From: an uncultured Methanobrevibacter sp.
GTDB taxonomy: Archaea; Methanobacteriota; Methanobacteria; Methanobacteriales; Methanobacteriaceae
NCBI RefSeq assembly: GCF_902764455.1
Contig: NZ_CACWVY010000018.1
Location: forward strand, 1 to 64,000
Direction of reading: 5' to 3'
DNA length: 64,000 bases
The notes under the pieces: generated by a model
What the model was told of the DNA's origin: nothing
Databases searched by the model: none
The model's input: the letters and a program-made list of their open reading frames with translations, nothing else
Shown here: piece by piece, positions 1 through 64,000 of the stretch
Position numbering within the stretch: the stretch's first letter is position 1
How the letters are laid out: each line of letters opens with the position of its first letter
Position numbers and translations under genes: made by a program

Positions 1-291
1 ATGTTATTCACATATAAAAAAAGTTGAGTGAGAGCATTTGATAAGTAAAATTTTTCAAAATGTGATAAGTGGAACAACTATTTCATGAGTCATATTGATA
101 TGTAACAAAGATTAATTTGATTTCTTTACTTTTAATATTTATATTTTTAATTTCATAGGTTTGATATTTATTTCTAATTTTCATATTGATTTTCATTTAA
201 CTGAAAACAATATTGATTTTATTATTTACTTTTCATTATACTGAAAACTTTATATGATAGTTATGATAAATTAATAATTATAAAAAGAAGT
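1..291. other. Non-coding upstream region
   Basis: No convincing gene was seen in this AT-rich stretch. Its only clear structure is the pair of inverted repeats annotated at 190-247. The left part could hold the tail of a feature lying outside the window. Confidence 0.4.
190..247. promoter_or_regulatory. Two copies of the inverted repeat TTTTCA-N6-TGAAAA
   Basis: Two perfect dyads, TTTTCA-N6-TGAAAA, lie at 190-207 and 230-247, with centres 40 bp apart. They sit 50 to 110 bp upstream of the AAA ATPase start. Equal spacing inside each copy and equal arms suggest a dimeric DNA-binding protein. The binder is unknown. The region is AT-rich, so one such dyad could occur by chance; two identical ones are less likely to. 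Confidence 0.45.
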
Positions 292-300
292 GTGATTTTA

Positions 301-1503
301 ATGATTATTCAAAGAAAAGATTATATTGATAAAATCAATCCCTTTATAAATAAACATATCATTAAAGTTTTAATAGGAACAAGACGTTCTGGAAAGTCAA
401 CCATATTAAAACAAATTATTGATTCATTAATAAAACAAGGAATACCTGAAGATAATATTGTCTGGATCAACTTTGAATTAAGTGATTATTTTGAAATAGA
501 CAATATTAAAAAGCTTGAAGAGTTCATATCTCATAAAACTGAAAATATTGAAGGCAAAATTTATCTGTTTTTTGATGAGATACAGGTTGTTCCCCAATGG
601 GAAAAATTAATCAACTCTTACTTTGCAAAAGAAAATTATGACATATACCTTACTGGATCAAACTCAAAATTATTGTCTGGAGAATTTGCCACATATTTAT
701 CTGGCCGTTATGTCGAATTAAACATATATTCATTTTCTTTTAGGGAATATCTTGATTACTATGAAATTACTTCTGATTTTAAATCTCATTTTTATAGATA
801 TTTGGAAGATGGGGGTATGCCTTCAACATTTGACTATAGTGGCGATGATAAAAGATTAATTCTAATGGATTTATACAATTCTATTGTCCTTAAAGATATA
901 ATTCAAAGAAATAATGTTAAAAATGTCGACTTGTTGGAAAGGATTATGAGATTTGTAATGTATAACATTAGCCAGCCATTTTCCGCAAATAAAATTCATA
1001 AAAGACTAAAGCAGGATATGGTAAACTTATCTGTAAATACAATTTACAATTATCTGAAATTCTTTGAAAATGCATGCCTGATTTATCAGGTAAAGCGCGA
1101 AGATTTACAGGGTAAAAGAATATTAAAATATGATGAAAAATATTATCTATGTGATTTGGGTTTTAGACAGGCAATAATAGGAAACAATCAACGGGATATC
1201 ACTCGTGTAATCGAAAATATTGTTTATTTGGAACTTTTAAGAAGAGGATATGAAATCACCATCGGCAAAGTTGATAGCCTGGAAGTGGATTTTGTATGCA
1301 AAAAACAAAACAAACTCATTTACATTCAAGTTTCTTATTTATTGGCAAGTGAAGAAACTGTTGAAAGAGAATTTAAACCATTAAAGAGTATTCAAGATAA
1401 TTATCCAAAATACGTAATAACCATGGATGATGTGGATATGTCTCATGATGGAATAATTCATTTGAATTTAATTGATTTTTTAAGGGATAATGAAGTGATT
1501 TAA
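301..1503 (+). CDS. AAA family ATPase with C-terminal DUF4143 domain
   Basis: The N-terminal AAA domain has a Walker A motif (GTRRSGKST, about residues 26-34) and a Walker B motif (IYLFFDEIQ). Both the order and the 400-residue length fit the ATP-binding protein/DUF4143 family, common in methanogen and anaerobe genomes and often linked to accessory regions. The C-terminal half, with 'VDSLEVDFVCKK' near residue 325, looks like the nuclease-fold DUF4143 region. The cellular role is not known. ATG at 301 is preferred over GTG at 292 because the GTG falls inside the only ribosome-binding-like stretch (GAAGTGTGAT). The gene stands alone, behind two inverted repeats and ahead of a long hairpin. Confidence 0.85.
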   Translation: MIIQRKDYIDKINPFINKHIIKVLIGTRRSGKSTILKQIIDSLIKQGIPEDNIVWINFELSDYFEIDNIKKLEEFISHKTENIEGKIYLFFDEIQVVPQWEKLINSYFAKENYDIYLTGSNSKLLSGEFATYLSGRYVELNIYSFSFREYLDYYEITSDFKSHFYRYLEDGGMPSTFDYSGDDKRLILMDLYNSIVLKDIIQRNNVKNVDLLERIMRFVMYNISQPFSANKIHKRLKQDMVNLSVNTIYNYLKFFENACLIYQVKREDLQGKRILKYDEKYYLCDLGFRQAIIGNNQRDITRVIENIVYLELLRRGYEITIGKVDSLEVDFVCKKQNKLIYIQVSYLLASEETVEREFKPLKSIQDNYPKYVITMDDVDMSHDGIIHLNLIDFLRDNEVI

Positions 1504-1549
1504 CATCCTGGAAACCATACTCTTTTTAGGAAGTATGTCCTTTGTTAGG

Positions 1550-1578
1550 GAGTTTATCAACTCTGAGTTGATAAACTC
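1550..1578. terminator. 29-nt near-perfect palindrome, possible terminator
   Basis: GAGTTTATCAACTC and GAGTTGATAAACTC form a perfect 14-bp inverted repeat separated by a single T. It lies 47 bp after the AAA ATPase stop and is followed by a T-rich run (TTTTGGTTTTT). It may act as a transcription terminator, or be an inverted repeat left by a mobile element. Confidence 0.5.
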
Positions 1579-2002
1579 ATTTTGGTTTTTAAATAATTAT
1601 TTTGAAGATAGATAATACTTGTTTTTATTAAAAGTAGTAGATAATTCACCTACTTTTCGAGCATTATTTGTTCGCATTCTATCAAACAAAAATCGAAAAA
1701 GTAGTAGATAATTTGAAGTGTATTATGCCAACTCAACATGATGCTAGTTAAAAAGAACCAGAAGTTGCATAATCTTGATTCTCCTTTGTTGATTGGTGAT
1801 GTTAAAGATAATGATGTTGTAAAAAAGATTAGAGAACATTGTTTCATTGAAACTCACGAAAAAGTTCTACCACTTATGCATATTTTTCAATCAACTTTAT
1901 ACAAATATTTTGAATTAATATTCATGAAAAGAAAAAGTAGCTATTAATTATATATAATTTAAAAAAGTAAAATATTATTAATTAACATAATTGAGGTATT
2001 TT
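1579..2002. other. Intergenic region with direct repeat, possible decayed sequence
   Basis: A 16-bp direct repeat, AAAGTAGTAGATAATT, occurs at 1631-1646 and 1698-1713. The sequence CTACTTTTCG after the first copy is mirrored by CGAAAAAGTAG at the second. An open frame at 1738-1947 (69 codons, plus strand) has no recognisable domain and no good ribosome binding site. It may be the tail of a decayed gene. No function is assigned. Confidence 0.35.
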
Positions 2003-2353
2003 ATGAAAGGAGATGTATATTATGGTAAAGGTATAAGGGAGTTAAAAGATAGCCATCCTGACTTATTTGAATTGGTATCCAATATTAACGATACTGTATG
2101 GGATGGTAAGGTTTTAGATTACAAAACCCAAAAATTAATTGCTATTGGTATTACTGCTTCCCGTGCAGACCCAAGAGCCACCAAAAAGCAAATGAGAAGT
2201 GCTATTGAAGTATTGGGCATTACCAAAGAAGAAATTGTTGATGTTTTAAGAGTGGTTTTATTGACTTCAGGTATGCCTGCATTTTCCAAATCACTTCAAA
2301 TATTGAATAGTGTTACTGAAGCTATTGAAGAAGAAAGAGAAGATAAAGCTTAA
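2003..2353 (+). CDS. Carboxymuconolactone decarboxylase (CMD) family protein lacking the redox cysteines
   Basis: This 116-residue all-helical protein has the CMD/AhpD-like core ('LIAIGITASRADPRATKKQMRSA', shown here only as LIAIGITASRAD, then a helix with EVLGITKEEIVDVLRVVLLTSG). AhpD-type enzymes use a CxxC pair at the start of the second core helix; here no cysteine exists in the whole protein, so peroxidase activity of that kind is unlikely. Family members without cysteines are often annotated only as CMD-domain proteins. ATG at 2003 follows GAGGT with normal spacing; the upstream TTG at 1991 overlaps that site. A T-rich run follows the stop. It appears monocistronic. Confidence 0.8.
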   Translation: MKGDVYYGKGIRELKDSHPDLFELVSNINDTVWDGKVLDYKTQKLIAIGITASRADPRATKKQMRSAIEVLGITKEEIVDVLRVVLLTSGMPAFSKSLQILNSVTEAIEEEREDKA

Positions 2354-2369
2354 ATTCTTCTCTTAACAA

Positions 2370-2395
2370 TTTTTCTTTTTTATTTTTTTATTACC
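2370..2395 (+). terminator. T-rich terminator after the CMD gene
   Basis: Runs of T (TTTTTCTTTTTTATTTTTTT) start about 16 bp after the stop, as expected of archaeal U-tract termination. No strong hairpin precedes them. Confidence 0.4.
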
Positions 2396-2532
2396 TTTTA
2401 TGTATTATTTTCTAAGGCTGTTTATCATGCAGACAATTTTTAATTAATAATTGTTATCCATATTAGAATGTTAAATTTAAGATTGGTTGTGAATTTTTTT
2501 AGGGATTGTCGGGCTGAAAATATTTTTAGTTT

Positions 2533-3465
2533 TCAGCGTATTAGTGAGTAAATGATTTCGCCAATGAAAAATAGAATGAAACATACCATTCCAGGATTTA
2601 AAAGCATTGTTTTTATGGGATTTTTCAGGCTGATTTGTGTTTTACTGCCATTAAATTTAGCTTTTTTATACCTTCTAAGTCCGATTATTCCTACAAGAAA
2701 CGCTAAAAGTATAATTGCTAAATAAATTAATACAATTACTAAATTGGTTGCTGTGAATGTATTTGAAAGTAATGCTTGAGCACTTTCAGCTACAAACAGA
2801 CTAACAACGGATCCCATCAGATTTACAATTATGTGCAGTATTATTGTGTAGATTATTTTTCCGGTTTTTATGTATACATATGCAAAAAATCCACCCAATA
2901 GGAATGCATAAAAGAACTGGCTGAGGTTTCCGTGGAAAAATCCGAAAATAACTGCGGATAATATTATTGAAACTCTGGCACCATATTTTATTGTTCTGTC
3001 AACCAAAAGTTTTCTAAAGAATATTTCTTCAAATATCGGACCTATTATGCTGATTAATAGCAGGTTCAGCCAGATGTCTGATGAATTTATCAGGTTTTGA
3101 ACAGGATTTGAGATGTCTGTGTGGAAAATGCCTCCTATTGCTGTGGTAATTCCAAGTCCGATAATATTTCCAAGCCACATTAACGTAAATGTTACTGACA
3201 GGTAGAAAAGGAATGTTTTTACACTTATATTTTCCTTTTTCAGATTTTGCTTTTCTAATTTTTTCATCAAAAAGTATATGATTGGAAACGGCAGCACATA
3301 ATTGCAGATTGCAGATAATATTGTTAAAATATTGAAATTATTAAGCAAACTTCTGTTTGTCATGCCGACAACATTGATAACGATTATTTGAATTATCAAA
3401 GAGGATATTGCCAGTATCAAGTAATTGAATCCTATTTTTGAGAAGAATTTTTTGTGTATGTTCAA
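2533..3465 (-). CDS. CPBP family intramembrane metalloprotease (CAAX/ABI type)
   Basis: About eight hydrophobic segments are present, with the three signature motifs of the Rce1/CPBP family in order: EEIFFR (EExxxR), FGFFH (FxxxH) and HIIVN (HxxxN). These residues form the catalytic glutamate and metal site inside the membrane. The substrate is unknown; family members process prenylated or other membrane proteins and some confer bacteriocin immunity. The start is a TTG at 3465, backed by an AGGTGA ribosome binding site 4 bp upstream on the minus strand. The 310-residue length is normal. The gene is divergent from the ferredoxin gene. Confidence 0.85.
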   Translation of the reverse strand: MNIHKKFFSKIGFNYLILAISSLIIQIIVINVVGMTNRSLLNNFNILTILSAICNYVLPFPIIYFLMKKLEKQNLKKENISVKTFLFYLSVTFTLMWLGNIIGLGITTAIGGIFHTDISNPVQNLINSSDIWLNLLLISIIGPIFEEIFFRKLLVDRTIKYGARVSIILSAVIFGFFHGNLSQFFYAFLLGGFFAYVYIKTGKIIYTIILHIIVNLMGSVVSLFVAESAQALLSNTFTATNLVIVLIYLAIILLAFLVGIIGLRRYKKAKFNGSKTQISLKNPIKTMLLNPGMVCFILFFIGEIIYSLIR

Positions 3466-3590
3466 AGTTTCACCTAGTTATCATTATTTCCTTTTTCTTA
3501 GTATTTAATCCTATCCTTAAAAATTTAGGCATACCAAAAAATTTATATTTCATCTAAATAAATCAATAAGTATAACAAAATTAATGGGGT

Positions 3591-3872
3591 ATGCTATTGA
3601 GACATCGAAGAGGCAGTACTTCAGCGGGCCTTGAAATTGGTAAATTCATTTTTTCGGAATTATTGTCTGCAAAATACAAATCCCGTTGGCGTATTGGAAA
3701 TGATATTAAGCAATGTAGTTTGTGTGGCAAATGTGAACTTGTATGTGGATTTAATGCCATAAAAGTAAACTGGCACAATAAAACATGGATATTGAACAAT
3801 AGAGCATGTAATCAATGTCTGAGCTGTATTGTGTCATGTCCAAAGAGGTGTTTGTCTCAGGTTAGAATATAA
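3591..3872 (+). CDS. Small ferredoxin-like protein with two [4Fe-4S] motifs
   Basis: This 93-residue protein carries CSLCGKCELVC and CNQCLSCIVSCPKRC, two CxxCxxCxxxC motifs that should bind two [4Fe-4S] clusters. The first lacks the usual closing proline. The basic N-terminus (MLLRHRRGSTSAG, then GKFIFSELLSAKY) resembles the amphipathic leader of NuoI-like or energy-converting hydrogenase ferredoxin subunits, so it may dock on a membrane complex. No such complex is nearby. It probably transfers electrons to an unknown partner. The start ATG follows GGGGT. Confidence 0.75.
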   Translation: MLLRHRRGSTSAGLEIGKFIFSELLSAKYKSRWRIGNDIKQCSLCGKCELVCGFNAIKVNWHNKTWILNNRACNQCLSCIVSCPKRCLSQVRI

Positions 3873-4004
3873 TCTATTTTTGAAATGTTTACGGTATGAA
3901 ATGACCATATAAATTTTTCACACTTTTCTCTATTTTTCTTTTAAAGTTTTTATATTATGTTAACATAATTAATAATGTATAAAAATTTTTAGTTAAGTGA
4001 TGAG

Positions 4005-4754
4005 ATGTTAGACAATTATAAAAATAAATTTATTCCATTAATTCTGCCAATAATTTTAATTTTTATTTGGTATCTGCTTACTAATGGTTTAGGATTATTT
4101 TCTTCATATATACTGCCGGGTCCTTTGGATGTAGTAAATTCTGCATGGGTAGTTATTGAAAATGGTAAGCTTCTTACAAATACTATTGATACTTTATTTA
4201 AAGTATTTGCAGGTTTGATATTAGCTTCTGTAGTAGCTATTCCGCTTGGAATACTGCTTGGTTGGTATAAGACTTTAGAAGACATTTGTACTTTTGTAAT
4301 AAGTATTTTAAGACCAATTCCTCCTGTTGCATGGATTCCATTTTCAATCTTATGGTTTGGAATCGGTACAGTTCCTGCAGTATTTATTATATTTATGGGA
4401 TGTGTGTTCCCTATTTTGGTATATACCATTGATGGGGTTAAAAGAACTGACAAGGTTTTAGTAGAATCAGCTCAAACTTTAGGAGCTAATGATTGGAATG
4501 TTTTAAGACGTGTTGTAATGCCATCAACCGTTCCGTATATTGTTTCTGGTTTGAAAGTAGGTATTGGAATCGCTTTGATGTGTACCATTTCAGCGGAAAT
4601 GATAGGTTCAAGCAGCGGTCTTGGATACATGATTTTAACTGCAACCAATCTATTTGATACAGGTACTACAGTCGTTGGTATGCTGGTCATCGGATTAATT
4701 GGACTTGTGTTTGACTTTGTATTTACTAAAATTCAAAATAGGATATTCTGGTAG
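4005..4754 (+). CDS. ABC transporter permease, SsuC/TauC/ThiX-like
   Basis: This 249-residue protein has about six membrane segments and the EAA loop that contacts the ATPase ('ESAQTLGANDWNVLRRVVMP', residues about 155-175). It belongs to the BPD_transp_1 group that moves taurine, alkanesulfonates, nitrate or thiamine precursors. ATG at 4005 follows AAGTGATGAG. It is followed by its ATPase with the stop codon inside the next ribosome binding site, so the two are co-translated. No periplasmic-type binding protein gene lies next to it, so the substrate cannot be read from the locus. Confidence 0.85.
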   Translation: MLDNYKNKFIPLILPIILIFIWYLLTNGLGLFSSYILPGPLDVVNSAWVVIENGKLLTNTIDTLFKVFAGLILASVVAIPLGILLGWYKTLEDICTFVISILRPIPPVAWIPFSILWFGIGTVPAVFIIFMGCVFPILVYTIDGVKRTDKVLVESAQTLGANDWNVLRRVVMPSTVPYIVSGLKVGIGIALMCTISAEMIGSSSGLGYMILTATNLFDTGTTVVGMLVIGLIGLVFDFVFTKIQNRIFW

Positions 4755-4763
4755 GTGTTATGT

Positions 4764-5516
4764 GTGTCAATCGATGTTAAAAATATTAACAAATCCTTTG
4801 AAGGCAAAAAAAGTGATAAACTATCTGTTTTAGAGGATATAAATTTAAATATTAATGACGGTGAACTTGTCTGTCTTTTAGGTCCTTCCGGTTGCGGCAA
4901 AACAACTCTTTTAAGATTGATTGCCGGTCTTGATCAGCCTACCTCCGGAGAGATAGTTGCAAACGGTGAAGTTGTCAAAAAACCATCCGGTGACAGAGCA
5001 GTTATTTTTCAGCAATATTCGCTATTTCCATGGTTAACAGTATTGCAGAATGTAACTTTCGGTTTGGAGATGACAAAAAAAGGATCAAAAGAGGAAAATG
5101 TTGCAGCTGCAGAAAGATATCTTAAAAGTGTCGGTTTAATTGACTTTAAGGATAGCTATCCTCATGAACTTTCAGGTGGTATGAAACAGAGGGTTGCAAT
5201 TATTAGATCCTTGCTTAATCATTCACCTATCTTACTTATGGATGAGCCGTTTTCTGCATTGGATATGCAAAATAGACACAAGCTTCAAGAACAGCTTATA
5301 GGGGTTTGGAAAAGATTTGAAAATACAATCGTTTTTGTAACTCACGATGTTGACGAGGCAGTTTATCTTGCTGATAAAATAGTAATCATGGATAAAAATC
5401 CTGGTAAAATTGCATATATCGTTGATGTTGATATTGAAAGGCCAAGAAAAAGAGAATCTAAAGAGTTTATAGCTCTTCAGGAATCTATTGTTGAAAATTT
5501 AGATATGGGAGATTAG
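4764..5516 (+). CDS. ABC transporter ATP-binding protein, SsuB/TauB-like
   Basis: This is a complete ABC ATPase: Walker A GPSGCGKTT, Q-loop FQQYS, signature LSGGMKQR, Walker B ILLMDEPF and H-loop VTHDVDEA. It powers the preceding permease. Of the two GTG candidates, the one at 4764 (protein MSIDVKNINK) is preferred because AGGTG at 4753-4757 then sits at normal spacing; the GTG at 4755 is part of that site. The product is 250 residues. The pair resembles importers for sulfonates or pyrimidine/thiamine precursors; thiD is close by, but on the opposite strand. Confidence 0.85.
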   Translation: MSIDVKNINKSFEGKKSDKLSVLEDINLNINDGELVCLLGPSGCGKTTLLRLIAGLDQPTSGEIVANGEVVKKPSGDRAVIFQQYSLFPWLTVLQNVTFGLEMTKKGSKEENVAAAERYLKSVGLIDFKDSYPHELSGGMKQRVAIIRSLLNHSPILLMDEPFSALDMQNRHKLQEQLIGVWKRFENTIVFVTHDVDEAVYLADKIVIMDKNPGKIAYIVDVDIERPRKRESKEFIALQESIVENLDMGD

Positions 5517-5524
5517 TTTTTCTA

Positions 5525-5911
5525 CTAAATCTCATTCAATTCTTTTTTTATTTTTAAAATTTCATTTTTAATTATATTAACGCATTTTTCATCATTTTCA
5601 TTGATGCGCACAGTACATTCTGCTTTTAAATCATGTTTTTTTAATAATTGTTGCACATTTAAATTATATTCAACTGTGGCGTCTTTTGTTTTTAAAATAG
5701 TTTCAGGACAACAATTTTCACAGCCATTTACTGCAATTACTTTATTTTCTTTTGCAAGGGCAATGAATTTTTGATAATTCCCTCCGCTTGCAACGATGCA
5801 GCAATATTCGATATCGTCCTGTTCAATGCTTAAATCATATACGCTTGCTCTTGTAACTGCTCCACGGGGATTCATTCCACTGCAAGCGCATAATACTATT
5901 TTTTCACTCAT
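5525..5911 (-). CDS. DGC-domain (putative zinc-binding) protein
   Basis: This 128-residue protein is rich in cysteine: CACSG at the N-terminus, YCC near residue 37, and NGCENCC near 60. It matches the DGC family (putative zinc-binding domain), in which an Asp-Gly-Cys-like segment and other cysteines are proposed to bind metal. Function is unknown. In anaerobes such genes often sit near metal or sulfur handling genes. It lies 4 bp after thiD on the same strand, so it probably ends the proS-cofC-thiD transcript. Confidence 0.7.
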   Translation of the reverse strand: MSEKIVLCACSGMNPRGAVTRASVYDLSIEQDDIEYCCIVASGGNYQKFIALAKENKVIAVNGCENCCPETILKTKDATVEYNLNVQQLLKKHDLKAECTVRINENDEKCVNIIKNEILKIKKELNEI

Positions 5912-5915
5912 ACTA

Positions 5916-6650
5916 TCATAATTTAGCTATTAATGTTCCATAATTTCCATTTTCTATTCCCTCGTAAACATAATCCAGAGCATTTAGGATTGATGTTTTC
6001 AAATCATTGTCTTTTGCCAGATATGCAACAATGGCTGAAGAGAGATTACATCCTGTACCATGCAGATTGTCAGTTTCAATCAGGTCCTGTTTTTTAACGG
6101 TAATTTCACCGTCAATGCTTATGGTATTTATTCCGTCAAGATGGCCGCCTGTAATGATGCTGTTGCAGCATATTTTTTCGCAGGCTTTGATAGCATCTTC
6201 TTTGGTGTTAATGTTAATGCCGCTTAATTTTTCAGCTTCACTAATATTGGGTGTTGTTAAAATGGATTTTGGAAGCAGATATTTATTAAATGCATCAGCT
6301 AAATCCTCTTTGGTTAAATCTCCTCCGGAAGTTGCAACCATTACAGGGTCAACAACTGCTTTTAAATTGTATTGTCTGACCTTTTTGGAAACCAGTTTTA
6401 TAATTTCAGGTGAGTACAGCATTCCGGTTTTAATAAATTCAACTTCATAGCTTTCCATAACTGAATCTATTTGCTCTTCAATGTATTCTGGAGAAATTGG
6501 TAGTGCTGAAAAGAATTTATATGGATTTTGGGCAGTAAGTGCTGTTACAATCCCTGTTCCATAAACACCGATTGCCTGAAAAGTCTTTAAATCAGCAAAA
6601 ATTCCTGCTCCTCCTGACGGGTCAACACCGGCAATGCTCATCACTATCAT
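5916..6650 (-). CDS. thiD: Hydroxymethylpyrimidine/phosphomethylpyrimidine kinase
   Basis: ThiD phosphorylates hydroxymethylpyrimidine and then its monophosphate in thiamine synthesis. The ribokinase-like fold is evident from the N-terminal AGVDPSGGAGIFADLKTF motif, the GVYGTGIVTALTAQNP segment, and the C-terminal anion-hole motif DNLHGTGCNLSSAI (general base Asp/Cys loop). The 244-residue length is that of stand-alone ThiD; many archaeal forms carry an extra ThiN domain, absent here. The ATG directly abuts the cofC stop (no gap), consistent with an operon. Confidence 0.9.
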   Translation of the reverse strand: MIVMSIAGVDPSGGAGIFADLKTFQAIGVYGTGIVTALTAQNPYKFFSALPISPEYIEEQIDSVMESYEVEFIKTGMLYSPEIIKLVSKKVRQYNLKAVVDPVMVATSGGDLTKEDLADAFNKYLLPKSILTTPNISEAEKLSGININTKEDAIKACEKICCNSIITGGHLDGINTISIDGEITVKKQDLIETDNLHGTGCNLSSAIVAYLAKDNDLKTSILNALDYVYEGIENGNYGTLIAKL

Positions 6651-7325
6651 TTAATCAGCTCTGGTAACTTTCAGGCGTTCTGATCCACGGAAAGATTCAA
6701 CATTGACTTTAAGTTCTTTTAAGTATTGTCTGGTATGTGTTTTTTCGCCGTGTATCATGATTTCACCCAAATCTTCTGTGGTATTGACATCTAATGCCAT
6801 AAAGAATGAATCATGAACCTGGGGATTTAATTTTTTCTTTTCAGCAATTTGCACATGTTCTTTATAGCTGAATCCTTCATATCTTGTACGGATGGCCATA
6901 GGCTTCATTATAATCATATTTGTCCCGCCGCCTTTTGATGGAACAATTATAAAATCCAGATTTTTAGATGCATCAATCAGCATTTGAACATTTGTTTTGC
7001 CGATTAAAGGAATGTCACTAGGCACTATAATTATTTTCCTGGTTTTTCCTTTACATAATTTCATTGCCTGAGTTAATGCTTTGTTCAAATTGGAATTGTC
7101 ATTTTCTAGAATGGTATTCACATTCAAACTTTCTGCATAACTCAATACATCCTCATCACGGCTGATGATAAAAATTTTATCAACATGTTTTTTTAATGTG
7201 TCAGTTACATCACGAAGCATTGCCTTTAAAAGATTTTCTCTTTCTTCAGCAGATAAAAATGGAGAAAGTCTGGTTTTTGCATTATTGAATGTGGTAACAG
7301 GAATTATTGCATATATGTTATCCAT
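6651..7325 (-). CDS. cofC: 2-phospho-L-lactate guanylyltransferase (F420 synthesis)
   Basis: CofC activates 2-phospholactate with GTP to give lactyl-2-diphospho-5'-guanosine, the donor for coenzyme F420 made by CofD. The nucleotidyltransferase-A fold shows in the N-terminal AIIPVTTFNNAKTRLSPFLS (lysine of the phosphate loop), PSDIPLIG (metal-binding Asp) and PSKGGGTNMIIM. ATG at 7325 is chosen over GTG at 7334 because the GTG forms part of the AAGTGAT ribosome binding site. Product 224 residues. It lies directly between proS and thiD. Confidence 0.9.
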   Translation of the reverse strand: MDNIYAIIPVTTFNNAKTRLSPFLSAEERENLLKAMLRDVTDTLKKHVDKIFIISRDEDVLSYAESLNVNTILENDNSNLNKALTQAMKLCKGKTRKIIIVPSDIPLIGKTNVQMLIDASKNLDFIIVPSKGGGTNMIIMKPMAIRTRYEGFSYKEHVQIAEKKKLNPQVHDSFFMALDVNTTEDLGEIMIHGEKTHTRQYLKELKVNVESFRGSERLKVTRAD

Positions 7326-7334
7326 TTTAATCAC

Positions 7335-8738
7335 TTAATATGTTTTAGCTATTAAAGCAATGTATTTTGCATCTTCGCCGCTGGCGATGCATTTTCCTTC
7401 AGATACTTCTTCCTGAATACCTAAAATGTCATAACCTGTTTTTTCTTCAATTTCTTTTCCTACAGCTTCATCTCCGCACCAGTAGAATTTAACTACATTG
7501 CCTGCTTCAACAAGCTCGGAGATTTCATCAATGTTTTGTGTGAATTTGACATGTTCTTCCTGAAAGTTCCATGCGATTTCAGACAGGTTTTCATCGGATT
7601 TTTCAAGTAAATCTATAACGTTAGAAGCTAATGAATCATCTAAAGCGAGTTCTATTTTTTCTCCTTCATCTCTTCTCATTGCAATGGTAATGTTGTTTTC
7701 AAGGTCACGAGGTCCCAGCTCAAGTTTAAGAGGAGTTCCTTTAAGTTCCCAGTCATTGAACTTTTTACCCGGTCTTATGTCCCTGTCATCAATATTTACT
7801 CTAAGACCTGCATCCTCTAATTGTTCTTTGATTTGTGAGCATTTTGCCAGTACTTCCTCTTTTCCTTTTTTGAATAGAATTGGAATTATGGTTACTTGAT
7901 TCGGTGATACTTTAGGTGGTAATCTAAGTCCTTTTTCATCTCCATGAATTCCAATAACGGAAGCTATTACTCTGTCGGATACTCCTGCACAGGTCTGATA
8001 AACCAGTTTGTGCTGGCCGTCCTTATCTTCAAAGGTAATGTCAAAGGTTTTTGCAAAGGTCTGACCCAAATTGTGGATTGTACCAACCTGCAGGGTTTTA
8101 CCGTTAGGCATTATAACATCAAAAGCCATGGTGTAGTCCGCACCAGGGAACTTGTCCCATTCAGGCCTTTTTGAGATTAAATATGGAATTCCCAAATCAT
8201 CAAAGAACTCTTTATAGATTGCAATGAAATCCTGAATCTGTTCATCAGATTCCTCTTTTGTTGCATGTGCTGTATGAGCTTCTTTAAATGTGGTAATTTC
8301 CCTTACACGTATTAAAGGTCTTGTGTGTTTTGTTTCATATCTGAATGTATTTACAATTTGATAATATTTGATTGGAAGGTCAATGTGTGTTCTAATCCAT
8401 AATGCATACATAGGATAGATTGCAGTTTCACTGGTTGGTCTTAAAGCTAATTTTTCATTCAAAGGAGTTTGCCCTCCTTGTGTTACCCAGTATACTTCAT
8501 CTTCGAACCCTTTCACATGAATACCTTCTTTTGCAAGCTCAGTTTCAGGAACAAGCATTGGGAACAAAACTTCTTCATGGTCTTTGTCCAGTAATTTTTT
8601 GATAATGTTCATTGAGTGCTTTCTTATCTGAAAACCGTAAGGCATCCAAATTGCCATTCCTTTAATAGGATATCTTGAATCAGTAATATTTGCATTTTCT
8701 AAAATATCATGAAACCATTCGTCAAAATTTTCCACCAT
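7335..8738 (-). CDS. proS: Prolyl-tRNA synthetase (archaeal/eukaryotic type)
   Basis: This class II aminoacyl-tRNA synthetase charges tRNA-Pro. Motif 2 lies in the [17 protein letters not shown] segment, and the class-specific [17 protein letters not shown] precedes it. The C-terminus has an anticodon-binding domain ('[19 protein letters not shown]') and the zinc-binding-like tail with C422 and C454, ending in a tyrosine as usual for this type. At 467 residues it has the compact archaeal length and no bacterial editing insert. AAGGTGAT sits directly at the ATG, so GTG at 8735 is an alternative start. It is the first gene of proS-cofC-thiD-DGC. Confidence 0.93.
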
Positions 8739-8862
8739 ATCACCTTAAAATTTTATAACATTAAAATATCTGTTTTTAATATATATTAAATCTATTTAAA
8801 GAAAGTTATTTATAATTATTTTATACATATATAATATTGTATAATTTAATTTAGGAGATATT

Positions 8863-9906
8863 ATGAGTAATAGGAAAATACAGATGCCGAGGGAAGTTTA
8901 CATTGATCCGGGCATTATAAAGGATACGGCCGAGATTTGCAAATCTCTACATTTGGATAAAAAGGCATTGATTGTAACTGGTTCCCATACTTTTGATGCG
9001 GGAGCAAAACCTGCAATTGAAAGCCTTGAAACTGAGGGTATTGAATATGATGTAATTAAAGTAAATAATGCATCTCAGGAATCAATATCTGAAGTTGAAG
9101 AATTGATTACACCCGACACTACCGTACTGGGTATTGGAGGTGGAAAAGTTATTGACGTAGCTAAATTATCTTCTTATAATCAGGGCGTATACTTTGTATC
9201 CATGCCGACAACAGCTTCTCATGATGGTATTGTATCTCCTATGGCATCAATCAAAAACCCTGATACTTCAATATCTGTTGCAGCCCACTCTCCGATAGCA
9301 GTCATTGCCGATTCGGAGGTAATTGCACAATCTCCATTCAGACTGCTTGCAGCAGGTTGCGCTGATTTAATAGCTAATTTCACAGCAATTAAAGATTGGG
9401 AATTAGCACACAGACTTAAGAATGAATCATTCAGTGAATCAGCTGCTGCACTGTCAATAATGTCAGCTCATCTGATTACTGACAATATTGCAAATATTAA
9501 ACCAAATCTTGAGCCTAGTGCGAGAATTGTCATGAAATCTCTCTTCAGTGGAGGAATGGCAATCAGTATTGCTGGCTCTTCACGTCCTGCAAGCGGATCA
9601 GAGCATCTCTTCTCACATGCTTTGGACAAGATATTGGATAAGCCTGCACTTCATGGTGAGCAATGTGGTATCGGAACAATAATGATGATGTATCTTCATG
9701 GAGGAGATTGGAAATCTATTAGAGATACTCTAAAAGCGGTTCAGGCTCCAACCACAGCTGCTGAAATAGGTATTTCAGATGAAGATGTCATCAATGCATT
9801 GGTGATGGCTAATAATATCCGACCGGAGCGATACACTATTTTAGGTGACAACGGAATTTCAAAAGAAGCTGCTTATGAACTGGCTCATAAAACAGAGGTG
9901 ATTTAA
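8863..9906 (+). CDS. egsA: sn-Glycerol-1-phosphate dehydrogenase
   Basis: EgsA reduces dihydroxyacetone phosphate to sn-glycerol-1-phosphate, the backbone of archaeal membrane lipids. The iron-alcohol-dehydrogenase-like fold has the NAD(P) loop GIGGGKVIDVAK and the PTTASHDGIVSP segment. Metal ligands are expected in GCADLIANF, GSEHLFSHAL and LHGEQCGIG. The 347-residue length is normal. TAGGAGAT precedes the ATG. The stop overlaps the next ATG by one base, giving a tight egsA-UPF0179-rpiA operon with a TATA-like element upstream (TTATACATATATAAT). Confidence 0.95.
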   Translation: MSNRKIQMPREVYIDPGIIKDTAEICKSLHLDKKALIVTGSHTFDAGAKPAIESLETEGIEYDVIKVNNASQESISEVEELITPDTTVLGIGGGKVIDVAKLSSYNQGVYFVSMPTTASHDGIVSPMASIKNPDTSISVAAHSPIAVIADSEVIAQSPFRLLAAGCADLIANFTAIKDWELAHRLKNESFSESAAALSIMSAHLITDNIANIKPNLEPSARIVMKSLFSGGMAISIAGSSRPASGSEHLFSHALDKILDKPALHGEQCGIGTIMMMYLHGGDWKSIRDTLKAVQAPTTAAEIGISDEDVINALVMANNIRPERYTILGDNGISKEAAYELAHKTEVI

Positions 9907-10340
9907 TGATAACATTAATAGGTAAACAACTTGCAAAAAAAGGTCAAGAATTTGTTTTTTTAGGTCCCGCTCCTGAATGTGATGATTGTAGATTTAAATC
10001 ATCTTGTATTGGAAGCCTTGAAAAAAACAGAAAATATGTTATAACAGAAGTACGTGATAATGAACAGAAATGCCCTATCCATGGTGAAGGAGCTGTAGTT
10101 CCTGTTGAAGTCGACAGGGCTCAAATAGACATTTTAACAGATTCTAAAAATATTTTTGAAGGTTCAACATTCACATTCAACGCTGTTGACTGTGATGAAG
10201 AGTGTGAATTTCATGATCTTTGTTTCCCTGAAGGTTTAGTGGAAAACGATAAATGCATTGTATTAAATCATGAAGGAAAACATAATGACTGTAAAAAAGG
10301 TTATAAACTTAATAAATTAACATTGGGGTTTGTGATATAA
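9906..10340 (+). CDS. UPF0179 family cysteine-rich protein
   Basis: This 144-residue protein matches the archaeal UPF0179 family. It has ECDDCRFKSSC near the N-terminus and DCDEECEFHDLC near residue 100, plus further single cysteines, suggesting metal or Fe-S binding. Function is unknown. It overlaps the egsA stop by one base and abuts rpiA, so it is translated with lipid and pentose phosphate genes; whether this reflects a functional link is not clear. Confidence 0.85.
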   Translation: MITLIGKQLAKKGQEFVFLGPAPECDDCRFKSSCIGSLEKNRKYVITEVRDNEQKCPIHGEGAVVPVEVDRAQIDILTDSKNIFEGSTFTFNAVDCDEECEFHDLCFPEGLVENDKCIVLNHEGKHNDCKKGYKLNKLTLGFVI

Positions 10341-11027
10341 ATGAAAAATGCTAGTAGCAACAATTCCAGTAAAAAAAATGCCGGTTACAAGGCTGCTGAA
10401 TATGTGGAAGACGGAATGGTTTTAGGGCTTGGTACAGGTTCAACCACACATTTCTTCATTGAAAAGGTAGGAATGAGAGTTAAAGAGGAAGGAATTAATG
10501 TGATGGGAATTCCAACATCATTTCAATCCTTACTGATTGCAAAACAGTGGAACATTCCAATCACTACCTTAGAAGAGCATGACATTGACCTTTCTGTTGA
10601 TGGTGCCGATGAGGTGGACTTTGATTTTAATTTAATTAAAGGAGGGGGAGCAGCTCATACTAAAGAAAAAATTGTAGACTATGCTGCCAAAAAATTCATC
10701 GTCATTGTAGATGAATCAAAATGTGTTGAAAAGTTAGGTACATTTCCTGTTCCTGTAGAAGTGCTGCCTGATGCATCAAGGATGGTAATACAGACATTGG
10801 AAGATATGGGTGCAACATGTGAGATAAGAATGGCACAAAGAAAAGACGGGCCTGTTATTACAGATAACGGAAACTTTGTAATTGATGCCAAATTTGACAA
10901 GATTGAATCACCTGCTCACTTGGAAATTGACTTAAATTCAATTCCAGGTGTAGTAGAAAATGGAATCTTCTCACAGATGGTTGATAAAGTCATTGTAGGA
11001 ACTGAAGACGGAACCAAAGAGTTGTAG
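10341..11027 (+). CDS. rpiA: Ribose-5-phosphate isomerase A
   Basis: RpiA interconverts ribose-5-phosphate and ribulose-5-phosphate. Diagnostic segments are [14 protein letters not shown] (phosphate binding), SVDGADEVD (catalytic Asp) and [12 protein letters not shown] (Lys/Glu). The 228-residue length is typical. In methanogens lacking a full oxidative pentose phosphate path this enzyme links ribose to the ribulose monophosphate route. It is the third gene of the egsA operon, with its ATG directly after the previous stop. Confidence 0.95.
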
Positions 11028-11035
11028 GTGATTGT

Positions 11036-11260
11036 ATGCAGGGTCCGTTTGGCGGAATGCCTTTTTTCGATTTTAAAGATTTGGCATTTAAGATAGCTAT
11101 ATTGTTCGGTGGTTTACTGGTTATTTATGGCATCCTATGGCTTTTGGCTGAATTGAAGATTATTCCTATGATAATCTTTGCAATATTTCCTCAAATCGTT
11201 TTGATTTTAGTGGGTTTATTCATAATATACTTCGCTTTTTCCAAAAGAAATACATATTAA
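11036..11260 (+). CDS. Small membrane protein, unknown function
   Basis: This 74-residue protein has two strongly hydrophobic segments (about residues 17-38 and 43-66) and a short charged C-terminus. AGGTGAT lies at good spacing before ATG 11036 and overlaps the rpiA stop region, so translation is well supported. No family is recognised with confidence. It ends the egsA-rpiA transcript and converges on the large adhesin gene. Confidence 0.7.
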   Translation: MQGPFGGMPFFDFKDLAFKIAILFGGLLVIYGILWLLAELKIIPMIIFAIFPQIVLILVGLFIIYFAFSKRNTY

Positions 11261-11322
11261 AAAAAGATTGTCAGAATATCTTATCTATTTATATTTTTAT
11301 TATATTAAAAAGAAAAAATTAA

Positions 11323-11342
11323 AAGAGATTAATTAATCTCTT
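11323..11342. terminator. Shared hairpin terminator between convergent genes
   Basis: AAGAGATTAA/TTAATCTCTT is a perfect 20-bp palindrome ending at the adhesin stop codon. On the minus strand it is followed by TTTTAATTTTTTCTTTTT, a good U-tract for the adhesin transcript. On the plus strand it may stop the rpiA transcript. Confidence 0.55.
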
Positions 11343-14285
11343 CTATTTAATGGTTATTTTTGGTTTTACAGTTTTATTATAGTAGTAACTGTTACCCGCA
11401 AATTTAACAGTAGCTGTGTATTTGCCTTTTTTGGTAAATTTGGTAATTTTAAAGATAGCTTTACCTTTGGAATTGGTAGTGGCCTTGTAGGTTTTACCTT
11501 TAATTTTAAGTGTAACTTTCACTTTTTTAATAGCTGCATTTTTGTTGGTTTTCAAGATTATTGCATATTGTTTGGTTTTTGTTGCAGCTTTAAATGTTTT
11601 TGCTTTTGCAGTTAATTTAGGTGTTGCTTTTTTGACAACAACATTAACTTTTGAACTGGATGCTTTGTATAAATCATCACCATCAAAATTAAGAACTGCA
11701 GGGTATGTTTTAGGAGCTAAATTGCTTAAAGCAAAACTAACTTGACCTTTGCTATCTGTGGTTTTATTATAATCTTTACCGTTGAAGGTAATTGTTACAG
11801 TTTTATTAGCTAAAATTTCTCCATTAACATCTTTTAAAGTAAGTACTAAGTTTTTAGCAACATTATATGTTTTAGTTACTTTTGATGCTTCGATTTTAGT
11901 TGAAGTTTTCACATTGATTGTAGCAGTTGTGTTAGATGAATCCAAATATGCTCTGCTGTTGTATGTGAAAGTTGCAGTGTTTGCACCTTCATTTGCAGTG
12001 AAATTAAATGCTGCTATACCGTTAGCATTTGTTTTTGCAGTGTAGTTTACACCATTTAATGATAAAACAACTTCTTCATTGTATAATGCATTTCCATTTC
12101 CGTCCTTTAATGTAACATTAATTAATCCGTTAGTTGAATCGAGGGTAATGTCTTCAGCAGTAAGCTGTGTAGCTGGATTTGTGCTGTAAACGCCAATGAC
12201 ATTGTCTGCACTTTGGAAACTGCTATCTGCTAGAGCAATGAATTCCCTGAATGTTGGTGGGAATGGATAGTACATTGCAGCTGGAGGGCATTTGTTGGTT
12301 CCTATTGTTACATTGTAATATCCTCCACCAAGTAAGAAGTATAATCTTCCTGCAGCAATGGTATTGTTGAAAATAACTTCATTTCCAGATCCATAAGCAG
12401 TAATTGCACTGATTTTATAATTGCTGATTGTATTTTCATAAACTGTATGTCCTTTTGAATGCATTAAATAGATTCCTTCTTTTGCACCGTTAACTGTATT
12501 ATTGAAAATGACAGCATTAGGACAGGTTCCGTGTCTTACATCAATACCATGGTTTATGGCATTGGAAATTTTATTGTTAATAATTGTTGAATTTGCTGAA
12601 CCGAAGCTTATAACACCTGTGGTGTAGACATCATGGATGTTATTGTTGGATACAAGTCCATTAGGTGAACTTCTCAAGAAAATACCCCATGATGCGCCGG
12701 TAATATCCAAATTGGTTGCAGTGAATTTTTTACTTTGTTCAATGTGTAATCCTACAGTTTTATATTCTTCTGTGCTGGTAGTTGCTTTTGTGGTATCATA
12801 ACCAGGGTATTGTGTGATGATGTTTAAATCACTGATTACAGCACCGGTTGTGTTTACAATGTAGAATACAGCATATTCTCCTATAGCATATCCTCCACTT
12901 GAGGTTGCATTTCTGATTTTTGCAGGTACATTGGATGCATTGATATTATTATATCCAATTAAGGTAGCACCATTTCCTAAAATTTTGATGTTTTTATCTG
13001 CATAAATTGAAATATCATTGAATGTTGCATTTTTTTCAAAGGATAATGTGTCTCCATCAGCCATGGAATCAATAATGCTTTGAATTTCACTTCCGGTCAT
13101 TCCGCTGGTTACATTGTAAATAGTTCCGGTTGGATTTAAAATAGTTGCATAATCAGGATTAGGTTTAACAGGAGTTGCAATGTCTACTGGGCTAACAGGT
13201 GAAATGCCTTCAGTATATGTTCCTATAACACCGTCTGCAGTTTGATAAGCACTGTTTGCTTGTGCTATAAAGTATACGAAAGTTGGTGGGAATGGTAAAT
13301 TGTCTAATTGGAAGGTATTTTCTTCAACGTTAATGTCATAGTATCCTCCACCAAGTAAAATACCTATTCTTGATTTTTTCAGGGTGTTGCCTGAAATGGT
13401 AATTTGACCTGATCCGTAACATGTAATTGAACTGGTAGTACAATTGATAATTGCGTTTCCAGATGCGGTGTGTCCTTTGGAATGCATTAAATAGATTCCT
13501 TCTTTGGAACCGATTACTGTGTTGTTGATTATTTGCACATTAGGTCCTGTTCCGTGTCTTGCATCAATTCCATGGTTTTTAACGTTGACTACTTTGTTGT
13601 TTGTGATAAGTGTTCTTGGAGATCCAAAGTTGATTATACCTATTGCTTCCTGGTTTTGAATTGTGTTGCCGATTATTTTTCCATCAGCACTGTACTCTAA
13701 ATAAATACCCCAGTAACCACCGATAATTGTTGATTTTTCTATGGTTAAGTTATTTGCGGAGTTGGTGAATATTGCTGCCTGTCCATATTCCGGACTTTGT
13801 CCTACAACAGTTAATCCATTGACTACTACATTTGTAGTGTTGACAACGTATAATGTTGCATAATTTCCTATTCCGTATCCTCCAGATTGGGTAGGTGTTG
13901 TTATCTTATTTGGGGTGGTATTAACATTAGGATTTTCATATCCGATTAATTTTGCCCCATTACCGTTGATTGTAATACTTTTATCTACATATATGCATAT
14001 GTCATTATAAGTTCCTTCTTCGAAGTTTAAAGAATCCCCATCGCTCATATTATTGATGGTTTTTTGGATAGTTTCACTATCTGAACCACTTTTTATATCA
14101 TAGCTTGCGGATAATTTAATATCATCTGTGCTTTGAAGTAAATCACTTACATCTGAGCTTTCTTGAATTTTTTGTTCATCGTTTGCAGCTGTAAAATCAG
14201 AAGTATCTTCTGCAAATACAGCAGATGAACCTAAAATAATTGCGAAAACTAAAAATGTAGTTATAAATAAACTCTTTTTATTCAT
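11343..14285 (-). CDS. Large adhesin-like secreted protein: two beta-helix domains plus three Ig-like repeats
   Basis: A signal peptide (residues 1-25, cleavage after VFA) is followed by two right-handed parallel beta-helix domains, about 61-375 and 388-725, that are clear duplicates of each other. Shared landmarks are NHGID.RHGT.PN, EGIYLMHSKGHT, LLGGGYY and FPPTF. Three Ig-like repeats follow (about 735-815, 816-895, 897-980). The last is very lysine-rich, as if to bind the anionic pseudomurein wall. There is no C-terminal membrane anchor. Such adhesin-like proteins are abundant in Methanobrevibacter and are thought to mediate contact with other microbes or plant material. It converges on rpiA and diverges from the next surface protein. 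Confidence 0.85.
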   Translation of the reverse strand: MNKKSLFITTFLVFAIILGSSAVFAEDTSDFTAANDEQKIQESSDVSDLLQSTDDIKLSASYDIKSGSDSETIQKTINNMSDGDSLNFEEGTYNDICIYVDKSITINGNGAKLIGYENPNVNTTPNKITTPTQSGGYGIGNYATLYVVNTTNVVVNGLTVVGQSPEYGQAAIFTNSANNLTIEKSTIIGGYWGIYLEYSADGKIIGNTIQNQEAIGIINFGSPRTLITNNKVVNVKNHGIDARHGTGPNVQIINNTVIGSKEGIYLMHSKGHTASGNAIINCTTSSITCYGSGQITISGNTLKKSRIGILLGGGYYDINVEENTFQLDNLPFPPTFVYFIAQANSAYQTADGVIGTYTEGISPVSPVDIATPVKPNPDYATILNPTGTIYNVTSGMTGSEIQSIIDSMADGDTLSFEKNATFNDISIYADKNIKILGNGATLIGYNNINASNVPAKIRNATSSGGYAIGEYAVFYIVNTTGAVISDLNIITQYPGYDTTKATTSTEEYKTVGLHIEQSKKFTATNLDITGASWGIFLRSSPNGLVSNNNIHDVYTTGVISFGSANSTIINNKISNAINHGIDVRHGTCPNAVIFNNTVNGAKEGIYLMHSKGHTVYENTISNYKISAITAYGSGNEVIFNNTIAAGRLYFLLGGGYYNVTIGTNKCPPAAMYYPFPPTFREFIALADSSFQSADNVIGVYSTNPATQLTAEDITLDSTNGLINVTLKDGNGNALYNEEVVLSLNGVNYTAKTNANGIAAFNFTANEGANTATFTYNSRAYLDSSNTTATINVKTSTKIEASKVTKTYNVAKNLVLTLKDVNGEILANKTVTITFNGKDYNKTTDSKGQVSFALSNLAPKTYPAVLNFDGDDLYKASSSKVNVVVKKATPKLTAKAKTFKAATKTKQYAIILKTNKNAAIKKVKVTLKIKGKTYKATTNSKGKAIFKITKFTKKGKYTATVKFAGNSYYYNKTVKPKITIK

Positions 14286-14412
14286 ATCATCATCTTTATC
14301 TAATTTTTATAATTACTTATTTCCTCTTTTAATCGATAAGCAACAATGTATAGTTTGTATTTTTTAATATTTAAATTAATTTTTATATAACATTGTTAAT
14401 CTATTTTAATTT

Positions 14413-14522
14413 AGTAAATAACAATCATTTACTTGTTTTTAATATTTTAAAAAACTTTATATTGGTTAAACATAAATATAATAAATATTAATCAATATTA
14501 AATTTAATTTACTTCGTAAATT
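14413..14522. promoter_or_regulatory. Inverted repeats in the divergent adhesin promoter region
   Basis: The 279-bp gap between two divergent surface-protein genes holds AGTAAAT-N7-ATTTACT (14413-14433) and AATTTAC-TTC-GTAAATT (14506-14522). They flank a TATA-like TTTATATT (about 14457-14464) that would serve the plus-strand gene. Both are built on GTAA/TTAC arms. They may be operators, but the region is nearly all A and T, so chance is possible. Confidence 0.35.
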
Positions 14523-14564
14523 TTCATAATTTATCTTGATTAAATTGAAATAGAGGGTTTATAT

Positions 14565-16310
14565 ATGGATAAAAAGGTTATAATTCTTTTGTTCATATGT
14601 TTAACATGTTTATTGCTAGTTTCAACGGTAAATGCTACTGAAATTAACAATAATACTTTATCTTCACAAGGTAATTCCTATCAGATTGCTGATGATTTAT
14701 CTAATGATGATATTCAGGTATTGTTGGATAATGCAAATGATGGTGATACATTTGAATTCACTTCAAAAGAGTATAAAAATGTTTCATTGGTGGTAGATAA
14801 GAAATTAAATATCGTATCTGCTACAGGTAGTATTGTTTATGTCTCAGATGGCATAAGTGCTAAGGCTCAAAACTTGTCAATAGACAAAACCTTCGGATTT
14901 TACTTTACCAACAATTCTGGTGGAAGCAGATTATCCGGAATAACAATAATATCCGATTTGAATGATTATGGGGTCATTGTTGATTCATCAGACAATACCA
15001 TAATTAAAAATAATAAGGGGACTGGCTCTCAAAAGGCAGGAATTCTAATTAAAGATTCAAATAATGTCGAGGTAAGTTTCAATTCAATTTCAAAATCAGT
15101 CGGTGATGGACTTCAGCTTAAAAATGTTGGATTCAGTTCAATTAAAAACAATACTATATCCTACAATCAAAGATCCGGAATAGAAACATCCAACATAAAC
15201 AATAATACTATTGTATATAATGAAATCCATCATAATGTGTTGAATGGAATTACTCTGCAGAATAAATCTTATGGGAATATAATTAAGCATAACAACGCTT
15301 ATGAAAATCTTAATGGTATTTTCATCAATTCCACATCCAGTTATGATATTATTAATGCAAATTCATTTACAAGCAATCGTAAAAATCCATCAATTACAGA
15401 AACTGGTGGAGTTTACGAAACAGGAAATGGATTATTATTTGGTTCAGGTTTTAAAACTGCAAAAGAAAAATATCCTGGAAGATTGGAAGTTAAGTATAAT
15501 GTTTTAGCACACAATGAAATGTATCAGGCTAAAAATAATCCTGATCTGCCTGTATTTAAACTGGGAGATAATTGGTTTGACTCAACCGATGATTCAAATA
15601 CTTTTGTATGTCCAATGCTTTTGGCAGGGATAATGAAAATGGGAACAATATCAGTGAAAAACGGTATTGGCCTTCAAATGTATGACAATAGCGGTCAGGC
15701 AGTTAAAGAATTCGGAACATTTGATACCAAGGTCAATGTTAACGGGAATCAGTATACTGCAAAATTTGTAAACGGCAAAGCTACAATTGATGCAAATCTT
15801 GATCCTGATAAGGAATACGATATTGAGGTCATGGTTGGTGGTGAACCTGTCAAATACAAATATAAGGCAGCATCCGGTGAAAAAGAAGATAATCAGGATT
15901 CCACTACTTCCCAAAATCAGGAAGGCCAAAGTGGAATGTCTGGAGATAATCAAGAATCTGTAACTGACTCTACACAAGGGGGTTCTGCTAAAGGTAGTGG
16001 AAATCCACAGAATGGAACTTCTAAAAGTGCTCACTATGCCAACTCTGAAAAATCAGGCGTTTTTGGAACAAATGCATCAGGATCTTTTCAGGATTCTTCT
16101 GATAATGGTGAAAGTGCGTTAACTAACGGAGACATTGATGCCGGAGATGCAAGTAACGGTGAAGTATCTCAAGAAGGTAAAGCATATGAAGTTGTACCTC
16201 CAAGTAAAATCTCAAAAGAGGTTACTGATACATCAGGACTTGTTGTATTGAGTATTGTTTCTTTATTGGGATGTTTGATTTATGGATACAGACGTAAAAG
16301 TGATTTTTAA
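14565..16310 (+). CDS. Secreted beta-helix (NosD-like) surface protein with C-terminal membrane anchor
   Basis: This 581-residue protein has an N-terminal signal segment (residues 1-24), a parallel beta-helix from about 80 to 330 with repeated 'NNxI..N' turns, a beta-rich domain with 'DNWFDSTDDSNTFVCP' around 335, and a Gln/Ser/Gly/Asn-rich linker (about 430-545). A hydrophobic segment (VVLSIVSLLGCLIYGY) ends with RRKSDF, so it is anchored at the outer face of the membrane with the helix reaching into the wall. It is a member of the adhesin-like group. Ligand unknown. The start ATG follows GAGGG. Confidence 0.8.
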   Translation: MDKKVIILLFICLTCLLLVSTVNATEINNNTLSSQGNSYQIADDLSNDDIQVLLDNANDGDTFEFTSKEYKNVSLVVDKKLNIVSATGSIVYVSDGISAKAQNLSIDKTFGFYFTNNSGGSRLSGITIISDLNDYGVIVDSSDNTIIKNNKGTGSQKAGILIKDSNNVEVSFNSISKSVGDGLQLKNVGFSSIKNNTISYNQRSGIETSNINNNTIVYNEIHHNVLNGITLQNKSYGNIIKHNNAYENLNGIFINSTSSYDIINANSFTSNRKNPSITETGGVYETGNGLLFGSGFKTAKEKYPGRLEVKYNVLAHNEMYQAKNNPDLPVFKLGDNWFDSTDDSNTFVCPMLLAGIMKMGTISVKNGIGLQMYDNSGQAVKEFGTFDTKVNVNGNQYTAKFVNGKATIDANLDPDKEYDIEVMVGGEPVKYKYKAASGEKEDNQDSTTSQNQEGQSGMSGDNQESVTDSTQGGSAKGSGNPQNGTSKSAHYANSEKSGVFGTNASGSFQDSSDNGESALTNGDIDAGDASNGEVSQEGKAYEVVPPSKISKEVTDTSGLVVLSIVSLLGCLIYGYRRKSDF

Positions 16311-16350
16311 TTTAAAATTTACTTTTCTTTTTTTCTTTTATTTTTATTAA
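16311..16350 (+). terminator. T-rich terminator after the NosD-like gene
   Basis: TTTTCTTTTTTTCTTTTATTTTTATT follows the stop by about 14 bp, in several short T runs broken by single C or A. It fits archaeal U-tract termination. Confidence 0.4.
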
Positions 16351-16374
16351 TGTGTTTAAACAAATTATATTTCA

Positions 16375-16779
16375 ATGACAGTAAAAAGCAATTCTATTAA
16401 AATTAATACTTCAAAAAAGTTTGAAATCATTGATATAACTTCTAAGATTAACGAATTAATTGAAATCAACGAAGGAATAATCTCTATTTTTTCAAAACAC
16501 TCTACTTCAGCAATTGTTGTTAATGAAAACGAGTCAGGACTTTTAAAGGATATTGAATTTAGTTTGGATAATCTGATTACTGATAAATATTCTTATGATC
16601 ATGATAGGATTGACAATAATGCCCGTTCACATCTTAAATCATTTTTGCTTTCTTCAAGTGAGTGTTTGCCGATTAAAAACAAAAAATTAGAGTTAGGTAC
16701 TTGGCAGTCAGTATTTTTTGTAGAATTAGATGGACCAAGAAGCTCAAGAACAATAACTTTGACAATGGTTGGTGAATAA
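16375..16779 (+). CDS. YjbQ/UPF0047 family protein (secondary thiamine-phosphate synthase-like)
   Basis: This 134-residue protein is a compact single-domain member of the YjbQ family. The N-terminal part has SIFSKHSTSAIVVNENESGLL, with conserved His/Ser. The middle keeps a short Asp/His/Arg cluster (YDHDRIDNNARSHLKS), and the C-terminus keeps LGTWQSVFFVELDGPRSSR. Family members show weak thiamine-phosphate synthase activity in bacteria; their true role is uncertain. A small membrane protein follows at once, with its ribosome binding site inside the last codons. Confidence 0.85.
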   Translation: MTVKSNSIKINTSKKFEIIDITSKINELIEINEGIISIFSKHSTSAIVVNENESGLLKDIEFSLDNLITDKYSYDHDRIDNNARSHLKSFLLSSSECLPIKNKKLELGTWQSVFFVELDGPRSSRTITLTMVGE

Positions 16780-16920
16780 TTGAATAAATGGACAATAATT
16801 TTAATAGTAGTTATAATTGTCCTACTAATTCTCATAGTTATTTTCAATAATTGGGACACTTCTCCAGTTGTGAATAATTACTCCCAAATGGAAACCGATA
16901 TGAGAAAATTATGGTATTGA
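16780..16920 (+). CDS. 46-residue single-pass membrane protein
   Basis: A TTG start at 16780, immediately after the yjbQ stop, opens 46 codons ending at TGA 16920. GGTGA at 16771-16775 gives the right spacing. The protein begins MNKWTIIL, has one long hydrophobic stretch (about residues 4-22), then a polar tail rich in Asn, Asp and aromatic residues, ending KLWY. This looks like a small membrane-anchored peptide with an exposed C-terminal tail. No family is recognised. Translation coupling to yjbQ is likely. Confidence 0.6.
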   Translation: MNKWTIILIVVIIVLLILIVIFNNWDTSPVVNNYSQMETDMRKLWY

Positions 16921-16928
16921 AAAAGAAT

Positions 16929-18584
16929 TTAGTTAATAAATTCAATTTCAAATGCAATTACAGGATACTCTAAGGTAAAATTGGTTATTACTTCAGGTGA
17001 CACTTCACCAAAGAATCCTTCAATTTTTTTATCTCCGGCAAATCCGGTAACATCTGCTGCTCTACCTGAAATGAATGTCTTATTATCACTGTCTTTTATT
17101 TCCATAGAATATCCTAAGTTTGATAGGACAGTTGTAACAATGGATTTGATTTCACTAAAGTTTGCAGTTGAGTGGCAAACTAGTGCAGCTAATTTTTTAG
17201 AAGCAACGGTTTTATTTTCCTTTGTTTCGTCAAGGTATAATACATCACCAATCTCAAAAATCTTTTGAGGCAAGTCCTCATGTTTGTTGTCTTCTAAAAA
17301 TTCCATTAAACTATTGATTAAGCTGGTTCTAATCATTGTTCTGTCAATAGTAATAGGTCTTGCAACCTGAACGTGTGGTTTTTCTTCCTGATTCATTTTT
17401 GTATAATGTGCCTCTTCGTTGGTAAGCATTAAACTCATTACTTCTTGGAAGCCTAAACTGACCATCACTTCACGGATAATACTTTCAGATTTAAACCAGT
17501 TGTTTTCATAAGCTACTGTGTTGATATCTGGAAGTTCGGCAACAACATCGTTAATGTGGTATTGCACTGCGATATTTTCAACAATATCCACTTCATGTAA
17601 AATATCTGTTCTGTAAGCTGGAATGATTGCTTTTACTTCATTATCATCAATGATTTCAGCGTCAAAACGTGCTTTGAATAATAATTCTTTGATATCTTCT
17701 GCTGTTAGGCTGGTTCCACCAATCAATTCATTTGCAGTATCAACATGGACGTTCATTTCTTGAGGAGTTAAATCAGGAGTTGTGATAGTTTTATCTTCAT
17801 ATCTGACTTCCATGGATTTTAGTTCGCCTCCGACTTCTGCAAATGATGAACAGATGATATTCAATGCCTGATTAACAGCTTTCTCATCGGTTCCGGTTAC
17901 ATCAACAATAATATTGTGAGTGTCTTCTTTAAGTTTGGTTAACTCACCATTAATGATTGGGGGCATTGACAGTACGTTGTCGTCTTTATCAAGAATCAAT
18001 GGGTATTTATCAAAGTCTTGGATTAAATGAGCATAAGCCTGACCTTTTTCATGATCGGTTAAAATTGCATCAGGAGTCATTTCAACATCTTTTTCAAGAG
18101 GAACAAATGCATTTGCATCTTTTGGTGTAGCGATGTATTTGAATGGTCCTTCCACTACGTCTGCATTGTGAATACCGATAGCTACTTTTTTTCTGTCCCT
18201 TCCGATAACCCAGTGAAGGTTTTCCTGAAATTCCATAACATATTTGAGCTTATCGCCGGAAAAATCAACATTATCGATTTTGGCAAATCCTATGTATGGT
18301 CTTATTGCTGCAACATCGCTATCAACAGTAACATATTCTCCGGATGGAGTTACCTTATAATCCGGAAAACCAATTTCCTGGCCGATAAATCCTTTAAAAG
18401 ATCTAGCTACTCCTTCAACAGACAAATTGTCAGGTCTGTTCGGGAAGAATTCTACTTTGATTTCCTCATCATCAAAGTCTTCAATGTCACTGGACATCAT
18501 AGGTAATGTGTCTATTAGTTCATCTTTTTCCATATCGATTCCTAAATCTTTTAAATCTTGATATTTAAATGTTATAACTGGCAT
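16929..18584 (-). CDS. pheT: Phenylalanyl-tRNA synthetase beta subunit (archaeal type)
   Basis: PheT is the editing and tRNA-binding subunit of the alpha2beta2 enzyme. At 551 residues it has the archaeal/eukaryotic length. It starts [15 protein letters not shown], keeps [13 protein letters not shown]-like '[16 protein letters not shown]' (here [13 protein letters not shown]), a B5 domain around 265-345, and the catalytic-like domain with [10 protein letters not shown] at the C-terminus. AGGAG precedes the ATG. The alpha subunit gene is not in the window. A small membrane protein gene lies 15 bp upstream and is probably co-transcribed. Confidence 0.93.
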
Positions 18585-18599
18585 TATTAAACTCCTATA

Positions 18600-18956
18600 T
18601 TAAAATCCATAAATAAGTATGAAAAATAGAGATTCAATTACAAAGTGAAGTGCTCTATGTTCTATTTCACCCATATTTCGTATAAATATTGTATGGGTTA
18701 TATCTATTACAAAATGAATCAGGGCTGCTTGAATTCCTATAATTGGATTAAAAAAGAAAATTGACAAAACAATAAAATGAAATCCTGCTTCCATTATTTC
18801 ATGAGATAACCAGGTTTGCCATGTTGTTTTTGTTGTTTGCTGAATTAGCCCACCTAAAATTATGTAGAAGTTATTTAAAATTCTCCACATTAATTGTGTG
18901 TGCAGTATATCGCTTAAAGCCAATACAATAGCAACATAAAACCATAATAAGTTCAT
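18600..18956 (-). CDS. Histidine-rich polytopic membrane protein, unknown function
   Basis: This 118-residue protein has about four hydrophobic segments. Histidine and acidic residues recur within or at the edges of them: LSHEIMEAGFH (about 51-61), HFVIDITH (about 82-89) and IEHRALHFVIE (about 99-109). The regular H/E/D placement suggests a buried metal site or proton path. I do not recognise a family. It lies directly upstream of pheT on the same strand, sharing its promoter, which may or may not mean a functional link. Confidence 0.6.
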   Translation of the reverse strand: MNLLWFYVAIVLALSDILHTQLMWRILNNFYIILGGLIQQTTKTTWQTWLSHEIMEAGFHFIVLSIFFFNPIIGIQAALIHFVIDITHTIFIRNMGEIEHRALHFVIESLFFILIYGF

Positions 18957-19110
18957 TATTTCACAGTCCTTTATTAATTTATAATATTAATATTTTGATT
19001 TTTATTATATAATATATTTAACTATTTTTTGATTTAATAATTACTTTTTTAAATAATAAAATATATAATTAGTAATATTATTTTTATTTACATTAACTAG
19101 GAGAAAATAT

Positions 19111-21825
19111 ATGTCACACGAAGAAATTCCTAAAGACTATGATTTTAAAAAAGAAAAGGTTTGGGAGCAAAAATGGGAAGATGAAAACATCTACAAATAC
19201 ATTGGAGATGGATCTCGTCCTAGATATATTATTGACACTCCCCCACCATACCCAACAGGCGCAATTCACTTAGGACATGTCTTGAATTGGGTTTACATTG
19301 ATATGAATGCAAGATACAGAAGACAAAAAGGATTTGACGTATTGTTCCCACAGGGATGGGACTGTCATGGTCTTCCTACTGAAGTTAAAGTTGAAGAAAC
19401 TCATGGAATCAAGAAAAATGATGTTTCAAGAGCTCAGTTCAGACAATATTGTATTGATTTGACCACTAAAAACATTGCAAGCATGAAAGCAGATATGAAA
19501 GCAATGGGTTATTCACAGGATTGGACTCGCGAGTTTGTAACAATGAATCCTGAGTACATGAAAAGAACTCAATATTCCTTTTTGAAAATGTATGAAGACG
19601 GATTGATTTATCAGGGAAAACACCCTGTAAACTGGTGTCCTCGTTGTCAGACAGCTATTGCTTTTGCTGAAGTTGAATACTCAGACAACACTACTTTTTT
19701 AAACTATGTCAACTTCCCTCCTGCTGTTGAAGATTCATATGAAAATATTGCATCTTCACAGGAATCCGGAAAACAGGCTGACCCTAAAGAGGAAGGGATT
19801 CTGATTGCAACAACCAGGCCTGAATTGATGTCTGCATGTGTAGCAGTTGTAATTCACCCTGAAGATGAAAGATACACTCACCTTTTAGGAAAATACGTTG
19901 AAGTGCCTTTATCACACCAAAAAGTTAAAATCATTGCTGATGAGGAAGTAGACCCTGAATTCGGTACAGGTGCGGTAATGATTTGTACATTTGGGGATAA
20001 AACTGACGTAAGCTGGGTTCAAAAATATGACCTTGAAGTCATTGATGTCATTGATGATGCAGGTATATTAACTGCCGCTGCCGGAAGATATGAAGGAATG
20101 GATCTTCAAAGCTGTAAAAAACAGACAATTGACGATTTGGACAGTGAAGGTTACTTATTGAAAAAAGAAGAAGTTGACCAGAATGTTGGTCAATGCTGGA
20201 GATGTAAAACCCCGGTTGAAATTCTTCTCAAAGAACAATGGTTTGTAGCTGTAAGAGATTTAATTGAAAAGACCAAAGTTGCAGCCGATGAAATGAAATG
20301 GGTACCAGAACACATGAAATCCCGTATGATAAACTGGGCAGATTCCATGGAATGGGACTGGTGTATCTCAAGACAAAGAATATTTGCTACTCCGATTCCT
20401 GTATGGTACTGTAAAGACTGTGGAAAAGTCATTATACCTGATGTTGAAGACTTGCCAATAGATCCAACAGTAGACAAACCGAAACATGCATGTGAATGCG
20501 GATGTGAAGAATTCATCCCTGAAGTGGATGTTTTGGATACATGGATGGATTCATCAATTTCACCGTTATCCATTGCAGGATGGCCTGATGAAGATTATGT
20601 AAATCATTTCCCATCAAATATCCGTCCGCAAGGACACGACATTATCCGTACATGGGCATTTTACACTACATTGAGATGTCTTGCTTTAACAGGCCAAAAA
20701 CCATTCGACGATATTGTAATTAACGGTATGGTATTTGGTGAAGACGGAAACAAAATGAGTAAATCCCGACCTGAGTTTGTTGTTGGACCTGAAGAGGTAA
20801 TCGAAAAATACGGTGCAGACTCACTAAGAACCTGGGCGGCTAACAGTGTTCCTGGATCTGATGTAATATTTGATTGGAAAGACATTAAACATGGTTACAG
20901 ATTCCTTAGAAAATTTTGGAATGCATTTAGATTTATCAGCATGCAGATTTTTGATGAGGAAGTTTCATATGAAGAGATTAAAGATAATTTAGGACCACTT
21001 GATTTATGGATTTTATCCAAACTCAATAACCTCAACAAAAAAGTCGACAAGGCATTTGAAGACTATAACTTTGCAGATACAATCACATCAATTGAAAGAT
21101 TCTTCTGGCATGATTTCTGTGATGAATACATTGAAGCTGTAAAATACAGATTATACACTGACGTTTCAGATGAATCAAGAAAAGCTGCAAAATACACATT
21201 AAAAACAGTTGTTGAAACTTCACTTAAATTAATGGCTCCAATTGCACCATTTTTCACAGAAGAAGTATACCAATACTTCTCAGACGAGTCAATTCATACT
21301 ACTTCATGGCCTGAAGTATATGAAGAATTAATCAGTGAAGAAATGGAAATTAAAGGAGAAACCACAGTTGAGTTAATTGATGAAGTAAGAAGATTCAAGT
21401 CAGCTTCCAAAATACCACTGAATGCGGAATTGGCTGAAGTTAATGTGTATACTTCTGATACGGACTTGGTTGATGTCTTCAATAAATTTGGAGATGACAT
21501 TGAAGGAACTTTAAAAATCAATAATTTGGAAATAAGCCAGGGAAAACCTGAAGTTCATGAAAAAATCATTGAAGTCGAACCTGACATGTCTAAAATCGGA
21601 CCAACATTCAAAGGAGATGCCGGTAAAATCATAGGTTATTTAAAATCAACCGATATCGATGAAATTGGTTCTGCTTTAGAAGAAAATCATGAATTGGCAA
21701 TAGGGGATATTGTAGTTCCTGAAGATATGTTAAATATCAAAAAAGAGATTGTCGGTGCATCCGGTAAGAAAGTTGACATCTTACAATCTGAAAACTTGGA
21801 CATGATCGTGGAAGTAATTAGATAA
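19111..21825 (+). CDS. valS: Valyl-tRNA synthetase
   Basis: This class I synthetase charges tRNA-Val and edits mischarged threonine. The HIGH motif is PTGAIHLGH (about residues 47-55) and the KMSKS motif is GNKMSKSR (about 547-554). The editing domain spans roughly 190-345. Zinc-knuckle-like pairs CPRC (about 177) and CWRC (about 361), and CKDC/CECGC (about 435-465), are present as in archaeal ValS. The 904-residue length is normal, ending in an anticodon domain and a short C-terminal tail. AGGAGA precedes the ATG. It appears monocistronic, with a T10 run after the stop. Confidence 0.95.
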
Positions 21826-22033
21826 TTACTTTCCCATTAACTTTTTTTTTGACTTAATTATTATTGCATTTACTATTATGTATTCGTTAATGCTGGAAGA
21901 TATGGAACAGGGATATTGTGTTTCATTCTTTTTTTTAGAAAATTTTTCAAATCTATTATATGATTATATAAGATATTTATTGTAGTTATTTTTTATTATA
22001 ATCATTTATTTTTTCTTTTTTCATTGTTTTAAG
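21826..22033. other. Intergenic region after valS
   Basis: No gene is visible. It holds a TTTTTTTTT run at 21842-21850, likely the valS terminator, then AT-rich sequence leading to the operator region of the next gene. Confidence 0.4.
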
Positions 22034-22104
22034 ATGTAAGTAACCACTTACATTCGAAAAACTTTATATATGTGCTTTATAATATAATTACTTGTAGGAA
22101 GTAA
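22034..22104. promoter_or_regulatory. Promoter flanked by two GTAAGT-type inverted repeats
   Basis: ATGTAAGT-AACC-ACTTACAT (22034-22053, perfect 8-bp arms) lies 9 bp upstream of a TATA box TTTATATA (22063-22070). A second dyad, TTACTT-GTAGG-AAGTAA (22088-22104), lies where transcription should begin. The two share the GTAAGT/ACTTAC half-site in opposite order. This arrangement, one site at the BRE/TATA side and one at the start site, is what one expects of a regulated surface-protein promoter. Confidence 0.55.
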
Positions 22105-22167
22105 GTTATTTTCCAGAAAAACATGGCAAACTTGCATCTGTCAAAAAAATTATCAAAGGTGATTATT

Positions 22168-22626
22168 ATGGATTTTTCAAAAAAACTATTAACATTACTT
22201 GCAATATTTTGTGTTATCGCATCTGCAACTGCAGTATGTGCAGCAGATGTAAATGCTGACGACGGATATGTTGGAACCAGTTATGATGGCATGAATGGAG
22301 TTTCCGAAAGCCAAAACCAAGATGATGGAGGTTGGGCTGGAAGTCAATACCAAGATAAAGGTGGCTGGGCTGGAAGCCAATACCAAGATGATGGCGGTTG
22401 GGCTGGAAGCCAATACAATGAAACATTAGAAAATGGTACACATGTCCCAAGTGCAGGTGCACCAACCAATACAACAGGTAACACAACAACTCCTGTAGAA
22501 CATAATACAACTGCAAACGCAACTTCCACCTCTCATAACTTGTTAGCAACAGGTAATCCAATTTTAGTGTTACTTGTAGTAAATGCAATAATAGGTGGAT
22601 ATGCAGTATTAAGAAGAAGAAAATAA
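22168..22626 (+). CDS. Small secreted surface protein with GGWAGSQY repeats and membrane anchor
   Basis: ATG at 22168 is chosen because AAGGTGAT precedes it at normal spacing; the longer frame from 22123 lacks one. The 152-residue product has a signal peptide (about residues 1-26, AVCAA), then three tandem repeats of about 11-12 residues built on QYQDDGGWAGS, a Thr/Asn-rich linker with several NxT sequons, and a C-terminal hydrophobic segment followed by RRRK. It should sit anchored in the membrane with the repeats outside. Function unknown; the repeats may bind polysaccharide or wall. Its promoter carries two inverted repeats. Confidence 0.75.
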   Translation: MDFSKKLLTLLAIFCVIASATAVCAADVNADDGYVGTSYDGMNGVSESQNQDDGGWAGSQYQDKGGWAGSQYQDDGGWAGSQYNETLENGTHVPSAGAPTNTTGNTTTPVEHNTTANATSTSHNLLATGNPILVLLVVNAIIGGYAVLRRRK

Positions 22627-22636
22627 AACTATAACT

Positions 22637-22669
22637 TAAAAGCAGATCCTTATTCTGCTTTTATTTTTT
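22637..22669 (+). terminator. Hairpin plus T-tract terminator
   Basis: TAAAAGCAGA and TCTGCTTTTA form a perfect 10-bp stem with a 7-nt loop, followed by TTTTTT. This resembles an intrinsic terminator for the surface protein gene just upstream. Confidence 0.65.
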
Positions 22670-22723
22670 CCTCCATATTTCTTAAACTTTTTTTTTAAAA
22701 ATTGAGATTGGGAATTTCCCTAT

Positions 22724-23905
22724 CTATATTGTATTAATATTCACGGCATTCATTTTTATTTTATCTTTAGCTTTATCATAGCCCTCTTCGAGATAGAAAC
22801 TTACACTTGTGCCGACATGGTAGTCTCCCATGTTTCCTTTGAAGTCAAATTTTTTGAAATAATATGACTTGCCGTCCTCTGATTGTATGAAACCTGATTT
22901 TCCATGAGGCAATATATTGCTTATGATTCCGTATTGGGGTTGCTGGTCTTTGTATCTTAATTCATTCCAAAAGTTTTTAAGTTCTTTTTCTATTTTCCAG
23001 TATTCTGTATTTTCTGTGTCAAGCCCTGCTTCTTCAATTTTTTCAGATAATCTCTCATCAATTTTCCATCCCTTGTTAAGTCTGATACTATACTCTAAAT
23101 ATCTGTTCTGCAAAGCTTCATCAGGATATTCGTCTTCAACCAAATCTGCAATCAATGAATAGACATTTACTTTACTTTCACTAGGTGCAGATGTTAAAAC
23201 TGCATCGATTGCATAGGATAGAGAATTTTCAAAATCTCCGTTAAAGTAATAGCTGTTAGCTATTTCGGCTTTAATATACCAGTCCTGTTTTTTCGTGATG
23301 ATATACTTGAGATATTCAATCGCTTCATCATATTCTCCAATTTCATTAGCGCATTTGGCCAATCTCCATTTAAACCAGATGTCATCAGTCAGTTCTTCTA
23401 ATTCAAGAGCTTCTTTTGACAGCTCATAGCACCTGTCAATCTCATCAAGTTTTAAAAGTGCCTTTGTTAGCTGGCTGTAATATTTCTCTTTGTTTGAAGG
23501 GTATTTTCTTCCATTGAAATCACTGGCCTTTTGGCTCAAATATTCAGGATTAATCATTTCTGCCCACATTACAACTTCTTCAAAGTCACTGTTTTTGTTT
23601 AAGTTTTCAAGAACTTTTAAAACTGCTAATGTGTATGGACATGGATATTTGTTGTTTTTAGATTGATCTTCTTGTTTTTTCATGTCAGTTATTAATTCAG
23701 CACTTTCAAGAATTTCCTCAAGATTCTCATTGTCTTTGATGTACTTTTTGTAGAGAATCCAACTGAAAGTAGTTTTGTCGAATTCTGAGAAATCTTCAGG
23801 TGATTTTTCCCAATATTCTCTGTAAATTTCCTCTGATTCGTCAATTTTGTTTTCCTTTTTGAATCTTTGTGCTAATTTTAGTTTTTCTTTTGTCTGGACA
23901 TCCAT
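22724..23905 (-). CDS. TPR-like repeat protein with C-terminal cold-shock-like domain
   Basis: This 393-residue protein starts at ATG 23905, behind AGAGGTGCT; the longer frame to 23947 lacks a site. Most of it is helical repeats of TPR type, for example 'LTKALLKLDEIDRCYELSKEAL', here cited only as KLDEIDRCYELSKEAL, and IGEYDEAIEYLKYI near 205. The last 70 residues form a beta-rich domain (YGIISNILPHGKSGFI..DGKSYYF...VSFYLEEG) like a cold-shock/OB nucleic-acid-binding domain. It is likely cytosolic and could bind RNA while docking proteins. Homologues are seen in many anaerobes without known role. Confidence 0.7.
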   Translation of the reverse strand: MDVQTKEKLKLAQRFKKENKIDESEEIYREYWEKSPEDFSEFDKTTFSWILYKKYIKDNENLEEILESAELITDMKKQEDQSKNNKYPCPYTLAVLKVLENLNKNSDFEEVVMWAEMINPEYLSQKASDFNGRKYPSNKEKYYSQLTKALLKLDEIDRCYELSKEALELEELTDDIWFKWRLAKCANEIGEYDEAIEYLKYIITKKQDWYIKAEIANSYYFNGDFENSLSYAIDAVLTSAPSESKVNVYSLIADLVEDEYPDEALQNRYLEYSIRLNKGWKIDERLSEKIEEAGLDTENTEYWKIEKELKNFWNELRYKDQQPQYGIISNILPHGKSGFIQSEDGKSYYFKKFDFKGNMGDYHVGTSVSFYLEEGYDKAKDKIKMNAVNINTI

Positions 23906-24041
23906 GTTAAGCACCTCTAACAAGCTATGTGTATAAATTATTATCAAAACTATATAAATATATGTTTTATTTCAAAACAATATTTATTTTGCTTTAAAAT
24001 CTTTAAAACTAGTTTAAATATTGTTTTTAAGCTATTAAAAG

Positions 24042-24049
24042 TATAAATA
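24042..24049 (+). promoter_or_regulatory. TATA box of the SNF transporter leader
   Basis: TATAAATA at 24042-24049 would place transcription start near 24068-24075, about 290 bp before the transporter gene. That predicted start coincides with the first arm of a long stem. Confidence 0.5.
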
Positions 24050-24069
24050 TGTCTTATGACTAATATACT

Positions 24070-24300
24070 AAATGGAGATGAGATAAAATTTCTTATTTTG
24101 TCCTATTTTAGAGGGTTCAAAATTCATTCTTCATGAGGTTATAGGTCTTTTTTTTCTTCTGTCCCTCCATTTTCACTTATTCATTCTCATCTCCTATTCA
24201 ATGCTTTAGGATTTAATTTGAAACCAAAAATTGAAAATGTGATTTTTAAAATCAGCAAATTTTTGAAAAAATCTTTTCATCAGGTTTCCAAAAATTATTT
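24070..24300 (+). ncRNA. Possible structured leader RNA or small RNA
   Basis: GGAGATGAGA (24074-24083) pairs perfectly with TCTCATCTCC (24185-24194). Inside, GAGGG (24111-24115) pairs with CCCTC (24163-24167), and AAAAT/ATTTT (24085-24089 with 24095-24099) forms a small hairpin. A second helix pairs TTTGAAACC (24217-24225) with GGTTTCCAA (24283-24291, one mismatch) around a GATTT/AAATC hairpin. The first stem begins where the TATA box predicts transcription to start. It could be a riboswitch-like leader of the transporter or a separate RNA. No known RNA family was recognised. Confidence 0.4.
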
Positions 24301-24360
24301 AATTGTTCAAAATAAACTTAATTTATAGATTAGTATATTTTTTTGCATTAGGTGAGAAAA

Positions 24361-25809
24361 ATGGTGGAGAAAACTCAGTGGAATTCACAGTTATCATTTT
24401 TATTTGCAATGATTGGGGCGGCCGTTGGTTTAGGGAATATTTGGCGTTTTAGCTATGTTGTCTATTCAAACGGAGGAGGGACATTTTTTATCCCTTATCT
24501 TATTGCTATAGCTATATTGGGCATTCCGTTTCTAATATTGGAATATGGTATTGGATATAATTTTAAGGATTCTTTTTCGAATATATTGAAAAGAATTAAT
24601 CCTAAACTGGAATTTGTTTCATGGGTTTTACTATTATTTGTTTTCACGGTATTGATTTACTATATTGTTATATTGGGTTGGGATTTAATATATTTGAGTT
24701 CCAGTTTCACATTTTCATGGGGCAACGATGTAGCATTATATTTTGTTAAAAATGTTGGTGGAAGTTCCAATTTGTCAAATTTAAGTTCTTTTATAATTCC
24801 GACAACAATTGGTGCAATAATAATATGGGTTATTGTATGGTTCATATCCCATAGGGATTTAAATGATGGAATAGGAAAAATTTCAAAAATATTAATACCT
24901 TCCCTTTTTATTATCATGATTGGAATAGTGCTTTACGCTTTGACACTGCCTGGAGCTAACATAGGTATACAAACATTGCTGCAACCTGACTGGAGCAAAT
25001 TAACTGATATTAATATTTGGCTTGCAGCATTTTCTCAGATTCTTTTCTCATTGAGCATGGGACAGGCAATTGCGTTAACTTATGCCAGTTATTTACCTGA
25101 AAATTCCAAACTAATTGATAATGTATTGCTTGTTGTTTTTGCAAATTCGTCATTTGAGATTTTCACAGCTTTCGGTATTTTTTCAATTTTAGGATTCATG
25201 TCATTTTCATCAGGAACTCCGATGGTCCAACTGGTTAGTGAAGGTACAGGATTGATATTTGTTGTTTTCCCAATGATTTTTAATATTATGGGTGCAATGG
25301 GACACATATTGGCACCATTACTATTTTTAGCAATTTTGTTTGCAGGAATTACTTCGGCAGTTGGAATATTTGAACCGATGGTAAAATCAACAGAAGACAA
25401 ATTTAATTGGTCTCGTAAGAAAACTGTAACGGTTCTAAGCATAATAGGTTGTATATTTTCATTAATATTTACAACAGGAATTAGTTCTTATCTTGTAGGG
25501 GTCGTCGACGGATTTGTGAATGAATTTGGAATATTGTTCTTAATAGCGATTCAATGTATCATTTTCACATGGATATTTAATGTCGATTCATTAATTCCGG
25601 TAATTAATGAAAACAGCAGATTCAAGGTAGGTTCCCTATGGAAATTTATAATAAAATATGTTTTACCATGCTTTTTAATAGGAATGTGGTTAGTTGGAAT
25701 ATATAGTCTATTTACCGATGTTGATTCATTTGAAGCAATCGTATATATTGTTATAATGGTTTTAGTTCTGTTATTCAGTGGAATTTTAACTAAAATTAAT
25801 GCTGATTAA
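24361..25809 (+). CDS. Sodium-dependent transporter, SNF (LeuT/MhsT) family
   Basis: This is a Na+-coupled symporter of the neurotransmitter:sodium symporter fold, probably for an amino acid. The first helix signature is plain: GAAVGLGNIWRFSYVVYSNGG begins near residue 18 (cited as GLGNIWRF), with the unwound Gly pair that contacts substrate and Na+. About 11-12 membrane segments are present in 482 residues. ATG at 24361 follows AGGTGA with 5-bp spacing; the GTG at 24352 is part of that site. A long, possibly structured leader precedes it. The substrate cannot be told from sequence alone. Confidence 0.88.
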   Translation: MVEKTQWNSQLSFLFAMIGAAVGLGNIWRFSYVVYSNGGGTFFIPYLIAIAILGIPFLILEYGIGYNFKDSFSNILKRINPKLEFVSWVLLLFVFTVLIYYIVILGWDLIYLSSSFTFSWGNDVALYFVKNVGGSSNLSNLSSFIIPTTIGAIIIWVIVWFISHRDLNDGIGKISKILIPSLFIIMIGIVLYALTLPGANIGIQTLLQPDWSKLTDINIWLAAFSQILFSLSMGQAIALTYASYLPENSKLIDNVLLVVFANSSFEIFTAFGIFSILGFMSFSSGTPMVQLVSEGTGLIFVVFPMIFNIMGAMGHILAPLLFLAILFAGITSAVGIFEPMVKSTEDKFNWSRKKTVTVLSIIGCIFSLIFTTGISSYLVGVVDGFVNEFGILFLIAIQCIIFTWIFNVDSLIPVINENSRFKVGSLWKFIIKYVLPCFLIGMWLVGIYSLFTDVDSFEAIVYIVIMVLVLLFSGILTKINAD

Positions 25810-25891
25810 ATTTTAGAATCTAATGGGTTAAAAATGCAATAATACTACCCACACTTCTTTTAAGTTGTAGATGAACTGGACAGATGTGGTG

Positions 25892-27757
25892 TTACTTGTT
25901 CATTTTTAGGATAAGCATTGCTATATCATCAGATAATTCTTTATTATTACAGAACTTGTTGATATCCTCTTCAACGGATTTTATGATAATTTTTAATTCA
26001 TTATCCTTATTTTGATTTAATATTTTCTGCAGATTTCTTTCTCCATAATAGTTATCATTTCCATCGTTTGCATATGTAACTCCATCTGTATATAAGAATA
26101 CTGTATCATTAGGGTTTAAATGAATGGTATGCTTTTTATAATGGATATTTTCCATTCCTGCTAAAAGTAATCCTGGTTTTTCATTTAAATATTCAAAATC
26201 ACCATTATTTCGCCTAATTAATGGTTTTCTATGTCCTGCATTAACATAACATAATTCTCCAGTTTTTATATTAAGTTTTGCAAGTAAACAACCAACAAAT
26301 AATCCTTTAACGTTATTTTTACAAAGTTCGTTATTAAGTTCATATAATGCATCGGATAAATCTGAATAATATGTAGCATAATCCCTAATTAATGTCATAG
26401 TTTTTACTAGGATTAATGTAGTTGAGACTCCTTTTCCACTAACGTCGCCTATTACAATTCCGATATTTTCTTCATCGATTTTGAAATAATCATAAAAGTC
26501 TCCACCAACAGCATGTGCAGCTTTCATAAATCCCCAAAGATTTATATTATTAGTTTCATTGAATTTTTCAAAATCAGTTGGAATCATTGAATGTTGGATT
26601 TCATGAGCTAATTTGAGTTCTGTTTCATATCTTTCTTTTTCTTTAGTTACATCCAACAAATTTGCACGGTAATCAGCAAATTCTTTTTCCATATTAAGCA
26701 TGGATTCGGATAATGATTTTATTTCGTTATTCACTGTAATGTCATTTAAATTATTAACGAGATTATCTAAATCAACCTCATCATTTATTTCTTCTAATAG
26801 ATATGAAGATAATTGATTGATTGGGTTTAAAACTTGTTTTTCCAAAAAGTACATGTAAATAACTAATGGTATTAGAATGGCTAAGAAAAACCCGGATAAG
26901 AGAACCAAATAATTTAAAAATTCAGAAGTAATTTCATCTTCATAAATTCCAAGTGCAGTTAATGATACTAACAGAATTGTTGGGATTATTATTAAAATAA
27001 TGAATATTGAAAATAATGCCTTATAAAATATTGTAAGTTTCTGCCTATTTTTTATTTTAAAAACATCCTCATCAAGTGGTTTAAATAAAAATATTGCATA
27101 CAATATTAAAATTAAAAATAAACAAAGATTATTCTGATAATTTAATGTGGCTATGGAAAGAATTATTGCAATTGCCAATGCTAAATTGTATAATCGATCA
27201 GGCATAAATTTTTTAATTTGTTTTGGAGTATATACTGCAATATTTAATTTTCCAAATAGTCCCATACCTAATAATAGCAAGATTAATCCTAAAATAAAAA
27301 TCATGTAAAAACTTTCAAGGTTTAAGCTGAAAATTTCATTATATATTTGATGAGAGAATATGTATGTTTGTAAAATAATAAATAATATGATAATAATTAT
27401 TTTAGCAAAGCTGTAAAAACTGTTCATATTAGGTATTTCAAAACCTCTTTTGGATTTTGTCATGTACCATAATTTCCAAGGCAGTATTCCTAATACAATT
27501 AGCGATGATAAACTTAATAGGATTACTGTTGCATTACTCATGCCTAAGACTAAAATCCAATATAGAAGTTCAACTATGCTAAAACCTAATATTGCATATG
27601 GGCCTAGTAATAAACTTAATATAAGTAAAGCAGATAATTCTAAATGAATATAATTATTGTCAAACCAGAGGTATCCAATTAGTATAAGTATTATATTTAT
27701 TATCATGGAGATAAATACAATAAATATTGGTGATTTGAAAAGTTCTTTATAATTCAT
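25892..27757 (-). CDS. Membrane sensor with SpoIIE/RsbU-type PP2C phosphatase (copy 1)
   Basis: The product has 621 residues. Several membrane segments fill about the first 300 residues, then a HAMP-like/coiled stretch (about 300-400) leads to a PPM/SpoIIE phosphatase domain. Metal-binding motifs are present: GGDFYDYF, VIGDVSGKG, LYTDGVTYA and SDDIAMLIL. The enzyme should dephosphorylate a Ser-phosphorylated STAS protein, such as the one encoded at 33456. The ATG overlaps the stop of the neighbouring paralogue (ATGA), so the two are translationally coupled. The membrane part resembles multi-pass sensor domains; its signal is unknown. Confidence 0.85.
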   Translation of the reverse strand: MNYKELFKSPIFIVFISMIINIILILIGYLWFDNNYIHLELSALLILSLLLGPYAILGFSIVELLYWILVLGMSNATVILLSLSSLIVLGILPWKLWYMTKSKRGFEIPNMNSFYSFAKIIIIILFIILQTYIFSHQIYNEIFSLNLESFYMIFILGLILLLLGMGLFGKLNIAVYTPKQIKKFMPDRLYNLALAIAIILSIATLNYQNNLCLFLILILYAIFLFKPLDEDVFKIKNRQKLTIFYKALFSIFIILIIIPTILLVSLTALGIYEDEITSEFLNYLVLLSGFFLAILIPLVIYMYFLEKQVLNPINQLSSYLLEEINDEVDLDNLVNNLNDITVNNEIKSLSESMLNMEKEFADYRANLLDVTKEKERYETELKLAHEIQHSMIPTDFEKFNETNNINLWGFMKAAHAVGGDFYDYFKIDEENIGIVIGDVSGKGVSTTLILVKTMTLIRDYATYYSDLSDALYELNNELCKNNVKGLFVGCLLAKLNIKTGELCYVNAGHRKPLIRRNNGDFEYLNEKPGLLLAGMENIHYKKHTIHLNPNDTVFLYTDGVTYANDGNDNYYGERNLQKILNQNKDNELKIIIKSVEEDINKFCNNKELSDDIAMLILKMNK

Positions 27758-29682
27758 TCTACCCACCCGTTATATTTTATAATTAGCATAGTTATATCAT
27801 CATATTGTTCGCTGTTATTGTAAAATTTATCAATGTCTTTGGTAATTTCATTTATTATATCGTTTAATTTTTTATTTTTATTTTTATTAATTATTTCTTT
27901 TAAACGATTTTCACCATAAAATTCATTATAATTATCATTTGCTTCTGTAACTCCGTCAGTATATAAAAATATCAGATCTCCGGCATTTAAATTAATTTCA
28001 TGCTCGTTATACTGGATTCCTTCCATTCCACCAATGACAAGATTCGGATGGGTTTTCATGTATTCAAAATTATTGGAATCGTGTTTAATCAATGGTTGAT
28101 TGTGCCCCGCATTAACATAGGATAATTTTCCAGTTTTTAAGTTTAATTTTCCAAGCCAGATTGTTACAAATAATTCTTCGTCATTTCTTTCATAAGCTAA
28201 ATTATTTACTTTTTCAATCACTTGTGATAAATCCTCATTGAATTTTGCATGATTTTCAATTAAATACATTGTTTTAACCATGAATAATGTTGAGGGAATT
28301 CCTTTACCACTAACATCGCCGATGACAAAATATATATTGTCTTCATTGATTTTGAAATAATCATAAAAGTCTCCTCCAGCTTCTCTTGCAGGTTTCATAT
28401 ATGCATAGATTTCAAATGATTCATTTTTTGCAATTTCATCGAAATTTTTTGGCAGCATATTTGATTGTATTTGGCTTGCCACATCAAATTCTGTTTTAAA
28501 TTTTTCTTTTTCGGAAGTTGTTATTTGGAGTTGATTTAAATTAGTTCTAATTTTATCATATAATGTTACAAATGAGTTAACTAACAATCCGATACTGTCA
28601 TCATTTGTTATGTATTTCTTTAATTTATGTACTGATTCAACTTTATTTTTAGTTTTAAAGTAATTATCTGCAGTATCTATCATGGCATAAAGCGGATTAG
28701 TTATTGTTTTTTCAATGAATCGGATAAAGATTAATGAAACTAATAATATAAGCACGCTTGTGAATGAAAGAATGATTAAAATCTGATATGATGGATCTAT
28801 TTTAGGAACATATGATAAAATTAACACATGGAAATAGTTAAAGTTCAATATTATTGTCAAAGTTATAATAGCTAAGAAAACTAATATCATTTCCTCAATA
28901 ATTGAATAATTGTCATTTGTTGGTTCAACTGTCACGTCGAAAGTATTGAAATATAATAGTATTGAAGTAATTATTGTAACAAAATTGAAAAAATACCTTA
29001 GGGATTTGATATTTATAATAAACTCCTTAAGTAGGAAATAACCTACGCATATTAAAAGTACTGCTAAAAGATAATTTTGATTAATATTGATTTTTGTAAT
29101 CTTCTTTTTAGGAGTTTGTAAAGGTATTTTAAGGATATTGAAAGAACTAATTAGCAATAATCCGAATATTATAGTAAACGTAATAATATTTAACATGTAA
29201 GGTACATTAAAGTTTACATCTGAAATGGAATAGGAATAATTTAAATTATGGAAAAGTGAAAATGATATAACTAAAAATGAGAAATATACGATTGAAATTA
29301 GTATTGTTATTGATAAAAATTTGATAATATTATAAGTTGAATTAAATCTGGGAGTATCTTTTTTTCCTCTATTGAATGTAGTATACCATAATCTATATGT
29401 TAATACTGAAATAAAAAATGTGATTATAAAATCGATAAAAGGTGCAGGTAGTCCTATTCCTTCAAGCAGTTCTCCGACTAATGTTCCTAATGCAAAACCT
29501 AAAGCACCCATTGGACCAAACATTAAACCAAAAATTGGGCCAAGAGCAATATCTGCATATATGTAATAGCCCCCTATATGTTGAACTTCAAAAAGATAAT
29601 TAAATATCAATTCAACTGTAAATGTGAAAAGGATAATAAACCATTTTTTGGTAAATAATTTTTTAATTATAGTGGAGTCCAT
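27754..29682 (-). CDS. Membrane sensor with SpoIIE/RsbU-type PP2C phosphatase (copy 2)
   Basis: This 642-residue paralogue of the next gene has the same layout: a multi-pass N-terminus (with GPIFGLMFGPMGALGFALG near residue 50, reminiscent of small-molecule-binding membrane domains), further membrane segments to about 330, a linker, and a PP2C domain with GGDFYDYF, VIGDVSGKG, LYTDGVTEA and YDDITMLII. All metal-binding Asp residues look intact. Two phosphatases with different membrane parts imply two input signals acting on a common target. It is transcribed divergently from the sensor-kinase gene across about 100 bp containing TATATATACATATTTATATA. Confidence 0.85.
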   Translation of the reverse strand: MDSTIIKKLFTKKWFIILFTFTVELIFNYLFEVQHIGGYYIYADIALGPIFGLMFGPMGALGFALGTLVGELLEGIGLPAPFIDFIITFFISVLTYRLWYTTFNRGKKDTPRFNSTYNIIKFLSITILISIVYFSFLVISFSLFHNLNYSYSISDVNFNVPYMLNIITFTIIFGLLLISSFNILKIPLQTPKKKITKININQNYLLAVLLICVGYFLLKEFIINIKSLRYFFNFVTIITSILLYFNTFDVTVEPTNDNYSIIEEMILVFLAIITLTIILNFNYFHVLILSYVPKIDPSYQILIILSFTSVLILLVSLIFIRFIEKTITNPLYAMIDTADNYFKTKNKVESVHKLKKYITNDDSIGLLVNSFVTLYDKIRTNLNQLQITTSEKEKFKTEFDVASQIQSNMLPKNFDEIAKNESFEIYAYMKPAREAGGDFYDYFKINEDNIYFVIGDVSGKGIPSTLFMVKTMYLIENHAKFNEDLSQVIEKVNNLAYERNDEELFVTIWLGKLNLKTGKLSYVNAGHNQPLIKHDSNNFEYMKTHPNLVIGGMEGIQYNEHEINLNAGDLIFLYTDGVTEANDNYNEFYGENRLKEIINKNKNKKLNDIINEITKDIDKFYNNSEQYDDITMLIIKYNGWVE

Positions 29683-29785
29683 TGATACTATCTTTAATAA
29701 ACCTTATATATATACATATTTATATATAATTTTGTCAAGGATATAATGGTATTTTTGAAGTTATTAAATTGGAAGGCTGGTTTTG

Positions 29786-31651
29786 ATGAAGATTGAAAAG
29801 GACTATCTGAATTTAGAAGATGTTTATGAAATTCGAATTTTTAATGCTACTGTAAAGGATTTTTATAATTCAACACCACAGGAATTTGATATTGAAGATG
29901 ATCCAATTCAGGAGTTTCTCAATAATATTTCAGATGAGGTTCATATATTTATTCCATATGAAAATGGAAAAGATTTCATTATCCAGAAATCAAGCGGTAA
30001 TCTTCTTGAGACATACAATTTATCGCAAGAAGATGTAAAAGGCAGACTATTAAGTAAGATTTCACCATTATTTTTTGATAGTTTACATGATAATTTATTT
30101 GAGAGTTATACAAACCACACTACAAAAAAAATTAGGTTTGTATATTATGATACTCAGAATGAATCCATTAAGAAAAGTACTGCAAAAATAGTTTTTTATA
30201 TGGAAAAGATATTTATAATAGTTACGGATGTTTATGGAACAATAAGTAATCCTGAAAGCATGATTGATATAACTTTGGATGAAAACCAAAATAACATAAT
30301 GGAAAATCTTTCGCAAACTGGCAGTTATTATAAAATAAATGGAAAATATACCTGGTCTCAGGGAATATATAATATCATCAATCGTCCTAAAGAAGAATCT
30401 GATGAGCGCCACAATATTGTTTTAGATTTGGCGATTCCAGAGGATAAATATAAAGTTGATAAGATTTTAAATTTCACAAACAAAGAAACTTCACAATATG
30501 ATGAAATTCTTCGGATTGTGGATGGGGAGGGTATTTTAAAACTTATTGAAGTTACTGTTTATTCTTATTTTGATGATAAAGGTGTCTTTATTCGTCAAGG
30601 TTGGATTAATGTCCTTACTCAGAGACATAGTGAAAGTACTGAATCTATTGATTTTTTATTGGATGGTTCAAAAAGCACTATGAAATTAGCTTGGTTAATT
30701 GAACCTTTGAATAAAAAGCTATATAGTTTCTCCAAAGGTTTTTATAATCTGATTGAAAAGGATTACGAGGAATATGTTCATTCCCGTGAAATTTTAAATA
30801 ATATTGCTGAGAAAGAAGTTGTTGATGAAATTATAAAGCTGGCTGATGGTGACATAACTAAGGTTGACGAAACATTGACATATAAAGTTGACGGAGACCC
30901 TCAGAATATAAAGATTGTTAATTTGTATATTGAAAGATTTGAGTATAATAATAATGTGCATAGTCTTGGATTTTTAACAGACGTTACTGAAGAGATGCTG
31001 AAAAAAGAACAATTGATTGAATCTAATGAACGACAGCTAGTATTAATTAAGGAATTGCATCACAGAGTAAAGAATAATTTGCAAATTATTAATAGTTTTT
31101 TAAATCTTGAAAAACGTGCTTATAAAAATTCTCCTGAGTTAGTTATTGAACATATGCAAACACGTTTAACTTCCCTTGCATTGCTCCATGAAAAAATATA
31201 CAATTCTCCAGATTTTAAAAATATTAATTTAAAGGAATGTTTAAGTGATCAGGATGTAAGCACAAAAAAATTAGTTAATTCACCTATGGAAATCGAGTTT
31301 AAAACATATGTTGATGAAAATATAAATGTATCAATTGAAGTCATAACTCCATTGCTCTTAATCATTGATGAACTAACAATGATTGCTATAAGAAACGCAT
31401 TTCCAGAAAAAACGACACTAAAAAAGATAACTAAAAAAGTAACAATGTCTGATAAGGATACTGTGATTTTAACATTTGAAGAAATTGGTATTGGAATTAA
31501 AGATTCAAAGGACATTACTGATGTCATAGGATGTGAAATAATAAAAAGCTTAACAAAACAGTTAGACGGAACTATTACTTCAATAAAAATTGAAAACGGA
31601 ATTGTATATGAATTAGTTTTCCCTATTGAGATGATGCATACAATTCACTAA
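29786..31651 (+). CDS. PAS-type sensor protein with HisKA_2 domain and degenerate ATPase domain
   Basis: This 621-residue soluble protein has PAS-like regions in the first 400 residues (one ends LGFLTDVTEEMLKKEQL), then a HisKA_2 dimer/phosphoacceptor helix (IKELHHRVKNNLQIINSFLNLE region, His pair near residue 429) and a C-terminal HATPase_c-like domain. The ATPase motifs are degraded: the N-box reads ELTMIAIRNAF where ELxxNAxxHAF is expected, so the Mg-binding Asn is missing, and the G1 Asp is replaced (EEIGIGI). No response regulator lies nearby. It may sense a ligand and signal by binding rather than by phosphotransfer. ATG 29786 is preferred over TTG 29783. Confidence 0.75.
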   Translation: MKIEKDYLNLEDVYEIRIFNATVKDFYNSTPQEFDIEDDPIQEFLNNISDEVHIFIPYENGKDFIIQKSSGNLLETYNLSQEDVKGRLLSKISPLFFDSLHDNLFESYTNHTTKKIRFVYYDTQNESIKKSTAKIVFYMEKIFIIVTDVYGTISNPESMIDITLDENQNNIMENLSQTGSYYKINGKYTWSQGIYNIINRPKEESDERHNIVLDLAIPEDKYKVDKILNFTNKETSQYDEILRIVDGEGILKLIEVTVYSYFDDKGVFIRQGWINVLTQRHSESTESIDFLLDGSKSTMKLAWLIEPLNKKLYSFSKGFYNLIEKDYEEYVHSREILNNIAEKEVVDEIIKLADGDITKVDETLTYKVDGDPQNIKIVNLYIERFEYNNNVHSLGFLTDVTEEMLKKEQLIESNERQLVLIKELHHRVKNNLQIINSFLNLEKRAYKNSPELVIEHMQTRLTSLALLHEKIYNSPDFKNINLKECLSDQDVSTKKLVNSPMEIEFKTYVDENINVSIEVITPLLLIIDELTMIAIRNAFPEKTTLKKITKKVTMSDKDTVILTFEEIGIGIKDSKDITDVIGCEIIKSLTKQLDGTITSIKIENGIVYELVFPIEMMHTIH

Positions 31652-31690
31652 TCAAAATATTTTGATGTTTAATATTATGCTGGTAAAATT

Positions 31691-33451
31691 ATGAATTTAT
31701 TAAGTAACGATAATAAATTATTAAATTCCTTTTTTAAAAACTATATTCTTGGGGCAGTAATTGCTGTTGTATGTACTATTTTAGTAGTTATTCTAAATGG
31801 AATAATTATTGGTAACTTTTTTGGTAAAATTGGTCTTGCAGCATTCGGTTTGGCATTACCTGTCCTTTATGCGAATTTGGCAATAGGATATATATTCGCA
31901 TATGGAGGTTCTATTGTTGCATCTAATAATATGGCTGATGAAAAAAGAGTAAATAACAATTTCACAGTAGTATGCATTGTTGCAGCAATTATCGGAATAG
32001 TTTTAACAGTTTTATTATTAATGTTTACGCCAAATGTTGCGCAAATGTTGGGTGCTACTGGTGAATCATTTAATGCAACAGTATCATTGATGAAGGGATT
32101 GTTTTTAGTAATTTTACCATTGATTTTTCTATATATTTTTATAAATTATTCAAGAATCGATGGATATCCGTCATTAGGTCTTTATGCAGGTTTATCATTA
32201 GTTTTATTAAATCTGATTTTAAATTTAGTATTTGTAATGATATTTAAAACAGATATTTTTGGTGTTGGGCTGGCAACTGCATTAAGTGCCATAATTACTG
32301 TACTATTTTTATTGAGTCATTTTCTTTCAAATAGAAGCACATATAAATTCCAAAGAAATTTAGAATTTAAAATGGAATTGTCTCAAGTAATAAAATCAGG
32401 GCTTCCTAATGCTTTAAATCAAATTTATAATATGCTTCGTACTATAATTACAAATTATTTGGGTGTAATGGTTGGGGGATTAATATTTTTAAGTGCTCTT
32501 TCTATACAGTCAAATATTTATTTATTGCTGTGCAGTGTAGGTGTTGGAATTGGATCAACTACTTTGGCATTGGGAGGATTATTTTATGGTGAAAAAGATA
32601 AAACCCAATTGGAACAATTATTAGAAATATCAATTAAATATGCATTATTCATTATTTCTATAATTGCATTAATTCTGTTTATTTTCGCTCCTTATTTTGT
32701 TTATATGTTTGGAAAAAATCCGGAGGTATATGATGTAACAGTAAGAGGCCTTAGAATATTTGCGTGGTCTCTACCGTTTTCAGGATTATGTTTCATTTTA
32801 TTAAACTTTTATAATGCGACACAGCAGTTAAAAATTGCTAATTATATAAGTTTTGCCCATAGTTTCTTATTTTTATCAGCATTTGCAATCATATTTTCAT
32901 TTCTAATGGGGGGTGATGGTATTTGGATAAGTTTTGTATTAGGTGAAATTGTTACTTTGCTTAGTTTACCATTCTTAATTAAATTGAAAACTAAAAAATT
33001 CCCCAAATCATTAAGTGATTTTGTAATAATGGATGAAAATCTGTTTCCCTCTGAAGATACTTATGAAGTATATGTTGAATCGGAAGAGGAGCTGTTAGAT
33101 GTTGTTGAAAATATTGATAAAAATTTGGTGGACGATGATTTAGATGATGAAACTAAATTGAAAATACAACTAATTCTTGAGGAAATGGGTACAGCTATCT
33201 TTGCCCATGCATATAAATCTAAGAAAGATAAATACCTAAATATTAGGATTCTTTATAAAAATACTGAGGATATTATAGTTTATTTCCAAGATAGTGGTGT
33301 TCCTTTTGATATTGAAAAGGATTTTCAGAAAAAAGAAGACTTGGGGATTAAAATTATCAAAAACTTTTCAAAGGATATGGAACATAATTATAATTATAAT
33401 GTTAAACTAAATAACAATAAGATTGTTATTCCTAAAAATTATAATTGGTGA
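31691..33451 (+). CDS. MATE family transporter fused to an RsbW-like ATPase domain
   Basis: Residues about 1-440 are a full 12-helix MATE exporter (for example FGKIGLAAFGLALPVLYANLAIG). Residues about 450-586 are an RsbW/SpoIIAB-like HATPase domain on the cytosolic side. Its G1 loop is present (QDSGVPF), but the N-box reads EEMGTAIFAHAY, with Ala where the Mg-binding Asn belongs, and the G2 glycine-rich loop is reduced to DLGIKII. The domain may therefore bind the STAS partner without kinase activity, gating export. The transported substrate is unknown. The STAS gene follows with its ribosome binding site over this stop codon. Confidence 0.85.
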   Translation: MNLLSNDNKLLNSFFKNYILGAVIAVVCTILVVILNGIIIGNFFGKIGLAAFGLALPVLYANLAIGYIFAYGGSIVASNNMADEKRVNNNFTVVCIVAAIIGIVLTVLLLMFTPNVAQMLGATGESFNATVSLMKGLFLVILPLIFLYIFINYSRIDGYPSLGLYAGLSLVLLNLILNLVFVMIFKTDIFGVGLATALSAIITVLFLLSHFLSNRSTYKFQRNLEFKMELSQVIKSGLPNALNQIYNMLRTIITNYLGVMVGGLIFLSALSIQSNIYLLLCSVGVGIGSTTLALGGLFYGEKDKTQLEQLLEISIKYALFIISIIALILFIFAPYFVYMFGKNPEVYDVTVRGLRIFAWSLPFSGLCFILLNFYNATQQLKIANYISFAHSFLFLSAFAIIFSFLMGGDGIWISFVLGEIVTLLSLPFLIKLKTKKFPKSLSDFVIMDENLFPSEDTYEVYVESEEELLDVVENIDKNLVDDDLDDETKLKIQLILEEMGTAIFAHAYKSKKDKYLNIRILYKNTEDIIVYFQDSGVPFDIEKDFQKKEDLGIKIIKNFSKDMEHNYNYNVKLNNNKIVIPKNYNW

Positions 33452-33455
33452 ATTT

Positions 33456-33752
33456 ATGGACATAGAAAAACACAAAGACGGAAAAAAATTATATATTAAA
33501 TTAACCGGCAGATTAGATACAAAAAATTCTCCCAAACTTAAAGAAGTGCTTGAAAACAGTTTAGATGATGTCGAAGAGTTAACTTTTGATTTATCTGAAT
33601 TAATTTATATTTCAAGTTCAGGGCTTCGAATAATTTTATCTACTCAAAAAACAATGAACAAACAGGGTTCCATGAAAGTAACTAATGTTCAGGATATTGT
33701 GATGGAGGTATTTGAATCAACAGGATTTGTAGATATATTGACTATTGAATAG
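33456..33752 (+). CDS. STAS-domain anti-anti-sigma-like factor (RsbV/SpoIIAA type)
   Basis: This 98-residue protein is a single STAS domain. The phosphorylation loop YISSSGLRIIL (residues 51-61) aligns with the DSSGL loop of SpoIIAA/RsbV, making Ser54 the likely phospho-acceptor; the usual Asp before it is Ser53. In bacteria such proteins bind and are phosphorylated by RsbW-type kinases and are reset by SpoIIE-type phosphatases. All those partners are encoded here. ATG 33456 follows GGTGA that overlaps the preceding stop. No sigma factor exists in archaea, so its target must be another protein. Confidence 0.88.
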   Translation: MDIEKHKDGKKLYIKLTGRLDTKNSPKLKEVLENSLDDVEELTFDLSELIYISSSGLRIILSTQKTMNKQGSMKVTNVQDIVMEVFESTGFVDILTIE

Positions 33753-33767
33753 TTATGAGGTTGAATT

Positions 33768-35903
33768 ATGGATTTGGGCGATATTGATATTACTGAATTA
33801 TCTTTTTCAGAACAATTTTATTTAAATTGTATTTCAAAGGGAAATAATGTTCGTAAATCATTAGAGGTCATGACACAGAATCCCATGAAATATAATACGG
33901 CTTTGTTAATGAAAATTATAAATGATAATGAAGATACCGAATATGGGCAAAAATATGATTTTGCAAACATTAAAAGCATTGAAGACTATCAAACAAAGGT
34001 TCCTATAACTGATTATGATAGTTATGCAGATTACATTTATAGAATGACTGAAAATGGGGAAAAGAATTTACTAACCTCCTATGAAATAATTCATTATGCA
34101 AAATCTTCAGGTACAATGGGAAACCCTAAAAGGATACCTACCACATCTCTTAATCAAGAAATCAATATGAAATATAATTATGATTATCTATTTAATTTGT
34201 TTGCTGAAAAAGTTGGTTTGTACTGGATTAAATATCCCTTTTTAAATTTAACTGAACTTTCTATGTCCAAATTGCCTTCTGGTGATACTTATGGTTCTAT
34301 TTCTGGTAAATTAATGGATGTTTTTGGAAATATGGCCTTTGATGTTACCACATCACCCATTGAAGCTTTAATTCCTTGTATTGGAACTAACATTCGTTAT
34401 ATTCATGCACGTTTTGCATTAGTCAATCCTGATATTTCATTTACAATAACTAGTTTTGTCAGTTTGTTTTTAGAATTTCTACGTTACATTAAAGGCAATT
34501 GGAAACTATTAGTCAATGATATTGAAAAGGGGACCATTGATGAATCCATAAAAATGCCTAGTGAAGTTCGTGAAAGTTTGTTTGGAAAAATAGAACCGAT
34601 GCCGGAAAGAGCAGAAGAACTAAGAAAAATATTTGAAGAAGGTTTTGATGAACCTATTGTTCCTAAAATTTGGCCAAAAATGCTGCTTCTTATAGGATGC
34701 GGATCTGGAGGATTTAAAAATTATCTTAAGAAAATTAAAGAGTTCACGAGTCCTGATTTTAATTTTGCATTAGTCGGATTAACTGCGTCTGAAGGTATAT
34801 TTTCACTTTTTACAGAATTAAACAATCAGAATTCTGTTCTCATACCAGACAGCATGTTTTATGAATTTTTACCGTTGGACGATAATGGTGACTACAGTAA
34901 AATAGTGACTATGGACAAGTTAGAAGAAGGAAAAGAATATGAAGTTATCACAACTAATCTGTCAGGATTTTATCGTTACAGGATGAAAGATGTCGTTCGT
35001 TGTACTGGAAGATATAATAACACTCCAATGATTGAATTTTTATACAGGTTAGACCAATGTTTATGTTTGGCTGGTGAGAAGGTTAACGGAGAGAACCTAA
35101 GAGCAGCAGCATATAAAACAGAAAAAGATTTCGGGTTCGATTTAATAGATTTTTCAGTTTACGCTGATTCTGACTCATCGCCTATGAAATATGTTTATTT
35201 AATGGAAGTTGAGGATTTGCCAGAAGGAGTAACAAAAGATATCATTCAGGAAAAATTGAATGAGAATTTCTGTGCAACAGATTCTGTTTTACGTAATAAA
35301 ATTGAAAAAAGCATAATTGGAAAAACAGAGCTTTATTTCTTGCAACCAGAAACATATTTGCTCTATAAAGAATTGAAAGTTGCTAGAGGAACTTCTCCTG
35401 CTCAAGTTAAACCGCCTAGGATATTAATAGATGAACGGGATGTAAATTTCTTTAATGTTTTAAGAGATGATGAATTAAATCAGATTGATGACTTAAATAT
35501 GGAAGAAATTATTTTAAAATCCAATATAGAAAATTTAGATTTACTTTTATTAAAAATAGATGAATTCATTGACGATAAAGGGGTTTCAATGAAATCTAAA
35601 TTAAAATTGGAGTTAATAATTGAAGAGCTATTTGTAAATATTTGTAATTATGCATATGAAAAAGAAGGAGAAATAAAAATCCAATATGGACTTTTAGAAG
35701 ACCCCTTTAGGATAATAATGAATTTTATTGATGAGGGAGTAGAGTTTAATCCGTTAGATAAAGAGGGTCCTGATTTGACTCTTGATGCAAATCAAAGAGA
35801 TATTGGAGGATTAGGTTTAACTATAGTTCGAAAAAATGCAGATGAAATTGATTATAAATATGAAAATAATCAAAATATTCTAACTGTTGAAAAAATATTT
35901 TAG
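33768..35903 (+). CDS. GH3-family acyl-adenylating enzyme fused to an RsbW-like kinase domain
   Basis: Residues about 1-560 match the GH3 family (auxin-responsive GH3/JAR1-like ligases of the ANL superfamily), with the ATP-binding YAKSSGTMGNPKRIPTT (near 111), TEYGQKYDF near the N-terminus, and FYRYRMKDVVRCTG, equivalent to the conserved 'YRYRxGDxV' segment. Such enzymes adenylate a carboxylate and join it to an amine. Residues about 590-711 form an RsbW-like ATPase with an intact N-box (EELFVNICNYAY), G1 (DEGVEF) and G2 (GGLGL). It is the only ATPase at this locus likely to be an active STAS kinase. Substrates are unknown. Confidence 0.8.
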   Translation: MDLGDIDITELSFSEQFYLNCISKGNNVRKSLEVMTQNPMKYNTALLMKIINDNEDTEYGQKYDFANIKSIEDYQTKVPITDYDSYADYIYRMTENGEKNLLTSYEIIHYAKSSGTMGNPKRIPTTSLNQEINMKYNYDYLFNLFAEKVGLYWIKYPFLNLTELSMSKLPSGDTYGSISGKLMDVFGNMAFDVTTSPIEALIPCIGTNIRYIHARFALVNPDISFTITSFVSLFLEFLRYIKGNWKLLVNDIEKGTIDESIKMPSEVRESLFGKIEPMPERAEELRKIFEEGFDEPIVPKIWPKMLLLIGCGSGGFKNYLKKIKEFTSPDFNFALVGLTASEGIFSLFTELNNQNSVLIPDSMFYEFLPLDDNGDYSKIVTMDKLEEGKEYEVITTNLSGFYRYRMKDVVRCTGRYNNTPMIEFLYRLDQCLCLAGEKVNGENLRAAAYKTEKDFGFDLIDFSVYADSDSSPMKYVYLMEVEDLPEGVTKDIIQEKLNENFCATDSVLRNKIEKSIIGKTELYFLQPETYLLYKELKVARGTSPAQVKPPRILIDERDVNFFNVLRDDELNQIDDLNMEEIILKSNIENLDLLLLKIDEFIDDKGVSMKSKLKLELIIEELFVNICNYAYEKEGEIKIQYGLLEDPFRIIMNFIDEGVEFNPLDKEGPDLTLDANQRDIGGLGLTIVRKNADEIDYKYENNQNILTVEKIF

Positions 35904-36019
35904 TTGTCTTATAATTTAATGATGATTGAAATCCTCAGTTTAAATAACTAAAAAAATTAAAGTTTATATTAGAAAAGTTTGGAGAGATATGAAAAGCATC
36001 ATATCGTTTGTTGGTTAGT

Positions 36020-37342
36020 ATGATTCTTAAGGTAAAAAATATTTCAAAAATTGGCGGAGAGGTAAAAGCGCCTCCCTCTAAAAGTTATTCTCACAGAGCA
36101 GTAATTCTAGCATCATTGGCTAGAGGAACTTCAAAACTCTATGATATGTTATATTCAGAAGATACATTATCTTCAATTAGAGTATGCAGGGCGTTAGGTG
36201 CAAAAATCAATGAAAAAGAGGATTATTTGGAGGTTATTGGAACTGGAGGTAAGCTTCATAATTCTTCTCAAGAACCAATAGATTTGGCTAATTCAGGAAC
36301 TACCTTAAGGCTGATGACATCAGTTTCCGCATTAAGCGATAATGAAGTAATCTTAACTGGGGATGATTCACTTAAAACCCGTCCGATGGGACTGTTGATG
36401 GGTGCTCTAAATCCATTGGGTGTTGAATGTGAATCTTTAAACGATAATGAAAAGGCACCAATTTTAATTAAACCGGGTTATCTTGGTGGTGATACCAATA
36501 TTTATGGAAATGTTAGTTCACAATTCATTTCATCAATTTTGATATCTTCACCTTTATCCAAATATGGTGTCACTTTATATGTTTTGCCTGAATTCAAGTC
36601 CAAGCCATATGTTAACATGACAGTTGACATAATGAGGAAATTCGGAGTGAAACTTCTAAAAGGATATTATTTAAAACATGATAATTGTGATAAGGACCAT
36701 CAAAGCTGCAGAATTGATGAGTTCAAAGTTAAAAAACAAGATTATATTGCCTGTGACTATACAGTTGAAGGGGATTATTCATCAGCATCATACTTGCTAG
36801 CTTTAATAGCAATCAACGGCGGTAAAGCCCGGATAAAGAATTTGTTTAGAGATTCAAAACAGGGAGATAAGTTTATTTTGGATATTCTTCAGAAAATGGG
36901 GGCCACTGTTGTTCGAGGTGAGGATTATGTTGAAATTGCATCTAAAGGTAATCTGAAAGCCATTGATGTTGATTTGTCAAATGCTCCTGATTTGCTGATT
37001 ACTGTTGCAGTACTGGCTGCGATGGCTGAAGGCACTACCAATATTACAGGTGTTGCTCATGCAAGAGTCAAGGAAACCGACAGGATTGACACTACTTGCA
37101 GAGAACTTGAAAAATTGGGCTGCAGATTAACCGAAAGGGAAGATGGAATGAGCATTACTGGTGGTGTGACCTCAGGTGTGGTTGATTCACATGGAGATCA
37201 CAGGCTGGCAATGGCATTCAGTCTGATAGGTCTTAGACATGACATCGAAATTACAAATGGTGAGGTCTTTGACGTGTCATTTCCAAACTTTATTGAAGCA
37301 ATGGCTGAACTGGGCTTTGAATTGGAGTTAAAGAATGAATAA
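36020..37342 (+). CDS. aroA: 3-Phosphoshikimate 1-carboxyvinyltransferase (EPSP synthase)
   Basis: AroA joins shikimate-3-phosphate and phosphoenolpyruvate in aromatic amino acid synthesis. The signature [21 protein letters not shown] is at the N-terminus, [10 protein letters not shown] near residue 95 (cited as NSGTTLRLM), and [10 protein letters not shown] and [11 protein letters not shown] near the C-terminus. ATG at 36020 gives 440 residues; the upstream TTG at 36008 is less likely. Its end overlaps nth by 8 bp. Confidence 0.95.
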
Positions 37343-37964
37343 GGAAGAGCGTGTAATTAAATTAATTGAAGAGTTGGAAAGCGTTTTTGAAATAAGAACT
37401 TTTCTTGACCATGATCCGTACAAGGTATTAATCAGAACCATTTTGTCCCAAAGGACTCGTGATGAAAATACCGACCAGGCTACCAATAATCTGTTTGAAA
37501 AATATCCTGATATTTATGCTGTTGTTGATGCTCCGATTGATGATGTTAAAGAGTTAATCAGACCTGCAGGTTTTTATAATGTTAAAGCAGCCAGAATTCA
37601 GGAGGTTTCACAAATTTTAATTGACCAGTATGGCGGTGAAGTTCCGGATACTGTTGAGGAAATGATTAAACTTCCGGGAGTTGGAAGAAAAACAGCAAAT
37701 TGTGTAATGGTTTTTGCTTTTGAACTTCCTGCAATTCCTGTTGATACTCATGTTCACAGAATATCAAACCGTTTGGGTTTGGTGGATACAAAAGATCCTG
37801 AAGATACTGAAGTGGAATTGTGCAAGATTGCTCCTGAGGAATTGTGGATTAAGCTTAATGATTTGATGGTTCAATTCGGTCAAAACATCTGTAAACCTAT
37901 TTCTCCTCAATGTGAAATATGTCCCTGCACTGACATTTGTGATTATTTTGCCGAAAATATCTAA
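37335..37964 (+). CDS. nth: Endonuclease III (DNA glycosylase/AP lyase)
   Basis: Nth removes oxidised pyrimidines and cleaves abasic sites. The helix-hairpin-helix [12 protein letters not shown] carries the catalytic Lys, and [13 protein letters not shown] holds the catalytic Asp. The C-terminal cluster loop has the exact spacing C-x6-C-x2-C-x5-C ([17 protein letters not shown]) for a [4Fe-4S] cluster. The length of 209 residues is typical. The start overlaps aroA, so the two are coupled. A T8 run follows the stop (37966-37974). Confidence 0.95.
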
Positions 37965-38010
37965 TTTTTTTTAGTCAAGCCAAAACATTTATTAACTAAA
38001 ACAGTGTTAT

Positions 38011-38039
38011 ATAACAATAGTTATAATAACATTAGTTAT
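38011..38039. promoter_or_regulatory. Two ATAAC-N4-GTTAT operators in the cysK promoter
   Basis: ATAAC-AATA-GTTAT (38011-38024) and ATAAC-ATTA-GTTAT (38026-38039) are perfect dyads 15 bp apart. They lie among TATA-like GTTATATAAC elements (38005-38014, 38035-38044), about 70-95 bp before cysK. The same motif occurs three times perfectly in the sulfhydrylase promoter at 43243-43331. Binding there would block or recruit the basal machinery. Confidence 0.65.
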
Positions 38040-38104
38040 ATAACTTCAAAATAACCCTTTTAATATACCGCAAAAAACAATAAATAAATAAGGAGAATAA
38101 AATT

Positions 38105-39052
38105 ATGGTAAATGTTCCAAAATTAAAAAGAGGTGTACTTGACAGTGTAACTGACGCAATTGGAAACACTCCAATTGTAAGATTAAACAATTTAACAAAA
38201 GACTTGGATGCTGAAGTCGATGTAAAAATCGAATCTTTCAACCCAACAGGTAGTGTAAAAGACAGAGTCGCTGTTGCAATGATTGAAGATGCAGAAGAAA
38301 AAGGTTTACTTAAACCTGGAGCTACAATCATAGAACCAACAAGTGGAAATACCGGTATTGGTCTTGCATTTGCAGCTGCTGCAAAAGGTTATAAATTAAT
38401 ATTGACTATGCCTGAAACAATGTCTGTTGAAAGAAGAAAATTCTTAAGTATTTTAGGTGCTGAACTGGTTTTAACTCCTGGTGCAGATGGAATGGGTGGA
38501 GCTATTGCAAAAGCAAATGAATTGAATGAAGAAACTCCTGATTCCATTATTTTAGGCCAATTTGACAACCCTGCCAATGTTGAAATCCATGCAGAAACTA
38601 CTGCTCAGGAAATATTAAGAGACACTGATGGGAATGTTGATATTGTAGTTGCGGGTGTTGGAACTGGAGGAACAATTACTGGAATTGGTAAAGTCTTAAA
38701 AGAAGAAGTTCCTGGTGTAAAAATTGTTGCAGTCGAACCAAAAGATTCACAGACCCTTGGAAAAGGTGAAAAAGGACCTCACAAAATTCAAGGTATTGGT
38801 GCAGGATTTGTTCCGTCAATTTATGATGCAAGCGTAATCGATGAGATTATTCCAGTTGAAAATAAAGATGCAGGTGATACTTTATTAGCACTTGCTAAAA
38901 AGGAAGGTATTTTTTCCGGTATCTCATCAGGAGCAGCAACTTGGGCTGCTTTGGATTTAGCTAAAAAAGAAGAAAATAAAGGAAAAAGGATAATAGCAAT
39001 TTTACCTGACAATGGTGAAAGATATCTCTCTGTTGATTGGTTATTTGAATAA
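38105..39052 (+). CDS. cysK: Cysteine synthase (O-acetylserine sulfhydrylase)
   Basis: CysK makes cysteine from O-acetylserine and sulfide using pyridoxal phosphate. Lys52 in PTGSVKDRV should hold the cofactor, TSGNTGIG binds its substrate, and GVGTGGTITGIGK forms the phosphate loop. The 315-residue length is normal. AAGGAGAA precedes the ATG. cysE follows within 60 bp, so the pair makes the full serine-to-cysteine route. Two palindromic operators sit in its promoter. Confidence 0.95.
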   Translation: MVNVPKLKRGVLDSVTDAIGNTPIVRLNNLTKDLDAEVDVKIESFNPTGSVKDRVAVAMIEDAEEKGLLKPGATIIEPTSGNTGIGLAFAAAAKGYKLILTMPETMSVERRKFLSILGAELVLTPGADGMGGAIAKANELNEETPDSIILGQFDNPANVEIHAETTAQEILRDTDGNVDIVVAGVGTGGTITGIGKVLKEEVPGVKIVAVEPKDSQTLGKGEKGPHKIQGIGAGFVPSIYDASVIDEIIPVENKDAGDTLLALAKKEGIFSGISSGAATWAALDLAKKEENKGKRIIAILPDNGERYLSVDWLFE

Positions 39053-39108
39053 GAATAATTATTTATACTATATGTTATAAATTCATAAGTATAATCTGAG
39101 GTTTATCA

Positions 39109-39816
39109 ATGTTTAAAAATTTGCGAGCAGAAATTCAAGCTATTAAAGATAAGGATCCCGCTGCAAGGTCTACATTAGAGATTTTCTTATGTTATCCTGG
39201 ATTTTATGCTTTATTAATGCATAGAGTTAGTCATTGGCTATGGAATCATTCTTTAAAGCTTTTAGCTCGTATGAATTCAAATCTGGCTAGATTTCTTACA
39301 GGTATTGAAATTCACCCTGGTGCAACATTTGGTAAAAGAGTTTTTATAGACCATGGTATGGGTGTTGTTGTTGGTGAAACAGCAATAGTTGGTGATGATG
39401 TACTGTTATATCAAGGGGTAATTCTTGGAGGAACAAGTACTGAAAAAACTAAAAGGCATCCTACTGTTGAAAAGGGAGTCATTATCGGAGCTGGTGCAAA
39501 AGTAATGGGGAATATTACTATAGGAGAATATTCTAAAATCGGTACTGGAGCAGTTGTTTTAAAAGATGTGCCTCCTGAATCAACTTGTGTTGGAGTTCCG
39601 GGTAGAATTGTTAAACGTAAAGGTGTACGTCACGAAGTAGTGGATTTAGACCATGGTAAACTTCCAGATCCTGTTGCTGATGCAATTAGAACTCTTGAAA
39701 AACATCTCCAACAAACTGATAAGCATATTCAAATTTTATATGATAAAAACGAAATTTGTCTCGCTGAAGATATAAGGGATGAACAAGAAGATTTAGAGGA
39801 TTTATTTAAAAAATAG
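39109..39816 (+). CDS. cysE: Serine O-acetyltransferase
   Basis: CysE acetylates serine with acetyl-CoA to feed CysK. The left-handed beta-helix hexapeptide repeats are clear from about residue 65 to 160 ([21 protein letters not shown] region, with the catalytic His in DHGMG and IHPGA). The 235-residue length includes a C-terminal extension ending [10 protein letters not shown] near copy of the sulfur dyad (ATACT-ATAT-GTTAT, two mismatches) lies at 39065-39078. It is followed after 11 bp by a regulator gene. Confidence 0.93.
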
Positions 39817-39827
39817 AAGGGATTTTT

Positions 39828-40202
39828 ATGAAACCACCTTGTGAAATTGTAGTTTGGTATGTTATACCGGCTATTAGATCAGAATTGGCAAAAGAACTTT
39901 TGAATTTAGGAATGAAACAAAAGGATGTTTCTGAACTGATGGATATTACTCAACCTGCGGTTTCCCAGTACATTACTGATAAACGGGGCAGTGGAATAAA
40001 ACTTGATGATGATGTAAGGGCAATGATTCATGAATTTGCCAGCCAGTTATCCAAGGGTGAAGCTACAAAAGCTGATTTAATTCCACGCACATGTAATATT
40101 TGCAAAAATGTTAAAACAATTGATGTGTTAGAACAACTCAACATTGACAAATCTGATCTTGGTGATGACTGTCGATCTTGTTTAGGGTCAGAAGCAAAAT
40201 AG
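39828..40202 (+). CDS. Helix-turn-helix regulator with C-terminal Cys4 site
   Basis: This 124-residue protein resembles the archaeal COG2522-type XRE regulators. The HTH spans about residues 26-52 (LGMKQKDVSELMDITQPAVSQYI region). A C-terminal motif has CNIC (89, 92) and CRSC (115, 118), with one more cysteine at C5. Four or five cysteines could bind zinc or an Fe-S cluster and sense redox or sulfur state. It sits 11 bp after cysE and just before tRNA-Cys and cysS, making it the prime candidate to read the ATAAC-N4-GTTAT operators. Direct proof is lacking. Confidence 0.75.
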   Translation: MKPPCEIVVWYVIPAIRSELAKELLNLGMKQKDVSELMDITQPAVSQYITDKRGSGIKLDDDVRAMIHEFASQLSKGEATKADLIPRTCNICKNVKTIDVLEQLNIDKSDLGDDCRSCLGSEAK

Positions 40203-40275
40203 TAAAATTATAGAAAAAATAGTAAAGTATATAAGATATTAGTTACCAATATTTTATTATACTTTATACTTTAAT

Positions 40276-40347
40276 GGCAAGTTTACCGAGTGGCTTAGGT
40301 GTGTGGCTGCAGACCATAATACGGGGGTTCAAATCCCTCACTTGCCT
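40276..40347 (+). tRNA. tRNA-Cys (anticodon GCA)
   Basis: The acceptor arms GGCAAGT (40276-40282) and ACTTGCC (40340-40346) pair perfectly. A D-arm ACC/GGT follows, then the anticodon stem TGTGG/CCATA with loop CTGCAGA, giving anticodon GCA for Cys. The T-arm is GGGGG-TTCAAAT-CCCTC. The discriminator base is T, as expected for tRNA-Cys, and CCA is not encoded. No intron is apparent. A TATA-like TTTTATTATACTTTATA lies just upstream. The open frame that runs through it into cysS is not coding. Confidence 0.95.
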
Positions 40348-40378
40348 TTTATATTACTTTTTTTCGAGGTTTATTTTT

Positions 40379-41728
40379 ATGGAAATTTATTCAACTTTAA
40401 CTCGTAGTAAAGAGGATTTTGTAACTATTAATGAAAATAGGGTTAACTTATTTGTATGCGGGCCAACTGTTTATGATGATGCTCACATTGGACATGGAAG
40501 AACATACATTTCTTTCGACACAATAAAAAGATATTTGGAATTTAAAGGATATGCTGTTTTTTATATTCAGAATGTAACTGATGTAGATGATAAAATCATC
40601 AACCGTTCAAAGGAAAGTGGAATTCCTGCTGATGTTCTTTCACGCAAGTTTGAAAAAAGATACCGTGAAGACATGCATAAATTGAATGTCAACGGTGTCA
40701 ATCTGTTTGCAAGAGCAACAGACCATATGCCTGAAATCATAGATCAGATTCAAAGATTAATAGATAAAGGATTTGCATATGAAACTGAAGATGGAGTTTA
40801 CTTTGAAATTGATAAGTTTGATGAATTCGGAAAATTATCAAACAGGAATGTTGAAGAGTTGGAATCTCATCGTGAAATAGCTGAAACCACCAAGAAAAAT
40901 CAGCAAGATTTTGCATTGTGGAAAAAACGTGAAGACGTAGATGAACCTACCTGGCCTTCTCCATGGGGAGACGGAAGACCTGGATGGCACATTGAAGATA
41001 CAGCTATTACCGAATACTACTTTGGAGAACAGTATGACGTTCACGGTGGAGGATTGGATTTAATATTCCCTCACCATGAGGCTGAAATTACACAGATGGA
41101 AGCTGTAAGTGGAAAATCTCCAATGGTAAGGTACTGGTTGCACACTGGATTTTTAAATGTCAATGGAGAAAAAATGTCAAAATCACTCCATAATTTCATT
41201 ACCATTCGTGAATTGCTTGAAAACTACGAACCGGATACATTCAGATTCTTTGTACTTTCAACTCACTACAGAAGTCCAATAGACTTTTCCAAAGATTCAC
41301 TCCACCAGTCTGAAAGAAGTTTAGACAGGATTAGAAAATACTATGATCTTTTAGATGTTGAAGTGGAAGAAGAATTCAGTAGTGACTATGAGGTTTTAGC
41401 TAAATGGAGTAAAGAATTCTTTGACAGTATGGATGATGATTTTAACACTCCAAAAGCTATTGCGGCAATATTCGGATTAATCAATGATTCCAAAAATGAT
41501 TTGGATAATTTATCTGATGATGATAAAATAGCTATCAAAGCATTCCTTGATGATGCTGCTCATATTTTTGGTGTCAGTTTTGAGACTGAAGACGTTAATG
41601 CAGGATCTGATGATTTGCTTGATTTGATTTCAGAAGTAAGATCTGAACTAAGAGCTAACAAGCAATATGATTTATCTGATAAAATCCGTGATGGTCTACA
41701 GTCTTTAGGCTATGAAATTAATGATTAG
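40379..41728 (+). CDS. cysS: Cysteinyl-tRNA synthetase
   Basis: CysS charges tRNA-Cys. The class I motifs are clear: CGPTVYDDAHIGHGRTY near the N-terminus (HIGH, with a zinc Cys), and GEKMSKSLHNF near residue 265 (KMSKS). HHEAEITQMEA binds zinc. ATG at 40379 follows GAGGT at good spacing and gives 449 residues; the longer frame from 40274 is read through the tRNA gene and rejected. Presence of this enzyme shows that direct charging occurs here, alongside CysK/CysE. The tRNA-Cys gene is 31 bp upstream, possibly co-transcribed. Confidence 0.95.
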   Translation: MEIYSTLTRSKEDFVTINENRVNLFVCGPTVYDDAHIGHGRTYISFDTIKRYLEFKGYAVFYIQNVTDVDDKIINRSKESGIPADVLSRKFEKRYREDMHKLNVNGVNLFARATDHMPEIIDQIQRLIDKGFAYETEDGVYFEIDKFDEFGKLSNRNVEELESHREIAETTKKNQQDFALWKKREDVDEPTWPSPWGDGRPGWHIEDTAITEYYFGEQYDVHGGGLDLIFPHHEAEITQMEAVSGKSPMVRYWLHTGFLNVNGEKMSKSLHNFITIRELLENYEPDTFRFFVLSTHYRSPIDFSKDSLHQSERSLDRIRKYYDLLDVEVEEEFSSDYEVLAKWSKEFFDSMDDDFNTPKAIAAIFGLINDSKNDLDNLSDDDKIAIKAFLDDAAHIFGVSFETEDVNAGSDDLLDLISEVRSELRANKQYDLSDKIRDGLQSLGYEIND

Positions 41729-41749
41729 GGATATTTTTCCCTTTTTTTT
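41727..41749 (+). terminator. Short hairpin plus T8 after cysS
   Basis: AGGGA and TCCCT form a 5-bp stem with a 6-nt loop directly after the stop codon, followed by TTTTTTTT. It probably ends the cysS transcript. Confidence 0.55.
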
Positions 41750-41866
41750 CAAAGCATGATGTAACTTATTTTTAACATTTTTTAATTTTGGCTATTTTCA
41801 TAAGTTATAATGCCTATAATTGAAAAATAATGGTTTTTAATACCCTATCGGTTATAAACGAAGCGA

Positions 41867-43009
41867 TTAATTGATATTAATTAACACATACTCGCATTTT
41901 GCTTCGTTTCTCATAGGCCATCCCCATCCTGTCAAACCGGATGATACGATTTGTTTCATATCTCCAATTTCATACTCTCCATAGTTTAAACGGCCGGTTA
42001 AATCGTATATCATTCCATAGGGAAATAGTTGTCCACCATGTGTATGGCCTGAAAGCTGCAAATCAACACCTTCTTGAGCATTTTTTTCATATTCAACAGG
42101 TTGGTGGTCCAATACTACAATATATTTGGATAAATCACTTTCATTAAAAATTTCATTCACATCCATTCTGTTAACTGAATTTTCCCATTCTGCATCGCTT
42201 CTTCCAACTAAAACAATGTCATTATTGATGGTGACCTTGGCATCATTCAATATTTTTATTTTATTTTTTTCAATGGATTGATTTAGGTCACTATCTGTGA
42301 ATGTTCTGTTTCCATTTACATAGTCCGTTGTATAAGGTTGTCTGTCATGGTTTCCAAAGATGTAATATGTTCCATATGTTGAGTTAATTTTTCCCAATTC
42401 CTCAAATATTTCTTCCATGCTGTCTTTGGTAGTTCTCTCATCAACAATGTCTCCACCCAAAACAACGATATCTGGTTTTAAATTATTCATTTTTGAAATG
42501 CTGTCCTTCACCAATTTGGTACTCTGTACAGTCCCATAATGAACATCACTAACAAAAAGAATAGAATAAGATTTATTATCAATTTTTTCTGTTGTTAAAT
42601 TATATTCGGTTAGTTCAATATGGTTCATTCCGTAAACACTTCCAAGGATAATGACTGCAAAAAAGATTAGGGCCAACAATCCCTTTTTATGAATTTTTGG
42701 AATGAAATTCAGGTGTTTTTCTTTAATCAAATATTTTTGAATTATTCTTATCAAATCAGCTATTAAAGATGAAATAAACAGATAGAATATCAATATCGCT
42801 GCCATTGACCATATGTTTAGGCAAAATAGAAATGATATAATTGCAATTATGCTGCTTAATATGATTTGCTTATTTTTTGTTAAATTGACATTATTGAGAG
42901 AATATTTCACTCTGAAAAATGAATATGTTGCAATTAAAATGCCTAAAACTATCCCCATAACTAAGTATTCTGGATAATATCCTAATGAAAAAAATTGTAT
43001 GAGATTCAT
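41867..43009 (-). CDS. Membrane-anchored metallophosphoesterase
   Basis: This 380-residue protein has about four membrane segments in the first 135 residues, then a calcineurin-like phosphoesterase domain. All metal-ligand blocks are present: VSDVHYG, GGDIVD, FGNHDRQ and LSGHTHGGQLFP. The domain faces either the cytosol or the outside; this cannot be set from sequence alone. It is of the YkuE/YaeI-type. No ribosome binding site is obvious at the ATG. A near-match to the sulfur dyad (43022-43035, one mismatch) lies in its promoter, shared with the sulfhydrylase gene. Confidence 0.85.
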   Translation of the reverse strand: MNLIQFFSLGYYPEYLVMGIVLGILIATYSFFRVKYSLNNVNLTKNKQIILSSIIAIISFLFCLNIWSMAAILIFYLFISSLIADLIRIIQKYLIKEKHLNFIPKIHKKGLLALIFFAVIILGSVYGMNHIELTEYNLTTEKIDNKSYSILFVSDVHYGTVQSTKLVKDSISKMNNLKPDIVVLGGDIVDERTTKDSMEEIFEELGKINSTYGTYYIFGNHDRQPYTTDYVNGNRTFTDSDLNQSIEKNKIKILNDAKVTINNDIVLVGRSDAEWENSVNRMDVNEIFNESDLSKYIVVLDHQPVEYEKNAQEGVDLQLSGHTHGGQLFPYGMIYDLTGRLNYGEYEIGDMKQIVSSGLTGWGWPMRNEAKCEYVLININ

Positions 43010-43021
43010 AATTGTATTTAG

Positions 43022-43354
43022 ATAAAATTAGTTATATAATTGTTAAGGTGGTTGTTTTATACAAAACTAAAACTTAATTTAACTTTCCAATCTTTAAAAA
43101 TAAAAGGGTAAAAGTTATATGGGTGTAGAGGGTTATATCGCATTACATTTAATGTTTGGTTTTTTTGGACATTATGATTTAATGATAAGTTTCAAGTTAT
43201 GGCATAAATTTTTTACAAATATAACAATGTTTATATACTAAAATAACATATGTTATTGTTGTATAACATAAGTTATAATTTATTTTTTAGGTTTACCCAA
43301 ACATTTATATATAAAAAATAACTATTGTTATATAGTGAATATAACACGTGATAT
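43022..43354. promoter_or_regulatory. Cluster of ATAAC-N4-GTTAT operators before the sulfhydrylase gene
   Basis: Perfect dyads lie at 43243-43256, 43263-43276 and 43318-43331. One-mismatch copies lie at 43022-43035, 43221-43234 and 43341-43354. A TATA box TTTATATA is at 43304-43311, so the 43318 copy covers the likely start-site region and the 43341 copy lies just downstream of it, while two perfect copies sit 30-60 bp upstream. That layout fits repression, or both repression and activation. The 380-bp gap contains no gene. Confidence 0.65.
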
Positions 43355-43383
43355 ATTTTACTGAAATCAAATTATTAAGGTGA

Positions 43384-44636
<1,253 letters not shown>

Positions 44637-44713
44637 GGTTACCTTTTAATCACTTTAAATTTATATACTTTAAAATTTTTATTTTATAAAAAAAACAATT
44701 GGGAGATAAAGAA

Positions 44714-45922
44714 ATGTATTTAGATAACTCAGCAACTACTCAAGTTAGTGAGGAAGTTTTTAAAGAAATGGAACCTTATTTCACACAAGAGTTTGGAAAC
44801 CCTTCAACTCTTTATGGATATGGTCGTGAATCCAAAAAGGCATTGGAATTAGCTCGTAAAAGAGTGGCTGATGCAATTAATGCAAAACCTGAAGAAATTT
44901 ATTTCACAAGCGGAGGATCAGAATCCGACAATCTTGCAATCAAGGGTATTGCATTTAAACTGCAGAAAAAGGGAAAACATATTATTACAACAAATATTGA
45001 ACACCCTGCTGTTAAAAATACTTTAGGATTTTTGGAATCTCTTGATTTTAAAGTAACCTACTTGCCGGTAAACGAAAATGGTATAATTGAAATCGAAGAT
45101 TTAAAAGAAGCTATTACTGATGAAACTATTTTGATTAGTGTAATGCATGCAAACAATGAAATCGGTACAATCCAGCCTATTGAAGAGATAGGTAAAATTG
45201 CACGTGAAAATGGAATTAAATTCCATGTTGATGCAGTACAAAGTTTCGGAAAAATAGATGTGGATGTTGAGAAATTAAATATAGATTTACTTGCTTTATC
45301 TTCACATAAAATTAATGGTCCAAAAGGTGTTGGAGCATTATACATCAGAAAAGGAACCCGTGTCGTACCACTCATTCACGGTGGAGGACAGGAAAAAGGA
45401 ATCAGAGGTGGAACTGAAAATGTTCCTGGAATTGTTGGGTTTGGAAAAGCTTGCGAATTAGCTGCCAATCAATTGGATGAACATTATGAAAAATTATCCT
45501 CAATTCGTGATGAACTTATTGATAAGGTATTGAGCACCATTCCTGAAGCATACTTAAATGGTGATGAAGAGACAAGATTGCCAAACCTTGTTAACTTCAG
45601 ATTTAAGGCTATTGAAGGTGAATCATTAATTCTTTTATTGGATGCTAAAGGATATCAGGCTTCAACAGGTTCTGCATGTTCATCAAATACTCTGGAAGCA
45701 TCACCTGTACTGACCGCATTAGGTTTAGACCCTGTAGATGTTCACGGATCACTAAGAATATCACTTGCTCCTGAAAGTGATAATTTTGATGTAGATGAAT
45801 TTGTAGGTATTGTTGCAGAATCAGTTAAAAGATTAAGACAAATGTCACCGTTGTGGAATCAGGAACTCGATTATGATAATATAATGTGTAGAAAGCATGA
45901 AGATAACTGTAGGAAGTGTTAA
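44714..45922 (+). CDS. nifS: Cysteine desulfurase (NifS/IscS family)
   Basis: This enzyme takes sulfur from cysteine for Fe-S cluster and thiolation pathways. It begins MYLDNSATTQVSEEV, the pyridoxal phosphate Lys is in SSHKINGPKG, and the active-site Cys is in STGSACSSNTLE. ATG 44714 is preferred over the TTG at 44699 because GGGAGA lies between them at good spacing. The 402-residue protein ends with a Cys-rich tail, MCRKHEDNCRKC, unlike most IscS. The IscU scaffold gene follows after 2 bp. Confidence 0.93.
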   Translation: MYLDNSATTQVSEEVFKEMEPYFTQEFGNPSTLYGYGRESKKALELARKRVADAINAKPEEIYFTSGGSESDNLAIKGIAFKLQKKGKHIITTNIEHPAVKNTLGFLESLDFKVTYLPVNENGIIEIEDLKEAITDETILISVMHANNEIGTIQPIEEIGKIARENGIKFHVDAVQSFGKIDVDVEKLNIDLLALSSHKINGPKGVGALYIRKGTRVVPLIHGGGQEKGIRGGTENVPGIVGFGKACELAANQLDEHYEKLSSIRDELIDKVLSTIPEAYLNGDEETRLPNLVNFRFKAIEGESLILLLDAKGYQASTGSACSSNTLEASPVLTALGLDPVDVHGSLRISLAPESDNFDVDEFVGIVAESVKRLRQMSPLWNQELDYDNIMCRKHEDNCRKC

Positions 45923-45924
45923 TT

Positions 45925-46299
45925 ATGGATTATTCAGAAAAAGTTATGGACCACTTTGCAAATCCTAGAAACTGTAGAATGATGGAAGATGCAAATGGTG
46001 TTGGAACAGTTGGAAACCCAACCTGTGGAGACTTGATGACAATCTACATCAAAGTTAATGATGATGAAGTTATTGAAGATATTTCTTTCCAGACCTTTGG
46101 TTGCGGAGCTGCTATTGCAACCAGCAGTATGATTACTGAAATTGCTGTTGGAAAAACAATAGATGAAGCACTGCAAATTTCCAGAAATGATGTTGCAGAA
46201 GAATTAGACGGTCTTCCACCAATTAAAATGCATTGTTCAAATCTTGCAGCAGACGGACTTCAGGCTGCAATTGAAAACTATAAAGAAAACAATCAATAA
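45925..46299 (+). CDS. iscU: Fe-S cluster scaffold protein (IscU/NifU N-terminal type)
   Basis: This 124-residue scaffold protein has the three conserved cysteines in NPTCGDLM, FGCGAA and MHCSNLA, plus the Asp after the first Cys. It accepts sulfur from the desulfurase encoded just upstream and passes assembled clusters to apoproteins. ATG 45925 starts MDYSEKVMDHF. GGAAGTG precedes it. The two genes form a minimal isc-type operon; no IscA or ferredoxin gene is adjacent. Confidence 0.93.
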   Translation: MDYSEKVMDHFANPRNCRMMEDANGVGTVGNPTCGDLMTIYIKVNDDEVIEDISFQTFGCGAAIATSSMITEIAVGKTIDEALQISRNDVAEELDGLPPIKMHCSNLAADGLQAAIENYKENNQ

Positions 46300-46355
46300 T
46301 AATATATACTTTGTTAAATAAATTATCATTATCTTATTAAAGGAGATGTTTTATT

Positions 46356-46721
46356 ATGGCAAAAATTTTAAAATGTGATGATTGTGGAAGTATTATCCAA
46401 GTTTTAGTTGAAGACGATGGCGACACATGTGATACACACATGCTCAATATTCCTGTCCAAACTGAAGGAGAAAAAGCTCCAAAACACAAACCAGTAGTTG
46501 AAATTGATGGTAACAAAGTAACTGCTAAAGTTGGAGAAGCAGCTCACCCAATGGATGATGACCATTACATCCAATTTTTAGTTATTGAAGCTGGCGGTGA
46601 ACAATTCGTAAAATCCTTCAAACCAGGAGATGTTGCAGAAGCTACCTTCACTGTTAACTCAACTGATGATGTTGTTGCATTAGCATTCTGTAATTTACAT
46701 GGACTCTGGTCTAGTGAATAA
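46356..46721 (+). CDS. Desulfoferrodoxin-like protein (superoxide reductase family)
   Basis: This 121-residue protein keeps the superoxide reductase iron ligands H44 (PKHKP), H64 and H70 (AHPMDDDHYI), C112 and H115 (CNLHG). It should therefore reduce superoxide to peroxide, useful to a strict anaerobe. The N-terminal desulforedoxin site is incomplete: C7, C10 and C25 are there, but the normal CC pair is CD, so the first iron centre may be absent or altered. AAGGAGATG precedes the ATG at 46356. A long T run follows. It sits next to the Fe-S genes but has its own leader. Confidence 0.85.
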   Translation: MAKILKCDDCGSIIQVLVEDDGDTCDTHMLNIPVQTEGEKAPKHKPVVEIDGNKVTAKVGEAAHPMDDDHYIQFLVIEAGGEQFVKSFKPGDVAEATFTVNSTDDVVALAFCNLHGLWSSE

Positions 46722-46742
46722 GTTTAAAATTTAGTTTTAAAC

Positions 46743-46766
46743 TTCTTTTTTTTTATTTTTTTTTCA
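46743..46766 (+). terminator. Long T-tract terminator
   Basis: CTTCTTTTTTTTTTATTTTT-type T runs begin about 22 bp after the desulfoferrodoxin stop, broken only by single A residues. This is a typical archaeal U-tract terminator. Confidence 0.55.
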
Positions 46767-46805
46767 TGAAAAATTTTAATAACTTGTTTTTAAATAATAT
46801 ATATC

Positions 46806-47318
46806 GTGTCTAGTTATATTAAATTAATAATTTTTATTGCTGTTTTAATTCTAATTTCAGCAGCCGTTATTTTTGTTGAAAGTTCGACAGATGATGTAAA
46901 TAAATCAATGCACATAATTAGTGATGGCATTGTAACTGGTGATAGTGAGTATAATGAGGCTGTTGATTTGGTAAACAGTAAACGTTTTTCTAAAGCAATG
47001 GAAAAAGCGGAATCGGCAGGAGATAATTTTAACAGTAGTCTAAAAACGTTACATAAAATTAGAAATAATTCTCCTGATATAAATGATGTTCACAGTAAAT
47101 ATATCGATAATGTTATTAGCGAAGTGGAATTTAAGCTTCAAGCTGTAAGTTTACTGGAGGAAGCCATTGAAAGTTTTAAAATTCATTCAAATTATACAGG
47201 CACAAATTATGCTAATCAGGCAAATGATTTGATGAATCAGGCAGTAGAATATCAAAATATAAGAGATTCCATAGTTCAAAATAATTCAGATTTATTTAAA
47301 CAAGATTTTAACATCTAA
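46806..47318 (+). CDS. Membrane-anchored helical protein, unknown function
   Basis: This 170-residue protein has one N-terminal membrane segment (about residues 5-24, IKLIIFIAVLILISAAVIF) and an extended helical external part with many Asn, Ser and Lys residues. No family is recognised. GTG at 46806 is the first possible start after an in-frame stop, and the membrane segment requires it, yet no ribosome binding site is visible. TATA-like sequence lies only about 10 bp upstream. The recJ-like gene follows 14 bp later. Confidence 0.55.
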   Translation: MSSYIKLIIFIAVLILISAAVIFVESSTDDVNKSMHIISDGIVTGDSEYNEAVDLVNSKRFSKAMEKAESAGDNFNSSLKTLHKIRNNSPDINDVHSKYIDNVISEVEFKLQAVSLLEEAIESFKIHSNYTGTNYANQANDLMNQAVEYQNIRDSIVQNNSDLFKQDFNI

Positions 47319-47332
47319 AATGAGGTTTTAAA

Positions 47333-49594
47333 TTGAAAACTAATTGTCCAAAATGTAAAGGAATAGGTTCAGTTGTGGTGGACTATAAAGAATGTGATGC
47401 CTGTGGTGGAACCGGGTATGAAGAAGACTTATTTGATGTAGGAAGTCATTTTAAAGGAGTAAACAGTAAAGCAAAAGCAAAATTTGATTTAGGTTCAGAT
47501 CAGGACATTCCATGTGAAGTATGTAATGGAAAAGGGCAGGTGGAAGTCTTTGAAGATTGCCCTCACTGTAACGGAACCGGACAGGTCAATGTGTGCAGAG
47601 ACTGTGGAAAAATAATTGATGAAAATGAAGATATCTGTTCTGAATGTAATGAAAAAAGAAAGGTTGAAAAAATGAAGCATGATGAATATGTAGCTCGTCA
47701 AAATCAAGCAAGGGATGTTTATATTTTAGATTCCCTATGTAAAATGAGGGATATCGATAAAGACAAATTATACAAAGGAAAGATTACTAGAATTGAAAAA
47801 TATGGTGCATTCGTTACTTTGAACAATAATGTTTGGGGACTTATGAGGGGAGATGTATCCGGATATCATGTAGGTGAAGAAATTATTGTATTTATAACTG
47901 CTATCAAATCAAGGGAAGGCAAAATTGATTTCGCACCTGCTTATGTGGAAAAATATAATCTTAAAAGATTAACCAAATCAATTCCAAGAACTTTAATAGG
48001 CAAGCTTGAAGAGAAAAAAGGAAAAATTGTTAGAATCGATGGTGAAGTCCAGCAGGTTCAACAGACTTCAGGGCCTACCATATTTATTATCAGTGATGAA
48101 AGTGGCACTACAGAAATAGCTGCTTTTGATAAGGCAGGTGAAAGGTCATATCCTGAAATCGACGTTGGTGACGCAGTTCAGGTAATCGGTGAGGTCAACG
48201 AACATAGTGGAAAAACTCAAATTGAGTCATCTTCAATGACAAAACTTAGTGAAGAAAATACTAAAAAGTTATTAAAATTAATAGACGATGCATTAAACAA
48301 AAGAGCTCAACCTGAAGATGTTGATTTCTTAGTCAAAAGTGATGTTTTAAACAGGCTTAGACCTAAGATGTATGAAGCTGCTCAAAAAATCAGAAGGGCC
48401 ATACTTGATGGAAGAACAATTTTACTTAGACATCACAATGATGCTGACGGAATATGTTCTGGTGTTGCAATGGAAAAAGCTATTGTTCCTTTAATTCAGA
48501 AGGTTAATCCAAGCAATGATGCTGAATATTATTATTTTAAACGTTCTCCAAGTAAAGCACCATTTTATGAACTTGAAGATGTTGTAAAAGACTTGTCCTT
48601 TGCTTTGGAAGACCAGGAAAGACATGGTCAAAAATTACCTTTAATTGTTCTTTTGGATAATGGATCAACTGAAGAGGATATAGTAGCATTGATGCAGGCT
48701 AAAATCTATGATATTGAAGTTGTTGTAATTGACCATCACTCTCCGGGTGATTTAATCACAAAAGATGAGAGGGACGGTGAAATATATGGTGCAACTGTTG
48801 CGGTTGATGAATATGTTGATACGCATGTAAATCCTTATCTTGTTGGCGGAGATTCCCAATTGACTGCAGGTTGTCTTTCAACTGAAGTAGCACATATTAT
48901 CAATCCGGATGTTAAAGAACTTATTATGCATTTGCCAGCTATTGCTGCATTGGGGGACCGTTCTGAATGTGGTGAAACCTTCCAGTATCTTCAATTGGCC
49001 AGTCAGAAAGGATTTACCAAAGAACATCTTGCAAAAGTTGCGGAATGTGTTGATTTTGAAGCTTACTTCTTAAGATTCATGAATGGTAGAGGAATAATGG
49101 ACACTATTTTGGCTGTGGATAATATTGATAAGCATGAAAAAATGATTGATGCATTGTATAAGGAATATCAAAAAAGAATCGACACTCAACTTAGAGCAGC
49201 TCTTCCTAATATCAAGAAAACCAAACTTGAAAATGGAATCTACTTCAATTTATTGGATGTTGAGAAATTTGCCCATAAATTTACATTCCCTGCTCCTGGA
49301 AAAACATGCGGATTTGTTCATGATCATGTAATTAAGGAACTGGGTGAGGATAAGCCAATTGTTACTTTGGGTCATGGGCCTGATTTTGGAGTATTCAGAG
49401 CTACTGATGCAGTAAATGAACAATACGGATTTAATGTTAATGAAATTGTATCTGAAATGATTGAAAAAGTTCCACAGGCGGGAATTGATGGTGGAGGTCA
49501 CGAATGTGCAGGATCCATCAAATATATTGAGGGCCTCGGTGATGAAGTATTGTACAAGGTAGTTGAAGAAATTCAATCCTTAACAAAAAAGTAG
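47333..49594 (+). CDS. DHH-family RecJ-like nuclease with DnaJ-type zinc finger and S1/OB domains
   Basis: The 753-residue protein is built in this order: a DnaJ-like zinc finger (CPKCKGIG, CDACGGTG, CEVCNGKG, CPHCNGTG, residues 4-85), a CRDCGK...CSEC ribbon, an S1-like domain (about 140-200), an OB-fold (about 225-305), and a DHH/DHHA1 phosphoesterase core. The nuclease motifs are RHHNDADGICSG (about 365) and VIDHHSPG (about 470), then GDRSEC. This layout matches archaeal RecJ-like proteins linked to replication and RNA turnover. A TTG at 47333 is the start, supported by TGAGGT upstream. Confidence 0.88.
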   Translation: MKTNCPKCKGIGSVVVDYKECDACGGTGYEEDLFDVGSHFKGVNSKAKAKFDLGSDQDIPCEVCNGKGQVEVFEDCPHCNGTGQVNVCRDCGKIIDENEDICSECNEKRKVEKMKHDEYVARQNQARDVYILDSLCKMRDIDKDKLYKGKITRIEKYGAFVTLNNNVWGLMRGDVSGYHVGEEIIVFITAIKSREGKIDFAPAYVEKYNLKRLTKSIPRTLIGKLEEKKGKIVRIDGEVQQVQQTSGPTIFIISDESGTTEIAAFDKAGERSYPEIDVGDAVQVIGEVNEHSGKTQIESSSMTKLSEENTKKLLKLIDDALNKRAQPEDVDFLVKSDVLNRLRPKMYEAAQKIRRAILDGRTILLRHHNDADGICSGVAMEKAIVPLIQKVNPSNDAEYYYFKRSPSKAPFYELEDVVKDLSFALEDQERHGQKLPLIVLLDNGSTEEDIVALMQAKIYDIEVVVIDHHSPGDLITKDERDGEIYGATVAVDEYVDTHVNPYLVGGDSQLTAGCLSTEVAHIINPDVKELIMHLPAIAALGDRSECGETFQYLQLASQKGFTKEHLAKVAECVDFEAYFLRFMNGRGIMDTILAVDNIDKHEKMIDALYKEYQKRIDTQLRAALPNIKKTKLENGIYFNLLDVEKFAHKFTFPAPGKTCGFVHDHVIKELGEDKPIVTLGHGPDFGVFRATDAVNEQYGFNVNEIVSEMIEKVPQAGIDGGGHECAGSIKYIEGLGDEVLYKVVEEIQSLTKK

Positions 49595-49607
49595 CAAATA
49601 GGTAAAA

Positions 49608-50495
49608 ATGGCTTTAGAAAACTATTGTAAAAAATGTGGACATAAACTTCTTCCAAATGAACCTTACTGCATTAAATGCGGAAGTAAAACACATAATATG
49701 GAAACTAATGGTCCTATTTTGGATATTCCAATCCATAATATTGGGTTTTTTGATTTTGATATAGATTTTTCACCGTATATTGATAGTGATAGGCAGGATT
49801 TTAAATATGACATATGTTCCTGCGGTTATCTAAATGAGGCTGACAATGAATATTGTGATATGTGCGGAGCTAAAAGAAATCACAGCAAATTTGAAAAATT
49901 AATAAAAAACAAATCAAAGCCTCAATTTTCCATGGATAATATTTTATGTGACTGCGGTGCAATAAATTCCCATGAAAACGCTTTTTGTGAAATGTGCGGG
50001 AAGCAATTAAAGGAAACTCCTACTATTATTGAAGATAATAATTACAGTAATTTCAATTTGGAATTCACAGATTCTGTATTCTGTTTCTGTGGTGAGGAAA
50101 ATGAAAAATTTTCCCATTTTTGCAGGAATTGCGGTCTTCCATTGATTAATTATGGAAAATCTTATGATATTTCTATTTTATGTACCTGTTCTACAATCAA
50201 TGAAGCCACTTCGGATTATTGTATCAAATGCGGAAAAAATTTAAACAGGATGGATTCTGTTGTACTTTGCATATGTGGTGAAAAAAATCCTAAGGGAAGT
50301 AAATTCTGCCATAACTGTGAGAGGCCATTGAATCCTCAAAAAACAATATATACTCGAATAATATGCTCCTGTGGTGAAATATTGGATTTTGATTCAGATT
50401 TTTGTCATAATTGCGGAAAAAATATTAAAAGAGCATTCATGCGTAAAAATTCTGTTAATAATACTGTCAAATCATTAAAAGGATTATTCAGGTAG
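49608..50495 (+). CDS. Sevenfold zinc-ribbon protein
   Basis: This 295-residue protein is almost entirely zinc ribbons. One has CxxC/CxxC (CKKC...CIKC) and six have a CxC/CxxC form: ICSCG...YCDMC, LCDCG...FCEMC, FCFCG...FCRNC, LCTCS...YCIKC, LCICG...FCHNC and ICSCG...FCHNC. Each ribbon is about 23 residues, with variable low-complexity linkers. No enzymatic domain is visible. It may be a scaffold binding protein or nucleic acid. It follows the recJ-like gene closely and precedes the zinc-ribbon protease. Confidence 0.75.
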   Translation: MALENYCKKCGHKLLPNEPYCIKCGSKTHNMETNGPILDIPIHNIGFFDFDIDFSPYIDSDRQDFKYDICSCGYLNEADNEYCDMCGAKRNHSKFEKLIKNKSKPQFSMDNILCDCGAINSHENAFCEMCGKQLKETPTIIEDNNYSNFNLEFTDSVFCFCGEENEKFSHFCRNCGLPLINYGKSYDISILCTCSTINEATSDYCIKCGKNLNRMDSVVLCICGEKNPKGSKFCHNCERPLNPQKTIYTRIICSCGEILDFDSDFCHNCGKNIKRAFMRKNSVNNTVKSLKGLFR

Positions 50496-50502
50496 TGATC
50501 AA

Positions 50503-51480
50503 TTGAAAATCTGTGATATTTGCGGAACATTAAGCCTTAAGGAAAACAGCTATTGCACTCACTGTGGCAATAAACTGACAATCGAACATGTCTGTCCGTA
50601 TTGCGGTGCAACTAATTTGGATAATGCCACTCATTGTGTAAAGTGCGAAAAACAAATAAACCCTATTTCTATTGATGATTTTGATACTTTATTCAGTGAT
50701 TATAATCATGATTTGCTGTTAAATGCTGAAATAAGCGATGAGGAATATATGCGTATTGTTTCAAAGCTGTTTGTCAGGGCTGATTATCTCGAAATTTACG
50801 GTGATACTACTAAAAATAAGATTCTTAATTTTGCCAGTGCATTTACTGAATGCCAGACTAAGGCAAGAGGTTATGAAAGAGGTTACATTTTCCTTGGAAA
50901 CTGCATTTATTATGATGACCGTTTAGATGATTCGGTACAGATTGCAACAATCATACATGAATTGGGTCACTATTTCTTGTTTTCCATTATTGAAAGCGTA
51001 TTATGTCATATATTTAATGTTAAACCTTCAGTAACTTTACAAAGTTTCATCTGGTACTTCTTGACTCTCCAGGAGTTTAAAATCATGAATGAATATTGTG
51101 CTCATACTGTCGAAGGCAGATTTATTCCGTTCGGTTATCAGAATTATGGTTCCTATAATATGTTAGTTAAAAATCTCACCATTGACAAGGAATCATTGAA
51201 TGCAATGGTAATTTTTGGAAACACCTTTGCAAACGAAATCATTGTTTATCTAGAAAATTACATTGATGAAGATTTAAGAGAAGAAATAAAAATTCAGTAT
51301 AGAAAGGATTTAACCAAACCTACATATGAATCAATTTTAACCGAAACTGATGATTGTCTGCCTTTAAGTATAAAAAATAAGACACTTCTTAAAGTGTTAT
51401 ATGATATTTTTAGAGAAGCTTCGAAAGAAAGTGTAAGAGAAGAATTAGAAGGAATAAAAAGAAGTATAGAATTAAATTAA
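50503..51480 (+). CDS. Zinc-ribbon protein with HExxH metallopeptidase-like domain
   Basis: The 325-residue protein starts with two CxxC/CxxC zinc ribbons (ICDICG...YCTHC, VCPYCG...HCVKC). After a linker it has a metal site TIIHELGHYF near residue 155, matching the HExxH signature of zincin peptidases. Downstream MNEYCAHTVEGRFIPFGYQNYG may hold the third ligand. It is probably cytosolic and could process an unknown substrate. TTG at 50503 is preceded by GTGAT at good spacing, 7 bp after the previous stop. The pair appears to be one operon. Confidence 0.7.
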   Translation: MKICDICGTLSLKENSYCTHCGNKLTIEHVCPYCGATNLDNATHCVKCEKQINPISIDDFDTLFSDYNHDLLLNAEISDEEYMRIVSKLFVRADYLEIYGDTTKNKILNFASAFTECQTKARGYERGYIFLGNCIYYDDRLDDSVQIATIIHELGHYFLFSIIESVLCHIFNVKPSVTLQSFIWYFLTLQEFKIMNEYCAHTVEGRFIPFGYQNYGSYNMLVKNLTIDKESLNAMVIFGNTFANEIIVYLENYIDEDLREEIKIQYRKDLTKPTYESILTETDDCLPLSIKNKTLLKVLYDIFREASKESVREELEGIKRSIELN

Positions 51481-51777
51481 TTATTTATCTTTTTGTTTTT
51501 GTTCTTTTTGTTCTATGGTTTCCAAAACCTCTTTTCCAGTATCTGTTAAACGATATAATCTTCCTTTACGAGCTTCTTCGTTAATACATTCAACAATATC
51601 TTTACTTTTAAGTTCGCTTAGAACTTTTGAAATATGATTAGTTCTAATTCCACTGTCTTGAGCGATGTGAGTTGGTATCTTAACTTCATCTCCGATTGAT
51701 TTTAAAGTTTTTTCTCTATATTTTGAAATTTGAACATAAGAAGTTAATTTCAAAAGCTCGTCGTATTCGTCTGACAT
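51481..51777 (-). CDS. Winged-helix transcriptional regulator
   Basis: This 98-residue protein is a single winged-helix domain: the segment SIGDEVKIPTHIAQDSGIRTNHISKVLSELKS, with the wing GRLYRLTDTGKEVLETI. It looks like archaeal MarR/ArsR-like regulators common in Methanobrevibacter. It ends directly at the stop of the zinc-ribbon peptidase gene (convergent). A dyad TATAAAA-TG-TTTTATA lies 25 bp before its start and may be an autoregulatory site or the TATA box itself. Confidence 0.8.
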   Translation of the reverse strand: MSDEYDELLKLTSYVQISKYREKTLKSIGDEVKIPTHIAQDSGIRTNHISKVLSELKSKDIVECINEEARKGRLYRLTDTGKEVLETIEQKEQKQKDK

Positions 51778-51801
51778 AATAGAATATTATATCGTTTATA
51801 C

Positions 51802-51817
51802 TATAAAATGTTTTATA
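51802..51817. promoter_or_regulatory. Perfect dyad TATAAAA-TG-TTTTATA
   Basis: A perfect 16-bp palindrome lies 25-40 bp upstream of the winged-helix regulator start on the minus strand. It overlaps the expected TATA box, so an operator or only a symmetrical TATA element are both possible. Confidence 0.35.
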
Positions 51818-51962
51818 CCATTTTATTAGTTTGATATAATTATGTTACTCACCTGTTAACTGATTTTCAATTCAATTTGCTTATTTTGAATAAAATAAGT
51901 AAAAATTATTATATAACTTGTGTCAAAATTTATATTAAGGCGATATATGTTAAGCTGATAAT

Positions 51963-52592
51963 ATGAAATGTGAAAATTGTGGTTTTGAAAATAAGGATAC
52001 CGCTAAATTTTGTACGAAATGCGGTGCATCATTTAGTGAAGTTAAAGTTCCACCTACTCCAAAAGGCTCAAACAATACTACTAAATATATAATTATTGCT
52101 TTGGTTATTGTAGTAATTGTCCTTGTTGCTAGTTTGGCTTATTTTGCGGGAGCTATGACTTCAAATGGCAGTTCAAATGGTGCTGTTGAAAACAATTCTT
52201 CCAAAACAGTTTCATCAAATGATGATTCAAGTGATGGTGATTCTCAAAGTGAATCTACTTCAACCCAATCTACCAGCTCTTCAAGTAGTAAATCCAAATC
52301 CTGGGAGGTTATTGGTAGTTATTCAGGTTCAGGTTCAGGTTCTCAGAAAATTTCTGTACCTTCTGGTCAGATAATGGTAAAACTTTCTGCATATCCAATC
52401 AAGAATTATGCAACTAATCATTTATATGTTACTGGTTCAAATGGCCAATCTGGTGGAGTTGATTGGGGTTCACATAGTGATGTTGAAACAAGATCTGACT
52501 CTTTCAGCTACACTTCATCATCTACAGAGTCATTTACAATTGATTACTATGAAACTGTAAGCTGGGAAGTTGAATTTTACAGATATCAATAA
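51963..52592 (+). CDS. Zinc-ribbon membrane protein with external beta-rich domain
   Basis: Residues 1-22 are a zinc ribbon (CENCG...FCTKCG). A hydrophobic segment at about 41-64 follows, then a Ser-rich linker (about 70-115) and a beta-rich domain with GSGSGSQKISVP and YETVSWEVEFYRYQ at the very end. The ribbon should be cytosolic and the C-terminal domain outside. This DZR/zinc-ribbon plus anchor layout is common in Methanobrevibacter but of unknown function. It is 209 residues long. The start ATG follows AAGCTGAT. Confidence 0.7.
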   Translation: MKCENCGFENKDTAKFCTKCGASFSEVKVPPTPKGSNNTTKYIIIALVIVVIVLVASLAYFAGAMTSNGSSNGAVENNSSKTVSSNDDSSDGDSQSESTSTQSTSSSSSKSKSWEVIGSYSGSGSGSQKISVPSGQIMVKLSAYPIKNYATNHLYVTGSNGQSGGVDWGSHSDVETRSDSFSYTSSSTESFTIDYYETVSWEVEFYRYQ

Positions 52593-52663
52593 GTGATTTC
52601 AAATCACTTAATTTATTTTTTTTTAGACAAATTATTAATATTTAAAATAATAAATTATCTACT

Positions 52664-53374
52664 ATGTTTTTTGATTTAAATATTGAAGGGGGCAGCCTTG
52701 AAGATAATGTTGCTCTGGCATGTGAAGCTTCCAAATTTGGATGGGACCACATTAACTTTTCATATAATCAAAATGATTTTAAAGGTGCTCTTGATATTAA
52801 GTCTGAGCTTTTTGAGAGTTTGGAAGATATAATAGATTTTGATTATACTTTAGAAATTAAATCAAACAATGTATCTGAGATTAGAAAAATTGCGCGTAAA
52901 TTCAGAAAAAAATCTTCATGCATTTCTGTTGTTGGTGGTGATTTAAAGGTCAACCGCAATGTTTTGGAAAATATTCAAATTGATGTTTTATCAAGGCCGT
53001 ATTTAAGAAGATATGACAGCGGTCTTAATCATGTTTTAGCTAAAGAAGCTGTAAATAATAATGTTGCTGTAGAATTATGCTTTAAAGATGTTTTAAAATC
53101 TTACTTAGCACCTAGAGCTAAAGTCATTTCTAATTTTAAAGATATCTATACTTTGTATAGGAAATTTGATTTTCCTTTATTATTATCAAGTCGTGCTGAA
53201 AGTATTTTTGATATTAGGACAACTCATGATTTCGTGGCTTTATTTAAGCAGACAGGTTTGACAGCAAATGAGATTGAAAAATCATTCAGCACTGCTCAAA
53301 ACATTTTAAAATTCAATGAAAATAGGAAAGCCCTTATATTGAAAGGTGTAAGGAGGGTTGTTGATGAAGCTTAA
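52664..53374 (+). CDS. rnp3: RNase P protein component 3 (Rpp30)
   Basis: Rnp3 is a TIM-barrel subunit of archaeal RNase P, working with the RNA and Rnp2 to trim tRNA 5' ends. It starts MFFDLNIEG and keeps GWDHINFSYN and LSRPYLRRYDSGLNHVLA, typical of the family. The 236-residue length is normal. Its last codons overlap the rnp2 start by 11 bp, so translation is coupled. It heads the conserved rnp3-rnp2-psmA-SBDS-exosome block. Confidence 0.9.
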   Translation: MFFDLNIEGGSLEDNVALACEASKFGWDHINFSYNQNDFKGALDIKSELFESLEDIIDFDYTLEIKSNNVSEIRKIARKFRKKSSCISVVGGDLKVNRNVLENIQIDVLSRPYLRRYDSGLNHVLAKEAVNNNVAVELCFKDVLKSYLAPRAKVISNFKDIYTLYRKFDFPLLLSSRAESIFDIRTTHDFVALFKQTGLTANEIEKSFSTAQNILKFNENRKALILKGVRRVVDEA

Positions 53375-53720
53375 AGTGTTACCTCCTACTCTTAGGAAAA
53401 ACAACAGATATCTGACAGTTGAGATTAAAATAACCTCCCCCTTCTCCAAAGATGAACTGGTTACATGTGTGTGGGATGCATGCATTCGCTTTCAGGGTGA
53501 GGCAAATACCGCCAATTTCAATTTGTGGGTCATGAAATTTTATGAAATTGAAAGTAATGATGAATTCTATACATATAAGGCTATTGTGAGGTGTCAAAGG
53601 GATTTTGTTGATGATGTCAGATCATCACTGGCTCTTGCCACAAAATTCAATAACTCCCGAATTGCAATTACTACTGTAGGTTTATCCGGAACCATAAGCG
53701 GTTCACACAAATACATTTAA
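53364..53720 (+). CDS. rnp2: RNase P protein component 2 (Pop5)
   Basis: Rnp2/Pop5 pairs with Rnp3 in archaeal RNase P. It begins MKLKVLPPTLRKNNRYL and has the family's RNP-like fold with FWDACIRFQGE-type (here VWDACIRFQGEANTA) and SGTISGSHKYI at the end. ATG 53364 is selected because AGGAGGG lies 6 bp upstream; two upstream TTG codons are less likely. The 118-residue length is typical. Confidence 0.9.
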   Translation: MKLKVLPPTLRKNNRYLTVEIKITSPFSKDELVTCVWDACIRFQGEANTANFNLWVMKFYEIESNDEFYTYKAIVRCQRDFVDDVRSSLALATKFNNSRIAITTVGLSGTISGSHKYI

Positions 53721-53956
53721 TTACTTTTTGTAAGTTTAAAATAGAAAACTTTATAAATAATATATTAATATAAATATCAATTGGATTTATGGAATAGAGA
53801 ATAAAAAAATATTTTAATAAACTACTGTGTAGTGATTAAAATTAAAATTGCCTTTTCATGGAGATTTGGTTTTGATTTTGAATTAATATTTTTTTGTATG
53901 TAGTCGAATTAAAATTTTAATATTTATATAAAATTTGTATATATGAGGTATTATTT
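53721..53956. other. Intergenic region before psmA
   Basis: It holds TATA-like elements (ACTTTATAAATAAT near 53744; TTTATATAAAATTT near 53925) and the psmA ribosome binding site TGAGGT. No gene or strong structure is seen. Confidence 0.4.
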
Positions 53957-54754
53957 ATGCAACCTTTACAAAACGCTGGATATGATAGAGCTATTACTGT
54001 ATTTAGCCCAGATGGAAGACTTTTCCAAGTAGAATATGCAAGAGAAGCTGTTAAAAGAGGAACTACATCTATAGGTGTAAAATGTTCTGAAGGAATTATT
54101 TTAGCTGTCGACAAAAGAACCACTTCCAATTTAGTGGAAGCATCATCTATTGAAAAAATATTTAAAATAGATGAACATATCGGTGCAGCTACTTCAGGTC
54201 TTGTAGCAGATGCAAGAGCTTTAGTTGAAAGAGCAAGAGTTGAAGCTCAAATCAATAAAATAACCTATAGCGAACCAATTCGTGTTGACAGCTTATCTAA
54301 AAAGTTATGTGACATGTTACAGTTATACACCCAAAACGGTGGAGTAAGGCCTTTCGGTTCTGCTTTAATCATCGGTGGTGTATATGATGGAAAATGCAAA
54401 CTCTTCGAAACTGACCCAAGTGGAGCATTAATTGAATATAAAGCTACTGCTATCGGTTCAGGCAGAGCTGCTGCTATGGATATTTTTGAAGAAGAATATA
54501 GTGATGATTTAACTCTTGAAGGAGCTATTGAATTAGCATTAACTGCAATCAATGAAGCTACTGATCATGACACTACTTCAAACAATGTTGAAATAGCTGT
54601 TATTAAATGCAGTGATGAAAAATATGTAAAACTCACTCATGAAGAAGTACAAAAATACATTGATGAAGTGCTTGTAGAAGAGGAAGAAGAAGAGACTGAA
54701 GAAGAAGATTCTGAAGAAGATTCTGAAGATGATTCTGAAGAAGATGAAGAATAA
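53957..54754 (+). CDS. psmA: Proteasome alpha subunit
   Basis: PsmA forms the outer rings of the 20S proteasome. It begins [28 protein letters not shown], the N-terminal gate and [12 protein letters not shown] signature (cited in parts of under 20 residues). The pore Lys lies in the [11 protein letters not shown] region. Length is 265 residues, longer than the usual 240-250, because of an acidic tail of Glu, Asp and Ser at about 238-265. The neighbouring exosome protein Rrp4 has an acidic tail too. It heads the psmA-SBDS-rrp4-rrp41-rrp42 run. Confidence 0.95.
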
Positions 54755-54785
54755 TTATTTTAATTACTAGTTAGGGGATGTTTCA

Positions 54786-55487
54786 ATGGTCAATGTTGAT
54801 GAAGCTATTATCGCTAAATATGAATATTGTGGTGAACATTTTGAAATATTGGTTGACCCTGATTTAGCAGCTGATTATAGGAATCCTGATGGTCCAGATG
54901 TTGCCATTGAAGATCTTTTAGCTGTTGAAGAAATTTTCAAAGACTCCAAAAAAGGAGACAAGGCTTCTGATGAAGCTATGAATAAAATATTTGAAACTAC
55001 TGATCCTATTGAAGTTTCTAAAGTTATACTTGAAAAAGGAACTGTTCAATTAACTGCCGATCAAAAAAGAAAGATGCAAGAGGATAAAAGAAAACTGGTT
55101 ATTAATAAAATAGCTAAGGAAGCTATTAATCCTCAAAATGGTCTTCCTCATCCTGTCCAAAGAATTGAAAATGCTTGTGATGAGGCTCGCGTTAAATTTG
55201 ATCCGTTTACTTCTGTAGATCAACAAGTTCAAACAGCTCTAAAAGCGATAAAGCCACTTATTCCAATCAGATTTGAAAAAGTTAAAGTTGCTGTTAGACT
55301 CCCTGGATCTGCAGCAGGTGGTGCTTATTCTGTAATCCATGGTTTCGGTGAAATAATTAATGAAGAATGGCAACAAGACGGCTCTTGGATTGGTATTATT
55401 GAAATGCCTGGTGGTCTTCAAGACTCTTTTGCTGCTAAAATGGCTGAAATTTCTGGTGGAGAAGCAGAAACTAGAACTATTAAATAA
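54786..55487 (+). CDS. Ribosome assembly factor SBDS
   Basis: This archaeal homologue of the Shwachman-Bodian-Diamond syndrome protein helps release the anti-association factor aIF6 from the large ribosomal subunit. It starts [23 protein letters not shown], with the FYSH fold in the first 90 residues, a helical middle with [16 protein letters not shown] (about 93-110), and a ferredoxin-like C-terminal domain holding [15 protein letters not shown]. The 233-residue length is normal. It sits between psmA and rrp4, as in most archaea. Confidence 0.93.
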
Positions 55488-55513
55488 TAATTAATTATAC
55501 TTATGGGATTATT

Positions 55514-56458
55514 ATGATATATGTGGAAAATAAAGATTTAGTCATTCCAGGTCAGATATTGGCTGACGAGGAATACTATTCAGGAAGAGGTACCTTTAAA
55601 GAAAATGGTAAAGTTTGCTCTTCTTTAATAGGACTTGTTTCTTTAAGGAATAAAAAAATCAGAGTTATTCCTTTGAAAAGCAAATATGTTCCTAAAAAAG
55701 GAGATGTTGTAATAGGTAAAATCAATGATGTCAGGTTCTCAATGTGGGATGTTGACATTAATTCACCGTATTCAGGAATTTTACCTGCTTTTGAAGTGTT
55801 TGGTCGTGAGAAAAAAGAACTCAACAAAGTATATGATGTTGGGGATGTTCTATTTTTAAGAGTTGTCGATGTTGATGAAATCAAAAAGGCAAAACTTGGT
55901 TTAAAAGGAAGAGGAATGGGTAAATTTAAAGGAGGAATTATTGTAGATATTGCTCCAACTAAAGTTCCTAGACTAATCGGTAAAAAAGGTTCTATGATCA
56001 ACATGATTAAAGATAAGACAAAATGTAAAATCGTCGTTGGTCAAAACGGTCTCGTTTGGGTAAAAGGAGACGAAGACATGGAACAGCTTACCAGAAATAT
56101 TATTCATTTAATTGAAGCTGAGGCTCATACTTCTGGTTTAACTAATAAGATTAAAAACAAATTATACCTTGCTATCGATGGTGAATTGCCACCTGAAGAA
56201 GAACCTCAAGAAGAAGAGGAATTTGTTTTGGAAAAACCTAAACTTCAAAATTTTAAAGAAGAATTAGAACAAGAAGAATTGGAAGAAAAAGAAAAAGAAG
56301 CTGAAGAAGAAGTTGAAGCTGAAGAACAAGAAGAAGAAAAAGAAGATAAGCCAAATATTGCTGAAGTTATTGAAGAATTAAAGAAGAAAAATAATAAGGA
56401 CAACACCTTATCCTATGGTGATAACTCAAATAATTCTTTTATTTTGAATAATAAATAA
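55514..56458 (+). CDS. rrp4: Exosome RNA-binding subunit Rrp4
   Basis: Rrp4 caps the RNA exosome ring. After an N-terminal domain (to about 60) it has an S1 domain and a KH domain with [16 protein letters not shown] (around 155-170), then 314 residues in all. The normal core ends near 220; the rest is an unusually long, Glu-rich, coiled-coil-like tail (about 225-290) and an Asn-rich end. Its tail is acidic, like that of psmA. ATG 55514 starts [13 protein letters not shown]. Confidence 0.92.
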
Positions 56459-56497
56459 TGATTATTGATTCTTCGTATTATAAATGAGGTAGATATG

Positions 56498-57190
56498 ATG
56501 TCTGAAATGATTAGAGGTGACGGTAGGAAATTTAATGAATTACGTCCTATCAAAATTGAAGCAGGAGTTCTTGAACGTGCAGATGGTTCTGCTTATTTAG
56601 AAGTTGGAGGAAATAAAATTTTAGTAGCTGTATATGGTCCAAGAGAATCATATATCAGAAGATTATTAAAACCTAATACTGGTGTTATCAGATGCAGATA
56701 TAACATGGCACCGTTTTCAGTAGACGACAGGAAAAGACCAGGACCTGACAGAAGGTCATCTGAAATTTCCAAAATTACTGCAGATGCTTTAAGACCAGCG
56801 TTAATGTTGGAAAATTATCCTCGTTCAATGATTGATATTTATATAGAAGTAATTGAAGCTGAAGGAGGAACTCGTTGTGCAGGAATTACAGCAGCTTCCG
56901 TTGCATTAGTTGATGCAGGAATTCCTATGAAAGATATTGTTGTAGGATGTGCTGCAGGTAAAGTAAATGATGAAATTGTACTTGACTTGTCTGAAGTGGA
57001 AGACAAAGAAGGACAGGCTGATGTTCCTATAGCTATGATGCCTAGAACAGGTGAAATTACATTACTGCAAAGTGACGGTGATTTAACTGAAGAAGAATTT
57101 GCAAAAGCAATCGATTTAGCTATGGAAGGATGTCGTCAAGTGAGTGAACTTCAAAAAGAAGCTTTAATGAAAAAGTATTCTACAGAATAG
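56498..57190 (+). CDS. rrp41: Exosome catalytic subunit Rrp41
   Basis: Rrp41 is the active phosphorolytic RNase PH-like subunit of the exosome. It keeps REDGRxxxELRPI-type (here [14 protein letters not shown]), [21 protein letters not shown] (shown here in part) and DRRSSEI with basic residues for RNA binding, and the catalytic-site Asp region [14 protein letters not shown] 56498 is preferred: AGGT at 56487-56490 is then 7 bp upstream, matching well-spaced sites elsewhere in the window. ATG 56495 is an alternative. Product 230 residues. Confidence 0.93.
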
Positions 57191-57202
57191 TGGGTGGATA
57201 AT

Positions 57203-57988
57203 ATGGATATAGTACCAGAAATTACAAGACAAAGTATTAACAACCTTGTCAAAAATGATAAAAGAGAAGATGGCAGACAATTAACTGAATATAGGGATGT
57301 TACTATTGAAACTAATGTCATTTCTAAAGCTGAAGGTTCTGCTCGTGTAACTCTCGGTGGAACTCAAGTTATTGTAGGTATTAAACCACAACTTGGAAGC
57401 CCATTCCCTGACACTCCTGATTTAGGAGTTTTAATGACTAACTGTGAAATGTTACCAATGGCTGATCCTAATTTTGAACCAGGACCACCTAGTGATGATT
57501 CAATTGAACTTGCACGTGTAGTTGACAGAGGTATTCGTGAAAGTGAATTGGTAGAATTGGACAAATTATGTGTTGAAGAAGGAAAACATGTCTGGATGCT
57601 TTTCATTGACTTGCATATTATCGACAATTGCGGAAACCTTTTCGATGCATGTGAATTGGCTGTAATGGCAGCACTCAAATCTACTAAATTGCCTGTTGCA
57701 AGTATCGTTGATGAAGAAGTAGTTCTCAGTGAAGATGAAACATTCGATTTACCAATCAATAACGAATTGGCTTTATGTACTTTCGTTAAAATTGGTGACA
57801 AAATGGTTTTAGACCCAACATTGGATGAAGAAAGAGTAGCTGCTGCTCGTTTAAATGTTGGTGTTACAAAAGACGGTCACATTTGCTCCATGCAAAAAGG
57901 TGGCGAAAAACCTTTAACCAAAGATGAAATCCTTTACTGTGTAAATACTGCAGTTGGTAAAGTAAAAGAGTTAATAGAATATCTTTAA
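57203..57988 (+). CDS. rrp42: Exosome non-catalytic subunit Rrp42
   Basis: Rrp42 is the RNase PH-like partner of Rrp41; it lacks catalysis but completes the hexameric ring. It has VKNDKREDGRQLTEYRDV near the N-terminus and GTQVIVGIKPQLGSPFPD, with LKSTKLP and NNELALCTFVKIG later. ATG 57203 follows GGGTGGAT at good spacing; GTG at 57194 is part of that site. Product 261 residues. Its end overlaps the convergent mobA gene by 4 bp, so the usual downstream ribosomal protein gene of this superoperon is not here. Confidence 0.93.
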   Translation: MDIVPEITRQSINNLVKNDKREDGRQLTEYRDVTIETNVISKAEGSARVTLGGTQVIVGIKPQLGSPFPDTPDLGVLMTNCEMLPMADPNFEPGPPSDDSIELARVVDRGIRESELVELDKLCVEEGKHVWMLFIDLHIIDNCGNLFDACELAVMAALKSTKLPVASIVDEEVVLSEDETFDLPINNELALCTFVKIGDKMVLDPTLDEERVAAARLNVGVTKDGHICSMQKGGEKPLTKDEILYCVNTAVGKVKELIEYL

Positions 57989-58614
57989 ATGTCTGACGGA
58001 CGATTAAGATTTCTAAATTCTTTTTTTTCTATTTTTTTATTATCTATTAATACAAATTTCGTATCTATTTTTTCTATCAGTCCCTTGATGTGCAAAACAT
58101 CTTCTTTAATTAAATTTTCAATTACCGGAACGATGTTTCTGTTATATATTGAATGAAGGGGCTCTGATGTTTTCAGTTTCAAATTTTCATCATGATATGG
58201 AACAACGGCCTGATATTTGCCGTCATTTTCCTTAAAAATAGTGTTGATGTATTTTTGTGAAACATAAGGGCTGTCGCATGGTAAAATTAATGCATAATCA
58301 CTGTTTATGCAGGAAAGGCCGGTCATTATTCCGGGCATAGGTCCCTTATTTTTAATTGTGTCTTCAACAAATGTGATGGTGTATGAGTAATCTGAAGGAT
58401 TTATGAATTCCCCATATTTCTCAATTCTTTTTTGGTCATTTAAAACAATTATAGCTTCATTTATCTGGTGGTTTAATGTAGAAAGGATGTGTTTTATCAT
58501 AGGTTTATCTTGAATAATCATGGAACCTTTATCCTGACCCATCCTACTACTCTTACCTCCACATAAAATAATGCAAGATTTAATATTTTCATTATTTTTA
58601 ATTTCACTACTCAT
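57985..58614 (-). CDS. mobA: Molybdenum cofactor guanylyltransferase
   Basis: MobA adds GMP to molybdopterin (Mo or W) to give the guanine dinucleotide cofactor used by formylmethanofuran dehydrogenase and formate dehydrogenase. The nucleotide-binding CGGKSSRMGQDKGSM is near the N-terminus, and ALILPCDSPYVS holds a metal-binding Asp. ATG 58614 is preferred over TTG at 58626, since GAGGT lies between them. The product has 209 residues. It is the last gene of a minus-strand run. Confidence 0.88.
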   Translation of the reverse strand: MSSEIKNNENIKSCIILCGGKSSRMGQDKGSMIIQDKPMIKHILSTLNHQINEAIIVLNDQKRIEKYGEFINPSDYSYTITFVEDTIKNKGPMPGIMTGLSCINSDYALILPCDSPYVSQKYINTIFKENDGKYQAVVPYHDENLKLKTSEPLHSIYNRNIVPVIENLIKEDVLHIKGLIEKIDTKFVLIDNKKIEKKEFRNLNRPSDI

Positions 58615-58631
58615 ATTAAACCTCAAATATT

Positions 58632-59396
58632 TTATTCTTTTACATAGACATCCGCATCTTCATCGAATGGATTGGTACGTATGATTAATGCAATCATGTA
58701 CGGGTAATGCTTGTTGAGGTATCTTAAATAATAGACCCATTCGTAAACCAGTTTTTCATATACCCTTTGCATATCTCCATTCAGGTGTCCGAAGTCAGTG
58801 TCATTAACAAGAGCCAAATCAGTTCTGTGTTCCAGTTCTTCATCAAGGTGAAGAATGGCGTTGATTAAACTGGTGAACTCTTCTTTTTCAAGCAAATTAG
58901 GATTATTTATTAAGTTAATAATAAATTCTCTTTTGTCTGACAGTAATTTTCTTAAGTTTTCCAAAAATTCTTCTCTTTCTTCCGGAGCGATATCTGTTGC
59001 AGAAAAGTCAACAGTGGAACCTTTAAGTTCGTTCAGTTTGTTTTCATAGTCTGCATCGTCCCAGTTTTTGATGGATTTTAAATTTTCTGTACTTGCTTTG
59101 TATTTGTTTGCACTGCTTAATTGACTGATCAGTTCATTTCCAACTTCAGAAAAGAATGTGCTCATGAGCATATCAAGTTTTTCAAGCATAGCTTCTTTTT
59201 CTTTTCTTTCAATAATTTCATCAAGTAAAAATGCTACAACAAGAATATCAACAGGAATAAAACCTAAATGTGTCCATATGTATGATATAATATGTTCAGC
59301 ATCTCCTAATACAAGATAATTTGATCCATAAATAATGATTATTAAAACAATCATTAATAATGAAAACTTTATCTTCCAACGTTTATGTGAATCCAT
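58632..59396 (-). CDS. Two-helix membrane protein with cytosolic helical domain, unknown function
   Basis: The N-terminus has two hydrophobic segments (about residues 10-29 and 39-58), then a charged helical domain to the end. Blocks such as DILVVAFLLDEIIERKEKEAML and PEEREEFLENLRKLLSDKREF suggest coiled-coil packing. No enzyme motif is recognised. ATG 59396 is preferred since GGAGAT lies just upstream; the ATG at 59408 overlaps that site. The protein has 254 residues. It lies between cbiT and mobA. Confidence 0.6.
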   Translation of the reverse strand: MDSHKRWKIKFSLLMIVLIIIIYGSNYLVLGDAEHIISYIWTHLGFIPVDILVVAFLLDEIIERKEKEAMLEKLDMLMSTFFSEVGNELISQLSSANKYKASTENLKSIKNWDDADYENKLNELKGSTVDFSATDIAPEEREEFLENLRKLLSDKREFIINLINNPNLLEKEEFTSLINAILHLDEELEHRTDLALVNDTDFGHLNGDMQRVYEKLVYEWVYYLRYLNKHYPYMIALIIRTNPFDEDADVYVKE

Positions 59397-59414
59397 TTTA
59401 ATCTCCATTTAATT

Positions 59415-59978
59415 TTATCTTTTTTTGGCAGTAATTATTGCAATAGGGTTTTCACTAATCATCAGTATTCCACGGTCTAAAACTCGTCCGTTAGAAACGT
59501 TAACTTCCATGATTTTAGGATTATATCCCAAATCTTTAAGTTTGTTGATTGCTTCCACTTTGGTGTCAACCAATATCGCAGTTATCAGTATTCTGCCTTT
59601 TGAATTTAATTTTTCATCAACAAGGTCAAGGATATTTTCAAGCTGTCTGCCACTGCCCCCAACAATGGCAATGTCAATATCATCAATATCCTTTATGACA
59701 TTTGCTCCGTCATCATTAATTAATGTGACATTATCTCCCAGTCCAAATTTGTCAAGATTTCTTTTTGTTGTTTCAATCGCTTCAGGATTTGTATCAATGG
59801 ATATTACTTGACGGGCTCTTTGGGAAAACTCGCATGTAAGTCCTCCAGTACCGCATCCGCAATCGACAACCTTATCATCGGAGGTTACTTCAGATTTGTA
59901 TAACAAAATTGCTCTGATAGCTTCCTTGGTTGGTCCGGGAACATCACAGGATTTAATAAAATCCTTATCTTCTAACAT
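59415..59978 (-). CDS. cbiT: Cobalt-precorrin-6B C15-methyltransferase (decarboxylating)
   Basis: CbiT methylates C15 and decarboxylates C12 in anaerobic cobalamin synthesis, needed for the corrinoid of the methyltransferase Mtr. It starts MLEDKDFIKSCDVPGPTKEAIRAI, and has the S-adenosylmethionine loop VVDCGCGTGGLTCEF. The short 187-residue form without the CbiE half is usual in archaea. It directly abuts the ubiX stop. Other cbi genes are not in the window. Confidence 0.9.
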   Translation of the reverse strand: MLEDKDFIKSCDVPGPTKEAIRAILLYKSEVTSDDKVVDCGCGTGGLTCEFSQRARQVISIDTNPEAIETTKRNLDKFGLGDNVTLINDDGANVIKDIDDIDIAIVGGSGRQLENILDLVDEKLNSKGRILITAILVDTKVEAINKLKDLGYNPKIMEVNVSNGRVLDRGILMISENPIAIITAKKR

Positions 59979-60527
59979 TTATTCCCACCTTTTAAATAAG
60001 TTATTTTCTATTTTTAAAGAGTCGAGAATCTTTCCTACAACAAAATTAATCTGGTCATCAACGCTGTCATGTGTTGAATAAAATCCAGGCATTGCAGGTA
60101 GGATTATGGCTCCCTCTTGTGATAATGTTAGCATATTCTGCAGGTGAATGCTTCTAAGTGGAGTTTCACGAGGAACAATAACTGTGGTTCTTCGTTCTTT
60201 AAGGCTGACGTCGGCCACTCTTGTAATTGTATTTGCTCCATATCCATTGGCTATTGAAGATAATGTTTTCATGGAACACGGCACAATCACCAGGCCATCG
60301 GCCTTAAATGATCCGCTGTTTATAGAAGCGGTCAGGTCATTGAAATCATAGTATGTGTCTGCCACTTTTATTACGTCTTCGACGCTGTATTCGGTTTCTG
60401 ATTCTATAACGATTTTTCCGGCATCACTGATTACCAAACTGTTTTTAATATTCAATTCATTCAGGACTTCGAGCAATCTTATTCCATATATTACTCCGCT
60501 TGCTCCGGTTATTGCTACAACTATCAT
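59979..60527 (-). CDS. ubiX: Flavin prenyltransferase
   Basis: UbiX attaches a prenyl group to reduced FMN, making the prenyl-FMN cofactor of UbiD decarboxylases. Motifs: AITGASGVIYGIRLLEVL (flavin loop), VPCSMKTLSSIANG and RETPLRSIHLQNM. The 182-residue length is typical. In methanogens UbiD-like enzymes act in futalosine-like or aromatic routes; the partner is not encoded here. It is followed directly by cbiT and preceded by the HD protein gene by 8 bp. Confidence 0.92.
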   Translation of the reverse strand: MIVVAITGASGVIYGIRLLEVLNELNIKNSLVISDAGKIVIESETEYSVEDVIKVADTYYDFNDLTASINSGSFKADGLVIVPCSMKTLSSIANGYGANTITRVADVSLKERRTTVIVPRETPLRSIHLQNMLTLSQEGAIILPAMPGFYSTHDSVDDQINFVVGKILDSLKIENNLFKRWE

Positions 60528-60535
60528 TTTATCTC

Positions 60536-61762
60536 CTAGAATAGTTTAATTTGGTCATAATGAATGCCGTGGAATTTTTCTCTGTCAATTTCAGGCAAAT
60601 CAAGATAATTTTCAAGTTTAAATTTATCAAATTTGGATTTTTCACTTTCATCAACATAAACGCTAATATCTGGGATATTGAATCTGGCTTTGCTCAACGC
60701 TCCTATAATGTTTGAAATTTCAGTTAATGGATATAATTTGCCGTCCACACTTACCTGGGTTTTCATCTCATCAAAGCGAGGATATGCTGCTATGTTGATG
60801 TATACATAATTTGGATCGATGTCATAATCTTCGCCGATTTCCTCTTCAGCTTTTCTAAGGGTGCTTTGATCAATCTTATACATTTTTTCAGGATATTTAA
60901 AATTATCGAGCCTTATTTTTTCCACTCTTTTCATGATGCGCCTGTTGTCCAGTCTTGTCATTATGTCATTTACGAAATCGTTTTCACAGTGCCTGAAGAC
61001 TCCTATGATTTCTGCATCGTCATATTTGTAAATGTCGTTTTCATTAATGATTCCTTCATCAATTACGGTTTTCAATGCTCTTCTAAACATGGAATTGACA
61101 ATTCTTGTTGTGTGGTGCTGATATACACTTGGATACATGAAATATCTTGATACCAATGCTCCTTCAGCAGCCTGAACACCTTTAATATCCAATATCAGTC
61201 CGTCTTCAAGAGTTAAATTTGATATTATTCTTTCATAATCGATAACACCATATGCAACACCTGTGTTGTGGGAATCTCTTAAAAGATAATCCATCCTGTC
61301 TACATCAAGCTCTCCTGAAACGATAGGTCCGAGATAACCTTTTCCGTTAACTATGTCCACGATTTTATTGACGTCAAATTTTTCTTCAAGCAAATCTCTC
61401 ATGGATGTTTTTGTAACCACATATTTGGTCAGTTCTTCATGAGGAACTGACAGAACTCCTTCTGATACATGTGAAAATGGACCATGTCCAATATCATGCA
61501 GCAGGGCAGATGCTCTTATCAATTCGACCTCATCATTTGATAAATCCAGTTCTGTTGCAAGTTTTGATCCCAAATTCATTGTTCCAACTGAATGTTCAAA
61601 TCGTGTGTGGGTTGCTCCGGGATAGATTAGACTAATCAAACCCAGCTGTTTGATTCTTCTTAAACGTTGAAATTGGGGCATGTCCATAATTCTTTCTTCG
61701 AACTTGTTTAGGCTAATATCTCCATAGACACTGTCTCTAATGAACTTTTTCTTTTCGGTCAT
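60536..61762 (-). CDS. HD-domain phosphohydrolase (SAMHD1/dGTPase-like)
   Basis: This 408-residue protein has the HD nucleotidohydrolase layout: FQRLRRIKQLGLISLIYPGATHTRFEHSVG near the N-terminus (cited only as TRFEHSVG), LLHDIGHGPFSHVSE with the metal-binding HD pair, and LDVDRMDYLLRDS further on. Related proteins cleave dNTPs or other phosphate esters. The natural substrate is unknown. ATG 61762 follows GGGAGGAG; the longer frame to 61783 includes it. It overlaps the end of the secreted-protein gene by 26 bp, so the two are coupled. Confidence 0.9.
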   Translation of the reverse strand: MTEKKKFIRDSVYGDISLNKFEERIMDMPQFQRLRRIKQLGLISLIYPGATHTRFEHSVGTMNLGSKLATELDLSNDEVELIRASALLHDIGHGPFSHVSEGVLSVPHEELTKYVVTKTSMRDLLEEKFDVNKIVDIVNGKGYLGPIVSGELDVDRMDYLLRDSHNTGVAYGVIDYERIISNLTLEDGLILDIKGVQAAEGALVSRYFMYPSVYQHHTTRIVNSMFRRALKTVIDEGIINENDIYKYDDAEIIGVFRHCENDFVNDIMTRLDNRRIMKRVEKIRLDNFKYPEKMYKIDQSTLRKAEEEIGEDYDIDPNYVYINIAAYPRFDEMKTQVSVDGKLYPLTEISNIIGALSKARFNIPDISVYVDESEKSKFDKFKLENYLDLPEIDREKFHGIHYDQIKLF

Positions 61763-62048
61763 TTCCACTCCTCCCATTTTCAATGCTTTTATTCCATGTA
61801 TAATTTTCTATTTCTATTGTCTTGTTTGTCTCGTTAGTGCTATTGGTTGTGTTTGTTTCTGTTTTAGGGATTATTGTCGGAACTTCATCAATATATGTCG
61901 GTTCAAATGAGTCATTTTCAATTGAACTTAATTTATATGAGTGATTTTCCTCTGTAATTGTTAGATTTGCAAAAGCGCTGCTGATAATAAATGCTGTTAC
62001 TGCTATTATTAAAAATATTATCAAATTGGCTTTTATTGACCCTCTCAT
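61737..62048 (-). CDS. Small secreted or membrane-anchored Asn/Thr-rich protein
   Basis: This 103-residue protein has an N-terminal hydrophobic segment (about residues 8-27, LIIFLIIAVTAFIISSAFA), then a polar part with several N-x-T/S sequons (TNTTNSTNETNKT), which would be glycosylation sites outside the cell. No domain is recognised. Its end overlaps the HD hydrolase start. It is the first gene of the minus-strand run down to mobA, and diverges from amtB. Confidence 0.55.
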   Translation of the reverse strand: MRGSIKANLIIFLIIAVTAFIISSAFANLTITEENHSYKLSSIENDSFEPTYIDEVPTIIPKTETNTTNSTNETNKTIEIENYTWNKSIENGRSGNDRKEKVH

Positions 62049-62241
62049 AATAACACTATTTTCTATTTTATTAAAAAATTTAAACTATACTATTATTATT
62101 TTTTTCAATAGCTATTATTTAATATTTTCTTATTTAATTAGATTTTATTGGTATTTTCATGTCATTCTGTCAATGTTTTTTCAAAATTTAGGTGTCTTGG
62201 TGCAAATGTTTATATATGATGATATTCAATTATTTTATATC

Positions 62242-62269
62242 GGAAGGATACTTCCGACATATCACTTCC
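62242..62269. promoter_or_regulatory. NrpR-type operator GGAA-N6-TTCC with adjacent half-degenerate copy
   Basis: GGAA-GGATAC-TTCC at 62242-62255 exactly fits the GGAA-N6-TTCC operator bound by NrpR, the nitrogen repressor of methanogens. A second copy, GACA-N6-TTCC at 62256-62269, follows with no gap and keeps only one half. A TATA-like TTTATATATG (about 62208-62217) puts the start site just upstream of the operators. Established knowledge of NrpR and the amtB-glnK target make this call firm. Confidence 0.85.
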
Positions 62270-62302
62270 GATACTAAAAATAATTTTAAGAGAAAAGATA
62301 AA

Positions 62303-63517
62303 ATGGTTATGTTTGACACTGGTGATACTGCATGGGTTCTTACTTGTACACTGCTCGTACTGATAATGAGTATACCTGCAGTAGCATTTTTTTATGGAGG
62401 ATTAAGTAAAAGAAAGAACGTTTTAAATACAATTTTTTTAACATTTATAGCATTTTCAATTGTTAGTGTAGTTTGGGTAATATTCGGATACCAGTTTGCA
62501 TTTGGAGATGACATAAATGGATTGATAGGCGCACCCGCCAATTTCTTTTTGCAGGGAATTGGTCTGGAGGATCTCACAGGTACAATACCAACATTGCTGT
62601 TTGTAATGTTTCAGTGTGCATTTGCAGGTATAACCTGTGCAATTATGTCCGGAGCTTTAGTTGGAAGGATGAAAACAAAAGCATGGGTAATATTTATTAC
62701 AATCTGGATTTGCCTTGTATATGTCCCAGTTGCCCATTGGGTATGGGGCGGAGGATGGCTCATGCAAATGGGTGCACTTGATTTTGCAGGCGGTGCAGTA
62801 GTTCATATCAATTCAGGTATTTCTGCATTGGCTGTAGCATTAGTATTAGGTAAAAGGAAAGATATCTCCTTAATTCCACACAATCTAGGTTATGCTGTTT
62901 TAGGAGCAGCACTTCTATGGTTCGGATGGATGGGATTCAATGGAGGGTCAGGTCTTGCAGCAGACGGATTGGCCGCAAACGCTATAATTGTTTCAAATGT
63001 GGCTGCAGCAACAGGTCTTATAGTATGGACAATCATCGATACATATTTTGTTGGAAAACCAACAGTCCTTGGTGCAATTTCTGGTGCAGTAGCAGGTTTG
63101 GTAGGAATTACTCCTGCAGCAGGTTTTGTTGATGTATTCGGTGCTTTAATAATAGGTGCGGTTGCTCCAATTGTTTCATACTTTGCAGTTTACTGGTTAA
63201 AACCTAAACTAGGATATGACGATGCCTTAGATGTATGGGGTATACATGGTATGTCAGGAGTTTGGGGAGCAATTGCAACAGGAATATTTGCTGTTCCGGC
63301 CGTTGGCGGTGTTGCAGGATTAATTGCAGGTAATCCTAATCAGGTTTTAATTCAGATAATAAGCGTAATTGCAACTATTGTTTATTCATTTACTGTCAGT
63401 TATGTGCTGGCTAAAATACTAGATAAATCAATGAACGGTATAAGAGTAGACGAAGGTGCAGAAATTGGAGGCCTCGATTCCAATCTCCACAAGGAATCTG
63501 CATACAACTTAAATTAA
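62303..63517 (+). CDS. amtB: Ammonium transporter
   Basis: AmtB conducts ammonia/ammonium through the membrane. ATG 62303 begins [15 protein letters not shown], giving 404 residues and about 11 membrane segments. The pore landmarks are present: [24 protein letters not shown] (one of the twin His) and [12 protein letters not shown] (the other). The ATG at 62192 would run the frame across the operator, so it is rejected. An NrpR-type operator is just upstream, and glnK follows 12 bp after the stop. Confidence 0.95.
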
Positions 63518-63529
63518 TGAGGTGAATAA

Positions 63530-63868
63530 ATGAAAAGTATTGTTGCGATTGTAAGACAGGAAAAACTGAATGATGTTAAAAATGCCCTTCTGGATGTAGG
63601 ATGCGAAGGAATGAACGTAACTGAAGTAAAAGGAAGGGGAAGTCAAAGAGGTATAAGGGAATCTTACAGAGGTTCCAGCTATTGTATTGATCTGATTCCA
63701 AAAACTCGTATTGAAGTAATTGTCAAGGACGAAGGTGTAGATTTAATTGTTGATGCAATTAAAAAAGGTGCTTATACTGGTAATATTGGGGATGGAAAAA
63801 TATTCATATATCCTCTTGAAAATGTTATCAGAATCAGAACAGGTGAAGAAGGTGATAAGGCGATTTAG
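63530..63868 (+). CDS. glnK: Nitrogen regulatory protein P-II (GlnK)
   Basis: GlnK is the P-II trimer that senses 2-oxoglutarate, ATP and ADP and blocks AmtB when nitrogen is plentiful. The T-loop spans about residues 36-56 with Tyr46 and Tyr51 (ESYRGSSYCID). C-terminal IGDGKIFIYPLENVIRIRTGEEG binds nucleotide; it is cited here as DGKIFIYPLENVIRIRTG. The 112-residue length is exact for the family. GAGGTGAA precedes the ATG. The pair is presumably repressed by NrpR at 62242. Confidence 0.95.
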   Translation: MKSIVAIVRQEKLNDVKNALLDVGCEGMNVTEVKGRGSQRGIRESYRGSSYCIDLIPKTRIEVIVKDEGVDLIVDAIKKGAYTGNIGDGKIFIYPLENVIRIRTGEEGDKAI

Positions 63869-64000
63869 ACGTACAATAATATATAACCTAAAATGTTGGT
63901 AAAAAATGGCGGTTAATTGCAACTCATTGAATAAGCTTAAATCCCTTTAAAAATTATTGCTGTTTTTACTGACATTTTTCATTGTAATACGTGGTAAACT
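63869..64000. other. Non-coding end of window
   Basis: No gene or structure is seen in the last 132 bases beyond AT-rich sequence; any feature continuing past the window cannot be judged. Confidence 0.4.

Follow-up and report, generated by a model that had tools for sequence, protein, structure and literature searches.

Described Partner-Switching Systems

SpoIIE-type phosphatases dephosphorylate STAS proteins, and RsbW-like domains rephosphorylate them. SpoIIAB and RsbW both form dimers. Archaea, to our knowledge, have no sigma factors.

The SpoII-type proteins of the Methanomicrobiales form a trio of anti-sigma protein, anti-anti-sigma protein and phosphatase without a sigma factor (PMC2686161, 2009). 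The targets of such SpoIIAA/SpoIIAB/SpoIIE-like proteins in archaea were declared to be undeterminable from sequence, as archaea have no sigma factors (PMC2686161). In M. ruminantium M1, genes for MatE, serine phosphatase, anti-sigma antagonist and anti-sigma kinase are found around NRPS and PPTase genes (mru0066–0071 and mru0512–0516; PMC2812497, 2010), and the proposed role was sensing and regulation of NRPS expression (PMC2812497). In the SiaABCD system of Pseudomonas aeruginosa, unphosphorylated SiaC activates the diguanylate cyclase SiaD (PMC7647112, PMC8457831).

Organization of the Locus

The window is a stretch of 64,000 nucleotides from an uncultured Methanobrevibacter sp. (contig NZ_CACWVY010000018.1, positions 1 to 64,000). 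The genome, here G000, comprises 2.75 Mb in 85 contigs, and its nearest named relatives are rumen and gut Methanobrevibacter MAGs. From the list of open reading frames and domain searches, the segment 25892–35903 of the window contains six genes in two divergent blocks. The blocks are separated by 100 bp of AT-rich DNA, 29683–29782, read off the sequence, within which the promoters of both blocks presumably lie.

The leftward block, on the minus strand, consists of two phosphatase genes, the ORFs of which share 13 bp. SpoIIE1 (25892–27766) has a membrane N-terminus and a SpoIIE/RsbU-type PPM phosphatase domain at residues 432–622 (PF07228, E = 4e-43). SpoIIE2 (27754–29682) has a membrane N-terminus, a coiled linker and the same type of phosphatase domain (PF07228, E = 3e-49). 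The order of the rightward block, on the plus strand, is PAS-HisKA_2 sensor histidine kinase (29783–31651; PF07568, 1e-17), MATE-HATPase fusion, STAS protein and GH3-HATPase fusion. The STAS gene starts 4 bp past the stop of the MATE-HATPase gene, at ATG 33456, and the GH3-HATPase gene begins 15 bp past the STAS gene.

This layout bears out much of the preliminary description. The two divergent transcripts it claimed agree with the gene orientations, and the domain searches agree on its parts, i.e., two membrane SpoIIE proteins, one STAS protein and two RsbW-like fusions. The set was said to be complete without a sigma factor: phosphatase, STAS and HATPase components are all found, and no sigma-like gene appears among the ORFs of the locus.

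The Phosphatases, the Histidine Kinase and the STAS Protein

Both SpoIIE domains retain the GGDFYDY, GDVSGKG and YTDGVT stretches and the C-terminal DD; that is, the metal-binding and catalytic Asp motifs are intact. In an AF2 model of SpoIIE2 (pLDDT 82), the best PDB structural matches of the catalytic part are RsbU, RssB, SiaA and SpoIIE, and the 50 best structural hits in the PDB include no match for the membrane half. The SpoIIE membrane part gave no Pfam match either.

The PAS-HisKA_2 kinase was considered as a core part and rejected. It is missing from the clusters of the relatives G122 and G100, and in the window copy the ATP-binding boxes of its ATPase domain look degraded, the N-box reading DELTMIAIRNAF vs. 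DELTMNAIKHAF in the sibling G018. Of the locus originally presented as one of six genes, five recur together as a set, and the PAS kinase is only an optional neighbour.

The stand-alone STAS protein, 33456–33752 on the plus strand, is of the anti-anti-sigma type (PF01740, 1e-14) and scores 67.6 bits against TIGR00377, the anti-sigma antagonist family, the cut-off of which is 53.5. Its start is most likely ATG 33456, giving 98 residues, a length as in relatives, and not TTG 33423. Numbered from this ATG, Ser54, the residue previously named as the phospho-site, does occupy the invariant phospho-acceptor position, YIS-S54-xGLR. The adjacent Ser55 is Ala in most relatives. The STAS gene immediately precedes GH3 in Lachnospiraceae, Ruminococcus and Coriobacteria, and in archaea belonging to two phyla.

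The GH3 Synthetase and the MATE Exporter

The GH3 part of the last gene, 33768–35462 on the plus strand, has the N, M and C domains of the family by Pfam (PF03321, 1.5e-63; PF23571; PF23572). It matches the structures of plant GH3.12, GH3.8 and JAR1 over the full length, with E values down to 1.5e-42, and the nucleotide-binding stretches KSSGTxGNPK, SEG and YRYxxxD are invariant or nearly so among relatives. By its three domains and nucleotide motifs, it is a GH3 acyl-acid amido synthetase. Identity with the lyso-ornithine lipid synthetase OlsH was considered and rejected, as the NF052613 score of 59.7 bits falls far below the cut-off, 620. The MATE part of the other fusion, 31691–33040 on the plus strand, contains two MatE repeats, as two stretches of PF01554 (2e-24), and is a predicted exporter.

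Two Kinds of RsbW-like Domain

Each fusion ends in an RsbW-like domain. The one fused to GH3, 35463–35903 on the plus strand, resembles serine kinases (PF13581, 3.5e-15, HATPase match 35523–35891) and matches RsbW by sequence (6m36). The RsbW/SpoIIAB-like C-terminal domain of the exporter, 33041–33451 on the plus strand, has a weaker Pfam score (PF13581, 1e-6), 29.1 bits against a cut-off of 27.4. Its AF2 model, made from an alignment of fourteen relatives (pLDDT 83.5), finds SpoIIAB, UsfX and RsbW as the best PDB matches, and the domain is predicted to retain the SpoIIAB/RsbW fold. Profile comparison also connects the MATE-fused and kinase-type classes.

The ATP-site motifs separate these classes. 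The survey covered 99 domains, 49 of them stand-alone, GH3-fused or SpoIIE-fused and 50 MATE-fused. In the first group, 49 of 49 domains, bacterial examples included, have every motif residue intact: Glu and Asn of the N-box, Asp and Gly of G1, and the GGxG of G2. Not one of the 50 MATE-fused domains retains the GGxG, and 12 have additionally lost the N-box Asn, among them the window copy, which has Ala. Judged by the N, G1 and G2 boxes, the GH3-fused domain is a HATPase_c_2 serine kinase and the exporter-fused domain is not. In the HATPase tree, the kinase class (30 rows, support 100/99) stands apart from all MATE-fused domains, and the GH3-fused domains are nested among the stand-alone kinases. 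On these sequence grounds, GH3-HATPase is a recent fusion of the stand-alone kinase that adjoins GH3 in other genera.

The two fused ATPase domains were at first treated alike, which no longer holds: a motif-complete kinase sits on GH3 and a domain lacking the G2 box sits on MATE. We infer that the GH3-fused domain, with all its ATP-site motifs intact, is the kinase. The exporter domain is probably a pseudokinase or reader, with the reservation that loss of GGxG alone is no proof of lost ATP binding. Because the domains differ in kind, docking of the STAS protein cannot mean the same thing at both.

Distribution among Archaea

The set of two SpoIIE genes, MATE-HATPase, STAS and GH3-HATPase is found in four Methanobrevibacter species (G000, G018, G100 and G122), and the three clusters outside the window all have a SpoIIE1 orthologue. 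The preliminary description had asked whether the genes scatter in relatives; they do not, the cluster being linked in all four species. Since the same five genes occur in three further species, the locus is far beyond chance. The set lies between valS and aroA-nth-cysK in G000, G100 and G122, and in G016, at the end of a contig, the right-hand border is the same. In G002, the site is empty, and a HATPase remnant of 42 aa is left upstream of aroA.

GH3 and kinase are fused in the four species with the five-gene set and are separate ORFs in G032, G106, G126 and G152 and in the Methanomassiliicoccaceae archaeon UBA71, which has the order STAS-GH3-kinase-SpoIIE (L074). The order in M. curvatus (L054/L077) is STAS-GH3-GH3′-MATE+HATPase-kinase-SpoIIE, and Methanovirga australis (L052/L093) has these elements in a changed order. 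M. cuticularis (L057/L076) has STAS-GH3-GH3′-MATE+HATPase, and G072 (L053) has kinase, MATE+HATPase and GH3, with no STAS gene visible.

There is a second type of cluster, in which an NRPS replaces GH3. Here PPTase-SpoIIE-kinase-STAS is divergent from NRPS-MATE+HATPase, or the order is a permutation of this; examples are L062, L065, L069, L155, L156 and L157, and there is one on contig C3 of the genome from which the window comes. Similar gene sets flank NRPS genes across the Methanobacteriaceae. As judged from gene content, the window locus is thus a variant of a more widespread gene set, found for the most part beside NRPS genes.

Of 57 stand-alone kinases in the genus, 22 are located at most 15.5 kb from a full-length MATE-HATPase gene, with about 1.2 expected; the count is a lower bound given fragmented assemblies, and a formal probability is not to be taken at face value, as related genomes are not independent. 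The MATE-HATPase fusion itself is conserved in many genera. There are exceptions to the linkage: in G014, a closed genome, a stand-alone kinase at 1.61 Mb is far from an NRPS-MATE-STAS cluster at 0.85–0.86 Mb. Many MATE-HATPase genes have no kinase nearby, and the domain on the exporter may therefore respond to a different input.

Clusters in Gut Bacteria

A scan of 84,980 species genomes found GH3 proteins 34–49% identical to that of the window, chiefly in rumen and gut Clostridia, Lachnospiraceae and Coriobacteria. In rumen Lachnospiraceae and in Coriobacteria, GH3 has a comparable gene set beside it. Lachnospiraceae AC3007 (L111) has SpoIIE, a SpoIIE-kinase fusion, STAS, GH3 and MATE+HATPase; a second cluster, L092, has MATE, MATE+HATPase, SpoIIE, STAS, kinase and GH3. 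Partial kits are found at L089, L110, L149, L117 and L120, and for many bacterial GH3 relatives the neighbourhood contains no switch genes. When linkage to switch genes is mapped on the GH3 tree, the label is clustered, needing about seven changes, and each of the twelve archaeal rows in the clade of the window carries it. A phosphatidylserine decarboxylase gene adjoins L092 and would hint at a role in lipids, a reading set aside because the gene is lacking in L111, the other bacterial cluster annotated in full.

No sigma factor is present in the scanned flanks of L111 and L092. It follows that the absence of a sigma factor near the kit is not only due to an archaeal host, and the earlier proposal of a direct output without sigma control is strengthened by these like clusters.

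A Proposed Protein-Level Switch

The gene fusions point to the partners of the switch, with the exporter and the amide synthetase as candidate targets. On balance, we favor the reading that the locus is a sigma-less partner-switching module that controls, at the protein level, how a small amide or peptide product is made and exported. From the chemistry of the RsbU/RsbV/RsbW families, the membrane SpoIIE phosphatases would sense a signal and remove the phosphate from Ser54 of the STAS protein, and the RsbW-like kinase domain, fused to GH3 here and a separate protein in most relatives, would rephosphorylate it. Gene fusion and motif loss suggest a further step, in which the unphosphorylated STAS protein, or the GH3-linked kinase domain, would engage the dead RsbW-like domain of the exporter. 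Opening of the exporter and activity of the synthetase, or its recruitment to the membrane, might then be switched together. That is, the dead domain would read the state of the STAS protein or the kinase domain, and synthesis and export would therefore be coupled.

Somewhat more tentatively, this may well be a cross-domain module of gut microbes, in which the dead MATE-borne domain reads STAS phosphorylation and gates export and synthesis without transcription. If so, no targets of archaeal ‘anti-sigma’ systems would have been known before the exporter and synthetase. The motif split predicts which fused domains are kinases and which are readers, and the question becomes testable. The kit is found around NRPS genes and in both rumen methanogens and rumen and gut Clostridia, and its workings bear on the control of unexplored secreted metabolites.

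Alternatives share some of this evidence. The exporter's dead domain could pair with the kinase domain, GH3-fused or stand-alone, in a heterodimer that tethers synthetase to exporter as a channelling complex, with the STAS protein breaking or making the pair. SpoIIAB and RsbW are dimers, and one cluster encodes a motif-complete kinase domain and a dead domain of the same fold. Fusion of the kinase to GH3 is confined to the lineage of the window; in most genomes the kinase is separate and could not alone tether the synthetase. This explanation overlaps with the protein-level switch, most evidence being common to both, and we consider it rather doubtful as an account of its own.

Transcriptional output is less likely still. 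Here an unnamed archaeal transcription factor would regulate the neighbouring synthetase genes, and the fusions would be secondary. The NRPS-linked phosphatase and STAS genes of M. ruminantium have been interpreted in this way (PMC2812497), and CapK/CapS is a kinase-STAS pair that controls a repressor (PMC13373217). However, no DNA-binding protein is among the genes common to the clusters, and the fusions, that of the exporter being conserved in many genera, tie the switch to a transporter and an enzyme. Finally, a chance neighbourhood of unrelated regulators and metabolic genes, or a set of decaying genes, as the degraded PAS kinase and the loss of all but a HATPase remnant in G002 might suggest, is highly improbable given intact catalytic motifs in phosphatase, kinase and GH3 and the recurrence of the set, which four species share and which is also present in bacteria and, between other flanking genes, in further genera.

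Comparison with Known Systems

The window GH3 resembles plant GH3.12/PBS3 and JAR1 and bacterial OlsH in its full-length fold and conserved motifs but, unlike them, carries a C-terminal RsbW-like domain. A literature search for GH3 together with Methanobrevibacter gave nothing relevant. Among described archaeal systems, the Methanomicrobiales trio has no reported fusion that names a target, unlike the window locus, and the description of the M. ruminantium M1 NRPS neighbourhoods includes no fusions, pseudokinase or GH3 version (PMC2812497). We found no report of MATE-HATPase or GH3-HATPase fusions, of the kinase/pseudokinase split, or of the GH3 version in gut bacteria, in a search outside of which most subscription papers lay. 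The association of NRPS, MatE, phosphatase and STAS genes has been known since 2010, whereas the fusions, the pseudokinase split and the GH3 and bacterial version are apparently new.

The Bacillus systems SpoIIAA/SpoIIAB/SpoIIE and RsbV/RsbW/RsbU comprise the same three families as the window locus, and both fused HATPases match RsbW and SpoIIAB best. In Bacillus, the HATPase is stand-alone and the system acts on a sigma factor; in the window locus, there is no sigma factor, and transporter and enzyme each carry a HATPase as a fused domain. By analogy, SiaABCD would be the closest mechanistic precedent. Like the window locus, it has a membrane PP2C/SpoIIE phosphatase, a kinase and a STAS-like protein, and its output is an enzyme and not a sigma factor. 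It differs in having no exporter, no GH3 and no HATPase on the output, and the acceptor residue of SiaC is Thr68. The SiaC-SiaD interaction may nonetheless serve as the precedent for an enzyme as the output of a partner switch.

Variation at and near the Cluster

The optional sixth gene of the window cluster, a PAS-HisKA_2 kinase (29783-31651), has lost its N-box Asn and carries altered G1 and G2 boxes (DELTMIAIRNAF, EEIGIG), whereas its homologue in G018, a relative with the five-gene set, retains the N-box Asn and both G boxes (L071:16284-18182). In G018, a second copy of this kinase adjoins the first and is truncated by the contig end. Elsewhere in the window, a Cys/Met-metabolism PLP enzyme (43390-44636) is broken into two ORFs that do not share a reading frame. 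Neither ORF covers profile positions ~57-128, which fall between the pieces; the split is a frameshift or an assembly error. At the valS-aroA site of G002, upstream of aroA, a 42-aa HATPase remnant with 81% identity (L043, G002:C12:40735-40860) is the vestige of a lost locus.

Related Genes in the Same Genome and in Relatives

On contig C48 of the window's own genome, a 433-aa protein (L007:11193-12494) ends in a STAS domain with the motif YVSSAGLR, and an orphan SpoIIE gene (L007:8569-10020) lies ~1.2 kb away. The long N-terminal part of the STAS protein has no Pfam match but reads like a SAM methyltransferase, and the protein is possibly a further enzyme coupled to the switch. Another tandem pair of membrane SpoIIE phosphatases is found on contig C20 of the window's genome (L006:6562-10366), with neither a STAS nor a HATPase gene in its vicinity.

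In G106 and G114, a GH3 ORF and a kinase ORF share ~40 bases and sit downstream of two ABC exporters (L060, L061). The overlapping ORFs are a possible intermediate stage in the fusion of GH3 to the kinase, one in which ABC exporters stand where the MATE protein would otherwise be.

Across the Methanobacteriaceae, MATE proteins of ~560-605 aa, exceeding the usual length, occur in multiple copies, and many of them match the MATE-HATPase profile through to its end. On contig C33 of the window's genome (L150:9026-12481), a MATE protein with a HATPase-like tail adjoins an apparent ATP-grasp ligase of 565 aa. HATPase-tailed MATE exporters may be partnered by amide-forming enzymes of the NRPS, GH3 or ATP-grasp type alike.
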